From: Acidobacteriota bacterium
GTDB taxonomy: Bacteria > Acidobacteriota > Thermoanaerobaculia > UBA5066 > Gp7-AA6
Reading direction: 5' to 3'
DNA length: 64,000 bases
Assembly (NCBI GenBank): GCA_027307335.1
Contig: DAHUXD010000018.1
Location: 62,001-126,000, forward strand
Below, one piece after another: positions 1 to 64,000 of the stretch. The translations under genes and the position numbers were made by a program. The notes under the pieces were generated by a model that made no database searches, was not told the origin of the DNA, and saw nothing but the letters and a program-made list of their open reading frames with translations. How positions within the stretch are numbered: the stretch's first letter is position 1; the number at the start of each line of letters is the position of its first letter.

Positions 1-555
1 CTCGAACATCTCGACGCTCACGATGCGATCGAATCGGCGGCCGGGGTCGAACGCGTTCATGTCGGCGGTGCGCACCTCGAGGTTGGGCAGGCCGCGCGAC
101 TCGATGAAGGCGCGCTGCCTCCTCGCGTTCGAGACGGCCGTGATCCGCGACGCGGGATAGCGGCGCGCCATGAACGTCGAGAGGGAGCCCCACCCGCAGC
201 CGAGTTCCAGGACGTCCTGTCCGTCCTCGAGTTCGGCCCGCTCGGCGGTGAGCGCGAGCATCACGTCCTCGGCCTCGTCGAGCGTGCGCACGCCTTCCGG
301 CCAGAGGGCGCTCGAGTACTTCAGGTTCCGCCCGAGCACGAGCGCGAAGAAGTCGCTCGGCACCTCGTAGTGCTGCGCGTTGGCGAGGTGAGGCACCTCC
401 GCGATCCGCGAGGCCGCGACCCGGGCGAGGAACCGCTCCCGGGAGCCGGCCGCCTTCACCTCGGCCAGGCGCTGCGCGCAGAGCGCCCGGATGGCCCGCC
501 GCACGAGCGGCGTCGGAACGAGCCCCCGCTCCGCCAGGGCCACGCCGGCGCTCAT
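1..555 (-). CDS. SAM-dependent methyltransferase, CFA-synthase-like (partial)
   Basis: Only about 185 N-terminal residues are present; the 3' end lies beyond the left edge of the window. The visible part reads as a class I methyltransferase of the cyclopropane-fatty-acid-synthase superfamily: HYEVPSDFFALVLG around residues 61-74, a KYSSALWPEG stretch where CFA enzymes have their substrate-side loop, and the SAM-binding signature VLELGCGWGSLSTFM. The ATG at 555 overlaps the stop of the upstream DUF1295 gene as ATGA, so it is translationally coupled. It is the last visible gene of the CarH-headed operon. It is clearly diverged from the other CFA-like enzyme of the operon, so the two probably methylate different lipid intermediates. 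The exact substrate is unknown. Confidence 0.8.
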   Translation of the reverse strand, partial: MSAGVALAERGLVPTPLVRRAIRALCAQRLAEVKAAGSRERFLARVAASRIAEVPHLANAQHYEVPSDFFALVLGRNLKYSSALWPEGVRTLDEAEDVMLALTAERAELEDGQDVLELGCGWGSLSTFMARRYPASRITAVSNARRQRAFIESRGLPNLEVRTADMNAFDPGRRFDRIVSVEMFE

Positions 556-1322
556 CGCTCGATCCGCCGGGGAAACCAGGGAATGAACGCGCTCGTGCTC
601 CGCTGGTAGGCCCGATAGGCGTCGCCGCGGCTCCGGAGCGCCTGGCGCTCGGTGTACGGAATCCCCGTGAGACGAAAGAGAAACAGGAGCATCGCCGCGG
701 GGCCGAGGAACGTGGGCGGGGCCGCGTGCCCGATCAGCACGTACGCCCACCAGTGCAGCCATTCGAAGAAGTAGTTCGGATGCCGCGAGAAACGCCACAG
801 GCCCTCGCGGCACACGGCGCCGCGGTTGGCGGGATTCGCCCGGAACCGCGCGAGCTGCCGGTCGGCGATCCCCTCGCCCGCGACGGCGGCGAGCCACACC
901 GCCGAGCCCGCGGCCGCCCAGGCGTCCGGCGGGCCGCCGCGCATGGCCGCGGCGAGCGGGATCACGAACAGCGTCGCGACGGGCACCTGCGCGACGTAGA
1001 GCGCGAGGAAGCGGCGCCCGGCGGCTTCGCCCCAGCGCTCCCGCAGCGCGGCATACCTGCCGTCTTCCGCCGAGCCCGCTCGCACGCGGTCGCCCACGAG
1101 GTGGACCCCGAGCCGGAGCGCCCAGATCACGGCGAGGCCGGCCACGAGGACCCGGCGCGCGGGGTCTCCGTCGCTCACGAACGCGGCCCCCGCGGCGCCT
1201 CCGGCCACCAGCGCCGTCCATCCCGCGTCGACGGTGGCGGCGTTGCGGGTCCGGAGCTGCACCGCCCAGAGGGTCAGCTGCAGCAGGAGTCCCGCCGCGG
1301 CGAGGATGGCGAAGGCCGTCAC
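552..1322 (-). CDS. DUF1295 / steroid 5-alpha-reductase-like membrane protein
   Basis: This 256-residue integral membrane protein has about six hydrophobic segments and the hallmark C-terminal segment GLWRFSRHPNYFFEW (about residues 173-187) of the DUF1295/isoprenylcysteine-methyltransferase-like group. Family members are thought to act on lipid or steroid-like substrates, but the reaction is not established. I chose the GTG at 1322 because it forms a GTGA overlap with the stop of the CFA-like gene, the same coupling used by its neighbours. The open frame continues upstream but would run through the CFA gene. It lies inside the photoreceptor-led operon, which suggests a role in membrane-lipid modification together with the two methyltransferases. 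Confidence 0.85.
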   Translation of the reverse strand: MTAFAILAAAGLLLQLTLWAVQLRTRNAATVDAGWTALVAGGAAGAAFVSDGDPARRVLVAGLAVIWALRLGVHLVGDRVRAGSAEDGRYAALRERWGEAAGRRFLALYVAQVPVATLFVIPLAAAMRGGPPDAWAAAGSAVWLAAVAGEGIADRQLARFRANPANRGAVCREGLWRFSRHPNYFFEWLHWWAYVLIGHAAPPTFLGPAAMLLFLFRLTGIPYTERQALRSRGDAYRAYQRSTSAFIPWFPRRIER

Positions 1323-2566
1323 GCGGCCCGCTCCGCGGGCGCGGGCGGCACGGCCGCGACGGGGCGGCCGAGGCCCGCCTGAGCGGCGTCCCGCGCGTAC
1401 ACGAGCTGCGCCGCGCCGATGGCCCGCTCCAGAAAGCCGCCCTCGCAGTAGCACAGATAGAACTCCCAGAGCCGGAGGAACCGTTCGTCGTATCCGAGCG
1501 CCACGACCGGGCCGCGATGGGCGAGCAGGTTTTCGCGCCACCGCCGCAGCGTCTCCGCGTAGTGGAGGCCGATCTCGTCGGCGCGCACCGGCGCCAGCTC
1601 CGCGGCCGCCGCCGCCGCGGCCAGCACCGAGCGCGACGGAATGCTGCTTCCCGGAAAGATGTAGCGCTTGATGAAGTCCACCTCGCGCCGCGCCGCCTCG
1701 TAGCGGTCGTCGGGGATCGTGATAGCCTGGATCACGGCACGCCCCTCCGGCGCCAGAAGCCGCGCGCACTGGCGGTAGAACGCCTCGTACTGCTCGGGCC
1801 CGATCGCCTCGATCATCTCGATGGAGGCGAGCTTGTCGTAGGTGCCGCGCAGGTCGCGATAGTCCAGCCCGAGCAGCGTGATGCGGTCGTCGAGGCCGGA
1901 CTGGTGGACGCGCTGCCGGGCGAGCGACAGTTGCGCCGGCGAGATCGTCGTCGTCGTGACGCGGCAGCCGTACCGCGCCGCGGCGTGCATCGCGAAGCCG
2001 CCCCAGCCCGCCCCGATCTCGAGGAGGTGGTCGGACGGCCGCAGGTCGAGGAGCTGCGCGATGCGGTCGTACTTCGCCGCCGACGCCTCGGCGAGCGTGG
2101 CATCGGGCCGCTCGAACAGCGCGCAGGAATACGTGAGGGTCTCGTCGAGAAACTGGGCGAAGAAGGCGTTGCCCAGGTCGTAGTGCGCGCGGATGTTCCG
2201 GCGCGCCCCCCGGCGCGAGTTCGCGTGGAGCGCGTGCAGCAGCCTCCGCAACGTTCCGGCGAGCGAGGCGGCCCCCGTTTCTAGCCCGTCCAGAGCCTCG
2301 CGGTTGCGCAACATCAGCCGGACCACGCCGGTCAGGTCGTCGCTCGACCACCAGCCGGCGGCGTACGCCTCCCCCGCCCCGACGGCGCCGCCGAACGCGA
2401 CGGATTCGTGGAACCGGTCGTCGTGCACGCGGATCGTCACCGGCTCCGCAAGGGGATCCCCGACGGACACCACTCCGCCCGCCTCGCGAACGAGCAAACG
2501 GCCGTGCTCGAGGTGCGCCAGGCGCCTCAGGGTCGCGCGCCTAGCGAGTGCCGACAGCAGCGACAT
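1319..2566 (-). CDS. Cyclopropane-fatty-acyl-phospholipid synthase family protein
   Basis: This 415-residue protein belongs to the CFA-synthase/mycolic-acid-methyltransferase family, which transfers a methyl group from SAM to the double bond of phospholipid acyl chains at the membrane. Visible marks are [14 protein letters not shown] (residues 128-141), LTYSCALF with the conserved Cys148, the SAM loop [11 protein letters not shown] (181-191), and [14 protein letters not shown] downstream. The length matches the family. The ATG at 2566 sits 26 bp inside the end of the DUF1365 gene, and the stop overlaps the next start. In combination with DUF1365 and an FAD amine-oxidase-like partner the set resembles clusters linked to photo-oxidative stress, including methylated/furan fatty-acid synthesis in Rhodobacter. 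That product assignment is inference. Confidence 0.9.
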
Positions 2567-3314
2567 CGGATCTCCGGTTGGCGGGGTGGGGATGGAAGGG
2601 GACGCGGCGGAGCCACAGCCGGAAGGCCTGAAAGTAGATGCCGGCCAGGACGGAAGCCGTCATCCAGGGATGGCGCGCCAGGCAGCCGGCGAGCACCGGT
2701 CCCGTCATCGGCGCGCGCCGCAGGGAGAGCGTCGCGTCGAACACGCGCTCATCCGCGCGAAGGTTCGTCATGTGGACGCGGAGGCGGTCGCCGGGAGTGT
2801 CGAAGCGCCATTCGTATCGCTGGTCCATCGGCATGAACGGCGACACGTGAAACGCCTTGTCGAAGCGGGCCGCATGCGAATCGCTCGCGGGGTTCGCGCG
2901 CACGACGTAGGCGTGCCTCTCGCCCCAGGGCGAATTCGTGATCTCCGCCACGACCGTCTCGAGTCCGGCGCCGGAGGTGTCGAAGCAGTAGTAGAAACTC
3001 ACCGGGTTCTGCACGTAGCCCCAGTACCGCAGGTGAGTCAACAGGCGGATCGGCCCGGTCGGACGCTGCCCGGTGCGCTCGGCGACGAGCTCCCGCACGG
3101 CGTCCGCGAGCGGGACCGACGGGTTTCCGAGGTAGTCGGCGCGACGGAACCAAGCCGGCGCGAACCGACGGGCGGACCACAGCCAGCGCCCGTCGAAGAC
3201 GGCCGGCAGCTCGTCCAGGTCCAGGTAGAGCATGAACATCCGGTATCGGAACTCGTGACGCGCCGGCGTGAACCGGCGGTGCCGGATCGTTCCCCGGTAC
3301 ACGCCGCTGTTCAC
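2541..3314 (-). CDS. DUF1365 family protein
   Basis: This 257-residue DUF1365 protein has the typical opening ([20 protein letters not shown]), the [14 protein letters not shown] motif and the [15 protein letters not shown] motif. No biochemical activity is firmly assigned to the family. It co-occurs almost always with a flavin amine-oxidase-like protein and a CFA-like synthase, as here, so a role in modifying unsaturated acyl chains is the best inference. The GTG at 3314 makes a GTGA overlap with the stop of the FAD gene. The 3' end overlaps the CFA-like gene by 26 bp. Calling an upstream start would only extend it into the neighbouring gene. Confidence 0.87.
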
Positions 3315-4561
3315 GCGGCCTCGCTCTCCGGGCGGGCCGCCCGCCCGATCTCGCGCGCGACCTCGAGCCCGCTCACGACGCCGTCCTCGTGAAAGCCGTT
3401 GCCCCAGTAGGCCCCGCAGAAGTGCGTGCGATTCCGGCCGTTCACTTCGTCCCGTCGCGCGCGCGCTGCCACGCCGGCCACCGTCACCACGGGATGGTGA
3501 TAGGTCACCCGCCCGATCACGCGGGCCGGGTCGATCTGATCCGTCGCATTCAGCGTCACGCAGAACGTGTCCGGCGCGTCGAGAGACTGAAGCATGTTCA
3601 TGTTGTACGTGACCACGGAAGGCGCACCGAGCTCGCCGGTGATGCGGTAGTTCCAGGCGCCCCACGCCGCGCGGCGGCGCGGCAGCAGCGTGGCGTCGGT
3701 ATGCAGGACCACGTCGTTCGACTGGTACGGCAGCGCGCCGAGCACCTCGCGCTCGGCCGGCGACGGGTCCGCGAGCAGGGCCAGCGCCTGGTCGCTGTGA
3801 CACGCGAGGACCACGCGGTCGAACCGCTCGCCGTCCACTTCGACGCGGTCCGCGAAGCGCTCGACGCGGCGGACGCGGTGCCGCGTCCGGATGCGATCCC
3901 GCAGCGGCGCGATCAGCGCCTCCACGTAGCGCGACGACCCCCCTTCCACCGTGCGCCACACGGGCCGATCGTCCACGCTGAGCATCCCGTGATTGTCGAA
4001 GAAGTCGACGAAGAACCGAGCCGGCATCTCCAGGACGCGGGCCGGGGGCAGCGACCAGATGGCGGATCCCATGGGCACGAGGTACCAGTCGCGGAACGGC
4101 CCGGAATAACCGCCGCCGGCGACCAGCGCGCCGAGCGTGAGGCCCGCGTCGGCCGCGCCCACGACGCGCCGCGCCGACCGATTGAAGCGCACCACGTCAG
4201 CCAGCATCCGCAGGAACGATGGACGCAGAGCGTTGGCCGGCTGCGCGAAGAGCTGCCGGGCCGTCGAGCCGTTGTACTCGAGATCGGCCCCGTCGTGGCG
4301 CACGCTGAAGCTCATCGTGCTCGGCCGGGTACGGATCCCGAGCTCGTCCAGGAGCGCCATGAAATTCGGGTAGTTGCGCTCGTTGCAGACGATGAACCCC
4401 GAATCCACCTGGTAGCGCCGCCCGCCGGAGCGGACGGTCCACGTGTGGACGTGCCCGCCGATGCGGTCGTCCGCCTCGAAGACGGTCACCTCGTGGGCCG
4501 GGTGCAGGCGGCGCGCGGCGACGAGCCCCGAGACGCCGCTGCCGACGATGGCAATCCGCAT
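3311..4561 (-). CDS. FAD/NAD(P)-binding amine-oxidase-like oxidoreductase
   Basis: This protein of about 416 residues starts with a classical dinucleotide-binding fold: [18 protein letters not shown] (GxGxxG at residues 8-13), then an acidic VFEAD strand and RIGGHVHT. It belongs to the NAD/FAD-binding protein group that accompanies DUF1365 and CFA-like enzymes and resembles phytoene-desaturase/amine-oxidase flavoproteins. It probably oxidises or desaturates a fatty-acyl intermediate. The ATG at 4561 gives the canonical start of the Rossmann strand. A TTG at 4567, two codons upstream, would overlap the stop of the small upstream ORF as TTGA and is a credible alternative, because every other junction in this operon uses such an overlap. 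Confidence 0.88.
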
Positions 4562-4563
4562 CC

Positions 4564-4692
4564 TCAAACCTCCAGCACTACCGGCACCGGACGAGGCCCC
4601 GAAGAACGCGACGCCCGTGAAACACCGCCGCGGCGCCCACGGGAAAGCGCGCGGGCGACCGCTTTCGACATCTCGCCCTCGTCATGGCTCAT
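4564..4692 (-). CDS. Possible 42-residue coupled small ORF
   Basis: A 43-codon frame begins with an ATG that overlaps the stop of the CarH-like gene as ATGA (4689-4692) and ends in a TGA overlapping the TTG candidate start of the FAD gene. It would encode a basic, low-complexity peptide starting MSHDEGEMSKAVARAL. Its position fills the only sizeable gap of the operon, and the coupling geometry at both ends equals that of the real genes here. I recognise no family, and the composition could also be a chance reading of GC-rich spacer DNA, so this is tentative. Confidence 0.3.
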   Translation of the reverse strand: MSHDEGEMSKAVARALSRGRRGGVSRASRSSGPRPVPVVLEV

Positions 4693-5612
4693 TCCGCGAC
4701 TGGCCCCGCATGGGTGCGAAGCAGCGCGCGCCAGTGATCGAGGTCCCTCACCCTGATCACGCCCCGCATGTTCGAGAGCCGCGAGGCCCCCGCGCCGCCG
4801 ACCAGCAGCGGTACGTGCCGCGGGAGCAGAGCGCGCAACGCGTGCGGCTCGCGGTCCACGTCGGCCGAGTCGGTCGCGACGCTCAGCGCCACGAGGCGCG
4901 CGTTTCCCTGCTCGGCTCCCGCCGCAATCTGCGCGGCCGGCAGATCGGCCCCGAGCCAGGTGACGTGCCACTCGTCGTGGGCAGCCGCCGCCGCGGCGAT
5001 CATCGCCCCCAGCGCGTGGGGCTCGCCGCGCGGCGTGGCGAGCACAACCCGAGGCGCGTCCCCCGACACCTCCAGCGCGCGCGTCAGCCCGCCGAGGATC
5101 TGAACCAGCGTCGCCGAGGCCGCGTGCTCCTGTGCGACCTCGATCCGCCCTTCGTGCCACGCGTCGCCGATGTCCACCAGCAGCGGCGCAACGACCTCCT
5201 GGAGGAACGGGACGGCGCCCAGCGACAGGAGCGCCCGTCGCAGTAGCGACTCGAGGCGCTCGGGCGCGAGCTCCCGGACGGCCGCCATCGCCTGTTCCCG
5301 GTACGACGGCCCGGATCGCCCGGGCCGGGTGCTGGCGCGCTCCGCGTCCTCGGCCACCATCCGCCGCAGCTCCTCGGTGGACAAGGAAGCCAGCGCGGCC
5401 ACCGATCGACCCGCGCCGGCCGCGTTGTGGACGAGGGCGAGCCGCTCCACGTCCGCGTCGGAATAGAGACGCCTTCCGTCCTCGGCGCGGGAGGGTCGAA
5501 CCAGCGCATAGCGCCGCTCCCACGCCCGAAGCACGTGGGTGCTCAGTCCCGTCCGTGCGGTGACGACACCGATCGGGTGCCGGGCCGCGTCCGCTTTTTT
5601 CGACGCTCTCAT
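4689..5612 (-). CDS. CarH/LitR-type MerR regulator with B12-binding photosensory domain
   Basis: The 307-residue protein has an N-terminal MerR helix-turn-helix (about 12-60; GVVTARTGLSTHVLRAWERR, then GRRLYSDAD), a helical B12-cap domain (about 105-175) and a cobalamin-binding Rossmann domain (about 186-300). Trp152 is followed by nine residues and Glu162-His163, the W-x9-EH signature of adenosylcobalamin photoreceptors. GEPHALG supplies the lower axial ligand His199 in an E-x-H-x-x-G motif. Known relatives repress as AdoCbl-bound tetramers in the dark and release DNA when light breaks the Co-C bond. An ATG at 5639 would add nine residues. I prefer 5612 because it sits about nine bases after a -10-like hexamer, suggesting a leaderless transcript. 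It heads the lipid-modification operon. Confidence 0.9.
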   Translation of the reverse strand: MRASKKADAARHPIGVVTARTGLSTHVLRAWERRYALVRPSRAEDGRRLYSDADVERLALVHNAAGAGRSVAALASLSTEELRRMVAEDAERASTRPGRSGPSYREQAMAAVRELAPERLESLLRRALLSLGAVPFLQEVVAPLLVDIGDAWHEGRIEVAQEHAASATLVQILGGLTRALEVSGDAPRVVLATPRGEPHALGAMIAAAAAAHDEWHVTWLGADLPAAQIAAGAEQGNARLVALSVATDSADVDREPHALRALLPRHVPLLVGGAGASRLSNMRGVIRVRDLDHWRALLRTHAGPVAE

Positions 5613-5620
5613 CGGCGGCA

Positions 5621-5676
5621 AGGCTAGGAGTATGTACATGAATTGTCAAGTCATTTGACTATACAATTGCTTGACA
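5621..5676 (-). promoter_or_regulatory. Promoter and likely CarH operator region
   Basis: An AT-rich island in GC-rich DNA. On the minus strand a perfect TTGACA (5649 to 5644) is followed after 17 bases by TAGCCT (5626 to 5621), placing the start of transcription about at the ATG at 5612. The same island carries related hexamers: TTGTCA at 5643-5648, TTGACT at 5655-5660 and TTGACA at 5671-5676 on the plus strand. CarH-type regulators typically bind repeats overlapping a -35 box, so autoregulation by light is likely. The operator assignment is inference. Confidence 0.55.
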
Positions 5677-5910
5677 TCATGCAACGAAACGTCGAATCCT
5701 CGGCTTATCAGGATCCCGGGCTGCGCCCGGGCTGAGATCTCCTAAGACCGAAGGACGGGCTGGTGAAGATCCTGGACTTTGTGTTTTGTCCGTGTCTTGA
5801 CGAGAACCGACGAAAGTGCACGACAGAGGACGCAGGCGAACTCGTTGATCCGTCTACTCCGAGCTGTCGTCGGGTGTCATCGACTTCTTCCCTGACTCCT
5901 CTCCGGGGCT
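5677..5910. other. Intergenic stretch without a supported gene
   Basis: No convincing coding frame. It contains a 7-bp-stem hairpin CCCGGGC-TGC-GCCCGGG at 5715-5731. Downstream is sequence of ordinary composition leading into the tRNA-like remnant. The heptamer GCGCCCG at 5724-5730 is complementary to the acceptor strand of that remnant, but no D-arm or anticodon arm follows it. Confidence 0.4.
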
Positions 5911-5944
5911 AAGGTCGCGCGTTCGAATCGCGCCGGGCGCACCA
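5911..5944 (+). other. tRNA 3' remnant (T-arm, acceptor strand, CCA)
   Basis: The sequence shows a perfect T-arm: stem GCGCG (5917-5921), loop TTCGAAT (5922-5928), stem CGCGC (5929-5933). It is followed by a seven-base acceptor strand CGGGCGC (5934-5940), discriminator A and an encoded CCA (5942-5944). The bases before it (CTAAGGTC) resemble the anticodon-loop end and variable loop of tRNA-Arg, but the 3' anticodon stem is missing and no matching 5' half exists nearby. It is therefore not a functional tRNA. A tRNA 3' end without its 5' half is what site-specific integration leaves as an attachment-site copy. No integrase is seen in the window. Confidence 0.65.
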
Positions 5945-6006
5945 CTTTTTCGATTGCCTCACGGCCCTGATGTGAAGGGGAACCTGCGGGTGGACAAGCG
6001 AGTTCT

Positions 6007-8934
6007 CTACAGCAGACCGAACGTCTTGACGAGGAAGACGGCCATCTGCGCTCGGGTGACGGGGTTGGTCGGACAGTAGTCGCCGCCGCCGCAGCCTCCG
6101 GTGATCGCCTCGTTGAAAAGCTCCTCGATCCAATCCGCAAAGAGGCTCGGGCAGACGACATCCGGGAAGATCCCGGTGCAGGGCGGCGGAACGTAGGTAG
6201 ACCCATGCTCGCTCTTGAGGAGGAAGACAGCCATCTGGGCACGGTTGACGGGGTTGCCGGGACAGTAGTTGCCGCCGCCGCAGCCTCCGGTGATCGCCTC
6301 GTTGGAAAGCTCTTCGATCCAGTCGACCGCGAAGGCCGGAATTGGCGTGCATTCGACGTCCGGAAAGATCCCCGTGCAGGGCGGAGGCACGTAGCTCGAA
6401 CCGTGCTTGCCCTTCAGCAGGAACACGGCCATCTGGGCGCGCGTGACCGCGTTTCCGGGGCAGTAGTTTCCCCCGCCGCAGCCGCCCGTGATCCCATTGC
6501 GGAAGAGCTTTTCGATGTAGGGAGCGAACGGATCCGCGGGAACCACGTCGGCGAACTCGGCGAACCAGCCCTTGAGCAGCGTCGCTGCGTTGTTGTCCGG
6601 GTTCGTCACCGTGATGTCGTTTAGAGTGCCCGCGGTCAGCGGAGGCGACGTGACGCCGATCTGGGTGGATGTCGAAACGCCGGAGAGTGGCGCAGGTACT
6701 CCGCTGATCGTGACGACGGCTCCGACCTGGAAATCGACACCCGTTATCGTCGTGCTGTCGCCGCCGGCGGCGCTACCCGAAGCCGGTGCCATCGAGAAGA
6801 CGAAAGGTCCGGCAACCGAGGCTACCCACACGTCGTAGGTGCCGCCGGCGTTGCTAGCCTGAAAAGGGCTCTTGGTCGGAAAGTCGATCGAGCTCGTGTA
6901 GCCGCTGAGATACGGCCTTCCCAGCGCATCGATCGTCACCGACCAGGCGCCGTCATCCGCCGTGCCGCCGAGATAGGTCGCGAAGAGTAGGCCGTTACCC
7001 GACGCGTTCAGAGCAGCCGCGAAACCATCGGAAGGACCCGCCATGGTGGCCTGGATCGCGTTGACGACGGGCAAACCAGCCGAGCCGGTGATGAAACCAA
7101 AGTACAGATCGCCGGCTGCGTCGACGGTGACGTTCTGAGGAACTCGGAGCTTCGGCTTACCGTCATCGCCAACGCCCCCAAAATATGTCGCATAGATGAG
7201 ATGAGAACCCGAGGCGTCGAGTTTCGCTGCGAAGACATCCGTCGCGCCGCCGAAGGCGGGTTGGAGGGGGTTCTTGGTCGGAAAGTCCGACGACTTCGTC
7301 GCTCCGACGACGTAGGCGTTTCCTGCACCGTCGACGGCGATGCCCGAGCCCCCATCATCCGCACTCCCGCCGAGATAGGTCGAATAGGCAAGCGCGTCTC
7401 CGACCGCGCTGATCTTGGTGACGAAGGCGTCGAGGCCGCCTCCGTTGGACGCTTGAATCGGGTTGAAGGTAGGGAAATCCACCGAGAGCGTATTTCCTGT
7501 GACGAATACCTCGCTTGAACCGTCGATCGCGAGACCGAGTCCCCACTCATCGTTGCTGCCACCGAGGTAAGTGGCCCAGACGGCGGCGCTTCCAGCGGCG
7601 TTGAATTTGGCTACCCACGCATCGTCCGGGCCGCCCCCGTATGCCGGTTGAATAGGGTTGACTGTTGGAAAGTCGGTAGACGCGGTGAAGCCCACGACAT
7701 ATGCATTCCCGGCGTTGTCGACTGCAATCGTGTCTCCCTCGTCGTAGTCGCCTCCGCCGAACCATGTTGCATAGATGAGCGCGTCTCCGGCCGCGTTGAG
7801 TTTTAGAACGAAGGCATCCTCGGCAAAGGGACTGTGGGCGCATCCGCAGGACTGGATCGGGTTCATAGTCGGGAAGTCGGTGGAGCCCGTCAGACCGGTG
7901 AGGTAGACAGCGTGGTTCGAGTCGACGGCGATTCCCTGCACAAAGTCGTCGCTCGATCCACCGAGGTAGGTCGACCAGACGATTCCGCCCGCTGAATCGA
8001 ATTTCGATACGAATCCGTCGGAAAAGCCGGCCGCATAGGTCGTGTCGAAGCCATTGGGAGTCGGAAAATCGCTGGATTGTGTATAGCCTCCGACGTAGAC
8101 GCTGCCCGCATCGTCAACGGCGATCGAATACGAGTACTCCAAGGCTGACCCGCCAAGATAAGTCGACCAGGAGAGGACTGGATCCAGGACGATCGGCTTC
8201 GTTCGATCGTAAGCCGCGAGCTCGAACGAGACCGTTCTCCTGCCGTGGCGGACGTAGCGTCCCGAGATCTCCCGCCGGCCCGTCGCCGTTTCCTGATAAA
8301 CGACCGGCCTGCGCTGGACGAGATCGCCGGTCGCGGTATGAAGAACCAGGTCGCCGTCGGCGTTTGGCCCGACCCGGTTCACCCCATCGAAAGCGAGGCG
8401 GATCCTGCGCGGATCCGCCCCCGGTGTCACGACGAGGTCGTACTCCATGCCGCTCTGGCTCCCGTAGAAGATTGCGTCGATTCCCGGGTAGAGCTCGTGG
8501 TAGCGAACCCGGCGGTAGCTGGCGACGCCGCGGCGCCACTTCGATGGGTCGCTCCCGATGAAGTAGTTGTTCTTGCCGCCCAGCTCGTCTTCACCGCTCA
8601 CCACTGGATTCGCCCGTGCTGCGCTGAACCGCATGCGTACGACCTCGCGGGGTCCGTTGAGCGACCGGTGCTGGACTGTCTTCTGGGGCTCCGCCTTCGA
8701 TAGCGAGAAGACAATCTCGCGGTCCGTGAAGAAGACCGTCTGACCACGGCCGCGCGCCAGAAACTTCACCTCTGGTGAGGCCTGCCCCCGATTCTCTTCG
8801 AAGGTGAGTGGAATCCGGTCGAGGTTGACTCGAGGCGGCGGCGAAATAGCGCCCGATGAGGAGGCAACGAGCGCCCATCCATTCAGCGTCAGCACAGCGA
8901 ACCGAAAAAGAGAGACCCCTCCCCGCTTGCTCAT
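6007..8934 (-). CDS. Secreted SBBP beta-propeller / TIG / SLH-like surface protein
   Basis: A 975-residue exported protein. After a signal peptide (MSKRGGVSLFRFAVLTLNGW...) comes the N-terminal domain usual for SBBP proteins (FEENRGQASPEVKFLARG, about 40-250). About seven beta-propeller SBBP repeats follow, each with a WSTYLGGS-type strand, an AVDxAGxxYVxG core and SDFPT. Then comes a TIG/IPT domain (about 700-790) and three C-terminal SLH-like repeats of the form ITGGCGGGNYCPxxxVTRAQMAVFLLK (two Cys each). The start at 8934 is fixed by an AGGAGG ribosome site; the frame stays open upstream but lacks one. The C-terminal module is shared with proteins at 46548, 50293 and 52348. The role is probably cell-surface display; the ligand is unknown. 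Confidence 0.88.
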   Translation of the reverse strand: MSKRGGVSLFRFAVLTLNGWALVASSSGAISPPPRVNLDRIPLTFEENRGQASPEVKFLARGRGQTVFFTDREIVFSLSKAEPQKTVQHRSLNGPREVVRMRFSAARANPVVSGEDELGGKNNYFIGSDPSKWRRGVASYRRVRYHELYPGIDAIFYGSQSGMEYDLVVTPGADPRRIRLAFDGVNRVGPNADGDLVLHTATGDLVQRRPVVYQETATGRREISGRYVRHGRRTVSFELAAYDRTKPIVLDPVLSWSTYLGGSALEYSYSIAVDDAGSVYVGGYTQSSDFPTPNGFDTTYAAGFSDGFVSKFDSAGGIVWSTYLGGSSDDFVQGIAVDSNHAVYLTGLTGSTDFPTMNPIQSCGCAHSPFAEDAFVLKLNAAGDALIYATWFGGGDYDEGDTIAVDNAGNAYVVGFTASTDFPTVNPIQPAYGGGPDDAWVAKFNAAGSAAVWATYLGGSNDEWGLGLAIDGSSEVFVTGNTLSVDFPTFNPIQASNGGGLDAFVTKISAVGDALAYSTYLGGSADDGGSGIAVDGAGNAYVVGATKSSDFPTKNPLQPAFGGATDVFAAKLDASGSHLIYATYFGGVGDDGKPKLRVPQNVTVDAAGDLYFGFITGSAGLPVVNAIQATMAGPSDGFAAALNASGNGLLFATYLGGTADDGAWSVTIDALGRPYLSGYTSSIDFPTKSPFQASNAGGTYDVWVASVAGPFVFSMAPASGSAAGGDSTTITGVDFQVGAVVTISGVPAPLSGVSTSTQIGVTSPPLTAGTLNDITVTNPDNNAATLLKGWFAEFADVVPADPFAPYIEKLFRNGITGGCGGGNYCPGNAVTRAQMAVFLLKGKHGSSYVPPPCTGIFPDVECTPIPAFAVDWIEELSNEAITGGCGGGNYCPGNPVNRAQMAVFLLKSEHGSTYVPPPCTGIFPDVVCPSLFADWIEELFNEAITGGCGGGDYCPTNPVTRAQMAVFLVKTFGLL

Positions 8935-8993
8935 GTAACCCTCCTCAGCGCATTTCGATCGCCCTGGCGTGCGTCTGCGGTTCTCGGCCCACG

Positions 8994-9770
8994 TCACGGC
9001 CGCGTGATGTGGACGTGGAACCTCATGTAGAAGTCGCCCTCGTCGGTCGTGACGTCCTTGTTGCGGACCGTGGCGTGCTGGACGAGCCGGCCCACGGCTT
9101 CGCCGAGATTGATCGGGTCGATGAACCAGTCGTTGCAGCCGCCCGAGTCGGCCGTGTTGCACCGAACCTGAACGTCAGTAGTCTCCGGATAACCCGTGAA
9201 CGAGAGGGCCGGGTGCAGGCCGTACCAGGTGCTGCTATTCCAGATGAACGACGTGATCAGCGGACAGGTGAAGGAGCTGCCCGCCGTCATGGTCAGCATG
9301 TCGTTGTTGACGGCCGTGCACTTGACCTCCATGTGCGTCAGGTGGAGCTGCGACCCCCAGTACGGAGGATTGGCGGGAGCCTGGTAGTGGGGGTCGCCCG
9401 GCTGAATCGCGTCAGCTGGGTTAAACGTGTAATTGGCGGTTCGATTCGTGGAGTTGTAGCTGCTGAACTGCCAGTCGCCGTTGACCAGACCGTTGTAGGC
9501 ACTCGCGGCCAGCCAGGAGGTAACCCCGTTCACTCCATCCTGGTAAGAGCCAAGGCCGTCGCTTCCGATGATCACGGAGAGACCGTTGGAATCCAGGTCG
9601 CCGATGATGGTCGTCACGGAAATGTTCTGCGCGCCACCGCCGTGTCCGGGACTGGCCGGTCCGGCCTGCGGCTGCAGAGCCATCACGACCAGTGCGAGTA
9701 GCGCAATCTTCAGTCCTGGATTCAAAGTCGATCTCCTGACAAGGAAGGCGAGGCGCGTGATCCGGCTCAT
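8994..9770 (-). CDS. Secreted protein of unknown function
   Basis: A 258-residue protein with a long N-terminal export signal: basic start MSRITRLAFLVRR, then a hydrophobic core GLKIALLALVVMAL and a cleavage region near QAGPASPG. The mature part is Asn/Thr/Trp-rich with four cysteines and no motif that I recognise. The start at 9770 has an AAGGGGGAA ribosome site. It lies 59 bp upstream of the SBBP gene on the same strand, so the two may be cotranscribed. It is divergent from the HTH-TM-TPR regulator, with which it shares an intergenic region holding a perfect inverted repeat, so it may be a target of that regulator. Confidence 0.75.
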   Translation of the reverse strand: MSRITRLAFLVRRSTLNPGLKIALLALVVMALQPQAGPASPGHGGGAQNISVTTIIGDLDSNGLSVIIGSDGLGSYQDGVNGVTSWLAASAYNGLVNGDWQFSSYNSTNRTANYTFNPADAIQPGDPHYQAPANPPYWGSQLHLTHMEVKCTAVNNDMLTMTAGSSFTCPLITSFIWNSSTWYGLHPALSFTGYPETTDVQVRCNTADSGGCNDWFIDPINLGEAVGRLVQHATVRNKDVTTDEGDFYMRFHVHITRP

Positions 9771-9828
9771 AAGGTTCCCCCTTCGTTGGACCCTCTTGTG
9801 TCCGAGCAAACCCATTGAGTCAATTCGG

Positions 9829-9860
9829 CAAGAGTGGCCATGGAGGGTTGGCCACTCTTG
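9829..9860. promoter_or_regulatory. 12-bp perfect inverted repeat between divergent genes
   Basis: CAAGAGTGGCCA (9829-9840) and its exact complement TGGCCACTCTTG (9849-9860) are separated by 8 bases. The repeat sits in the 162-bp region between the secreted-protein gene (9770) and the HTH-TM-TPR gene (9933). There is no T-run, so a terminator is unlikely. An operator for the adjacent HTH protein is the simplest reading, but it is unproven. Confidence 0.5.
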
Positions 9861-9932
9861 GCCGCTCGCCGGCGGATTTCGAGTCGCCCGGACTGGTGCG
9901 ATAGGATCGGGACTGGTTCCTTCGGTCTGCAA

Positions 9933-12254
9933 ATGAGCTCCGCTGAGCGCCCCCCAGGTGACGAGCCGGCGTCCACGGGTCGCCTCGACTCGTGGAAGGA
10001 AATCGCGGCCTACCTGAGGCGGAGCGTCCGCAGCGCCAGGCGCTGGGAAAAGGAAGAAGGGCTTCCCGTCCATCGACACCTTCACAGCAAGCGCGATTCG
10101 GTCTATGCCTACCGGTCGGAGCTCGACGAGTGGTGGACCCGTCGGGGAGCGCAAGTCGCGGAGCAAAACGCGGAGGAGACTGTCGCCTCTCCGCCCGAAA
10201 CCGTTGCTTACTCCGGCGACTCCAGCGACCAGCCTGGCGCGCTTGCAGACGAGGCCGGGCGGCGTTCCTTGCGCCCTCGCCGGCGAGCGGCGCTTATCGG
10301 GGTCGGTTTTGCTCTCGCGGTTCTCGTCGTGGGAGGCGTTGCCTGGCTGTCGCGCAGTGGCTCACGTGCAGGCACCGGAGGAACGCCCCGAGCGCTTCGC
10401 TTTCAGGCCCGTGATTGGGTCCTCGTCACGAATCTCGAGAACCGCACACGCGAAAAGCTCCTTGACGGAACCCTAGACTATGCACTCGGACGTGAGCTCT
10501 CGAACTCCCACCAGTTCTCGGTCGTCGGGCGCGATCGAGTCAACGACGCGTTGCGGCTGATGAGGAAGCCCCCGGACACCCCGATCGACTCGGCTCTCGC
10601 GCGCGAAGTCTGTCTCAGGGATGGCGCCATCCGGGCCGTTGTGACTGGGCGGGTTGAGCGGGTTGGCAGTCGTTACGTGTTGAGCGTCGAGATCGTCGAC
10701 CCAAAGGGGGGCGCCGCACAAGCCGGGTTCAGCGAAGAGAGCGACAGCGCAGAAGGCTCCTTGGCGGCCCTGCGGCACATCTCCGATCGCATTCGCTCCG
10801 CGCTCGGCGAAACGCCAGTGCCCGACGAAGGAGCGGAGGCTGGCCTCGCGAAGGTCACGACGGCCAATCTGAGAGCGCTCCAGCTCTATTCGCGGGCTGA
10901 TCTCATGATGAGGCAGGAGGGGTTTCAGGCTGCCGCCGAGGAGCTCCTGAGGCAGGCGGTTGCCGAAGACCCAGCCTTCGCTTCGGCATGGATTCATCTC
11001 GCCTGGACCGTTCGTAATCGTAATCGACCGCTCACGGAAATCCAGCCTTACGCCGAAACGGCCATGCACCTGGCGGATACAACGACCGAGCGCGAGCGGT
11101 ACTTCATCCGGGGGAGCTTCTACGACTTGCTTGGGAAAAGGCAGGAAGCGATCGCTGCTTACGAGGCGCTTCTCGATCTCTACCCCGATCATTCCTGGGC
11201 GGCGAACAACCTGTGTCACCTCTACGATTGGCTGCACAACCCGTTGGATCTTGAGAAGGCCGTGCGCGTTGAGGCCCGGCTCGCTGACGCACGACCGAAC
11301 GACTTCGCTGCGAACGCGAGCGCCGCGTTCGATTTCGTCGCCGTCAGACCCGAACGTGCGCGCGCTGAACCGTACCTACGCCGGGCATCGGAGCTGGTTA
11401 CGCCAGAGGTGAGGGATCAGTATCCGGTGCTCGTGGACTGGATCGAACTCCTTCCGTTCACCGAGAACTGGGTGAAGGGAGACCTGACTGCGGCAGCCGT
11501 CGACGTCGACCGGGCTGCCACAAACATCGACCTTCTCGCCGGCATCTCGAGAGACTACCTGGCCGTCCAGACCGCGTTCGCGTACCTAACGCTAGGCCGT
11601 ATCGCCGCCGCCGCGGAAACATCCGCAAAGATCGTCGATCCCGTGGTTCGCAACGACATGCTCGCGCAGCTCGACTACATCAAGGGAGGCCCCACAGCAA
11701 TCCACCATCCGTTGCAGTTCCGAGGAGACCGCGAGACGCGCCGAGTTTCAGAGGGTTTCTGGGAGACGGTCCTCAGTCTTCAGGTTCGTGCGGGCATCAC
11801 CTCGGACGCCGACCGCTATCAGAAAGCGCAGCATTGGGATGACGAGGAATCCAACTGGCTCCGCGGAGAGATTGCGCTCGAACAGGGGGATTCCGACGTC
11901 GCGATCCGAGAGCTCGAGGAGACCTGGAGAAGCACCGCCGATCGAACCACTCGGGAAGGCGGTCCGACCTACTGCCTGGGGCGGGAGGTCCTCGCGGAGG
12001 CCCTCGCGAAGCGAGGAGATGGCGCGCGCGCCATCCAGGTTCTCGAACGCGACGCGGATCGATTCTCAGCGGTCATCGGTGGTACGACGGGAGCCTACTG
12101 GCTCAGGAACCGCTGGCAACTCGCGAAACTTTATCGTGGCGCTGGCCGCGTCAATGACGCGCAGGCGATCGAAGCTGACCTCTCGAAGCTCCTGGCCCTT
12201 GCCGATCCGGACCATCCGATCCTCGTCCGCCTCCGGGAGCTGTCGAGGTCGTAA
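9933..12254 (+). CDS. HTH - transmembrane - TPR membrane-bound regulator
   Basis: A 773-residue one-component regulator. Residues about 17-70 form an AlpA/MerR-like winged helix (DSWKEIAAYLRRSVRSARRW ... YAYRSELDEWW). Residues about 119-140 form a single membrane helix. Residues about 150-300 form a FlgO/TolB-like domain (LVTNLENRTREKLLDGTL ... VTGRVERVGSRYVLSVEIVDP), and the rest is TPR-type helical repeats. This layout, with cytoplasmic DNA-binding and periplasmic sensing parts, recurs in acidobacterial genomes. I chose the ATG at 9933 because the HTH begins shortly after it; an ATG at 9834 would add 33 residues and run through the inverted repeat. Its stop TAA overlaps the ATG of the next, broken, hydrolase gene. 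Confidence 0.85.
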   Translation: MSSAERPPGDEPASTGRLDSWKEIAAYLRRSVRSARRWEKEEGLPVHRHLHSKRDSVYAYRSELDEWWTRRGAQVAEQNAEETVASPPETVAYSGDSSDQPGALADEAGRRSLRPRRRAALIGVGFALAVLVVGGVAWLSRSGSRAGTGGTPRALRFQARDWVLVTNLENRTREKLLDGTLDYALGRELSNSHQFSVVGRDRVNDALRLMRKPPDTPIDSALAREVCLRDGAIRAVVTGRVERVGSRYVLSVEIVDPKGGAAQAGFSEESDSAEGSLAALRHISDRIRSALGETPVPDEGAEAGLAKVTTANLRALQLYSRADLMMRQEGFQAAAEELLRQAVAEDPAFASAWIHLAWTVRNRNRPLTEIQPYAETAMHLADTTTERERYFIRGSFYDLLGKRQEAIAAYEALLDLYPDHSWAANNLCHLYDWLHNPLDLEKAVRVEARLADARPNDFAANASAAFDFVAVRPERARAEPYLRRASELVTPEVRDQYPVLVDWIELLPFTENWVKGDLTAAAVDVDRAATNIDLLAGISRDYLAVQTAFAYLTLGRIAAAAETSAKIVDPVVRNDMLAQLDYIKGGPTAIHHPLQFRGDRETRRVSEGFWETVLSLQVRAGITSDADRYQKAQHWDDEESNWLRGEIALEQGDSDVAIRELEETWRSTADRTTREGGPTYCLGREVLAEALAKRGDGARAIQVLERDADRFSAVIGGTTGAYWLRNRWQLAKLYRGAGRVNDAQAIEADLSKLLALADPDHPILVRLRELSRS

Positions 12255-13997
12255 TGCCGACCGTCCTCGTGGCGCTCGGCGTCGCCGCGTCGAGCCTTGT
12301 GAGTTCGGCGGCCGCGCCGCCGACGCTCGCCCTGTCTCCATGCGACGTCCCGGGCCTCGAGGGCAAGGCGCGCGCGGCACGTACGAGGTCTGGGAGAACC
12401 GCGAGACCCGGACCGGCCGCAAGATCTCGCTTAAGGTGGTCGTGGTGCCAGCGACCGGTGCGGATCGGGCCCCGGATCCCTTCGTCTTCTTGAACGGCGG
12501 TCCGGGGGAGTCGTCCACGGACGGGGCGCTCGATCTCGCCCATGAATTCGCAAAGCTCCGGGACCGGCGAGACATTCTCCTGGTCGATCAGCGCGGTACG
12601 GGCGGCTCACACCCGCTCGACTGCGAGATGTTCCTTCCGCCCGGCGACCTGCAGGGGGCGCTCGGGGCCTTCTTTCCCCTCGAACCGGTTCGCCAGTGCC
12701 GCGGGAGGCTCGAGAAGGACGCCGATCTCAAGCTCTACACGACGTCGATCGCGATGGATGACCTCGACGAAGTGCGTTCCGCCCTCGGCTACGACCGTCT
12801 CAACATTCTCGGGGCCTCTTACGGCACGCGCGCGACGCAGGTCTACATGCGGCGTCACCCCGAGCGCGTCCGGACGTCTACGGCGTCGTGCCGATGGACG
12901 ACAAGCTGCCTCTCCATATTCGGCCGGGAGCCGAGCGGGCCTTGAAGGGCGTGCTCGCGGAGTGCGCGCAGGAGGAGGCGTGTCATGCCGCGTTTCCGAA
13001 GCTCGAGGAGGAGTCGAACGCGGTCTGGTCGACGCTCTCGAAGGGGCCCGTGAGAGCGCGCGTCCTGAACCCCAGGACCGGAGAGCCGACCGACGTCTCG
13101 CTGTCCCGCGATCTCGCGGCCGAAGGCGTGCGGTACATGCTGTACTCGTCGTCGGCCGCGGGAGAAGTTCCCGCGGTCCTGCACCAGGCAGCCCTCGGAG
13201 ACTACACGCCGATCGCGGAGCGGGCGCTCTCGGGCCGGCTTCAGATCGTGGCGAGTGGTTCGAGCGGGATGTATCTCTCGGTCACGTGTGCCGAGGACGT
13301 GCCGTGGATCGATCCGAAGGAGGCCGAGCGCCTGGCCGCCGGGACCTTCATCGGCGACTACCGCTACGTGCAGCAGCGGGCGGCGTGCGCTCTGTGGCCG
13401 CAGGGGAGCATCCCGAAGGGTTTTCTCGAGTCGGTGGACGCCGTCGTGCCCACGCTTCTCATCTCCGGAATGTGGGATCCGGCGACGCCGCCCTCCGACG
13501 CGGAGCGGGTCGCCCGGCACCTGCCGAAGAGCCTGTCGATCGTCGTGCCCCACGGAGGGCACAGCCTCGATGGCCTCGAGGGGGTCGAGTGCGTGACGAA
13601 CCTCCAGGTCCAGTTCGTCGAGCGCGGATCCCTGGAGGGTCTCTCGACGGGCTGCGTCGACCAGATCCACCGGCCGCCGTTCCGTGTCGAACCGCTCGAG
13701 TTGAAGGTCATCGCCCTGAACGAAGCCGACCTGACGAAGTTTCTCGGGTCCTACCTCGAGGATGGGGGGCCTTCCCAGGCCGAGATCGTCCGGAGGGACG
13801 GCAAGCTGCACATCCAGTTCGCCACGGAAGGCGAATATCTGCTCGCGCCGGTGACGCCGACGCGCTTTCGCCTCGTCGGGGCTTCGGGCCTCGTCCTCGT
13901 GTTCGACGTGGAGGGCGGCGCCGTGCGCGCGGCGCGGCTCCTCGACTCCGGAAGCCCGGTGCTGCAGCTCGTGCCGAAGGCGCCGAAGGCGAACTAG
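12254..13997 (+). pseudogene. TAP-like alpha/beta-hydrolase, two frameshifts
   Basis: The gene reads through three frames. Frame one (from the ATG at 12254, overlapping the upstream stop as TAATG) gives a signal peptide and CDVPGLEGKAR. Frame two gives GTYEVWENRETRTGRK, FLNGGPGESS, DQRGTGGS and the nucleophile elbow GASYGTR. Frame three gives VYGVVPMDDKLPLH, ISGMWDPATPP (catalytic Asp region) and PHGGHS (catalytic His). Both shifts equal loss of one base: near 12374, where a Cys codon (expected RCGTYEV) became GC, and near 12877, where ACG-GTC became ACGTC. Apart from these, the protein is intact and matches the tripeptidyl-aminopeptidase/proline-iminopeptidase-like family, secreted. It is either a very recent pseudogene or two assembly errors. 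Confidence 0.8.
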
Positions 13998-14110
13998 CCC
14001 GCCCCTGGGCTTCCTCGGAGGCGGTTTCGCGGCCGCCCTTGCCAGCCGCCGGGATGTCGCCGCCGCCCGCTCCGGCCGGCAAAGCGCACCTGGCCCCCTT
14101 GAAACAAGCC

Positions 14111-14146
14111 GTAGACGTTCTACGTAGAGGGTAGTAGAACATCTAC
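14111..14146. promoter_or_regulatory. Twin GTAGA-N3-TCTAC palindromes, probable PadR operator
   Basis: Two perfect palindromes, GTAGACGTTCTAC (14111-14123) and GTAGAACATCTAC (14134-14146), with centres 23 bp apart, end four bases before the ATG of the padR-like gene. Two sites on the same helix face directly over the start codon fit autorepression by a dimeric PadR regulator. No clear Shine-Dalgarno sequence lies between them and the ATG. Confidence 0.65.
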
Positions 14147-14150
14147 TGCT

Positions 14151-14510
14151 ATGACGAAAACCCCCGACGACCCGCGCCTCGATCTTCTCCAGGGCACCCT
14201 CGACATGCTGATCTTGCGGACCCTCCAGTGGGGACCCCGGCATGGCCACGGGATCGGCCAGGAAATCCGCCGGCAGTCGGAGGAGCTGCTCCGGGTCGAG
14301 ACCGGCTCGCTCTACCCTGCCCTGCACCGGCTCGTGAAGCGAGGATGGCTCAAGTCCGAGTGGGGAGTGAGCGAGGCCAATCAGCGCGCGAAGTTCTACC
14401 GTCTGACGCCCTCCGGCCGGGCCCAGCTAGTTCGCGAGCAGGACCGCTGGTCCCAGCTCGTCCGCGCGATCGGTCGAATCATGAACCCCGCACCGGCCAC
14501 TGAGGAGTAG
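14151..14510 (+). CDS. PadR family transcriptional regulator
   Basis: A 119-residue PadR-type winged-helix regulator: LLQGTLDMLILRTLQWGPRHGHGI (residues about 12-35), the recognition segment VETGSLYPALHRLVKRGWLKSEW, and the wing RAKFYRLTPSGRAQL. Small PadR proteins of this length commonly precede ADOP/MacB-like permease genes in Acidobacteriota, where they are thought to sense drugs or envelope stress. Here the permease gene starts 5 bp after the stop, with its GAGGAG ribosome site inside the end of this gene, so the pair is an operon. A twin palindrome immediately upstream suggests autoregulation. Confidence 0.93.
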   Translation: MTKTPDDPRLDLLQGTLDMLILRTLQWGPRHGHGIGQEIRRQSEELLRVETGSLYPALHRLVKRGWLKSEWGVSEANQRAKFYRLTPSGRAQLVREQDRWSQLVRAIGRIMNPAPATEE

Positions 14511-14515
14511 TCGCC

Positions 14516-17140
<2,625 letters not shown>

Positions 17141-17159
17141 GGTTCCGTAGGAGGTTGAT

Positions 17160-17591
17160 ATGCAGGACACAAAGGAGCGGTTGTCTCTATTGTGGCTCTT
17201 CGCGTTGTTAAACTACTTGTACGCGGACGTGCTTGCCCTGTACTCTTTCGTTGGCTCACCGAGTACGGCCCCACATCTCCCACAATGGGCTCTGCTGGGT
17301 TCAGCGGTCTTGATGGAAATACCCATCGCCATGATTCTGGCGTGTCGACTGCTTCCGTTGAGAGCGAACCGGCTGGCGAACATCATCGCGGGCGCCATCC
17401 TGACCCTCGTCAACGGCTTCCTGACATTCGTTCTGCCTCTGACCAACGGTGACTTCCGGGATCCCACCTTTCCGGCATACGTGTTCTTCGCGACGATCGA
17501 AACCGTGTGCACCGTGATCATCATTCGGCGGGCGTGGAACTGGTCAGGGGTTGAAGCCGCCGACAGGCCGGCGCGGTTCGCCAGCGCCTGA
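17160..17591 (+). CDS. Small four-helix membrane protein (DUF6326-like)
   Basis: A 143-residue protein with four predicted membrane helices (about 10-30, 45-65, 75-95, 107-125), starting MQDTKERLSLLWLFALLNYL. The opening and the topology fit the DUF6326 family; function is unknown. A strong TAGGAGG ribosome site precedes the ATG. It follows the ADOP gene by 19 bp on the same strand and may belong to the PadR-controlled unit. Confidence 0.8.
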   Translation: MQDTKERLSLLWLFALLNYLYADVLALYSFVGSPSTAPHLPQWALLGSAVLMEIPIAMILACRLLPLRANRLANIIAGAILTLVNGFLTFVLPLTNGDFRDPTFPAYVFFATIETVCTVIIIRRAWNWSGVEAADRPARFASA

Positions 17592-18030
17592 ACGGCCAGC
17601 GAATGACCCAGCCGCCTGACATGCGCGTGCGGCGGACCTGGTCACCGCTGGGGAGCAAACTGATGTGCAGACACCAGGACGCAGACGGCGACGTTTGCCG
17701 GACTCACCATATTTTCAAGAGCGAGCCGAAACCTACGGCCTGATCGCCCCCGTCATCGCCGGTCTTCCGTGGATCTCGGGCCCCGTTCTCTTGCCGCACC
17801 GCCCGCTGCGCTGGTGCGGCGCCGCGCGGTTCGAATTGATCCAGATCTCGCGCAGGCACTCCGAAGTGTGCCCGGAAAAATGGCCCTAGGGGCGTCCGGA
17901 AAAATGGCAAGGATGTTGCTCGAACTTGTCCCTTGGTGACCGAGCGGAGTCCACAGCGGCTTCGTACCGCGCACCTCAGACGCCGGGTTCCCTGCTGCTT
18001 GGGGGACTGTGTCGATGAAAGGAAGCAGAT
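17592..18030. other. Intergenic region with a 13-bp direct repeat
   Basis: I see no supportable gene in this 439-bp stretch. It contains two copies of CCGGAAAAATGGC, at 17872-17884 and 17896-17908 (24-bp period), an unusual A-rich pair in GC-rich DNA that could be a leftover of an insertion-sequence end. No transposase frame is visible. The last bases carry a GGAAG ribosome site for the peptide gene at 18031. Confidence 0.4.
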
Positions 18031-18186
18031 ATGAGATTGATGTTTTTTCTATTCGCTTTGGCGGTGACTCTTGCCTCTGCATCGAAACAGGGCACTCCGG
18101 CCCCGTACCCCAGCCCGCCGGGTGGTGCTCCCCCGCATTGCTCGGGGTATCCCAACCCGAGCCCTTGCGTCGGAATCGGGCGCTGA
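18031..18186 (+). CDS. Putative 51-residue secreted Pro-rich peptide
   Basis: A short frame with a textbook signal peptide: MRLMFFLFALAVTLASA, then a mature part of about 34 residues rich in Pro/Gly with two cysteines (PYPSPPGGAPPHC and NPSPC). An AAAGGAAG ribosome site lies 6 bases upstream of the ATG. I know no family for it. The combination of ribosome site, hydrophobic signal and sudden Pro-rich mature region makes chance unlikely, but the peptide has no supporting neighbour. Confidence 0.5.
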   Translation: MRLMFFLFALAVTLASASKQGTPAPYPSPPGGAPPHCSGYPNPSPCVGIGR

Positions 18187-18403
18187 GCGCGCCAGGATGA
18201 CGAGACCCTCAGAAGGAGCCAGCTCGGGAGAGTTCATCACCGCCCGTCGATGACGGGCCGCCTTGCCGGACTCTCCCTTCTCGGATTCGGTCCCCCAAGC
18301 AGCACTGACTCCGGATGTCCACCGTACCTGCGTTACGGCCAAGTCCAGGTCGCACGCAAAGGACCGGGCCGTCCCGATTCTCACGCATGGGTACACTCAC
18401 CAC

Positions 18404-19453
18404 ATGCGGGGCTATGCCTTCGCCTTGCTCGTCGCCGCCTCGTTCCGCACGGCGGCCACAGCCATGGCGCAGACCTCGGATCAGACGGAGAGAGTTCGTG
18501 GTGAGCGCGTGTATCTGGAAGGTCGGCCCGTCGACGCCGTGCTTCTCCCCGACGGCAGCATCGCGTACGTGCTGCAGTGGCCGCCGGCCGAGGCGCGGGA
18601 CGAATCGGATGGTCCGTGGATCCTGCTCGCTCATCCCGTGCGTGGCGGGGTCCAGATGCCGATCGATCCGCTCACGGGGGAGCGCGTCGCCATCGGCACC
18701 GATGCCGACGGCACGTACCACGGCTTCGCCTGGTTCATGGAGAGCGTGCCCAGCGTGATCCAATCCGGGGACCGCGTCACCTGGACTCCGGTTTACGAGA
18801 CGAATCCGCCCGACGTCGAGAAGGGGTATGCCGAACGGGCGGCTCCTTCTCAGACCCTCCAGGGTGCGGCCGTCCAGAAGTGGTGGGCAGACTGGGAGGA
18901 GTGGCTCGAGAACCTGCAAGCCGGGGATCTCGTGCCCCACAGCGGCGTGGTGTCCGGCTGTCGGGAAACCGAAGAAGCGACGGTCGTCACCATGAAAGGT
19001 GACGGAACGTTCCAGTTTCTCTACCGCGACCGTGATCGCGTGACGTACGAAGGCCTGCAGGTCTCCAGTCCCTGTGATGTCGTCGGCCAGACAGTGATTG
19101 CCTGGACGCTGCCGTGTGGAGACGACGGCCCCTGCATCCGGAAGATTCAGGCGGTCGAGGGCTCGACCGAATCGCCGAGGGCGGCGCCGAAGGTCGAGTC
19201 CGTTGCCGAGGCGCCCGTGCCGCACGCCGGTCTCATTGACGCCTGTCGGCCGCGACAGGGGGCGACGGTCGTCACCGTGAAGGGCGATGGGACGTTCCAG
19301 TTTCTCCATCGGAGTCGAGATCGTGTCGTCTACGAAGCCGTCCAGGCGAGCAGCCCCTGTGACCTCATCGGAAGCAACGTGGTCGTGTGGACGGTTGCCT
19401 GTGACGAAGATGTTCCCTGCATCAGCAAGGTCGAGGGCGCGCCGAGGGAGTAG
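18404..19453 (+). CDS. Secreted protein with an internal duplication, function unknown
   Basis: A 349-residue protein with an N-terminal signal (MRGYAFALLVAASFRTAATAMAQ). The C-terminal half contains two copies of a unit of about 75 residues: VVTMKGDGTFQFLYRDRDRV ... SSPCDVVG ... PCIRKI and VVTVKGDGTFQFLHRSRDRV ... SSPCDLIG ... PCISKV. Each has paired cysteines and a small beta-fold appearance. I do not recognise the family. I chose the ATG at 18404 because the signal peptide begins there; the open frame upstream does not look coding. It ends 51 bp before the ethanolamine ammonia-lyase gene, but a shared role is not evident. Confidence 0.72.
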   Translation: MRGYAFALLVAASFRTAATAMAQTSDQTERVRGERVYLEGRPVDAVLLPDGSIAYVLQWPPAEARDESDGPWILLAHPVRGGVQMPIDPLTGERVAIGTDADGTYHGFAWFMESVPSVIQSGDRVTWTPVYETNPPDVEKGYAERAAPSQTLQGAAVQKWWADWEEWLENLQAGDLVPHSGVVSGCRETEEATVVTMKGDGTFQFLYRDRDRVTYEGLQVSSPCDVVGQTVIAWTLPCGDDGPCIRKIQAVEGSTESPRAAPKVESVAEAPVPHAGLIDACRPRQGATVVTVKGDGTFQFLHRSRDRVVYEAVQASSPCDLIGSNVVVWTVACDEDVPCISKVEGAPRE

Positions 19454-19504
19454 TTCGAGGAGTCATTTGTCGCGGCGGCAGGCCGGCTTGCCCGACATGA
19501 GGTC

Positions 19505-21598
19505 ATGGACGCGGGAACGCTCCGCCAGACGCTAGCGCTCGCGAGCGCGTTCAAGGAAGGCGACCGATCGATCGTCGGCGCGCCCGACGATCGCGTCCGC
19601 GACGAGGCGCGCCGTGCGCTTCTCACAACGACCGTCGGCGAGATCCACGCGACCACGTTGATCGACGACCGCGTGTCCGAGGAGCTTCAGAGGTCGCGCG
19701 ACCGGCGCTACGACGCCGAATTTCGCTTCCTGACGATCGCCCGGGTCCGCGAGGCGTTGCTCGGTCCCGACGCGGACGCCTGGGTCCGGGCCCACGGACG
19801 CGCGCTGGGAAGCGAAGCGATCGCGGCGGTCGTCAAGGTGCTCACCGACGACGAGCTGTCCCGGGTCTCCCGCGCCGTCTTCCACCCGCTCGGCGGGGAC
19901 GGCGTCGCGATCGGCAGCGAGGGCCACTTCGGTTCGCGCATCCAGCCGAACAGCGTCGGCGACGACGACCAGGAAATCCTGTTCTCGATCTTCGAGGGGC
20001 TCGCGTACGGCTGCGGCGACGTCATCATCGGGCTCAACCCGGCCGCCGACGACCTCGGAACGATCGTCCGCCTCGAGCGGCTGCTCGAAGAGGCGGTCCG
20101 CCGGCTCGCGCTGCCGACGCGGTTCTGCGTCCTCTCGGATCTCGTCAAGCAGCACGCCGCGCTCGGGCGCACGAAGGTCGACGTCGGATTCCAGAGCCTC
20201 GCCGGCACGTCGCGGGCCCTCGCCGGAATGGCGAACCACGACGTCGATGGCCTGGCCGACCTCGCGCGGTCGTTCGACGGACTGTATTTCGAGACGGGAC
20301 AGGGATCGGAGGTCACGAACGGCGCCGCGGAAGGGGTCGACATGGGAACTCTGGAGGCGCGCACGTACGGCGTTGCACGGTGCCTGCGGGACGCAACGCA
20401 AGTGTGGACGATCGTCAACGACGTCGCCGGATTCATCGGGCCGGAAGTGTTCCGGACCGCCGGTCAGCTCGAACGCGTCTGTCTCGAGGACGTCGTCATG
20501 GCCAAGCTGCACGGCCTCACGATGGGACTCGACGTCTGCGCGACCTTTCACATGGGCATCGCGCCGTCCGAGCTGCGGGCGCTCACGCGGCGGGTGGCCG
20601 GACGCGCGGCGCCGGTCTATCTGATGGCCGTCGCCGGAAACGCCGATCCGATGCTCGGGTACATGACGACGTCGTTCCGCGAGCACCCCGGGCTCAGGCG
20701 CGGCGTCGGGCGACAGGCGACGTCGGCGATGAGACGGCGCCTCGACGAGCTGGGCGTGTCGGAGGCGGCGCCCCGGCCGGAAGCGGTCGCGCGACTGAGC
20801 GCCCTCTTCGAGAAAGCCGGCGGCAGCCGCCGATCGCTCGCGTCGCTCGAGGAGGAGGGCCGGCGGCGCCTGCTCGAGCTGCGGGAGCGGGGGCTCGACC
20901 TGGGAATCCCGGACGCCGCCCGCGCCGACGCGCGCATGGAGGCGATCTTCGCGCACGCTCGAGCCGCGCTCTACGCCGCGCTCGACGACGCCGTCCTCGA
21001 CGACGCGTGCGGCCGCTGGCTGCCGGTCCGAACCATGGCCGACAGCCGGGATCACTACCTGGCCGACCCCACGGCGGGCGAGCGTCTCCGCGACGAGGAC
21101 GTCCGCGCGGTGGCCGCCCGCTATCCCTCGCGCCGGCCGCAGGTGCAGCTGGTCGTCTCGGACGGGCTGAATGCGAACGCGGCGAACGAGCAGCTCCGCG
21201 GTCTCCTGCCGGCCCTGCGGCGGGCGCTGGCGAACGACGGCCGCCACGTCGGCGACACCGTCATCGTCGTGCGCCACGGACGCGTCCGGGCGGGCTACGA
21301 GATCGGCGCGAGCGTCCGCGCGGAGGTCGTGATCCACTTGATCGGCGAGCGCCCGGGAACCGGGCTGAACACGCTGTCGGCGTACGTGACCTACGGGCGC
21401 GACGAAGAGGGCGCCTTCCGATGGAGCCGCGACCTGCAGCACTCGGCGACCACCGCGGTCTGCGGCATCCACCGCAGGGGAAAGCCGATCGACGCGGCCG
21501 TGGCGGAGGTGTCGAGCGTCGTGGCTCGAATCTTCAGGGAGCGGCGCTCCGGAGTCGCGCTCGAGTCTCGCCCGAAGGCGGACGACGGAATCTCTTGA
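19505..21598 (+). CDS. eutBC: Ethanolamine ammonia-lyase, fused large and small subunits
   Basis: A 697-residue fusion of EutB (about 1-455) and the core of EutC (about 515-697). The EutB part shows SRIQPNSVGDDDQEI, IFEGLAYGCGDVIIGLNP, LYFETGQGSEVTNGA, LEARTYGVAR and FIGPEVF. The EutC part shows VQLVVSDGLNANA, VVRHGRVRAGYEIG, HLIGERPGTGLNTLSAYVTY and the C-terminal helix. The enzyme is adenosylcobalamin-dependent and splits ethanolamine into acetaldehyde and ammonia. The EutC part lacks about the first 100 residues of the free subunit, replaced by a charged linker. There is no microcompartment, reactivase (EutA) or transporter gene nearby, so it is a stand-alone catabolic enzyme here. B12 dependence links it loosely to the CarH regulator. 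Confidence 0.92.
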   Translation: MDAGTLRQTLALASAFKEGDRSIVGAPDDRVRDEARRALLTTTVGEIHATTLIDDRVSEELQRSRDRRYDAEFRFLTIARVREALLGPDADAWVRAHGRALGSEAIAAVVKVLTDDELSRVSRAVFHPLGGDGVAIGSEGHFGSRIQPNSVGDDDQEILFSIFEGLAYGCGDVIIGLNPAADDLGTIVRLERLLEEAVRRLALPTRFCVLSDLVKQHAALGRTKVDVGFQSLAGTSRALAGMANHDVDGLADLARSFDGLYFETGQGSEVTNGAAEGVDMGTLEARTYGVARCLRDATQVWTIVNDVAGFIGPEVFRTAGQLERVCLEDVVMAKLHGLTMGLDVCATFHMGIAPSELRALTRRVAGRAAPVYLMAVAGNADPMLGYMTTSFREHPGLRRGVGRQATSAMRRRLDELGVSEAAPRPEAVARLSALFEKAGGSRRSLASLEEEGRRRLLELRERGLDLGIPDAARADARMEAIFAHARAALYAALDDAVLDDACGRWLPVRTMADSRDHYLADPTAGERLRDEDVRAVAARYPSRRPQVQLVVSDGLNANAANEQLRGLLPALRRALANDGRHVGDTVIVVRHGRVRAGYEIGASVRAEVVIHLIGERPGTGLNTLSAYVTYGRDEEGAFRWSRDLQHSATTAVCGIHRRGKPIDAAVAEVSSVVARIFRERRSGVALESRPKADDGIS

Positions 21599-21866
21599 TT
21601 GTCGACTCGGGTGCGGGGAGCCCTGGATTCGTTTCAGGGCGTCGGCCGACACCAGAAGACTTCGGACTGCGTTCCGCTGCGCACGACGAGGTTCCCCGCG
21701 AGCTTCCGCGCCTTCTCGGCGCAGGGCCCGACCGCCGCACCGGCCGCTTCGCCGCAGGCCGGCGTCCACTCCACCTCAATCAGCGCGCCGGCGTGGGCGC
21801 CTTCGACTCGAGGTCCTGCGGGGAATCTCCGATTCATTCGGAATTCATCGTGGCGGCGCACCGGGG

Positions 21867-24125
21867 GTGCCCCCTTCCGCTGCGGTAGAGTTCAGCTTTC
21901 CCCGGGAGGCCAGTCTGCTCGGAACGACCGTTTCCCACTACCGGATCCTTCGCGAGCTCGGCAGCGGAGGCATGGGCGTCGTCTACGAGGCGGAGGACAC
22001 GCGCCTGCGCCGAAACGTCGCGCTGAAGTTCCTCTCGACCGCCCTCGCGCAGGACGGGCCGATGCTCGAGCGGTTCGAGCGCGAGGCGCGGGCGGCGTCG
22101 GCGCTCAGCCACCCCGGCATCTGCACTGTCCACGCGATCGAGCAGGACGCGGGCCGCTCGTTCATCGTGATGGAGCTCGTCGACGGGGAATCGCTGGCGA
22201 CGCGCGTCGCGGGCAACCCCATGCCGATCGGACAGCTCCTGGATCTCGGCATCCAGATGGCCGACGCGCTCGAGGCGGCCCACGCGAAGGGCATCGTGCA
22301 CCGCGACCTGAAGCCGATGAACATGATGGTGACCTCTCGCGGGCAGGTGAAGATTCTCGACTTCGGCCTGGCGAAGTTCGAGCACAACGAGGCCAGCGCG
22401 CAGACCACGAGCCCGACGGCGCCGCCCCGCGGCGCGGACCTGACGGCCGTGGGGACGGTGTTCGGCACCGTCCACTACATGTCGCCGGAGCAGGCGCGCG
22501 GCCTGACGACAGACGCGCGCACGGACATCTTCTCGCTCGGCGCGATCCTCTACCAGATGGCGACCGGCGACCGCGCCTTCGAGGGAGACACGCAGGCGGT
22601 GGTCTTCGACGCGATCCTGAACCGCGATCCGCGGCCGCTTTCGGAGGCGAATCCTGCGATGCCCTCGGCGCTCGAGCCGATCCTCGAGAAGGCGCTCGAG
22701 AAGGACCGCGACCTGCGCTACCAGACCGCGACGGAGCTGAAGACCGACCTCATGCGGCTCCGGCGCAAAGTCGAAGGAAGCCGGTCCGGGCCGGCGGCGG
22801 TCTCCGACTCGAAGGCGCCGGCGGCGCGCGCCGTGCGCTCGATCGCCGTCCTCTACTTCGAAAACCTCTCGGGCGTGAAGGAAGACGAGTACCTGCGCGA
22901 CGGCATCACCGAGGACATCCTGACCGACCTCTCGAAGATCAAGGGCCTGAACGTCTTTCCCCGCACGACGATGCTCGCGTTCCGCGATCAGAAGGCGACC
23001 GCGGCGGACGTCAGCAAGCAGCTGCGGGCCGACTACGCGCTCGAGGGGAGCCTGCGCCGCGCCGGGAACCGGCTGCGGATCAACGCCCAGCTCGTCGACG
23101 CGGCGAGCGGCTTCCCGGTCTGGTCGGAACGCTATGACCGGGAGATGTCCGACATCTTCGCGGTGCAGGACGAGATCGCGCACAAGATCGCCGAGGCGCT
23201 GCGGATCAAGCTGACGCCGCAGGAGCAGGCCGAGCTCGCGGCCAAGCCGACGGAGAACCTCCAGGCCTACGACCTCTACCTGCGCGGCCGCAGCTACGCC
23301 CGCCGGCGCACGACGCGCGACATGGACTTCGCCCTCCAGATGTTCGAGAACGCGGTCGCGCTCGATCCCAACTTCGCCCTCGCCTGGGCGGCGATCGCGA
23401 ACGGCTGCGCCCACGCGCAGTACTGGTCGGGTCCCGGCGGAACGTACATGGAGCGCGCGCAGTCGGCCTCCCTGCGGGCCGTCGCACTCCAGCCCGACAT
23501 TCCGGAGGTCCTGATCTCTCAGGGCTGGATTCTGTATGCCGGCGGCCGATACGACGACGCCGTCCGGCTGACGCGGGCCGCGATCTCGCGCAAGCGGGAC
23601 TGCGAAGGGGCGTACTACCTTCTGCTGCGGGCGCTCTTCGCCTCGGGCAAGTACGAGGAGGTGGCCTCGCTCGCCGAGGAAGCCATCGAGGCGGCGGGTA
23701 CGGACTACAACGTCTACATCCCGATCATGAATTCGCTCGGCACCCTGGGAAGGACCGATGCCAGGCAAAGCGTCCGCGATCGAGAAATTCAGGCTCTCGA
23801 GAATCACCTGCGCGAAGTGCCGGAGGATGCCCGCGCGCGGATCCTCCTCGGTGGCATGTACGCCCAGACTCAGCGAGACGATGATGCGATCCGTGAGACC
23901 AATCTCGCCATGACGCTGCGGCCCAACGAAGCCACCGTGCTCTACAACGCCGCCTGCACGTTCGCCATCCTCAATCGCCGTGCCGAAGCGCTGGAGGCGC
24001 TGCGCAAGGCGTGGGAAGCCGGATACAAGGACGCCGAGTGGACGCGCCGCGACCCCGACCTCGCGCCGCTCCACGGCGACCCGGAGTTCGAGAAGCTCTA
24101 CCCCGCGCCCAAAGAGGAGAGCTGA
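21867..24125 (+). CDS. Ser/Thr protein kinase with FlgO-like and TPR domains
   Basis: A 752-residue Hanks-type kinase fusion. The kinase domain (about 25-285) has the Gly loop GSGGMGVVY, ATP-anchoring Lys54 (VALKFL), HRDLKPMN (catalytic Asp147), DFGLAKF (Asp165) and GTVHYMSPEQ. After a linker, a FlgO/TolB-like domain follows (IAVLYFENLSG ... LEGSLRRAGNRLRINAQLVD). The remainder is TPR repeats. There is no membrane helix, so it is cytoplasmic. This kinase-TPR arrangement is abundant in Acidobacteriota. The start is a GTG; homologues usually begin shortly before LLGTTVSHYRIL, so up to 16 N-terminal residues may be extra. The substrate and signal are unknown. Confidence 0.88.
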   Translation: MPPSAAVEFSFPREASLLGTTVSHYRILRELGSGGMGVVYEAEDTRLRRNVALKFLSTALAQDGPMLERFEREARAASALSHPGICTVHAIEQDAGRSFIVMELVDGESLATRVAGNPMPIGQLLDLGIQMADALEAAHAKGIVHRDLKPMNMMVTSRGQVKILDFGLAKFEHNEASAQTTSPTAPPRGADLTAVGTVFGTVHYMSPEQARGLTTDARTDIFSLGAILYQMATGDRAFEGDTQAVVFDAILNRDPRPLSEANPAMPSALEPILEKALEKDRDLRYQTATELKTDLMRLRRKVEGSRSGPAAVSDSKAPAARAVRSIAVLYFENLSGVKEDEYLRDGITEDILTDLSKIKGLNVFPRTTMLAFRDQKATAADVSKQLRADYALEGSLRRAGNRLRINAQLVDAASGFPVWSERYDREMSDIFAVQDEIAHKIAEALRIKLTPQEQAELAAKPTENLQAYDLYLRGRSYARRRTTRDMDFALQMFENAVALDPNFALAWAAIANGCAHAQYWSGPGGTYMERAQSASLRAVALQPDIPEVLISQGWILYAGGRYDDAVRLTRAAISRKRDCEGAYYLLLRALFASGKYEEVASLAEEAIEAAGTDYNVYIPIMNSLGTLGRTDARQSVRDREIQALENHLREVPEDARARILLGGMYAQTQRDDDAIRETNLAMTLRPNEATVLYNAACTFAILNRRAEALEALRKAWEAGYKDAEWTRRDPDLAPLHGDPEFEKLYPAPKEES

Positions 24126-24266
24126 GGCTCCGCTCCAATCTCGACGTTCAGCAATCGATCCGCTACGACCGAGAACTCTCTACGCCGGCACGAAGGGAGG
24201 GTGAGTGTTCCGATTCACTCTCATCGGCCCCCCCCCGAAGTAACCTGGTTGGCCGGCGGAATCGGC

Positions 24267-24803
24267 TCAGGAAGCGCTCGACGCCTTCTTCCCGTGACGC
24301 TGCGCGTAGTCCCGCGCGAAGTCGAGCATCTTCCCGGCCTGCAGGCCCGCGCGATTCGCCTCGGCCTCGGCGTCCGCGAGGGTCCAGTCGTCCCGGACCA
24401 CGCGACGGATCATCCAGAACGCCGCCGCCCGGTTTCCCGTTCCGCAGTAGATGAAGATCGGGTAGAGGGACGGATCGTCGGTCGCCTCGAGGAACTTCTC
24501 GACCGACGCATCCGACGGCGCCTCCCGCGAGACGGGCACCCGGACGAACGTCATTCCCCAATCGCGGGCGGCCCGCGCCTGCGGACCGTCGTTGAACTCG
24601 GCGTCCTCGCGCAGGTTGATCACGCCGTTGAACTTCTCGCTCGACAGAGTCTCGATCTGCTCCGGCGTCGGCTGGCCGCCGATCGCGACTCGCTCGCTGA
24701 TCCGATAGAAGTGCTCGATCGGAGCGGTTCCCTCCCCGGCGAGCACGGCCGCCGCGAGGAGGACTCCCGCCAGCACGCTGAGAACTCTCTTCTGCCTGCC
24801 CAT
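24267..24803 (-). CDS. DUF442-like (beta-lactamase-hydrolase-like) phosphatase, exported
   Basis: A 178-residue protein with a signal peptide (VLSVLAGVLLAAAVLAGEG) and a dual-specificity-phosphatase-like fold: FYRISERVAIGGQPTPEQI, FNGVINLREDAE (general-acid region) and the phosphate loop YCGTGNRAAAFW. The loop has Cys and Arg four residues apart (C-x4-R), one residue shorter than classical protein tyrosine phosphatases, as seen in DUF442 proteins. The ATG at 24803 has an AGGAG ribosome site. It is divergent from the desaturase gene. The physiological substrate is unknown. Confidence 0.82.
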   Translation of the reverse strand: MGRQKRVLSVLAGVLLAAAVLAGEGTAPIEHFYRISERVAIGGQPTPEQIETLSSEKFNGVINLREDAEFNDGPQARAARDWGMTFVRVPVSREAPSDASVEKFLEATDDPSLYPIFIYCGTGNRAAAFWMIRRVVRDDWTLADAEAEANRAGLQAGKMLDFARDYAQRHGKKASSAS

Positions 24804-25020
24804 GGTCAGCTCCTTTCCGATCCGGCCTCGAGGAAAGTCTCCCCGCGCGGGGCCTCCGCGGACAGGCTCAAACGCATCAATCGAGGCCGGAAAGGGCGCC
24901 GAAGCGAAGGGCGGATCGTGCCGAAAGCTCTACGGGCCATCGGCTTCAGACGCCGGAGCCTCGCGGGCCGGACTTCCCTATCGGGTCCGGTTGGGGTAAA
25001 AAGCGTCAGACTATCTGCCA

Positions 25021-26091
25021 ATGAGCCAATCTCCGACCGTCGGCGCCGGCGAGTTCTACCGCCCGGGCACCCCCATTCCGCACGGGGGCCGGGCGAAGCG
25101 CATCCTCCAGAACCACCCGGAGGTCCGGACCCTCATCGGCCGCAACCTCACGACCTTCTGGATCACGGTCGGGATCGTTCTCTTCCAGGTCGGGATGGGC
25201 TGGCTCCTGCGCGACAGCCCCTGGTGGATGGTCCTCGGCGCCGGCATCCTGATCGGATCGCTCGCCGACCATGCGCTCTGGGTGATCATCCACGAGTACA
25301 CGCACAATCTCGTCTTCCGTTCGCCCAGGGCAAACACGCTGGGGGGCATGCTCGCCAACTTCCCGATCGTCGTGCCCGGGGGCTCGGTCTTCTTCCAGCG
25401 CTACCACATGAAACACCACGCCTACCTCGGCGTGTACGACCATGACGCGGACGTGCCGAACCACTGGGAGGCGAGGCTCGTCGGCAACTCCACCTGGCGC
25501 AAGGCGCTCTGGCTCCTGCTCTTCCCGGTCGTCCAGCTGACACGGCCGCCCCGCCTGAAGGAGCTGAAGCCGATCGATCGCTGGGTCGTCATCAATTTCG
25601 TCGTTCAGATGACGTTCAATGCGGCGATCTGGTTCCTGATCAGTCCGGCCGCGCTCGCTTATCTCGGCGTTTCATCCTTTTTCTCGATCGGAGGAGCGCC
25701 GCTCGGCGCGCGGTGGATTCAGGAGCACTACGCGATCTTCCCGGGCCAGGAGACCAACGACTACTACGGCTGGTTGAACCGCATCCAGCTAAACATCGGG
25801 TACCACAACGAGCACCACGACTTTCCGTCGGTACCTTGGAACAAGCTGCCGGCGGTCAAGCGCCTCGCACCCGAAGCCTACGACACGCTCCGGTACCACC
25901 CATCCTGGGGGGGGCTCGCCTGGCGCTTCGTCACGGATCCGAACATCTCGCTCTACACACGCAACACCCGCGCCGATCGCGGTGACTTCCGCCTGGCCGA
26001 GGAGCTGCCGGAAGGCGCGAAGGGAGCGGGCGGCGCGACGCCCGAGTTCGCGCCGGTCGAGCCCGCCGGGCCCGTCTCCCCCGTCGCCTAG
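25021..26091 (+). CDS. Sphingolipid delta-4-desaturase-like fatty acid desaturase
   Basis: A 356-residue membrane di-iron desaturase. Three histidine boxes are in place: HEYTH (91-95), HMKHH (129-133) and HNEHH (about 262-266), with membrane helices between them. The N-terminal segment HPEVRTLIGRN, the EHYAIFPGQETNDYYGWLN stretch and GYHNEHHDFPSVPWNKLP match the DEGS1 (dihydroceramide desaturase) group better than ordinary acyl-lipid desaturases. The expected reaction is introduction of a 4,5 double bond into a sphingoid base at the membrane. No serine palmitoyltransferase or other sphingolipid gene lies in the window, so substrate identity rests on similarity. A Pro/Ala-rich tail after residue 330 is extra. 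Confidence 0.87.
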   Translation: MSQSPTVGAGEFYRPGTPIPHGGRAKRILQNHPEVRTLIGRNLTTFWITVGIVLFQVGMGWLLRDSPWWMVLGAGILIGSLADHALWVIIHEYTHNLVFRSPRANTLGGMLANFPIVVPGGSVFFQRYHMKHHAYLGVYDHDADVPNHWEARLVGNSTWRKALWLLLFPVVQLTRPPRLKELKPIDRWVVINFVVQMTFNAAIWFLISPAALAYLGVSSFFSIGGAPLGARWIQEHYAIFPGQETNDYYGWLNRIQLNIGYHNEHHDFPSVPWNKLPAVKRLAPEAYDTLRYHPSWGGLAWRFVTDPNISLYTRNTRADRGDFRLAEELPEGAKGAGGATPEFAPVEPAGPVSPVA

Positions 26092-26108
26092 GCGCTAGCC
26101 CGGCGCGT

Positions 26109-27464
26109 TCACCGCCCCGGGACCGCCGCGCACGGCGGCTCCTCCCCCAGGACGGCGCGCGCGAGGTCCCCCCGCAGGAAGAGCAGGTTCGTCCGCTCCT
26201 CGAGGGCGGCGAGCGCCGTCTTCGCGTTCTCCTCGTCCGCGTCGGCGAGCAGGAGCCGCCGGTCGTCGACCGTTCCGGCCTCACCGCGGCCCTCCCGCGC
26301 GAGTGCCTCCGCGGCCGACAGGTCCTGCTCGGCGATGCCCTGAGAGCGCCGGGCGAGGCTGTGCTCGGCCTCGGCGCGCGCCATGCTCACCTCGGCACGG
26401 CGGACCGAGATGTCGAGGTCGGATTCGCGCGCGTCGCGCTCGGCCTCCGCCCGCAGCACGCTCGCGTGCGCCTTCGCCTCGGTGTCGTCGAGACGGCCGC
26501 CCGCCCAGAGCGGAATCGCGAGCGAGACGCCGACGCTGAAATTGTTCTCGTTGAAGCTGTTGTAGTACTTCGAGTAGTAGGACGGGAGGCGCTGGTACTG
26601 CACCGAGGCCTCGACCGTCGGCCAGCGCTTCGAGGCGAGACGCGCCGACTGCCCGAGGAGCTCGATCTGCCGGCCGAGGGACTTCAGTTGCGGGTCGGCC
26701 TTCTTCGCCACCGTCAGGTTGTCCGCCTCGGCCTCGTCGCGGAGGGCCGACTCGGTCTCGCTCGAGAGGCGCAGCGGCGCGCTCGCCGGCCAGCCGATCA
26801 GCCGCTTCAGCTCGAGGCCGTCGAGGTCCCTGTCGGATTCGGCGTTCAAGAGCTTCTGCTTCGCCCGCGCGGCCGCGAGCTTCGCCCGCTCGACGTCCAT
26901 CTCGGTCACGCGCCCGGCGTCGAAGAGGTCGCTCGTGCGTTGCAGGGCCGCCTCGGCGGCGGCGAGCCGCCGCGTCGCCGCGTCGGCCTGCCGCTCGTCG
27001 GTCCAGCTCCGCGCATACGCGCGCACCGTGGCACGGACGGTCTCGGCGCAGCCGCTCTCGACGACCGCCTCGAGGTCGGCGGTGTGCGCCTCCGCCTGCA
27101 GGACGTCGTACTTCCGCATCGGGTCGTAGATCGTCTGGCGCACCGTCAGCGCGCCGTAGGCGGGGACGCTGCCCGCCACGGCCACCGGAAGCCCGCTCGA
27201 GTAACCCGGCGTCGTCGACAGCCATACCGACGGGTGCAGGGCATCGGCTGCGACGCGGGCCGAAGCGCTGCCCTCCTCTCGGGCGGCGCGCTGGGCCGCG
27301 AGCTGCGGGGCGTGCGCGAGTGAGAGCTCGGCCGCGCGGCGGAGCGTCAGCGGCGCGGTCTCGCCGGGAGCGGTCTGTCCCCGGGCGAACGCGGCCGCGG
27401 AGAGCGCCATGGCGGCGAGGATCGAAACGAGCGGGAGCGACGGGAGAGAGCGGCGATCATTCAT
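26109..27464 (-). CDS. TolC family outer-membrane efflux protein
   Basis: A 451-residue outer-membrane channel component: a signal peptide, a duplicated long-helix organisation with Ala-rich coiled coils (about 45-240 and 250-440), and TolC-type strands (VSLAIPLWAGGRL). It forms the exit duct of a tripartite exporter. The ATG at 27464 lies inside the end of the permease gene (8-bp overlap), so the order adaptor, permease, TolC is one operon. It ends 17 bp from the convergent desaturase gene. Confidence 0.9.
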   Translation of the reverse strand: MNDRRSLPSLPLVSILAAMALSAAAFARGQTAPGETAPLTLRRAAELSLAHAPQLAAQRAAREEGSASARVAADALHPSVWLSTTPGYSSGLPVAVAGSVPAYGALTVRQTIYDPMRKYDVLQAEAHTADLEAVVESGCAETVRATVRAYARSWTDERQADAATRRLAAAEAALQRTSDLFDAGRVTEMDVERAKLAAARAKQKLLNAESDRDLDGLELKRLIGWPASAPLRLSSETESALRDEAEADNLTVAKKADPQLKSLGRQIELLGQSARLASKRWPTVEASVQYQRLPSYYSKYYNSFNENNFSVGVSLAIPLWAGGRLDDTEAKAHASVLRAEAERDARESDLDISVRRAEVSMARAEAEHSLARRSQGIAEQDLSAAEALAREGRGEAGTVDDRRLLLADADEENAKTALAALEERTNLLFLRGDLARAVLGEEPPCAAVPGR

Positions 27465-28662
27465 GGTGCAAGGCCTCCGAAGGATTGAGACTCGAGGCGC
27501 GGTAGGCGGGAACGGCGCCGAAGATCACCGCCACCGCGCAGGAGAAGAGGAACGCAACCACGGCCGACCAGGGCGAGACGCGGACGTCGAGGCCGCGGAC
27601 GAAGAGCTGCGTCAGAAATGGAAGACCCATGCCGATCGCGACGCCGAGCGCGGCGCCGGCCACGCCGAGGGAGAGGGCCTCGAAGAGGAACTGCGCGAGG
27701 ATGTCGCGGCGGCGCGCCCCGACCGACATGCGGACCCCGATCTCGCGCGTGCGCTGCTCGACCGACGCGAGCAGGATGTTCATGATCCCGACGCCGCCGA
27801 CGACCACGGAGACCGCCGCGGCGAGGATGAAGACGATGATCAGGCCCGTCGAGATGAGCTGCGCCATCCGGACGACCGACGTCATGCTCTCGACCTCGTA
27901 GAACGACCCGGAGCGGTGCCGTTCCTTCAGGATTTCCTCGACCGCCGCCACTGCCGCCGGCAGCACCGAGAAGTCGAGGGCCTCGGCGAAGACCGTCTTC
28001 ACCTGGTGCGTCGGCGTGAAGTACCAGGCGACGGTGATCGGGATCAGGATCGTCTCCGGAACGACCTCGCCGCGGCCGAGCGTGTCCACCGGCTCCTCGA
28101 ACTCGCCGACGACCTGGAAGGTCGTGTCGAGCGTGCGGATCGTCTTCTCCGGGGAGTCGTCGTTCGCGAACAGCTGGTTGTAGAGGTCGCGGTTGACGAC
28201 GCAGACGCGCGCGCGATCCTGCAGGTCGTCGGCGTCGAAGAATCGGCCGCGCAGGATGCGCAGGTTCTTGCGCACCTCGCCGTAGTTCTCCATCACGCCG
28301 AGGACGGTCAGCGTCTTGACCTGGGACTGCACCGTGACGTTGCCGTGCAGCGCCAGGAGCCCCGTCGCCCCGGAGAAGAACTCGCGGCGCGCGTCGATCG
28401 CTCGCACGTCGCCCTCGTTGATGTAGTCGTCCGTGATCCTCGAGACGCCCGACGTCGCGGTGCCACGGTAGTTGGCCCAGACGAGGTGGGAGCCGACGCC
28501 CTCGATCTGGCGCATCACGTAGCCGCGCCCCGTCAGGCCGAGCGTCACGACGAGGATGATCGAGGCGGTGCCGACGACGAGGCCCGCGAGCGTCAGCGAC
28601 GTCTGGACCGGGTTCTTCCGGAACCGATCCATCGCCATGCCGAAGACTTCGGGATTGAACAT
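27457..28662 (-). CDS. MacB-like ABC transporter permease (FtsX domain)
   Basis: A 401-residue inner-membrane permease with one helix after MDRFRKNPVQTSLTLAGLVVG, a MacB periplasmic core domain (about 45-260) and a C-terminal three-helix FtsX block containing GGVGIMNILLASVEQRTREI and VRMSVGARRRDI, the typical coupling region. MacB proper carries its ATPase on the same chain; this protein lacks it, and no ATP-binding subunit is in the operon. The start at 28662 follows the adaptor gene by 14 bp. It probably works with a HlyD-type adaptor (28677) and TolC (26109) to export a small molecule or peptide, using an ATPase encoded elsewhere. Confidence 0.9.
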   Translation of the reverse strand: MFNPEVFGMAMDRFRKNPVQTSLTLAGLVVGTASIILVVTLGLTGRGYVMRQIEGVGSHLVWANYRGTATSGVSRITDDYINEGDVRAIDARREFFSGATGLLALHGNVTVQSQVKTLTVLGVMENYGEVRKNLRILRGRFFDADDLQDRARVCVVNRDLYNQLFANDDSPEKTIRTLDTTFQVVGEFEEPVDTLGRGEVVPETILIPITVAWYFTPTHQVKTVFAEALDFSVLPAAVAAVEEILKERHRSGSFYEVESMTSVVRMAQLISTGLIIVFILAAAVSVVVGGVGIMNILLASVEQRTREIGVRMSVGARRRDILAQFLFEALSLGVAGAALGVAIGMGLPFLTQLFVRGLDVRVSPWSAVVAFLFSCAVAVIFGAVPAYRASSLNPSEALHHE

Positions 28663-28676
28663 GACCGGGAGGCGTC

Positions 28677-29897
28677 CTACGCCTTGGGCCCGGCGGAGCG
28701 GACACGGAGGCCGTCCGACAGCGTGACGCTGCCGGGCAGAATGACGGTGTCCTTCTCGCCGACGCCCGAGAGGATTTCCGCCTCGGTCAGCCCGAGCAGC
28801 CCGACCTCGACCGCATGGCGGCGCGCGCGCCCGCTGTCGAGGACGTATACGTAGCGCCGTTCCCCGTCGCGGATCAGGCTCGCACGCGGGACGACGAGGG
28901 CGCCCGCCTTCTCGCCGGTGACGATCTGGACCTCCACCGCGGCATTCGACGGCAGGAGCGCGCGGGGGTCGGCGACCTCGCCGAGCACCTCGCCGACCTC
29001 GCGGCCGCCGACGTCCCGGAGGCCGGGATCGACGAAGGTCACCTTGCCCTCCCAGCGCTCGCGCGGGAGCCCGTCGAACGTGACGACGAGCCGCTGGCCG
29101 ACGGCGGTCTGCGGCAGGTCGGGCTGGTCCACGCGCGCGCGCAGCCGCCGGTGCGCCGGGTCGATCACGTTCGCGACGACCTGGCCCGCCGAGACGGCCT
29201 CGCCGACGCGCCGCGGCAGCCCGTAGACCAGCCCGTCGGCCGGCGCGCGGACCGTCATGGCCGCGACGCGCCGCTCGAGGTCGTCGGCCGATTTCCGGGC
29301 GAGCGCGATGCGCGATCCGGCGCCGCCGCTCGGCGACCCCTCGAGCGCCGCCAGGCGCGCCCGGGCCGCGCGGAGCTTGTCCCGCGCCTGCGCCCACGCG
29401 AGCTCGTCCTGCTCGTACGTCATCCGCGTGATGGCGCCGCTCGCGAGGAGCCGCTTGTCGGCGTCGAGGATCCGGGCGGCGTGCTGCTCCTGTCGCTCGA
29501 GCTCCGCCGCGTCCGAGGAGGCGGCCGAGCGGTCGGATTCCAGGCGCAGCACCTCGGAGCGCGCGTCGAGGGCCTCCTTCGAGAGCTCGTCGTTGGCGAG
29601 GCGCAGGAGCGGTGTGCCCGCGCGGACGCGGTCGCCGCTCGACGCCAGGATCTCCGCGACGGCGCCGGAGTCGCTCGCCCGGAGCTCGCCGCCCGGCGGG
29701 GGCTCGAGGGTCCCGTCGCACTGGACGGGCACGAGGAGGCTGCCCCGGCGGACCTCCGCCGTCTGGACGGCCGGAGCCTTCGGGCGCGAGAGCGCGGCGA
29801 CCGAGAAGACGACGGCGACGAGGGCGATCACGCCCCCGGCCCACCACCAGCGGCGGCGGGTCTGCCCGGCGGCCTCCGCGGCGGTCGCAGCGCTCAT
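28677..29897 (-). CDS. HlyD/MacA-type periplasmic adaptor
   Basis: A 406-residue membrane-fusion protein: N-terminal membrane anchor (RWWWAGGVIALVAVVFSVAAL), a first barrel/lipoyl half (ASDSGAVAEILASSGDRVRAGTPL), an Ala/Arg-rich coiled-coil hairpin (about 105-215), a second lipoyl half (VRAPADGLVYGLPRRVGEAV) and a beta-barrel with GLPRERWEGKVTFV. It bridges the FtsX permease and the TolC channel encoded just downstream. It is the first gene of the operon, with a REPIN-like inverted repeat just upstream. Confidence 0.9.
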   Translation of the reverse strand: MSAATAAEAAGQTRRRWWWAGGVIALVAVVFSVAALSRPKAPAVQTAEVRRGSLLVPVQCDGTLEPPPGGELRASDSGAVAEILASSGDRVRAGTPLLRLANDELSKEALDARSEVLRLESDRSAASSDAAELERQEQHAARILDADKRLLASGAITRMTYEQDELAWAQARDKLRAARARLAALEGSPSGGAGSRIALARKSADDLERRVAAMTVRAPADGLVYGLPRRVGEAVSAGQVVANVIDPAHRRLRARVDQPDLPQTAVGQRLVVTFDGLPRERWEGKVTFVDPGLRDVGGREVGEVLGEVADPRALLPSNAAVEVQIVTGEKAGALVVPRASLIRDGERRYVYVLDSGRARRHAVEVGLLGLTEAEILSGVGEKDTVILPGSVTLSDGLRVRSAGPKA

Positions 29898-29926
29898 CCG
29901 GCCAATTCTACAGGCCGGCTTTACCG

Positions 29927-29987
29927 GGGGTCAGGTCTCTCAAGGGTGATCTCGGCACTCGGAACGCTCTTTGAGAGACCTGACCCC
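29927..29987. repeat. REPIN-like inverted repeat pair
   Basis: GGGGTCAGGTCTCTCAA (29927-29943) and its exact complement (29971-29987) enclose 27 bases. The first 14 bases are identical to the REP sequences that flank the transposase at 44383-45354. It lies between the end of the deacylase gene and the start of the adaptor gene, both on the minus strand. Confidence 0.8.
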
Positions 29988-29990
29988 AGG

Positions 29991-31505
29991 CTACGCCCCC
30001 CGGTGCTCGGCGGCGGCCGGGCCGCGCAGGACCCGGCCGGGTCGCGCCCCGGTCGCCTTCGCGTCGGACCAGACCGCCTGACCGTTGACGAGGACGAGAA
30101 CGATCCCCTCCGAGAGGCGCCGCGGGTCCTCGAACGTCGAGCGGTCGATCACCGTCTGCGGGTCGAAGAGAACGAGGTCGGCCTTCAGTCCCGGCGCGAC
30201 GCGGCCGCGGTCGGCCAGCTTCATCCGCGACGCCGGCATCGACGTCATCTTCTTCACGGCGTCCTCGAGTGTCAGGAGGTGCTCCTCGCGGACGAACCGC
30301 CCGAGCACCCGCGGAAAGGTTCCCGCGCCGCGGGGATGGTCCGCCGCGATGCCGCCGTCGGAGGCGACCATGACCCAGGGCTGGCGGTAGAACGCGCGGA
30401 CATCCTCCTTCGTCATCGAGTGGCCGATGATGTCCGCACCGCCTTCGCTCACCATCCTCGAGTAGAGCGCGACCGGCGTGAGGCTCTCCTCCTTCGCGAT
30501 CTGCTCGAGCGTCTTGCCGGCGTACGCGGGGTGCGCCTTGCAGGCGGTGACCGTGATCCGGGAGGGACCGCCGAGAACCCGCAGCGCCTCCGCGACGCTC
30601 GTCGGGTCGTCGTAGCGCTTGTCGGGGACGATGACCTCGAGGTTCGAGTGCCAGGCCTCGTACGGGTAGCAGTCCGCCTCGACGTCCTGCCCCTTCTTCC
30701 GCGCCGCGTCGATCAGCGCGATTGCCTGAGGCGTCTTCCCCCAGACGCCGATCGTGCCGAGCTTGATGTGCGAGATCTGGAGCGGCAGCCCGCCGCGCTT
30801 CGAGATCGCGATCGCCTCCTCGAAGGCAGAGAGCGCCTTCTCGGCCTCGTCGCGGACGTGGGTCATGTAGAAGCCGCCGTGGCGCGCTGCGGCCTTCGAG
30901 AGCGCGACGAGCTCGTCGGTCGCGGCGTAGCTGCCGACGTCGTACTCGAGGCCCGAGGAGAGGCCCGAGGCCCCTTCGCGCATTCCCTGCTCGACGAGCT
31001 CCGCCATCTTGACCACCTCGGCAGGCGTGGCGGTCCGGCGGAAGTCCTTGCCCATCACGAGCGAGCGGACGGTCTCGTGGCCGACCATGGTCATGACGTT
31101 GACGGCCGCGGGCGACTTCTCGATGCCGTCGAACCACTCGCCGATCGGCCACGGCGAGTCGCCGTCGGGGCCCTCCACGATCGTCGTGATGCCCTGGGAA
31201 ACCTGCGTCTCGGCGAGGGGGTCGGTCTTGAGCCCGTCGACCGAGTGGTTGTGCACGTCGATGAAGCCCGGCGCGAGGACGAGCCCCTCGGCCCGGACGA
31301 CCTTCTCCCCCGCCGCGGGGGTCAGCGCGCCCACCTCGGCGATGCGGTCGCCGCGCACACGCACGTCCGCGCGCGCGAGCGGCGCGCCGGTGCCGTCCGC
31401 GACGCGGGCGCCGACGATGAGCATCGACGGCGCAGGCTCGTCGGGGGCGGCGGCAAGGACGGAGAGGGCGAGGATCGACCCGGCAGCCAGGGAGAAGAGT
31501 TTCAT
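29991..31505 (-). CDS. N-acyl-D-amino-acid deacylase family amidohydrolase, exported
   Basis: A protein of about 504 residues with a signal peptide (MKLFSLAAGSILALSVLAAA). It is a metal-dependent amidohydrolase: FIDVHNHSVDGL carries the HxH metal motif after the first beta sandwich, then EGPDGDSPWPIGEWF, SSGLEYDVG, FYMTHVRDEAE, LQISHIKLG, and ASDGGIAADHPRGAGTFPRVL with the catalytic Asp, as in D-aminoacylases. It removes N-acyl groups from D-amino acids or related peptides and suggests scavenging of cell-wall material in the periplasm. An ATG nine bases upstream (31514) is also possible. It follows the sulfatase-fold TPR gene on the same strand. Confidence 0.88.
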   Translation of the reverse strand: MKLFSLAAGSILALSVLAAAPDEPAPSMLIVGARVADGTGAPLARADVRVRGDRIAEVGALTPAAGEKVVRAEGLVLAPGFIDVHNHSVDGLKTDPLAETQVSQGITTIVEGPDGDSPWPIGEWFDGIEKSPAAVNVMTMVGHETVRSLVMGKDFRRTATPAEVVKMAELVEQGMREGASGLSSGLEYDVGSYAATDELVALSKAAARHGGFYMTHVRDEAEKALSAFEEAIAISKRGGLPLQISHIKLGTIGVWGKTPQAIALIDAARKKGQDVEADCYPYEAWHSNLEVIVPDKRYDDPTSVAEALRVLGGPSRITVTACKAHPAYAGKTLEQIAKEESLTPVALYSRMVSEGGADIIGHSMTKEDVRAFYRQPWVMVASDGGIAADHPRGAGTFPRVLGRFVREEHLLTLEDAVKKMTSMPASRMKLADRGRVAPGLKADLVLFDPQTVIDRSTFEDPRRLSEGIVLVLVNGQAVWSDAKATGARPGRVLRGPAAAEHRGA

Positions 31506-31556
31506 GGCCCGCATTCTTTCATGCAGGCCGGCCCGGACTCGAAGCTCGAGATGCGC

Positions 31557-33674
31557 CTAGATTCCCTGTCGCTTCATGTCGGCGAGCACGGCGCGGACCT
31601 CCGCGATGTCCTTGCCGTACTGCTTCGGGGGGGCCGTCGCGACGAACTTCTCGAGCGCGAGGCGCGCCGTCTTCCAGTCCTGGATCTGCCCCGCGACGCG
31701 GCCGACGTTGTAGAGCGCGTCGTACTGCTCCGGGTTGATCTCGAGGCACTTCTGCCAGGCGTCGATCGCCTTGCGCGGCTGCCCGAGCTGCATCCAGGCG
31801 ACGCCGAGCGCGTTCCAGGCGCGCGTGTGTCGCTTCCCGAGGCGGATCGCCGCCTCGAGGTTCTGCCGCGCCTCCTCCGCGCGCCCGAGCTTGAGCATCG
31901 CGATGCCGATGTTCTGGTACGCGACCGCGTTCGACGGGTCGAGCTCGAGGACGCGCGCGAAGACGGGCAGCGCCTCGGCGGGCTTTCCCGAATCGGCGAG
32001 CGCGACGCCGAGCGCGTTCAGCGTCTCCGGCTCCTCGCTCTCGCGATAGCCCTGGAGCACGCGGACCGCCTCGGCCGGGCGGCCGATCTCGGACAGGAGC
32101 ATCGCCCGCTGCCGGTCGACACTCTCGCCGCCCGCGCCGGCGGCCTGCGCCTTTTCGAACGTGGCGAGGACTCCGGCGAGGTCGCCGCGGCACCGGAGCA
32201 CCATCGCGAGGTGCATGTAGCCGAGCTTCATCTTCGGGTTCTCGGCCACCACCTTTCGCGCGATCGGCAGCGCCTCGGCGCACTTGCCGTCCTCCTTCAG
32301 CTCCATGATGTGGTGGAGCGTCTGGTCGACCACGATGAGCGTCTTCGGGTCGTCGCCCGGCCCGTAGCTCGCCTTCACCTCGCCGGAGCCGGTGAGGTAC
32401 CCGAGGCTCCGGAGCTTCGCGGCCTCCTCCGAACCGACCGTGCCCCGCTCGTGCGGCGGCGCGGGCAGCTCGAGGAGGCGCTTGCGGAGCCGGCGGAGCG
32501 CGTCGGGCGACTGCGGCACGAGGTTCTTCGCCTCGGCCGGATCGGCCGGGAGCTCGTAGAGCTCCGGGATCGGCAGGTCGATGTACTTGTCCCCGCCGCT
32601 CGCGAGACCCCGCAGCGGCGCCCAGCCGCGGTTGAACGCGGCGGACAACGCCTCGAAGTAACTTCCCTCGGGCGCCTCGCGGCGATCCGCGGGCAGCAGG
32701 GACTGGCCGGTCAGCTCCGCGGGCTTCGTTTCGCCGAGGGCGTCGAGGACGGTCGGCACCACGTCGATGTGACGGGCCCAGACGTCGTCGCGGGCCGGGC
32801 CGATCAGGCCGGGACACCAGACGAACAGCGGGACGTGCAGCGTCGCCTCGTAACAGAAGAGGCCGTGCGTCAGCTCGCCGTGGTCGCCGCGCGCCTCCCC
32901 GTGGTCCGCCGTCACCACCAGCAGCGGGGCCGGCTGGACGCTCCGGAGCTCCGCGAGCAGCGGGGCGAGCGACGCGTCCGTGTACGAGACCTCGCCGAGA
33001 TAGAAGTCGTCCGGGTACTTCTTCTTGTACTCCTCCGGGGGCTCGTAGGGCGCGTGCGGGTCGTAGAGGTGGACCCAGAGGAACCGGGGCTTGCCCTCCT
33101 GCGCGCGCCACCACTCGACCGCGGCCTGGATCACGTCCTCGGCGCGCGCCTGCTGGATGTCGAACTCGAACTGCTCGTCGAGGTGCCGGTAGAGCTCATC
33201 GTAGACGTCGAAGTCGTGGTTCAGGCCGTAGCGCGAGTCGAGCACGTACGCGCCGACGAAGGCGCCTGTCGCGTATCCCTTCGCCTTCAGCCGCGTCGCG
33301 GCCGTCGGCGTCTTCGCCGAGAGGCGGAACCCGGCGTTCTCGCGCACGCCGTGCTGGTACGGAAGCATCCCCGTGAGGATGTTCGTGTGGGACGGGAGCG
33401 TGATCACGTTGTGGGCGTGCGCCTGCGCGAACACGCGCCCCTCGCCCGCGAACCGGTCGAGATTCGGCGTCGTGCCGCGGGTGTTCCCGTCGAAGCCGAC
33501 CGCGTCGTAGCGCAGGGTGTCGATCGTGACGAGGATGACGTCGCGGAGCGGCCGCTTCGCCGCGGGTTTCGTCGCGGCGGATGCTCCGGCCGCTCCGGGC
33601 GCCTCCGCCCGCCGGCACGCGGCGACCGCCACGAGGAGGCTTCCGAGGAGCGCGCGCCGGATGGGCTTCTTCAC
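31557..33674 (-). CDS. Sulfatase-fold lipoprotein with C-terminal TPR repeats
   Basis: A 705-residue lipoprotein (lipobox VAAC near residue 20). The alkaline-phosphatase/sulfatase-superfamily domain (about 44-420) shows VTIDTLRYDAVGF (metal ligands), TLPSHTNILTG, YDPHAPYEPP and VTADHGEARGDHGELTHG. The position of the formylglycine-forming Cys/Ser is a Thr (TLPSH), so classical sulfatase chemistry is unlikely; Thr nucleophiles are known from phosphoglycerol and phosphoethanolamine transferases of the same fold. From about 440 to the end are TPR repeats. It probably acts in the periplasm on phospho- or sulfo-esters. A GC-rich hairpin with a T-run separates it from the TonB receptor gene upstream. 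Confidence 0.85.
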   Translation of the reverse strand: MKKPIRRALLGSLLVAVAACRRAEAPGAAGASAATKPAAKRPLRDVILVTIDTLRYDAVGFDGNTRGTTPNLDRFAGEGRVFAQAHAHNVITLPSHTNILTGMLPYQHGVRENAGFRLSAKTPTAATRLKAKGYATGAFVGAYVLDSRYGLNHDFDVYDELYRHLDEQFEFDIQQARAEDVIQAAVEWWRAQEGKPRFLWVHLYDPHAPYEPPEEYKKKYPDDFYLGEVSYTDASLAPLLAELRSVQPAPLLVVTADHGEARGDHGELTHGLFCYEATLHVPLFVWCPGLIGPARDDVWARHIDVVPTVLDALGETKPAELTGQSLLPADRREAPEGSYFEALSAAFNRGWAPLRGLASGGDKYIDLPIPELYELPADPAEAKNLVPQSPDALRRLRKRLLELPAPPHERGTVGSEEAAKLRSLGYLTGSGEVKASYGPGDDPKTLIVVDQTLHHIMELKEDGKCAEALPIARKVVAENPKMKLGYMHLAMVLRCRGDLAGVLATFEKAQAAGAGGESVDRQRAMLLSEIGRPAEAVRVLQGYRESEEPETLNALGVALADSGKPAEALPVFARVLELDPSNAVAYQNIGIAMLKLGRAEEARQNLEAAIRLGKRHTRAWNALGVAWMQLGQPRKAIDAWQKCLEINPEQYDALYNVGRVAGQIQDWKTARLALEKFVATAPPKQYGKDIAEVRAVLADMKRQGI

Positions 33675-33692
33675 CGCCGCCAGAAAACCGGA

Positions 33693-33721
33693 GGGCCCGC
33701 CCGGAATTCCCGGACGGGCCC
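33693..33721 (-). terminator. Probable intrinsic terminator of the TonB receptor gene
   Basis: GGGCCCG (33693-33699) pairs with CGGGCCC (33715-33721) around a CCGG/CCGG inner stem. On the minus strand the hairpin is followed by TCCGGTTTTC. It lies between the stop of the TonB receptor gene (33741) and the start of the sulfatase-fold gene (33674). Confidence 0.65.
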
Positions 33722-33740
33722 CCGGAAAAACGGCGAATCC

Positions 33741-36700
33741 CTAGAAGTTGACCTGAATGCCGAGCCGCACGATGCGCGGGCTCTGCACCTCGATGATCTG
33801 GTTGAAGAAGGGGTTCTGCGTGAAGGTTCCCTTCGAGACCTTGTAGTCGCCGGTCCTCTGGTATCGCTGCAAGATGGTGTTGGCGTTCGCCACGTTGAAG
33901 AGCTCCGCCGCCGGAATGATCGTCACGCCCCCCAGGGTGAACGTCTTCGAGAGGCGCAGGTCGAGCTCGTACACGTTGTCGTAGCGGTACGTGTCGACCT
34001 GCCCGATCTGGATGAAGTAGGTGTGATCGATCCCCTGCGAATCCGTGACGCCTCGGACACGGACGTAGTACGGGTTCGGGTAGCCCTCCCGTCCGAAGAA
34101 GTTCGCGCCGAGGTCGAGGCCCCAGGGCCCCTGGTAGAGGGCGTTGACGTTGAACTGCCAGTTCGCGTTCAGGAACACGGAAGTCTTCGAGGAGTAACCG
34201 ACCGCGATACAGGAAGTCTGCGGCGGACTCCCGCAGTTCTGGCCGCCGAGGTCCCAGAGGTTGTTCGGGTTCTGGATCGATGCGGCGGTCAGATTCTGAG
34301 TGAAGTTGTTCCAGCCGAAGTTGGCCCGCAGCATCCAGTGGTCCGCCAGCCGTTTCTGGACCGAGAAGTCCACGCCATAGTACTGCTGCGTGGCCCCCGG
34401 CCGGTCCGAGATCGTGACGCCCGCCGGCGTCACGGGCAGGTTCTGAGCGTAGAAAGGCTCGTCGATCGGTATCGTGAAGCCGTTGGGGGCCGTCGCCACG
34501 CACGGGCCGATGTTGCCGTTGGCGTCCTGGCACTCGGTGCGCCCCGCGGGGGTCCAGTCCCCGACTCCGGTCACGCCCGTCGGCAGGTTCTGGAGGAGGT
34601 TGTTCGTCGTGCGATACGTGAACGTCGCCGAGGCGGCCAGCGAGTCCGTGAACTGCTGGTCGACGCCGGCCGTGATCTCCTGCGTCTTCGGCACCTTCAG
34701 GTTCGGCTGGATCACGTTCGGCACGTTCGGCAGGCCCGCCGGGTCGATGCTGTTGTAGAAGCCGTAGATCCCTTCGTCCAGGCGAACTTCGTTCGCCTGG
34801 ACGATGTGGTCGTGGTTCAAGTCCGTCCAGTAGTAGTAGTACCCGTTCGAGATCGGCACGCCGCTCGCGTAGTAGCCGATGAAGCCGAGCTGGTCGGCGA
34901 ACTGGGCGTAGGACGCGCGGAGCAGCGTCGTCTTCTTTTCGCCGAGCGCGTAGGTCGCGGAGACGCGCGGCTGCCAGTTGGTGAGATCGAACTGCCAGCC
35001 ACTGGCGCCGTGGTAATTCACCGTCGGCAGGCCGGGGAAGCTCCCGGCGTTGTTGTAACCGCAGTTGGTGCAGCCCTGGGCGGGGAACAGGGTGTTGCCG
35101 AACGAGACGCCCGGCAGGTTCTTCGCCTGCTGGCGGTCGTAGCGCACGCCGACCTGCACCGTCAGGTTGCCGGTGGTGATCGTGTCGCCCAGGGTGCCGC
35201 TCCAGAACACGTTCTTGTACACCGGGCGGACGCCGCGCGAGATCAGGGCCGTGTTCGAGGAGGAGTAGGTGTATTCGCTTCCGGCGTTCTGATCGCCCGG
35301 ATAGCCCGTGGCCGAGTCGGCGATCTGCTGGCGGTAGTTGAACGAGAACTTCAGCTCGTGGTTGAGCGAACCCGTGTTGAAGAATTTCGACATCGTCAGG
35401 TTCGCCTGCTTCTGCGGGTCCTTGGCCCAGTAGTAGGGGTAGTTGTTGTACCAGGTCCCGTTCTGATAGTTCGCTTGCCGGCTGGGATCGCCGTTGCAGA
35501 CGATCTGGAACGGCAGGTTGTTGCATCCCTTCGAGCCGTTGGCGATGCTGGTGTAATCGGGATTCTGGTAGCTCGCGAAGAGCGACGCGAAGAAGTCGGA
35601 CGAGAACACGTTCGAATCTTCGACCTTGAAGAAGTTGGTGGGAATGAGCAGCGTCGTCGCCGCGGCCAGTGAGCGCGTCGGACCGAGGTTGGTGTTGTCC
35701 TGGGTCCGGTCGCTCCGCTGGTAGAAGAGCTGCGCGGAGTTCGAGTTCGAGATCTGCCAGTTCAGCTTCGCGTTCCAGGGCTCGAGGTTGACGGACGACG
35801 GCGAAGAGAAAGTGCCGAAATTCGTGCTGAATCCCGTCGTGTTCGTGTTGATCGTCTGATCGGACCCGGCGAACCACAGCCACAGCTTGTCCTTCAGGAT
35901 CGGGCCGCCGAAGTCGGCGCCGTACTCTCGGATGAAGCGCGTGTTGTTGGTCGGGATGCCCTCGTCGATCGCCTCCTGCGGCGTGTTGTTCGACTGCCAG
36001 TTGCCCGACGCGTAGAGGTATCGCGCCGCGCCGCGGTACTCGTTGGTGCCGCGCTTGGTGACGACGTTGATCGTCACGCCCGAGGTCTGCTGCTCGAGCA
36101 GCGAGCCGCCGGTCGCGACCTCGACGTCCTGGAACGTGCCGAAGTCGAAGAAGGTATTCGTGCCGCCGTTCTGGCGCGCGAAGGGGTTGCCGTAAGTGTT
36201 GTCGGTCGTCGTCACGCCGTCCACCTGGTACGCGACGTTGCCGGAGCCCTTCGAGATGAAGTCCGGGCCGCCCGCGATGCCGCTCTGGTTGCCGGCGACG
36301 TTGACCGTGTCGATCTGGACGCCCGGCACCTGCTGGATGAGCGACCAGATGTCGCGGGACGTCGGGATCTGCGTCAGCTCCTCGTGCGAGAAGTTCTCGC
36401 CGGTCTCGACCTTGCGCGTGTCGATGAGCGGCGTCGCGCTCGTCACCGTGACGGTCTCCTGGACCTTCGAGAGCTTCAGCTGCACGTCGACCTGGGTGTT
36501 CTTGCCGACGGAGACCGTCACGTTCTCGCGCGTGACCGTCGTGAAACCCGGCATCATCACCGTGACCGAGTACACGCCAGGCGGGACCCTGAGGAAACGA
36601 AACAGGCCGTTGGCGTCCACGCTCGTCGTCATCGGCCGGGAGGGACCGTTGAGCGTGGCGGTCCCGCCGGGGATCGTTCCGCCCTGCTCGTCGATCACGT

Positions 36701-36800
36701 TGCCGTAGACGTTGCCCGTGTTCACCTGGGCAAAGAGGGGCGCCGCCAGACAGAGCGCCGCCAGAAAAAGAAGCACGAAACCGCGAATCCCCTTCCGCAT
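33741..36800 (-). CDS. Oar-like TonB-dependent receptor
   Basis: A 1019-residue outer-membrane receptor. It has a signal peptide, then a carboxypeptidase-regulatory-like beta domain (about 27-115; GNVYGNVIDEQGGTIPGGTA ... PPGVYSVTVMMPGF), a plug domain (about 125-260; VQETVTVTSATPLIDT, LIQQVPGVQ, YQVDGVTTTDN) and a large beta barrel rich in Asn/Gln/Tyr loops, ending in the outer-membrane signature IQVNF. An AGGAGG ribosome site fixes the ATG at 36800. Such receptors import large substrates or support protein secretion. No substrate is indicated. It is divergent from the cyanophycinase-like gene. Confidence 0.92.
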   Translation of the reverse strand: MRKGIRGFVLLFLAALCLAAPLFAQVNTGNVYGNVIDEQGGTIPGGTATLNGPSRPMTTSVDANGLFRFLRVPPGVYSVTVMMPGFTTVTRENVTVSVGKNTQVDVQLKLSKVQETVTVTSATPLIDTRKVETGENFSHEELTQIPTSRDIWSLIQQVPGVQIDTVNVAGNQSGIAGGPDFISKGSGNVAYQVDGVTTTDNTYGNPFARQNGGTNTFFDFGTFQDVEVATGGSLLEQQTSGVTINVVTKRGTNEYRGAARYLYASGNWQSNNTPQEAIDEGIPTNNTRFIREYGADFGGPILKDKLWLWFAGSDQTINTNTTGFSTNFGTFSSPSSVNLEPWNAKLNWQISNSNSAQLFYQRSDRTQDNTNLGPTRSLAAATTLLIPTNFFKVEDSNVFSSDFFASLFASYQNPDYTSIANGSKGCNNLPFQIVCNGDPSRQANYQNGTWYNNYPYYWAKDPQKQANLTMSKFFNTGSLNHELKFSFNYRQQIADSATGYPGDQNAGSEYTYSSSNTALISRGVRPVYKNVFWSGTLGDTITTGNLTVQVGVRYDRQQAKNLPGVSFGNTLFPAQGCTNCGYNNAGSFPGLPTVNYHGASGWQFDLTNWQPRVSATYALGEKKTTLLRASYAQFADQLGFIGYYASGVPISNGYYYYWTDLNHDHIVQANEVRLDEGIYGFYNSIDPAGLPNVPNVIQPNLKVPKTQEITAGVDQQFTDSLAASATFTYRTTNNLLQNLPTGVTGVGDWTPAGRTECQDANGNIGPCVATAPNGFTIPIDEPFYAQNLPVTPAGVTISDRPGATQQYYGVDFSVQKRLADHWMLRANFGWNNFTQNLTAASIQNPNNLWDLGGQNCGSPPQTSCIAVGYSSKTSVFLNANWQFNVNALYQGPWGLDLGANFFGREGYPNPYYVRVRGVTDSQGIDHTYFIQIGQVDTYRYDNVYELDLRLSKTFTLGGVTIIPAAELFNVANANTILQRYQRTGDYKVSKGTFTQNPFFNQIIEVQSPRIVRLGIQVNF

Positions 36801-37011
36801 GAGCGACCTCCTCCACTCAGAGAATCGGCTCGGAGAGTGTTGCGCGTATGCTACTCCGGGTCTCGAATTAATCAACCAGAGATCTGACGCGTGACGAGCA
36901 CGGCCCGCCGATTCGAAATCGCGAACGCGCCCTCCGGTTTTCTGAAACGCGTGACCGGAAGTCACGGGCCCGCGCGGCGAGAGAGCGCCGCGAAAGAAGG
37001 AGGCTGACCGC

Positions 37012-37941
37012 GTGCGGATCGTGAACCTTCGTCTCGCTCTCGTCGTCGCGGCGGCGCTCTCGTGCGCGGCCGGATGCGCGCACGCGGCGGCCGCTCCCGC
37101 CTCCGCGCCCCCGACTCTTGCCGAGGCGAGACGCGGCAGTCTCCTCATCGTCGGCGGCGGCCCGATTCCCGACGCCTTGATCGCGCGATTCGTCACGCTC
37201 GCGGGAGGACGCGGCCACGCGCGCATTCTCGCTCTGCCGATGGCGTCGGAGGACGCCGACGCGGGAGTGGAGATCGTCGGCGATTTCCAGCATCTCGGCG
37301 CGGAGGCCGAGCGTCTCGTCCTCACGCGCGCCCAGGCGGACACCGACGAGACCGCGCGCAAGATCGCGGGCGCGACCGGCATCTGGTTCGGCGGCGGCGA
37401 CCAGTCGCGCCTGATGGCGGTGCTGATGGGGACGCGCGCCGAGGCGGCGCTGCGCGAGCTCTACCTTCGAGGCGGCGGTGTCCTGGGAGGCACGTCCGCC
37501 GGGGCGGCCGTGATGTCCACCCCGATGATCACGGGGGACGAGCGCCGTCCCGGCGGGGATCGGCCGCCTCCGAAGGACTCCTCGGACGCCTTCATGACGA
37601 TCGCGCGGGACGACGTCATCACGGCCGAGGGCTTCGACGTCGTCCCGGGGGCGATCGTGGACCAGCACTTCGTGCGCCGTCGCCGGCACAACCGACTGCT
37701 CTCTCTCATCCTCGAGAATCCCCGGCTCGTGGGAATCGGCATCGACGAGTCGACGGCGCTCGAGGTGCCGCCGGAGGGGCCCTGGCGCGTCCTCGGCGCG
37801 AGCGTCGCCGTCGTCTACGACGCGCGCGCGGCGAAGATCACGCCGCCGGGGACGACCCTGGGAGCCGCGGACCTGAAGCTGTCGGTCCTGCCGGCGGGGA
37901 GCACCTACGACGTGACGTCGGGATTCGTCACGCTGCCGTAA
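37012..37941 (+). CDS. Cyanophycinase-like peptidase, exported (S51 family)
   Basis: A 309-residue protein of the cyanophycinase/S51 peptidase group: LLIVGGGPIPDALIARFV, ALPMAS, GIWFGGGDQSRLM, the nucleophile elbow GGTSAGAAVM (Ser at about 163), DQHFVRRRRHNRLLSLI and GIGIDESTAL. Family members cut beta-Asp-Arg bonds of cyanophycin or related isoaspartyl peptides. The N-terminus has two cysteines in a lipobox-like setting (ALSCAAGC), so an exported, perhaps lipidated, enzyme is likely. The start is GTG at 37012, with an AAGGAGG ribosome site eight bases upstream. No cyanophycin synthetase is nearby, pointing to degradation of external polymer. Confidence 0.88.
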   Translation: MRIVNLRLALVVAAALSCAAGCAHAAAAPASAPPTLAEARRGSLLIVGGGPIPDALIARFVTLAGGRGHARILALPMASEDADAGVEIVGDFQHLGAEAERLVLTRAQADTDETARKIAGATGIWFGGGDQSRLMAVLMGTRAEAALRELYLRGGGVLGGTSAGAAVMSTPMITGDERRPGGDRPPPKDSSDAFMTIARDDVITAEGFDVVPGAIVDQHFVRRRRHNRLLSLILENPRLVGIGIDESTALEVPPEGPWRVLGASVAVVYDARAAKITPPGTTLGAADLKLSVLPAGSTYDVTSGFVTLP

Positions 37942-37983
37942 GAAGAAGCAGGGGCGCAGGGGTGAGGGGCAAAGCCCCCACAG

Positions 37984-38370
37984 TCAATCCGCGACCGACA
38001 GAATCCTCGGCGCCGCGGCCACACCGCGACGCCGCTCGCCCTGGCGGCGTTCCCCGCGCCGGCGCTCGTTCATCCGCCGGTCGTGGATGAAGAACTCGGC
38101 GGCATCGACCACGGGCGGCCGCGGCAGCGGGTGGAATCGAATCGAAAGGGCGCTCGACTCCTCGGGCCGCGGCACCAGGATTTCCCGGATGAAGCCCGCC
38201 TCGAGAGCGGCGGTGGGGATTCCGAGCACGTCGTTGACGGCCGCGACGATGCGCCGCGCATCCGCCTCGAAGATCGTCTTCGCCAGCGTCCAGCCGGCCG
38301 AGTTCAGGATCGCCCGGCCCTCGCTCGTCCAGGGCTCCGGCTGGTGCTGCTCCTTGCCCCGTCCCGACAT
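37984..38370 (-). CDS. Conserved-looking hypothetical protein
   Basis: A 128-residue soluble protein with an Arg-rich tail (IHDRRMNERRRGERRQGERR) and a central region of mixed helix and strand (AKTIFEADARRIVAAVNDVLG). I do not recognise the family. A GAGGAGG ribosome site directly precedes the ATG, which supports a real gene. It is 95 bp downstream of the amino-acid permease gene on the same strand and convergent with the cyanophycinase-like gene. Confidence 0.65.
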   Translation of the reverse strand: MSGRGKEQHQPEPWTSEGRAILNSAGWTLAKTIFEADARRIVAAVNDVLGIPTAALEAGFIREILVPRPEESSALSIRFHPLPRPPVVDAAEFFIHDRRMNERRRGERRQGERRRGVAAAPRILSVAD

Positions 38371-38465
38371 TCGACCTCCTCGTCCTTTAAGGAAGCACGA
38401 CCCTGCCGCACCGGGACGCTCGGGTCAGGCTCGACGAATGGTAGCAGGAAAGGAACGCGCGCCGT

Positions 38466-39806
38466 TCAAGTTTTGCGCGGACGCAGGAGCCAGAACGAGA
38501 GACCGAGCGCCGACCACGCGGCGAACGCGATCCACTCGGCGCCGGAGAAACTGCCGGGCACGAACGGCAGCGCCTTCATCGCGACGATCGCGGCCGCGAC
38601 GGCGGCGCCGACTCCCGCCGCGCGCCGGCCCGGCGCGGAGGCGCCGCGGTGACGCGCGAGGTACGCCGCGCAGGTCGTGAACCAGCCGATTCCGACGGCG
38701 AGCGAACCGACCTCGGTCACCGGCACGAGCAGCGCGTCGCCGAGAAATGCCGCGGCCGCGGTGAGGACCGCCATCAGACCGATCGCGAAGACGGGAGCCC
38801 CCGAGCGGGCGCCCGTGCGGGCGAGCGACCCGTGCACGAAGCCGCGCCTCCCGATGCCGTAGAGGAGCCGCGTCGACGCGACGAAGTTGCCGTTGAAGAT
38901 CTTGGCGAGCGAGAGCACGGCCGCGAAGAGGATCAGGTGCGCCACCGCCCGCGAGGAGAACGCCCTCTCGAAGGCCGCCTCGGTGCCGAGCTTCTCGGCG
39001 ACCAGGGTGCGCCACGGAAAGACGAGCGAGACCGCCGCGACGATCGTGCAGTAGAAGAGCGTTCCCGCCGTGCAGGCGGCGAGGATCGCGCGCCCGAACC
39101 CGCCGCGATCGAAGCCGTCGCGCGCCTCTTCCGAGCCCTTCCCGACCGACTCGAACCCCGTCATGAAGTACGGAACGATCTGCAGGACGAGGAGGATCGA
39201 CAGGAGCGCGCCGGACGAGCCCGGGCGGGAGAAGAGGGGCGGGAGGTTCGCGGCGCTGCCTCGCAGCAGGCCCGCCGCCGTGAAGAGCCCGAAGAGGCCG
39301 AGCAGACCGAAGGTGAGCGCATTCTGGAACGCGCCGGAGATCCGGATGCCGACGAGGTTGATCCCGGCGACGAGCGCCGTCAGCGCCAGGCCGGCGGCGA
39401 GCCGGGGCGCCGTGATCGTCTTGCCCGCGACCTCGTAGAGCGGAACGGAATTCATCGCGGGAAGGACGCGCGCGAGGAGGTTGCCGATCGCCACGGCCTC
39501 CCACGGGCAGACGATCGCGTACGCGAGCACCATCGTCCACGCGGCCGCGAAGCTCGCCGCCGGCGGGAACACGCCCTCGGCGTACGCGATCTCGGCGCCC
39601 GCGTCGGGGACCTCCGCGACCATCCGGCCGTAGGTGCGCGCGACCGGCAGGAGCAGCGCGCCGCCGAGGAGGAAGCCGAGGAACGCGCCGGCGGGTCCGC
39701 CGCGGCCGAGCCAATCGTCCATGAGGACGACCCACCCGACGCCGACCATCGTGCCGAAGCCGAAGGTGAAGTACTCGACCGCCGTCAGCCCGCGCCGCAG
39801 TCCCAC
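38466..39806 (-). CDS. APC family amino-acid permease
   Basis: A 446-residue inner-membrane transporter with about 12 hydrophobic helices and the APC-type opening LTAVEYFTFGFGTMVGVGWV, where helix 1 is broken by a Gly-rich motif that binds the substrate amino group. Central motifs such as MTGFESVGKGSEEARDGF also fit the family. It probably imports amino acids or polyamines. The GTG at 39806 has a CAGGAG ribosome site. It is divergent from an aminotransferase gene across only 44 bp, suggesting a shared amino-acid-catabolic role. Confidence 0.9.
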   Translation of the reverse strand: MGLRRGLTAVEYFTFGFGTMVGVGWVVLMDDWLGRGGPAGAFLGFLLGGALLLPVARTYGRMVAEVPDAGAEIAYAEGVFPPAASFAAAWTMVLAYAIVCPWEAVAIGNLLARVLPAMNSVPLYEVAGKTITAPRLAAGLALTALVAGINLVGIRISGAFQNALTFGLLGLFGLFTAAGLLRGSAANLPPLFSRPGSSGALLSILLVLQIVPYFMTGFESVGKGSEEARDGFDRGGFGRAILAACTAGTLFYCTIVAAVSLVFPWRTLVAEKLGTEAAFERAFSSRAVAHLILFAAVLSLAKIFNGNFVASTRLLYGIGRRGFVHGSLARTGARSGAPVFAIGLMAVLTAAAAFLGDALLVPVTEVGSLAVGIGWFTTCAAYLARHRGASAPGRRAAGVGAAVAAAIVAMKALPFVPGSFSGAEWIAFAAWSALGLSFWLLRPRKT

Positions 39807-39812
39807 CGCCGT

Positions 39813-39844
39813 CTCCTGTATTCTTCCGCGTCACTGTACAGGAG
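39813..39844. promoter_or_regulatory. Inverted repeat carrying both ribosome sites of a divergent pair
   Basis: CTCCTGTA (39813-39820) and TACAGGAG (39837-39844) form an inverted repeat with a 16-base spacer. Each arm contains the Shine-Dalgarno sequence of one of the two divergent genes (permease at 39806, aminotransferase at 39851). The 44-bp gap must also hold the promoters. Confidence 0.3.
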
Positions 39845-39850
39845 CAACGT

Positions 39851-41029
39851 TTGACCGCCCGCCGCCTTCGCCGCCTCTCGCGGCGCACCCGGCCGTTCCA
39901 GGAATCCGTGATCCGCGAGATGACCCGTCTCGGCGCGGAGGTCGGAGGCGTCAACCTCGCGCAGGGCCTCCCCGACTTCGAGCCGCCGCCGGAGCTCGTC
40001 GAGGCCCTCGAGCGCGCGCTCGAGTCGGAAGAGAACCACCAGTACAGCTACACGTGGGGCGCGCCCGAGCTGCGCGCGGCGGTCGCCGCGAAGTCGGCGC
40101 GCTTCAACAACATCCGCACGAGTTCCGACGAGGTCACGATCACGTGCGGCGTCTCGGAGGGGGTCGTGGCCGCCGTGCTCGCGCTGACCGAACCCGGTGA
40201 CGAGGTCGTCGTCTTCGAGCCCTGGTACGAGAACTACGTGCCGGCGTGCGCGCTGGCGGGAGTCGTGCCGCGGTACGTGCCGCTGTCCGAGCCCGGGTAC
40301 CGCCTCGACCCGGATCGGCTCGAGCGCGCCGTCACGCCGCGGACCCGCCTCGTCATCGTCAACACGCCCGGCAATCCCAGCGGCCGCGTCTTCTCGCGCG
40401 AGGAGCTCGAGGGCGTCGCCCGCGTCTGCGCGCGGCACGGGCTCGTCGCGGTCACCGACGAGATCTACGAGCACATGTGGTACGACGGCCGCCGGCCCGT
40501 GAGCCTCGGCTCGCTGCCCGGCATGGAGGACCGCACGGTCACCCTCTCGGGTCTCGGCAAGACGTACGCGGTCACCGGCTGGCGCGTCGGCTGGGCGATT
40601 GCGGCCGCGCCGCTGACGGCGCTCGTCCGGAAGGTCCACGATTACCTGACGATCTGCGCTCCCACGCCGTTCCAGATGGCGGGCGTGGCCGCGCTCGCGC
40701 TGCCGGACGCGTACTACGAGCGGCTTCGCGCGACGTACGCCGCGAGGCGGACGATTCTCCTCGAGGCGCTCTCGGGCGCGGGCCTTCTCTTCGCGCCTCC
40801 CGAGGGCGCGTACTACGTGATGGCCGACGCGCGGGAGCTCGGCTGGAAGGACGACTGGGATTTCGTCGAGTTCCTCGCCCGGAAGGTCGGCGTCGTCGCG
40901 GTGCCCGGCTCGAGCTTCTACCGCCGAGGCGGCCGCACGCGCGCGCGCTTCAACTTCGCCAAGAAGGAGGAGACGCTGCGCGAGGCGGCGCGGCGGCTCG
41001 CGGGAAGGAGCCTGAGGGCGAAGGGGTAG
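39851..41029 (+). CDS. PLP-dependent aminotransferase, class I/II
   Basis: A 392-residue fold-type I aminotransferase of the kynurenine/methionine aminotransferase (YbdL/CCBL-like) group. It shows VNLAQGLPDFEPP, YSYTWGAPELRAAVA, FEPWYENYVPA, NTPGNPSGRVF, TDEIYEHMWYDG and the PLP lysine in SGLGKTYAVTGWRVGW (about 237), with a C-terminal RFNFAKKEETL. It is a cytoplasmic enzyme transferring the amino group of an amino acid to a 2-oxo acid. The start is TTG at 39851 with a GGAG ribosome site. Its divergent partner is an APC permease, which fits uptake followed by transamination. Confidence 0.9.
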   Translation: MTARRLRRLSRRTRPFQESVIREMTRLGAEVGGVNLAQGLPDFEPPPELVEALERALESEENHQYSYTWGAPELRAAVAAKSARFNNIRTSSDEVTITCGVSEGVVAAVLALTEPGDEVVVFEPWYENYVPACALAGVVPRYVPLSEPGYRLDPDRLERAVTPRTRLVIVNTPGNPSGRVFSREELEGVARVCARHGLVAVTDEIYEHMWYDGRRPVSLGSLPGMEDRTVTLSGLGKTYAVTGWRVGWAIAAAPLTALVRKVHDYLTICAPTPFQMAGVAALALPDAYYERLRATYAARRTILLEALSGAGLLFAPPEGAYYVMADARELGWKDDWDFVEFLARKVGVVAVPGSSFYRRGGRTRARFNFAKKEETLREAARRLAGRSLRAKG

Positions 41030-41057
41030 ATCGCGAAGGGACGCCCCTCACCCCTAC

Positions 41058-41134
41058 CCCCTCTCCCAAGGGGAGAGGGGTGTCTGTTCTTGTATGGCCT
41101 CTCACCCCTCGCCCCTCTCCCGGAGGGAGAGGGG
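41058..41134. terminator. Twin hairpins between convergent genes
   Basis: Two stem-loops with identical arms CCCCTCTCCC/GGGAGAGGGG, at 41058-41080 and 41112-41134, lie between the aminotransferase stop (41029) and the stop of the metalloprotease gene (41148). They may act as a bidirectional terminator; no long T-run follows. The motif could also be an abundant genome repeat. Confidence 0.5.
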
Positions 41135-41147
41135 TTGCGGTTCCTTG

Positions 41148-43115
41148 TCAGGGACACGTGCCAAACGCGGCCGTGTCCTGGATCGGTGCGAACGCGGTGC
41201 CCTGCGGGTTGACGTACGGCTTCTGGATCCCGGTGTGCTCGTCGACGACCGTCAGCGTCGCCATGACGTTCGTCAGGCCCGCGGCGAAAACCCAGTAGTG
41301 CCCGTTGACGGCGCAGCCATTCAGCACCTTCACGACCGCCTCGATGTTCGTGTCGCTGAAGAACCAGAAATAGCCCGAGTCCGAGGTGAGGGGAATCCCC
41401 GTGCCGTCGCCGGAGGTTCCATCGGTCTTCTGCCAGTGGATCGTCGTCTTGAATCGGCCGCCGTTCAGACAGAGCGTCCGAGGGTCGACGACGCAGACGC
41501 CCGGGCTGCCGGCCGCGACCGTGACGGCCTTCGCCGTCGCGGGGCTCGAGCCGCTGAGGTTCCCGGCGACCAGGGTCACCGTGTAGTGGCCCGCGACGCC
41601 GTACGTGTGCGACGGGTTCCGGAGCGTCGACGTGTTGTTCACTCCCGAGGTCGGATCGCCGAAGTTCCAGTTCCATCCCGTCGCGCCGCCCGTCGAGGCG
41701 TCCGCAAAGCTCACCGGCGAGCTCGCGATGGCCGGGGACGTGACGATTCGGAAGTCGGCCGCCGGCACGGCGCCCACCGCGGCGGTGCCGTAGTAGTACT
41801 GGATTCCCTGGATGTCGTCCGTCTGAGGCGTGTCCGGCTTGTCGGACGAGATGACCGAGCGCATGACCGCGCTCGACCAGTCGGACGAGCTGGTCGTGCT
41901 GTGAATGCTCTCGACCGCGACTGGCGGCGTCGCCCCGTTGCTGTCGGGATGGCCGAGGCCGAGCACGTGGCCGACCTCGTGGAGGACCGCCGAGCGGAAG
42001 GTCGCGGCCGAGTACATCGGGTTCGTGCAGGTGACCTTCCGCATCGAGACCGTCGCGGTCGCAACGGCGTAGAAGTTCGGATCGCCGCGATACGACACCG
42101 GCCCCCCCGACACCTGGTCCGGACCGCCGAGCCCGATCACGCCGGCCGGGGGGCACCCGAGCGCGGTGTTCCAGGCCGTTCCGTTGTCCTGACTCGTCGT
42201 GGCGTCGAGCTTGACCGAGACGTTGGCGGGGGAGCCCGTGGTGCTCAGCTCGACGTCGGTCGAGGGAACGCCGTGCCAGGCGTCGGCCGCGTTCTGGACG
42301 TCGCAGTTGGCGTCCGTGCCGCACTTCGGCTCGTCGTTGAAGAGGTTCGTCTGCGTGCCGGAAACGGTGATGACCGCGTTGTTCGAGTGCGGCTGCTGGT
42401 TGCCGAAAAACCACCGGAAGAGGCACGGGATGTCGTTTCCGGAGCCGTCCTGACAGCCGCCGCCGGGCTCGCGGCTGCCGAGGTTGACCCACTTGGCCGC
42501 GGCGCGGAGGGGCGCCGCATAGGCCACGGCGGCCGTCGCGTCCCCGCGAGCGGCCGAGCGGAGAAAGGCGAGGAACGACTCCGCGTCGCGCGCGCCGGCA
42601 ATCGCGTCCGGAGAGGCTGTCCGCTTCGAGGCGAGGAGGTCCTCGGCATCGGAGAACGCGGGGCGCACCGCGAATCGGCGGCCCGCGTCGTCCGTCACGA
42701 CGACGAACTTCGAGAGCCCGAGCTCCGTCAGCCGGAACTGTCCGGGATGCGCCGGGTGCGGCGCGAGCATCAGGATGACCTCCTCGCCCGGCGAAAAGAC
42801 GGGCGTGCCTCCGAGCCACCAAACCGTGTCGCCGAGGCGCCCCCCGGGCAACCGGACCGCGAACGTTTCGCCGGGAGATCCCTTGATCGAGTCGATCAGC
42901 GAGAGCGTGATCACGGTGAACGGGCGGTCCTCGCCGTCGACCGTTTCCGCCTCCACGGACGATCCGATCACCCTCGCGTGCGCGACGATGGGCGCGCCCG
43001 CGACGAGGTCGGCATCGGACATCGGGAGGTACGTGGCGCCGGAAGCGACGAGAGCCGGGAGGACGAGGGCGAGGAAAGACTGGCCGACGCAACGCAGGAT
43101 GCGGACGGTGGTCAT
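41148..43115 (-). CDS. Secreted matrixin-like metalloprotease with PKD domain
   Basis: A 655-residue exported protein with a signal peptide (FLALVLPALVASGA) and an N-terminal region of about 150 residues with beta-strand character (HARVIGSSVEAETVDGEDRP). A metzincin catalytic domain contains HEVGHVLGLGHPD (zinc motif HExxHxxGxxH), followed by VMRSVISSDK near the Met-turn and TDDIQGIQYYYG as in matrixins. A PKD domain (GWNWNFGDPTSG ... SHTYGVAGHYTVTL) and a C-terminal domain with CLNGGRFKTTIHW and SDSGYFWFF, frequent in secreted acidobacterial proteins, complete it. The ATG at 43115 has a GGAG ribosome site. Function: extracellular proteolysis. Confidence 0.88.
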   Translation of the reverse strand: MTTVRILRCVGQSFLALVLPALVASGATYLPMSDADLVAGAPIVAHARVIGSSVEAETVDGEDRPFTVITLSLIDSIKGSPGETFAVRLPGGRLGDTVWWLGGTPVFSPGEEVILMLAPHPAHPGQFRLTELGLSKFVVVTDDAGRRFAVRPAFSDAEDLLASKRTASPDAIAGARDAESFLAFLRSAARGDATAAVAYAAPLRAAAKWVNLGSREPGGGCQDGSGNDIPCLFRWFFGNQQPHSNNAVITVSGTQTNLFNDEPKCGTDANCDVQNAADAWHGVPSTDVELSTTGSPANVSVKLDATTSQDNGTAWNTALGCPPAGVIGLGGPDQVSGGPVSYRGDPNFYAVATATVSMRKVTCTNPMYSAATFRSAVLHEVGHVLGLGHPDSNGATPPVAVESIHSTTSSSDWSSAVMRSVISSDKPDTPQTDDIQGIQYYYGTAAVGAVPAADFRIVTSPAIASSPVSFADASTGGATGWNWNFGDPTSGVNNTSTLRNPSHTYGVAGHYTVTLVAGNLSGSSPATAKAVTVAAGSPGVCVVDPRTLCLNGGRFKTTIHWQKTDGTSGDGTGIPLTSDSGYFWFFSDTNIEAVVKVLNGCAVNGHYWVFAAGLTNVMATLTVVDEHTGIQKPYVNPQGTAFAPIQDTAAFGTCP

Positions 43116-43214
43116 GGGGTGCTCCAGAGCCGGGAAGATAGCGCGGAACGGCCCTCCGACGGCATGGAGAGGGTCCCCCTCGCCCGCGTCCGCCTGTGGG
43201 AAACTCCGCAGCCC

Positions 43215-43721
43215 ATGGCCTCGACCTCGCCGCTGCCCGAAGCCCCCGACCGGCGGCCCCGGCTCTCCGCCGGGTTCCTCTGGATCATCGTCTTCAAGCT
43301 CGCGAAGTCGGCCGCGTTCTTCCTCCTCGGCGCCGTCGCGCTGCGCATCGCCCGCCTGCCCCACCACTCGGAGCCGCTCGAGGTCGCCCGTCTCCTCGGT
43401 GTGAACTCGAGGAGCGTCCTCGTCCAGCATCTCTCCCTGATCGTCTCCGCGCTGACGACCCGCGAGGTCGAGGCGATCGGCGCCGCCTGCATCCTGATCG
43501 GCCTCGTCTTTGCCGCGGAGGGAACTCTGCTCGCGGCGCGCGTGCCCTGGGCTCCCTACTTCACGATCGTGCTGACCGCGCTCGGCATTCCCCCGGAGCT
43601 CATCGAGATCGCGCGCCGCCCGGAGAGCCTCCGGCGCTACGCGCTGCTCGCGATCAACGTCGCGATCCTGATCTATCTCTGGCGCCGGCGGAACGAGTTC
43701 AGGAGCCGGCGGCCGGGCTAG
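43215..43721 (+). CDS. DUF2127 family membrane protein
   Basis: A 168-residue membrane protein with about four helices and the DUF2127-type opening LSAGFLWIIVFKLAKSAAFFLLGAV, later ACILIGLVFAAEGTLLAAR, PYFTIVLTALGIPPELIEI and INVAILIYLWRRR. The function of the family is unknown. An in-frame ATG at 43164 would add 17 residues; the later ATG better fits family length. It is divergent from the metalloprotease gene, and its last 23 bp overlap the 3' end of the selenoprotein-like gene on the other strand. Confidence 0.8.
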   Translation: MASTSPLPEAPDRRPRLSAGFLWIIVFKLAKSAAFFLLGAVALRIARLPHHSEPLEVARLLGVNSRSVLVQHLSLIVSALTTREVEAIGAACILIGLVFAAEGTLLAARVPWAPYFTIVLTALGIPPELIEIARRPESLRRYALLAINVAILIYLWRRRNEFRSRRPG

Positions 43722-44364
43722 CGTCGGGGAACCGCTTCGCGAGCCACGCCTCGACCTCCTCGGGGTGATACCCGAAGGGGCCCGGCTTTCCCTTGTAGAC
43801 GATCGCGCCGTTCTCGTCGATGACGTAGAGGCGCTCCGGCCAACCCGCGTACGCCTGGTTCGCGGGATTCTCGATCGGATCCACGACGAGCGGGATCGAG
43901 TAGTGGAACCGCTTGACGAAGTCGTTCGCGATCTTCAAACGATCGGCTTGATTCGTCGGCTGCGGATAGCAGACGCCCTCCGTCACGTTCGAGTCCATCT
44001 GCCACTCGTCGAGCGGGTGGGCCTCCTTGATGTAGAGCGTCAGGAACTGCACCCGGTCGCCGTACTTCTTCTGCAGCGCCTCCATCCGCCCGACCGAGCG
44101 GCGGAACGGGGGTCAGGTGAAGCTGCCGAAGATCAGGACCGTGGGCTTGCCGGCGAGCCTGTCGGCGAGACGGACCGGCGTCGCGCCATCCAGGGCGAGG
44201 AGACCCACGTCGGGCGCGCGGTCTCCCACCTTGAGCGTGCCCTCCTGCCGCTGGTCGTAGCGGAGCATGCCGATGAGATTGCGCGGGCCGCCGATCATGT
44301 AGGTGAATCCGCAGAGCGCGAGCAGCGCGACGACGCCGAGCCCGATCAGAATCTTTTTGATCAT
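43699..44364 (-). CDS. Deiodinase-like thioredoxin-fold selenoprotein (TGA = Sec)
   Basis: A single frame of 222 codons interrupted only by TGA at 44115-44113 (codon 84). It encodes an N-terminal membrane anchor (MIKKILIGLGVVALLALCGF), VGDRAPDVGLLALDG, then PTVLIFGSFT-TGA-PPFRRSVGRMEALQKKYGD and FLTLYIKEAHPLDEW, plus PLVVDPIENPANQAYAGWPERLYVIDENG. The FGSxT-U-PPF motif is the active site of the iodothyronine-deiodinase-like family, where the TGA position is selenocysteine (Cys in other bacteria). The reading frame stays perfectly in register on both sides, and a SECIS-like hairpin follows. It is probably a membrane-anchored thiol/peroxide redox enzyme. An annotation that treats TGA as stop would give two broken pieces. 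The alternative is a nonsense mutation. Confidence 0.85.
44086..44104 (-). promoter_or_regulatory. Bacterial SECIS-like hairpin after the in-frame TGA
   Basis: Downstream of the TGA (44115-44113), CCGCC (44104-44100) pairs with GGCGG (44090-44086). The loop contains GGT at 44095-44093, that is 18-20 bases after the TGA. In the E. coli fdhF element the loop GGU lies at almost the same distance. The fold is read by eye only; local GC content makes hairpins common. Confidence 0.5.
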
Positions 44365-44378
44365 GCGATTCTCACCAT

Positions 44379-44406
44379 GGGGTCAGGTCTCTGAAAGTGT
44401 GACTTT
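44379..44406 (+). repeat. REP copy, left of the RAYT gene
   Basis: GGGGTCAGGTCTCTGAAAGT followed by GTGACTTT. It contains the stop codon of the transposase gene: TGA on the minus strand is part of TGACCCC, and the last residues VTLSET are encoded by the repeat. Confidence 0.85.
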
Positions 44407-45354
44407 GATCAACGCCGCCCGCATCTTAGCAATTCGGCGACGGAATTCGGGATCCGCCTCGAGTAGGTACTCGGCGGAGGTGGCGAGTTGCGATGCCGCC
44501 CAACGCTCGACGTCCAGACGGCTGGCGAACTCGGATTCCCGTAAACCGGCCTCGTGCCGGGCCAGATAAGCGACGGCAAGCCGAAGGGGATTTCGCCGCT
44601 TCTGGATGAGTAGCTCCCTCGAGCATCGCAGTTCCTGCGTCGCGACATCCACGATCGCCTCGAGGCTCGGCCGCACGCAATGACGCTGCCTCCAGGGAGC
44701 CTCTCGCCCCATCCCCCCCGCGTTGATTCGTCGCTGAATCTGTTTCCGGAACGACGAGCCCCCGAGAACGAACTGCTTTCGGATGTTGACCCAGGGAGCG
44801 CGCGGATTCGCGAGACCGGCCGCGACGAACTGTTGATATCGATCGCCGGCGAGCGCTCCCCCGCCGAACTGCGCCATCGTCCAGTCGACTTCCAGCCATG
44901 CCGTGGGCCTTTCGAGGCCTGCAGTCGCCCTGTAATTGCTCCACTGCCAGTCCTCGGGACGTCTCGAAAGACCGGCCCGAACCGGATTCAGCACCACGTA
45001 GCGAACGATCTCCAGGAGGTGCGCTTCCTTCTCGATCAGAATCGAATGAAACCGCCCCTGAAAGAGGTGCCCCACTCGCTCGTGACGCCGATTGAATCGC
45101 TGTGTGTAGATACCGTTGATCTGCCTCATTCCCCGAGAGAGGTTCGCCTCCGGGGTCTCGACCAGGAGGTGGTAATGGTTGCCCATCAGGACGTAGGCGT
45201 GAACTCGCCAGCGCAGGATCGTCACCGCGCGACGGAACAGTGTCAGAAGGAAGCGGCGATCCTCATCGTCGCGGAAGATGTCCCGTTTCTCGTTTCCGCG
45301 GCAGGTGACGTGCCAGACCGCGCCGGCGTGATCCAGCCTCAGTGGACGGCTCAT
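44383..45354 (-). CDS. REP-associated tyrosine transposase (RAYT)
   Basis: A 323-residue Y1/HUH transposase of the TnpA-REP group: MSRPLRLDHAGAVWHVTCRG (typical start), HAYVLMGNHYHLLVE with the HUH histidines, the catalytic Tyr in INGIYTQRFNRRH, and GHLFQGRFHSILIE. The C-terminal part (SLEAIVDVATQELRCSREL) resembles a DnaA-type helix-turn-helix that may recognise REP DNA. RAYTs are single-copy, domesticated-looking enzymes that mobilise REP/REPIN repeats. A GTG at 45393 inside the right REP would add 13 residues; MSRPLR is the family start. There is no strong ribosome site. The gene sits immediately upstream of the selenoprotein-like gene on the same strand. Confidence 0.9.
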   Translation of the reverse strand: MSRPLRLDHAGAVWHVTCRGNEKRDIFRDDEDRRFLLTLFRRAVTILRWRVHAYVLMGNHYHLLVETPEANLSRGMRQINGIYTQRFNRRHERVGHLFQGRFHSILIEKEAHLLEIVRYVVLNPVRAGLSRRPEDWQWSNYRATAGLERPTAWLEVDWTMAQFGGGALAGDRYQQFVAAGLANPRAPWVNIRKQFVLGGSSFRKQIQRRINAGGMGREAPWRQRHCVRPSLEAIVDVATQELRCSRELLIQKRRNPLRLAVAYLARHEAGLRESEFASRLDVERWAASQLATSAEYLLEADPEFRRRIAKMRAALIKVTLSET

Positions 45355-45388
45355 CCACTGACTAGTTGTCTCGAGAACGTCCACCGAG

Positions 45389-45451
45389 GTCACATTTTCA
45401 GAGACCTGACCCCATTTGCTTCGAAAGTCACATTTTCAGAGACCTGACCCC
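45389..45451 (-). repeat. Two REP copies right of the RAYT gene
   Basis: Two minus-strand copies of the repeat, at 45389-45413 and 45424-45451, each containing TTTTCAGAGACCTGACCCC on the plus strand and preceded by GTCACA. They are inverted relative to the left copy at 44379. The second ends three bases before the stop of the formamidase-like gene. Confidence 0.85.
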
Positions 45452-45453
45452 AA

Positions 45454-46464
45454 CTATTTAGGAAGGGCTTTTTTCGGGACTTTGACCAGGACCGTGTAGA
45501 GAGGGTCCACCATCTCGACCAAGGGGGCGCGGGCGGCCTGCGAGACGAACTCGTACGCGTCGAGCGTCGAGAGGCCGGTCTTCTCCATGACCCAACCGAC
45601 CATGTCCTTGAACGCGATCCGCGCCGCGTCCTCGAGCGGCCGTGCCGCGCCGAGCGACATCATCCACTCCTCGTTTTCGATCCGCGGCCACGGCGTCTCG
45701 CGATGCTTGATCAGATCGATCGTCAGCTCGACGTTCAGCGCGCCCTCGATCGCGGTGCCGATGATCTCGCCGTCGCCCATCGCGAAGTGCCCGTCGCCGA
45801 AGGAGACGAGCGCGCCCGGCACGCGCACGCCGAGGTACACCGTGTTGCCGGCGCGGATCTCCGGACAGTCCATGTTCCCGCCGAACGAGTCGGGGACGAT
45901 CGTCGAGCGCGCCTCGCCGTTTCCGGGCGCGACGCCGAGGCACCCGAGAAACGGCGCGAGGGGCACCTCCCACGTCTTCTTCCCGTCGGTCGACTTCGTG
46001 CGGGCGATTCCTTTCGCGCGATCGACGTCGTAGAACCAGACCGTCTCGGGAAGATCGGGCACGAGCATCGCGGTGCGATCGGTACCGTTCAGCGCGCCGA
46101 ATCCCGGGAACGACGACGAGATCCCGTACGCCCGCGCCGGCTCGAGCCTCTCGATCCGCACGACGAGCGTGTCGCCCGGCTCCGCGCCATCGACGTAGAA
46201 CGGCCCGGTCTGCGGGTTGTCGTGGCCGATCGGCGCCACCTTCGACGGCAGCTGGTCCGGACGCGTGACGGCGCCGTCGTAGCAGTCCTCCGTCCACGTC
46301 ACGATGCGCGTGCCGGGGGCGATGTGCCGCACGGGCGCGACGCCCCCGAACGTGTACGCGAGCTCCTCGTGCTTCGGCACGTAATTGAGGACCGGCGGGT
46401 CCGCCGCGGCGAGGACCGAGGCGACGCCGGCGAGGAGGACGGCCGGGACCGTCTTCAGGACCAT
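45454..46464 (-). CDS. Acetamidase/formamidase family protein, exported
   Basis: A 336-residue protein with a signal peptide (MVLKTVPAVLLAGVASVLAA). It belongs to the acetamidase/formamidase (FmdA-AmdA) family: VRHIAPGTRIVTWTEDCYDG, DNPQTGPFYVDGAEPGDTLVV, GCLGVAPGNGEARS, FGGNMDCPEIRAG, LGVRVPGALVSFGDGHFAMGDGEI. Family members hydrolyse small amides to ammonia and an acid; most are cytoplasmic, so an exported form is less usual. The ATG at 46464 has an AAGGAG ribosome site and fits the signal peptide; an in-frame ATG further upstream lacks both. REP repeats lie directly behind the stop. Confidence 0.88.
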   Translation of the reverse strand: MVLKTVPAVLLAGVASVLAAADPPVLNYVPKHEELAYTFGGVAPVRHIAPGTRIVTWTEDCYDGAVTRPDQLPSKVAPIGHDNPQTGPFYVDGAEPGDTLVVRIERLEPARAYGISSSFPGFGALNGTDRTAMLVPDLPETVWFYDVDRAKGIARTKSTDGKKTWEVPLAPFLGCLGVAPGNGEARSTIVPDSFGGNMDCPEIRAGNTVYLGVRVPGALVSFGDGHFAMGDGEIIGTAIEGALNVELTIDLIKHRETPWPRIENEEWMMSLGAARPLEDAARIAFKDMVGWVMEKTGLSTLDAYEFVSQAARAPLVEMVDPLYTVLVKVPKKALPK

Positions 46465-46547
46465 GAGCTCTCCTTTCGGAAACGGGCGGCCCATTATTTC
46501 CCCTTCGGCATCCGTTGATTCGATCTTGTTAATCTACGCGTCGCGCG

Positions 46548-49322
46548 ATGCTCAGAAGACCCGGACTCCGAAGCCTCTCCGCGGTCGCCCTGTGTCTGCC
46601 CGCGTTCCTCGCGGCAGCCGCGACCGTCGCGACGCCCTTCCAGGAGACCGGCGTCGAGATCGCCGCGCGCCAGGAGGCCGCCGAGGGGATCGCGGGTCCG
46701 AAAGCGCCGCGGCCGCGATTCCCGAGTCCACGCCGTCGCGCGCCCGGACCGCCCACGCGCACGGGATCGTCCGTCGCGGCCGCACCCACGCCGCGGACGA
46801 GTCCGCGCGGGATCGGGCCCGCCACACAGACGCTGGGCGTGAACTTCCTCGGCGCGAGCCTCGCCGACTCGAACGCGTACCCGCCGGACACGTCCGGCGC
46901 CGTCGGGCCCACCCAGTTCCTCGTCGGCGTCAACGGCCGGCTCCGAACGTTCGCCAAGGCGACCGGGTCCTCCGACGGCGGCCTGAACGCCGACACCGAC
47001 GTCTTCTTCGCTTCCGTCGCGAACGGCCAGCCGACGTTCTCGCCCCGCGTGCGCTACGACCGGACGTCCGATCGGTGGTACGTCACCGCGCTCAACTTCG
47101 GCGTCTCCTTCACGAACAACCGGATCCTGTTCGCCGCCTCGAGCGGCGGCACGATCTCGGGCGCCACGATCTGGACGTTCTCCTTCTTCGAGCACGATCT
47201 CGATGCGCCGGCCGGGGACACGGACTTCTTCTTCGACGTCGGGACGCTCGGCATCGACGCCTCCGTGCTCGTCGTCGGCGGCAACCTCTTCGACGGGACG
47301 GGCGCCTTCCAGGGAACGAGCGTCCATGTGGTCCGCAAGTCGGCGCTCTGGACGGGCGGAGACCTGTCCGGCGGCAACGCGGTCGCCTACCGCAACCTGA
47401 CCGGCACGCCGGGCGGGACGGGCCCCTGGGCTCCCACGGGCGTCGACAACCTGTCGGACGCCGCCTCGGCCGCGTTCTGGGTCGTCGGGGTCAACAACGT
47501 CCTGCCCGAGACGAACGAGCTCGTCTTCCGCAAGATCGCCTTCAGCGCGCCGGGCGCGTGGCCGCCCTCGTCGATCTCCGCGAACGTCCTGCTCCCGGTG
47601 CCCGCGACGGCGCTGCCGCTCTCGGTCCCGCACCTCGGGAACACGGGCGGCGCCGACGGCGAGCTCGACGCGCTCGACGACCGGCTCTTCGACGCCAAGA
47701 GCCGCGGCGGACTCGTGTGGACCGCGCAGAACATCGCCGTCGACGCGACGGGCGCGGGCTCCGACGCGGGCGACCGCGACGGCGTGCGCTGGTACGAGAT
47801 CGACGTCACCGGCGCGTCGCCCGCGCTCGTGCAGTCGGGGACCCTCTTCGACGCCGCCGCGTCGAACCCGCGCTTCTACTGGATGCCGTCGATCATGGTG
47901 ACGGGCCAGGGCCACGCGGCGGTCGGCGCGAGCGCCGCCGGCGCCGCCGAGCACGCGAACGCGGTCACGGCGGGCCGCCTCGCCACGGACCCCGCGGGCT
48001 TCCTCGCCGCGCCGTCGCTCTTCACCGCGAGCGCGACCGCGTACAACCCGGCCGCGGACCCCGGCGGTCCGCGGCGCTGGGGCGACTTCTCGTTCACGAG
48101 CCTCGACCCCGCCGACGACATGACGCTGTGGACGATCCAGGAGTACTGCAATCTCACGGATTCGTGGGGCGTGCGGGTGGTCCAGCTGCTCGCGCCCCCG
48201 CCGGCGACGCCGGCGAGCGCCGTCCCGGCCACGATCGCGTCGGGCCAGAGCTCCGTCCTCGTCACCCTCACCGGCGTCTCGACGGCGGGCGCCGCCTTCT
48301 TCGACGCGCCGCCGGGCTACGCGAAGCGGCTCGCGGTCGACGTGCCGGACGGCGTCACGGTCAACGGCACCACCGTCGTCGACGCGACGACGCTCACGCT
48401 CGACCTGAACACGGTCGGCGCGCCCCTCGGGCCGCGCACCGTCACCGTCACGAACCCGGACGGGCAGTCCCGCACGAGTGCCGCGCCGATCCTGACGCTC
48501 GGGCTCGGCGGCTCGAGCCCCGCGGTCGCCGCGATCACGCCGACCTCGGGCGACGCCGCCGGCGGACAGGCGGCGACGCTCACCGGAACGGGTTTCGTCT
48601 CGGGCGCCACCGTGACGATCGGCGGCGCGGCCTCGACGGGCGTCGCCGTCAACGGCTCGACCTCGGCCGACCTGACGGTGCCGGCGCTGACGCCCGGCAC
48701 CCTCAACGACGTGACGCTCGTCAACCCGGACACCCGGAGCGGCACGCTGTACGCCGGCTGGTTCGCCGACTTCCTCGACGTGCCGCAGGCGGACCCATTT
48801 CACGCCGACGTCGAGACGATCTTCCGCGACGGGATCACCGCGGGATGCGGCGGCGGCGCCTACTGCCGCAACGACGCCGTCTCGCGCGCCCAGATGGCCG
48901 TGTTCCTGCTGAAATCGAAGCTCGGCGCCGCGCACGTGCCCCCGTCGTGCGCCGGGGTCTTCGGCGACGTCCTCTGCCCGTCGCTCTTCGCGGACTGGGT
49001 CGAGGAGCTGTACGCGGCCGGCATCACGGGCGGATGCAACGCGAGTCCGCTCCTCTACTGTCCGGACGCTCCCGTCACCCGCGCGCAGATGGCGGTGTTC
49101 CTCCTGAAGGCCTCGCTCGGATCGAGCTACGCGCCGCAAAACTGCACGGGAGCGGTCTTCAACGACGTGCCGTGCTCAGGGGGCATCTTCGATCCGTGGA
49201 TCGAGGACCTCGCGCGGCGCGGGATCACGGGCGGGTGCGGCGGCGGCGCCTACTGCCCGGCGGCGCCGAACACGCGCGGACAGATGGCGGTGTTTCTGGT
49301 GAAGGCGTTCAGCCTGCCGTAG
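46548..49322 (+). CDS. Large secreted TIG/SLH-like surface protein
   Basis: A 924-residue exported protein. It has a signal peptide, a Pro/Arg-rich linker (about 45-90), a domain of about 450 residues with beta-propeller character (NAYPPDTSGAVGPTQFLVGVNG ... VRYDRTSDRWYVTAL ... RRWGDFSFTSLDP), beta-sandwich segments, a TIG/IPT domain (ITPTSGDAAGGQAATLTGTGF) and three C-terminal SLH-like repeats (ITGGCGGGAYCPxxPxTRGQMAVFLVK). The TIG plus SLH-like tail is nearly the same module as in the protein at 6007-8934. The propeller part resembles secreted proteins that often accompany proteases, but no catalytic motif is seen. It is divergent from the formamidase-like gene. Confidence 0.85.
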   Translation: MLRRPGLRSLSAVALCLPAFLAAAATVATPFQETGVEIAARQEAAEGIAGPKAPRPRFPSPRRRAPGPPTRTGSSVAAAPTPRTSPRGIGPATQTLGVNFLGASLADSNAYPPDTSGAVGPTQFLVGVNGRLRTFAKATGSSDGGLNADTDVFFASVANGQPTFSPRVRYDRTSDRWYVTALNFGVSFTNNRILFAASSGGTISGATIWTFSFFEHDLDAPAGDTDFFFDVGTLGIDASVLVVGGNLFDGTGAFQGTSVHVVRKSALWTGGDLSGGNAVAYRNLTGTPGGTGPWAPTGVDNLSDAASAAFWVVGVNNVLPETNELVFRKIAFSAPGAWPPSSISANVLLPVPATALPLSVPHLGNTGGADGELDALDDRLFDAKSRGGLVWTAQNIAVDATGAGSDAGDRDGVRWYEIDVTGASPALVQSGTLFDAAASNPRFYWMPSIMVTGQGHAAVGASAAGAAEHANAVTAGRLATDPAGFLAAPSLFTASATAYNPAADPGGPRRWGDFSFTSLDPADDMTLWTIQEYCNLTDSWGVRVVQLLAPPPATPASAVPATIASGQSSVLVTLTGVSTAGAAFFDAPPGYAKRLAVDVPDGVTVNGTTVVDATTLTLDLNTVGAPLGPRTVTVTNPDGQSRTSAAPILTLGLGGSSPAVAAITPTSGDAAGGQAATLTGTGFVSGATVTIGGAASTGVAVNGSTSADLTVPALTPGTLNDVTLVNPDTRSGTLYAGWFADFLDVPQADPFHADVETIFRDGITAGCGGGAYCRNDAVSRAQMAVFLLKSKLGAAHVPPSCAGVFGDVLCPSLFADWVEELYAAGITGGCNASPLLYCPDAPVTRAQMAVFLLKASLGSSYAPQNCTGAVFNDVPCSGGIFDPWIEDLARRGITGGCGGGAYCPAAPNTRGQMAVFLVKAFSLP

Positions 49323-49328
49323 AGACCC

Positions 49329-49359
49329 GGGCACCGGGGTCAGGCTAAAGCCTGACCCC
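49329..49359. repeat. 31-bp hairpin repeat, copy 1
   Basis: The element starts GGGCACCGGGGTCAGGCT and continues as the 11-bp stem GGGGTCAGGCT (49336-49346), two loop bases, and AGCCTGACCCC (49349-49359). It is identical at 30 of 31 positions to the reverse complement of 56431-56461. It lies between two convergent genes and may also terminate transcription. Confidence 0.85.
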
Positions 49360-49364
49360 ACGAT

Positions 49365-50069
49365 TTAGTACCCCTCGAGCAGCTTCGTCTCGGGACGCTT
49401 GTAACGGCGGTCCTCGCCGTTTCGGCTCTTGATGACGAGCTCGTTGCCCTCGATTCGGAACGGATACTCGCCGGGCGGCTGTCCCTGCATCGTGACCGTG
49501 AGCTTGTCGCCCGCGACGTCGTAGCGGCCGCGCAGCGTCACGACCGGAAGCCGGTTGTACATCTTGTCCTTCGTGAACTCGCGGTACGACGTCAGCGTCT
49601 CGAGGAACAGGAAGCACCAGCGTCCGACGATCGGAGAGCCCTGCCTCGGCGCCGTGCCGATCCGCTCGGACCACGAGTCGCCGGAGTTGTCGTCGGACTT
49701 CTCGACGAACCGGTCCGGCCCCTCGAATTCGACCTGCGTCTCGACGTCGGAGATCTTGCCCGTCGCGAGGTCCTTCCACGTGGTGATCAGGCGGTCGCCC
49801 ACGAGCCGGTAGTCCGCCTCCGCCATCGACGCCGAGATCTGCGTCACGCGCCCGTCCGGATAGAACTGCAGGATGTTGCCGACGCCCTCCGGCGTGCGGA
49901 CGGCCGACTCCCACTGGCCGACCAAAGGACTTTTCTCTTCGGAAGCGCGCTCCGGGCTGCGCCCGACCGGCGCTTCCGATGCGGCGTCCTCTCGCCGCGG
50001 CGGCGGCGGCGTGGGCGTGGGCTTGCCGGCGAGGGCCTGAACGAGGACGAGCAGCGGGACGAGCGGCAT
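49365..50069 (-). CDS. Secreted protein of unknown function with duplicated beta domain
   Basis: A 234-residue protein with a short N-terminal hydrophobic signal (MPLVPLLVLVQALAG), a Pro-rich linker and two similar beta-rich parts: LVGQWESAVRTPEGVGNILQ ... VGDRLITTW and IVGRWCFLFLETLTSYREF ... AGDKLTVTM. Each resembles lipocalin-like small barrels that start with G-x-W. No catalytic residues are recognisable. The ATG at 50069 has an AAAGGAA ribosome site. It is convergent with the surface-protein gene at 46548, separated by the 31-bp hairpin repeat. Confidence 0.7.
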   Translation of the reverse strand: MPLVPLLVLVQALAGKPTPTPPPPRREDAASEAPVGRSPERASEEKSPLVGQWESAVRTPEGVGNILQFYPDGRVTQISASMAEADYRLVGDRLITTWKDLATGKISDVETQVEFEGPDRFVEKSDDNSGDSWSERIGTAPRQGSPIVGRWCFLFLETLTSYREFTKDKMYNRLPVVTLRGRYDVAGDKLTVTMQGQPPGEYPFRIEGNELVIKSRNGEDRRYKRPETKLLEGY

Positions 50070-50292
50070 CGGTGGTTCCTTTCGCGAGTCGGTGACGGAG
50101 GCGGCAAGATACAGCGGAGCGTCCTCGAATGTCACCGCGGCGGCCAGGGCGCTGACATCCCGCGTCCCGTGAGCCGCGTCACCGGAGACAAACCCCTCGG
50201 GCGCCTATCGTTGCGCGGGACCTCCCCGTGGCCCTGCTCTTGCGATGAATCGGACCACCACGGGGAAGCCGCGTCCCGACAGGAGGCCGACG

Positions 50293-52170
50293 ATGGAGCG
50301 CGAAACACGACGCCGCATCTTCCTCGGGATCGCGGCCTTGGCCGCCGCCCTCACGGCGACCGCGGCGACGATCCCGAGCCCGTACCGGCCGACCGCGTCG
50401 GCTTCCGCCGCGGCCGTCCTCGCCGCGGAAGGCCAGGAGGGACTCGACCTCGACGCGCGCGCGCTCGCGTCGCTCCGCGCCGGCGGAAAGGTGCTCGAGG
50501 TCGAGGGCTTCCCGCTCGCGCCGGGCGCCTCGGGGACACTGAGGCTGACGCGCTTCGAGGTCGCGACGCCCGACGCGAAGATGACGATCCAGGGTTCCGA
50601 CGGAGAGAAGACGTTCCCACTTCCGCCGGTCACGCACTACTCCGGCATCGTCGAGGGAGAGACGGACTCGTCCGTGTACCTCGGTCTCGCCGACGACGGA
50701 CTCGTCGCCTACGTCCACTCGAGCTTCGGCCACGCGTTCGTCGGACCGAACGAGGAGAAGACCGGCTTCGTCGTGCGCCTGGGGGACTCGCCCCTGAACG
50801 CGAAGGCGAGCCAGACCTCCTTCCACTGCCCCTCCGAGGAGCTTCCGGCCGCGCTGACGGCCATGGCCGAACCGGTGATCGCCGCGGCCGCCCCGGCGGC
50901 CCCGATGGTCGCCGGGTTCAAGCAGGCGCTCGTCCGCGTCGAGACGGACAACCAGCTCTACCAGTTCTTCGGCAACGATCCGGGGAATCTGACCGTGTAC
51001 GTCCTGCGGCTCTTCGGCGCGATCAACGTCATCTACGACCGCGACCTCGCGATGCACCTCTCGGTCAACGAAATCCACATGTGGGCGTCGGCCGATCCGT
51101 ACACGGGCGGAGACACGTTCACCCAGCTGATGCAGCTCGGCGACTGGTGGCACGCGAACAAGCCGATCAACTCCAACCCCCGCACGATGGTCCACTACCT
51201 GAGCGGCCATCCCGTTTCCGGCGGCATCGCCTGGCTCGGCGTCCTGTGCTCGGGCGACTTCCCGAACGGATCCGACTGGGGCGGCGGGTACGGGCTCACG
51301 CAGGTCTACGGCACGTATCCGCTCTCGTTGTGGGATCAGGACGCATCGGCGCACGAGATGGGCCACAACGCCGGCTCGCCGCACACGCACTGCATGGGAC
51401 CGCCCACGTACCCCGACTGGACGGACAAGTGCTACAACGGCGAGAGCGGCTGTTACTCCGGTACGGTGCAGAACCCCGGCGCCGGCAACGGCACGATCAT
51501 GAGCTACTGCCACCTTCTCGGCTGGCAGTACATGTCTTTCGTCTTCCACCCGCGCTGCATCAACGACAAGATGCTGCCGGAGATCAATTCGGCGAGCTGC
51601 CTCACCTCGCCCGCGACGTTCGTCGACGTGCCGACGACCGATCCGTTCTTCCACTGGGTCGAGACCGTTTATCAGAAGGGCGTGACCGGAGGCTGCAACG
51701 CGAGCCCGCTCATGTACTGTCCGACGAGCCCCGTCACCCGCCAGCAGATGGCCGTCTTCCTGCTGAAGTCGGAGCACGGTTCCGCCTACACGCCGCCCGC
51801 CTGCGCGGGAACATTCCCGGACGTCCCGTGCCCCAGTCAGTACGCGAACTGGATCGAGCAGCTCGCCGCGGAAGGCGTGACCAGCGGCTGCGGAAGCGGC
51901 AACTACTGCCCGACCGACCCGGTGACGCGGCAGCAGATGGCCGTCTTCCTGCTGAAGACGGAGCACGGGTCGGCCTACGCGCCCCCCGCCTGCGCCTCGA
52001 ACCCGTTTGCCGACGTGCCCTGCCCCAGCACCTACGCGAACTGGATCAAGCAGCTCGTCGCGGAGGCCATCACGGGCGGCTGCTCGGGCGGCAACTACTG
52101 CCCGACGGACCCGGTCACCCGCGCACAGATGGCGGTGTTCCTGACGAAGACGTTCAACATCGGCTGGTAA
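50293..52170 (+). CDS. Secreted M12B-like zinc metalloprotease with SLH-like tail, copy 1
   Basis: A 625-residue exported protease. It has a signal peptide (RRIFLGIAALAAALTATAAT), a prodomain-like region (about 30-210), and a reprolysin-like catalytic domain with HEMGHNAGSPHTH (zinc motif HExxHxxGxxH) and IMSYCHLLG at the Met-turn. Three SLH-like repeats follow (VTGGCNASPLMYCPTSPVTR-type), ending FLTKTFNIGW. An AGGAGG ribosome site fixes the ATG at 50293. The next gene is a close paralogue in tandem. The Cys-containing repeats probably hold the enzyme at the cell surface or serve secretion. Extracellular protein degradation is the likely job. Confidence 0.9.
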   Translation: MERETRRRIFLGIAALAAALTATAATIPSPYRPTASASAAAVLAAEGQEGLDLDARALASLRAGGKVLEVEGFPLAPGASGTLRLTRFEVATPDAKMTIQGSDGEKTFPLPPVTHYSGIVEGETDSSVYLGLADDGLVAYVHSSFGHAFVGPNEEKTGFVVRLGDSPLNAKASQTSFHCPSEELPAALTAMAEPVIAAAAPAAPMVAGFKQALVRVETDNQLYQFFGNDPGNLTVYVLRLFGAINVIYDRDLAMHLSVNEIHMWASADPYTGGDTFTQLMQLGDWWHANKPINSNPRTMVHYLSGHPVSGGIAWLGVLCSGDFPNGSDWGGGYGLTQVYGTYPLSLWDQDASAHEMGHNAGSPHTHCMGPPTYPDWTDKCYNGESGCYSGTVQNPGAGNGTIMSYCHLLGWQYMSFVFHPRCINDKMLPEINSASCLTSPATFVDVPTTDPFFHWVETVYQKGVTGGCNASPLMYCPTSPVTRQQMAVFLLKSEHGSAYTPPACAGTFPDVPCPSQYANWIEQLAAEGVTSGCGSGNYCPTDPVTRQQMAVFLLKTEHGSAYAPPACASNPFADVPCPSTYANWIKQLVAEAITGGCSGGNYCPTDPVTRAQMAVFLTKTFNIGW

Positions 52171-52347
52171 CCGCGGCGGGAGAACGCCGCGCGGGATCCC
52201 GGGCCCGACGAAGTCGACGGGATTCCGAAAGATCAAAGGCGGGCCGGCGCCCGCGCCCGTTTAGCGGCGATTTAGCCCCCCGCGCTTGCGCGCCCCCGCG
52301 CGCGGTCGGAGAATTGCGCAAATTCCGGTACCGAAAAGGGGGCAGTC

Positions 52348-54282
52348 ATGAGACGAACCGTTGCCGCGGGTCTTTTCCCGGGGGTCGTGTTTCTCTCGCT
52401 CGCACTCGCCGCCTCCGCCGCGACGATCCCGAGTCCCTATCGCCCCACCGCCTCTCCCTCGACCGCCGCGCGCTTCGCGGCCGAGGGTCAGGAGGCGCTC
52501 GATCTCGACGTGCGCGCGCTCGCCACGCTGCGCGACGGCACCGATTCCGTCGTGGAGCTCGACGCCTTTCCCGTCGCGCCGGGCGAGACCGCGCGGCTGC
52601 GCCTCTCTCGGTTCGACGTGATGGCGCCCGACGCGAAGATCATCATCGAAGGCAAGGACGGCCGGACGACGATGTCCCCGCCTCCCGTGAAGGACTTCCG
52701 CGGCACGATCGAAGGCGAGCCCGACGCGACCGTGTATCTCGGCGTCGCGAGCGACATGGTGGTCGCGTGGGTGCACTCGAGGCGCGGCCACGTCTACGTC
52801 GGCCCGAACGAGGCGAAGACCGGCTTCGTCGTGCGCAACGCGAACTCGCCGCTGAACGCGGCCGCAAGCTCGGTCAACTGGAAGTGCGACCAGGAGAACC
52901 TGCCTCAGCACATCGCGCTCGCCGCCCCGTCGAGCGCTCCTGCCCCGGCGGCGGCGCCCATGATCGCCGGCTACAAGCAGGCCATGGTGGACGTCGAGAC
53001 GGACAACCAGCTCTACGTTTTTTTCGGCAACGACGCGGGCACGACGCCCGGGCTGATCGCCACGTACGTCCACACGCTGTATGGCGCCGACAACGTGATC
53101 TACGACCGCGACCTCGCGATGCACCTGACCGTGCAGAACATTCACCTCTGGCCGGTCGCCGACCCGTACGTCGGTCCCGACACGGCATCACAGCTCCTGC
53201 AGCTCGGCGACTGGTGGCACACCAACATGCCCCTCGCCTCCAACCCGCGCACGCTCGTCCACTACCTCAGCGGGCATCCGGTCACCGGAGGCATCGGCTG
53301 GGTGGGCGTCCTCTGCACGCCTGACTTCGCCGTCAACAGCGACTGGGGCGGCGCGTACAGTCTCACGCAGGTATACGGCACATATCCCCTGCAGATCTGG
53401 GATATCGACGCGACGTCCCACGAACAGGGCCACAACTCGGGCGCCATCCACACGCACTGCATGGGGCCACCGGAAGGCTACCCGGACTGGACCGACGAGT
53501 GTTACAGCGGCGAAGGCACTGGCTGTTACTCTGGACCAGTATCCGTGCCTCCGGGGTTGGGTACGATCATGAGCTACTGCCACCTGATTCCCCCAGGCTA
53601 CTTCGACAACATCAACCTCATCTTCCACTCGCGCTCCATCAACGACTACATGCTGCCCGAGATCAGCAGCGTCGTTCCCACGGTCGGCTGCCCCAGCGGG
53701 CTCGCCTCTCCGCAGACGTTCGTGGACGTGCCGACGACAAACCCGTTCTTTCACTACGTCGAGACGGTCTATCAGGTCGGCGTGACGGGCGGTTGCCAGG
53801 CGAGTCCGCTCATGTACTGCCCCGGCAACGTCGTCACGCGTCAGCAGATGGCCGTCTTCCTGATGAAGAGCGAACACGGCAAGAGCTACGTACCGCCCGC
53901 GTGCACGGTGGATCCCTTCCCCGACGTGCCGTGCTCGAGCAACTTCGCTCCCTGGATCCAGGAACTCGTCGTCGAAGGCATCACCGGTGGATGCGGCGGC
54001 GGCCTTTACTGTCCCACGGCCCCCGTGACCCGCCAGCAGATGGCCGTCTTCCTGCTGAAGACCGAGCACATCAACCCGCCCGGCTACGCGCCGCCCGCGT
54101 GCACGCCCCCGGGCCCGTTCCCCGACGTCCCCTGCTCGAATCAGTTCTCCGCCTGGATCCAACAGCTCGTCGTGGAGGCGATCACGGGCGGCTGCGCCGG
54201 CGGCAACTACTGTCCGACGAATCCGGTCACCCGCGCCCAGATGGCGGTGTTCCTGACGAAGACGTTCAATCTCGGCTGGTAG
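52348..54282 (+). CDS. Secreted M12B-like zinc metalloprotease with SLH-like tail, copy 2
   Basis: A 644-residue tandem paralogue of the preceding protease, with the same order: signal peptide, prodomain, catalytic domain with HEQGHNSGAIHTH and IMSYCHLIP, then three SLH-like repeats ending FLTKTFNLGW. The start has an AAGGGGG ribosome site seven bases upstream. The two copies share long stretches (IPSPYRPTAS, VETDNQLY, IYDRDLAMHL, LVHYLSGHPV) but differ in the zinc-motif spacer, suggesting different specificity. A short hairpin (52172-52191) follows copy 1, so copy 2 may have its own promoter in the 177-bp gap. Confidence 0.9.
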   Translation: MRRTVAAGLFPGVVFLSLALAASAATIPSPYRPTASPSTAARFAAEGQEALDLDVRALATLRDGTDSVVELDAFPVAPGETARLRLSRFDVMAPDAKIIIEGKDGRTTMSPPPVKDFRGTIEGEPDATVYLGVASDMVVAWVHSRRGHVYVGPNEAKTGFVVRNANSPLNAAASSVNWKCDQENLPQHIALAAPSSAPAPAAAPMIAGYKQAMVDVETDNQLYVFFGNDAGTTPGLIATYVHTLYGADNVIYDRDLAMHLTVQNIHLWPVADPYVGPDTASQLLQLGDWWHTNMPLASNPRTLVHYLSGHPVTGGIGWVGVLCTPDFAVNSDWGGAYSLTQVYGTYPLQIWDIDATSHEQGHNSGAIHTHCMGPPEGYPDWTDECYSGEGTGCYSGPVSVPPGLGTIMSYCHLIPPGYFDNINLIFHSRSINDYMLPEISSVVPTVGCPSGLASPQTFVDVPTTNPFFHYVETVYQVGVTGGCQASPLMYCPGNVVTRQQMAVFLMKSEHGKSYVPPACTVDPFPDVPCSSNFAPWIQELVVEGITGGCGGGLYCPTAPVTRQQMAVFLLKTEHINPPGYAPPACTPPGPFPDVPCSNQFSAWIQQLVVEAITGGCAGGNYCPTNPVTRAQMAVFLTKTFNLGW

Positions 54283-54351
54283 TCCGGAAGGAACCTCCGG
54301 AGCGAGGCGGCCGCCGTCCCTCCGATCCGGGCGTTGTAGGCTAGCGAGCGG

Positions 54352-55017
54352 ATGCGCGCCCTCGTTCTCGAAGACGACGAGCGGCTCCGGTCGCTCGTCG
54401 TGCGCACCCTCGTCCGGAGCGGCCTCGCCTGCGACGAGAGCGCGCGCATCGGAGAGGCCGAGGAGCTGATGGAGCTCCACGAGTACGACCTCCTCGTTCT
54501 CGACCGGCGGCTGCCCGACGGCGACGGCCTCGACGTGTGCCGCCGCGCCCGCGCCCGCGGCTTTCGGCGCTCGATCCTGATGCTCACCGCGATGGACCAG
54601 GCCGAGGACGAGGTCGAGGGACTGTCGGAAGGCGCCGACGACTACCTCGGCAAGCCGTTCGACCTCGAGATCCTCGCCGCGCGGGCCCGGGCGCTGCTGC
54701 GGCGCAACGAGACCCGCGCCCCGCGCGAGCTCGTCGCCGGAGATCTCCGGCTCGATCCCGGGCGGCGCGCCGCCTTTCGCGGCGCGGAGCCGTTGTCGCT
54801 GACCGCCCGCGAGTTCACGATTCTCGAGCTCCTCATGCGAGCGCCGGGCGCGGTCGTCTCGCGAGAGGAAATCCTCGAGCAGGCCTGGGGAGAGCGCGAG
54901 GAGCCGATGTCGAACACGATCGACGTGCTCGTCGGCCGCCTGCGCAAGAAGCTCGACCGCCCCCGCGCGCCGTCGCGGATCGAGACGGTGCGCGGAAGCG
55001 GCTACCGGCTCCGATGA
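54352..55017 (+). CDS. OmpR/PhoB-type response regulator
   Basis: A 221-residue two-domain regulator: receiver domain (1-118) with acidic pair Asp8-Asp9, phospho-acceptor Asp51 (VLDRRLPDGDG), Thr in LMLTAMD and Lys101 (GKPFD), and a winged-helix output domain (about 128-221) with LTAREFTILELLMRAPGAVV and ETVRGSGYRLR. The stop overlaps the ATG of the sensor kinase gene as ATGA, so both are cotranslated. The position after the two proteases may indicate control of secreted functions, but nothing proves it. Confidence 0.94.
   Translation: MRALVLEDDERLRSLVVRTLVRSGLACDESARIGEAEELMELHEYDLLVLDRRLPDGDGLDVCRRARARGFRRSILMLTAMDQAEDEVEGLSEGADDYLGKPFDLEILAARARALLRRNETRAPRELVAGDLRLDPGRRAAFRGAEPLSLTAREFTILELLMRAPGAVVSREEILEQAWGEREEPMSNTIDVLVGRLRKKLDRPRAPSRIETVRGSGYRLR

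Positions 55018-64000: not shown

Follow-up and report, generated by a model that had tools for sequence, protein, structure and literature searches.

In our study, a gene at positions 43699–44364 of the reverse strand was predicted to encode a functional selenoprotein of the deiodinase family (PF00837), a reading to which we assign a probability of about 0.93. The positions are those of the window, the stretch of 64,000 nucleotides of acidobacterial DNA that was analyzed. The gene contained 221 codons followed by a TGA stop (43701–43699), and codon 84 was a TGA (44113–44115, reverse strand) that is read here as selenocysteine (Sec, U). The preliminary description had noted two fragments in the same frame separated by one TGA, and the coordinates of the open reading frames bear this out: 44364–44113 (reverse strand) encoded 83 amino acids, 44085–43699 (reverse strand) encoded 128 amino acids, and the two were joined by the single TGA at 44115–44113. 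The junction FGSFT-TGA-PPF named there was also found, and was translated as FGSFT-U-PPFRR. A gene of this kind is easily taken for two broken fragments.

The N-terminal hydrophobic stretch that had been described as a membrane anchor was real; residues 2–23 (44296–44361, reverse strand) formed a helix in the AlphaFold model, and are predicted from the sequence and the model to anchor the protein. The catalytic domain of the deiodinase/thioredoxin fold started at about residue 45 (43699–44232, reverse strand), was recognized by PF00837, NF038285, and Foldseek, and contained an Omega-loop that starts with EAHPxDEW.

Conservation of the in-frame UGA and genomic context

The TGA at codon 84 was present in all the 26 aligned proteins, including that of the window. 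Homologues with 58–69% identity over the best segment (one with 47%) all contained TGA at this codon, and the TGA-bearing homologues came from Acidobacteriota, Myxococcota, and Planctomycetota. The homologue search and the phylum survey, after the removal of duplicate genomes, gave, apart from the window itself, 30 distinct loci homologous to it with TGA at codon 84, and 27 of these contained the T-U-P-P-F-R motif. The preliminary description had expected cysteine at codon 84 in homologues, which was not the case for the close ones: none of them contained cysteine at this codon, and no C-P-P-F-R form was found among the surveyed homologues. Cysteine forms were found only in distant PF00837 relatives with other motifs (CPVYR, CPNFR, CPVF, and CPMT).

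Relatives with the TGA and a disrupted downstream frame had been named as a sign of a pseudogene; the homologues were found to keep both the TGA and intact frames. The divergence downstream of the TGA relative to the homologue L013 was 0.16, 0.15, and 0.40 at the first, second, and third codon positions, respectively, and the low values at the first two positions indicate that the downstream frame is under coding constraint. An in-frame UGA at a redox Sec/Cys position was kept among the homologues, as in bacterial selenoproteins.

Several loci of the survey deserve separate mention. Three records titled Polyangium sp. (Myxococcota; L015, L016, and L017), which are not marked as MAGs, carried the UPPFR gene with the TGA, together with a hairpin with a GGUC loop. 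Two distant PF00837 loci with a TGA contained U-P-Y-C-G (L074, genome G281) and U-P-P-F-L (L042, genome G040). In L026/L043 (G006:C326:11541-12539) a second thioredoxin-like open reading frame adjoined the deiodinase-like gene, with 39% identity over residues 43–119, and is possibly a tandem relative. The plasmid search gave one distant match, in Mycolicibacterium, with 29% identity.

The deiodinase-like gene is solitary. Positions 44386–45393 contained a transposase gene of the Y1/IS200 type (RAYT), with inverted repeats on both sides, and the element ended 12 nucleotides upstream of the start codon; the native promoter may therefore be displaced, and the element may affect the promoter of the selenoprotein gene. 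The whole RAYT/IS200-type element covered positions 44377–45464 of the window, with inverted repeats of 29–38 nucleotides and tandem direct repeats (GTCACATTTTCAGAGACCTGACCCC). The next gene was convergent and encoded a DUF2127 membrane protein, and a related gene adjoined the homologue in one other genome from the family of the organism. No conserved neighbours pointing to a substrate were found, and neighbours were kept only in closely related genomes and in the one same-family genome that shares the DUF2127 gene. Elsewhere in the window, 46548–49322 and 50245–52170 (forward strand) encoded large, secreted-looking proteins with C-terminal repeats (FxDVPxxxPFxxWIExLxxxGITGGC...VTRAQMAVFLLK), which judging by their sequence are probably SLH-like surface modules.

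The downstream hairpin and the selenocysteine machinery

A bSECIS-type hairpin with the core CCGCTC[GGUC]GGGCGG was found at 44086–44101 (reverse strand), with 17 nucleotides between the UGA and the loop. The GGU that the preliminary description placed in a hairpin loop 18–20 bases after the TGA is indeed there, in a GGUC loop at 18–21 nucleotides. The bSECIS model contains a loop of 3–9 nucleotides whose first two positions include a G, a stem of 4–16 base pairs, and a distance of 16–37 nucleotides from the UGA (PMC13188914), and the hairpin of the window, with its loop of 4 nucleotides, stem of 6 base pairs, and spacing of 17 nucleotides, fits this model. The stem was lengthened to 7–8 base pairs in homologues.

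Taken alone, the hairpin of the window was no more stable than its shuffles (z = −0.10), its comparison with synonymous recoding gave p = 0.094, and the fold of minimum energy was paired differently, around a larger loop. Most homologues contained a GG loop at exactly the same spacing of 17 nucleotides, closed by stems that were very different in sequence. Covariation was found in two loop classes, of 4 and 3 nucleotides; in each class none of the 500 shuffles reached the observed score or the observed percentage of paired positions, and slid-partner controls scored far below the observed covariation. A third group of homologues contained a GAAGATC[GGC]GATCTTC hairpin located 4 nucleotides further downstream, and in L026 and L047 the stems were weak or interrupted. 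As a predicted element, the hairpin is convincing only through the comparison across homologues, and is weak evidence in the window sequence alone. The earlier proposal of a bacterial SECIS holds as regards a conserved, covarying hairpin across homologues, whereas the single-sequence fold was not significant.

The machinery for Sec was examined in the assembly to which the window belongs (4.37 Mb, 96.5% complete). All four genes on whose presence the preliminary description had made its proposal depend were found: selA (3.2e-137), selB (324.5 bits), selD (1.1e-111), and the gene of tRNASec (selC; 66.5 bits) with the anticodon tca (UCA). The same genome contained three genes of formate-dehydrogenase-type molybdopterin oxidoreductases, each interrupted by one in-frame TGA, after which HAP, HIP, or HGP was encoded, and each with a stable SECIS-like hairpin with the loop GGTCT or AGTCT. 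These TGA codons occupy the Sec position of the family, in the U-H-x-P motif of formate dehydrogenases. The three genes, which are further selenoproteins of the genome, were located at C44:5878-7149 (L079), C22:37448-39046 (L080), and C33:111755-112870 (L081). The sel genes, the tRNASec, and the three TGA-bearing genes make it very probable that this organism decodes UGA as Sec. Among the sampled genomes of the phylum, 57 of 60 contained selA above the cut-off; this suggests that the use of Sec is nearly universal across the sampled lineages, and with selA in nearly every genome the co-occurrence of the gene with the machinery is uninformative as evidence.

The TGA could instead be a nonsense mutation or an assembly error, which would make the gene a pseudogene. 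The mobile element directly upstream and the non-significance of the hairpin when taken alone agree with this, whereas the same TGA in 30 distinct homologues of three phyla, an intact and constrained frame after it, and a complete Sec machinery speak against it, so that a pseudogene or a sequencing error is effectively excluded. It is also very improbable that the UGA, which interrupts an otherwise intact frame, is read as tryptophan or another standard residue by a general reassignment of the codon, or is passed by leaky read-through. The terminal stop of the gene is itself a TGA, so UGA still terminates translation within this mRNA, and no comparable hairpin was found after that stop. The UGA of codon 84 also aligned with the Sec position of DIO2 and DIO3 and with the cysteine of distant homologues, and a tRNASec (UCA) was present; general reassignment was rejected on these grounds. 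The reading as a Sec-containing deiodinase-like protein, which the preliminary description had put forward, is supported by the sel genes, by the conserved and covarying hairpin, and by the TGA with intact frames in homologues.

Family, fold, and active site

The read-through protein matched Pfam T4_deiodinase (PF00837) over residues 38–211 with an E-value of 5.6e-38 and 131 bits, above the curated cut-off of 27 bits. NCBIfam NF038285 ('deiodinase family protein', 347 amino acids) gave 200.7 bits at residues 45–208, below its cut-off of 250 bits, and only the C-terminal half of the model was matched (profile positions 177–340); the domain is shared with this family, whereas the profile up to about position 176 has no counterpart in the protein of the window. 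The sequence search of the PDB found the catalytic cores of mouse DIO3 (4tr3, 3.6e-25) and mouse DIO2 (9h48, 2.4e-23). The AlphaFold model, built from 26 sequences, showed a mean pLDDT of 90.8, and its first two Foldseek matches in the PDB were mouse DIO2 (1.4e-15) and DIO3 (2.7e-15), followed by a ResA-like thiol-disulfide oxidoreductase (1.8e-9). By the model and Foldseek, the thioredoxin-fold catalytic domain was most similar to the deiodinases among PDB structures.

In the alignment, the window protein kept the equivalents of S167, T169, U170, P171, Y197, E200, H202, W207, and R225 of DIO3, and those of T169, U170, P171, Y197, E200, and H202 were conserved in all the 26 aligned proteins. 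The kept residues are those to which studies of DIO2 and DIO3 assign roles in the proton relay and the Omega-loop (PMC11592359, PMC7506546). The second position before Sec was mostly Phe or Tyr; it is Cys in DIO1 and DIO3. His219, Tyr257, Phe258, and Arg275 of the deiodinases were not kept in the window protein, where P136, P176, and P194 stood in place of His219, Phe258, and Arg275 of DIO3, respectively. These three residues contact the thyronine in DIO3; Phe258 and Arg275 were present in none of the 26 aligned proteins, and His at the position of His219 was found only in the distant L074. The position of Phe258 was Pro in all 26, and that of Arg275 was Pro, Thr, Met, and others. The Pro at the position of Phe258, which precedes the strand 177–182, would correspond to the cis-Pro typical of the thioredoxin fold.

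The Omega-loop is bordered on its C-terminal side by Cys132 (codon 43969–43971, reverse strand; VCYPQP). Each of the 11 proteins in the clade of the window, whose support in the tree was 98/97, contained this residue, and all the other aligned proteins lacked it; Cys132 may be a clade-specific resolving thiol.

Substrate and relation to known deiodinases

In the mechanism that we propose, SelB would bind the hairpin that closely follows the UGA of codon 84 and bring Sec-tRNASec to this codon, giving a protein of 221 residues with an N-terminal membrane helix and a domain of the thioredoxin/peroxiredoxin fold, in which Sec would be the nucleophile. The catalytic domain would face the periplasm. 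The selenolate would reduce an oxidized substrate, for which a hydroperoxide or a disulfide/sulfenyl compound appears likelier than a halogenated aromatic, and Cys132 or an external thiol could then resolve the selenenyl intermediate, for whose recycling a periplasmic thiol-disulfide system would be responsible. We thus infer an extracytoplasmic Sec redox enzyme, with thiol or peroxide reduction likelier than dehalogenation; this substrate class is predicted with modest confidence, and iodothyronine is probably not the substrate.

A different substrate is possible, though doubtful, for the same selenoprotein. The enzyme could be a reductive dehalogenase, with its selenolate directed at the C-I, C-Br, or C-Cl bond of a halogenated compound from the environment, in the way that the animal deiodinases act on thyroxine, while the His/Glu/Tyr/Ser/Thr relay donates a proton. 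The deiodinase-specific start of the Omega-loop (EAHPxDxW) and the S/T/Y/E/H relay were kept across the bacterial Sec clade, and DIO2 and DIO3 were nearer by sequence and fold than any peroxiredoxin or ResA-type protein. However, the replacements at His219, Phe258, and Arg275 described above argue against dehalogenation, as do the reduced activity of the Phe258Pro mutant of DIO3 (PMC7506546) and the lack of conserved halogen-related neighbours.

The preliminary description treated bacterial members as little studied, which overstates the novelty. A report of 2005 had already described deiodinase-like proteins of bacteria, some with Sec and some with Cys, together with bacterial SECIS elements and a suggested redox role (PMC1088965), and the bacterial family is listed as UxxC in reviews of 2022 and 2026 (PMC9312934, PMC13188914), the later of which states that the functions of such selenoproteins are largely unknown (PMC13188914). 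Among the papers searched, only a goat feeding study mentioned Acidobacteriota together with deiodinase. The known bacterial deiodinase-like selenoproteins (the Sargasso Sea family) share with the window protein the domain PF00837, the active-site Sec, the bacterial SECIS, the bacterial origin, and the suggested redox role, whereas the clade-specific Cys132 and the N-terminal membrane helix set the window protein apart. The proteins of the reviews are UxxC, whereas that of the window is UPPFR, with Phe87 instead of Cys at the +3 position; among the aligned homologues only L074 (UPYC) was of the UxxC type. The family is not new, and the Sec-only UPPFR form with its Cys132 clade is a modest refinement.

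Vertebrate DIO1–3 (4tr3, 9h48) share the N-terminal membrane anchor, the thioredoxin fold, S-x-T-U-P-P-F, the Omega-loop EAHPxDxW, and the relay residues with the window protein; their SECIS is in the 3′UTR, whereas that of the window directly follows the UGA. The ResA/TlpA-type and peroxiredoxin oxidoreductases share the fold and a Cys or Sec that opens the first active-site helix, whereas the window protein lacks CxxC and contains Sec and the deiodinase-specific Omega-loop.

In the tree, mouse DIO2 and DIO3 grouped with the bacterial UPPFR Sec group with a support of 98/98 and long branches; this group contained 22 Sec rows, 2 animal rows, and 1 Cys row. A bacteria-only clade was not rejected (AU p = 0.063), and the nesting of the animal deiodinases within the bacterial group is therefore unproven. 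It is a speculative and rather improbable proposal that the membrane-anchored, Sec-only UPPFR clade of Acidobacteriota, Myxococcota, and Planctomycetota both carries out the reductive dehalogenation of compounds in the environment and gave rise to the animal deiodinases.

Since a gene of this kind is reported as two by gene callers, the annotation of Sec-containing relatives of the deiodinases in soil bacteria is probably incomplete. The Polyangium sp. records that carry the gene make its function and selenium incorporation testable in a real host. The UPPFR type, which keeps the deiodinase relay without the residues that contact the thyronine, could reveal the chemistry that preceded hormone deiodination.
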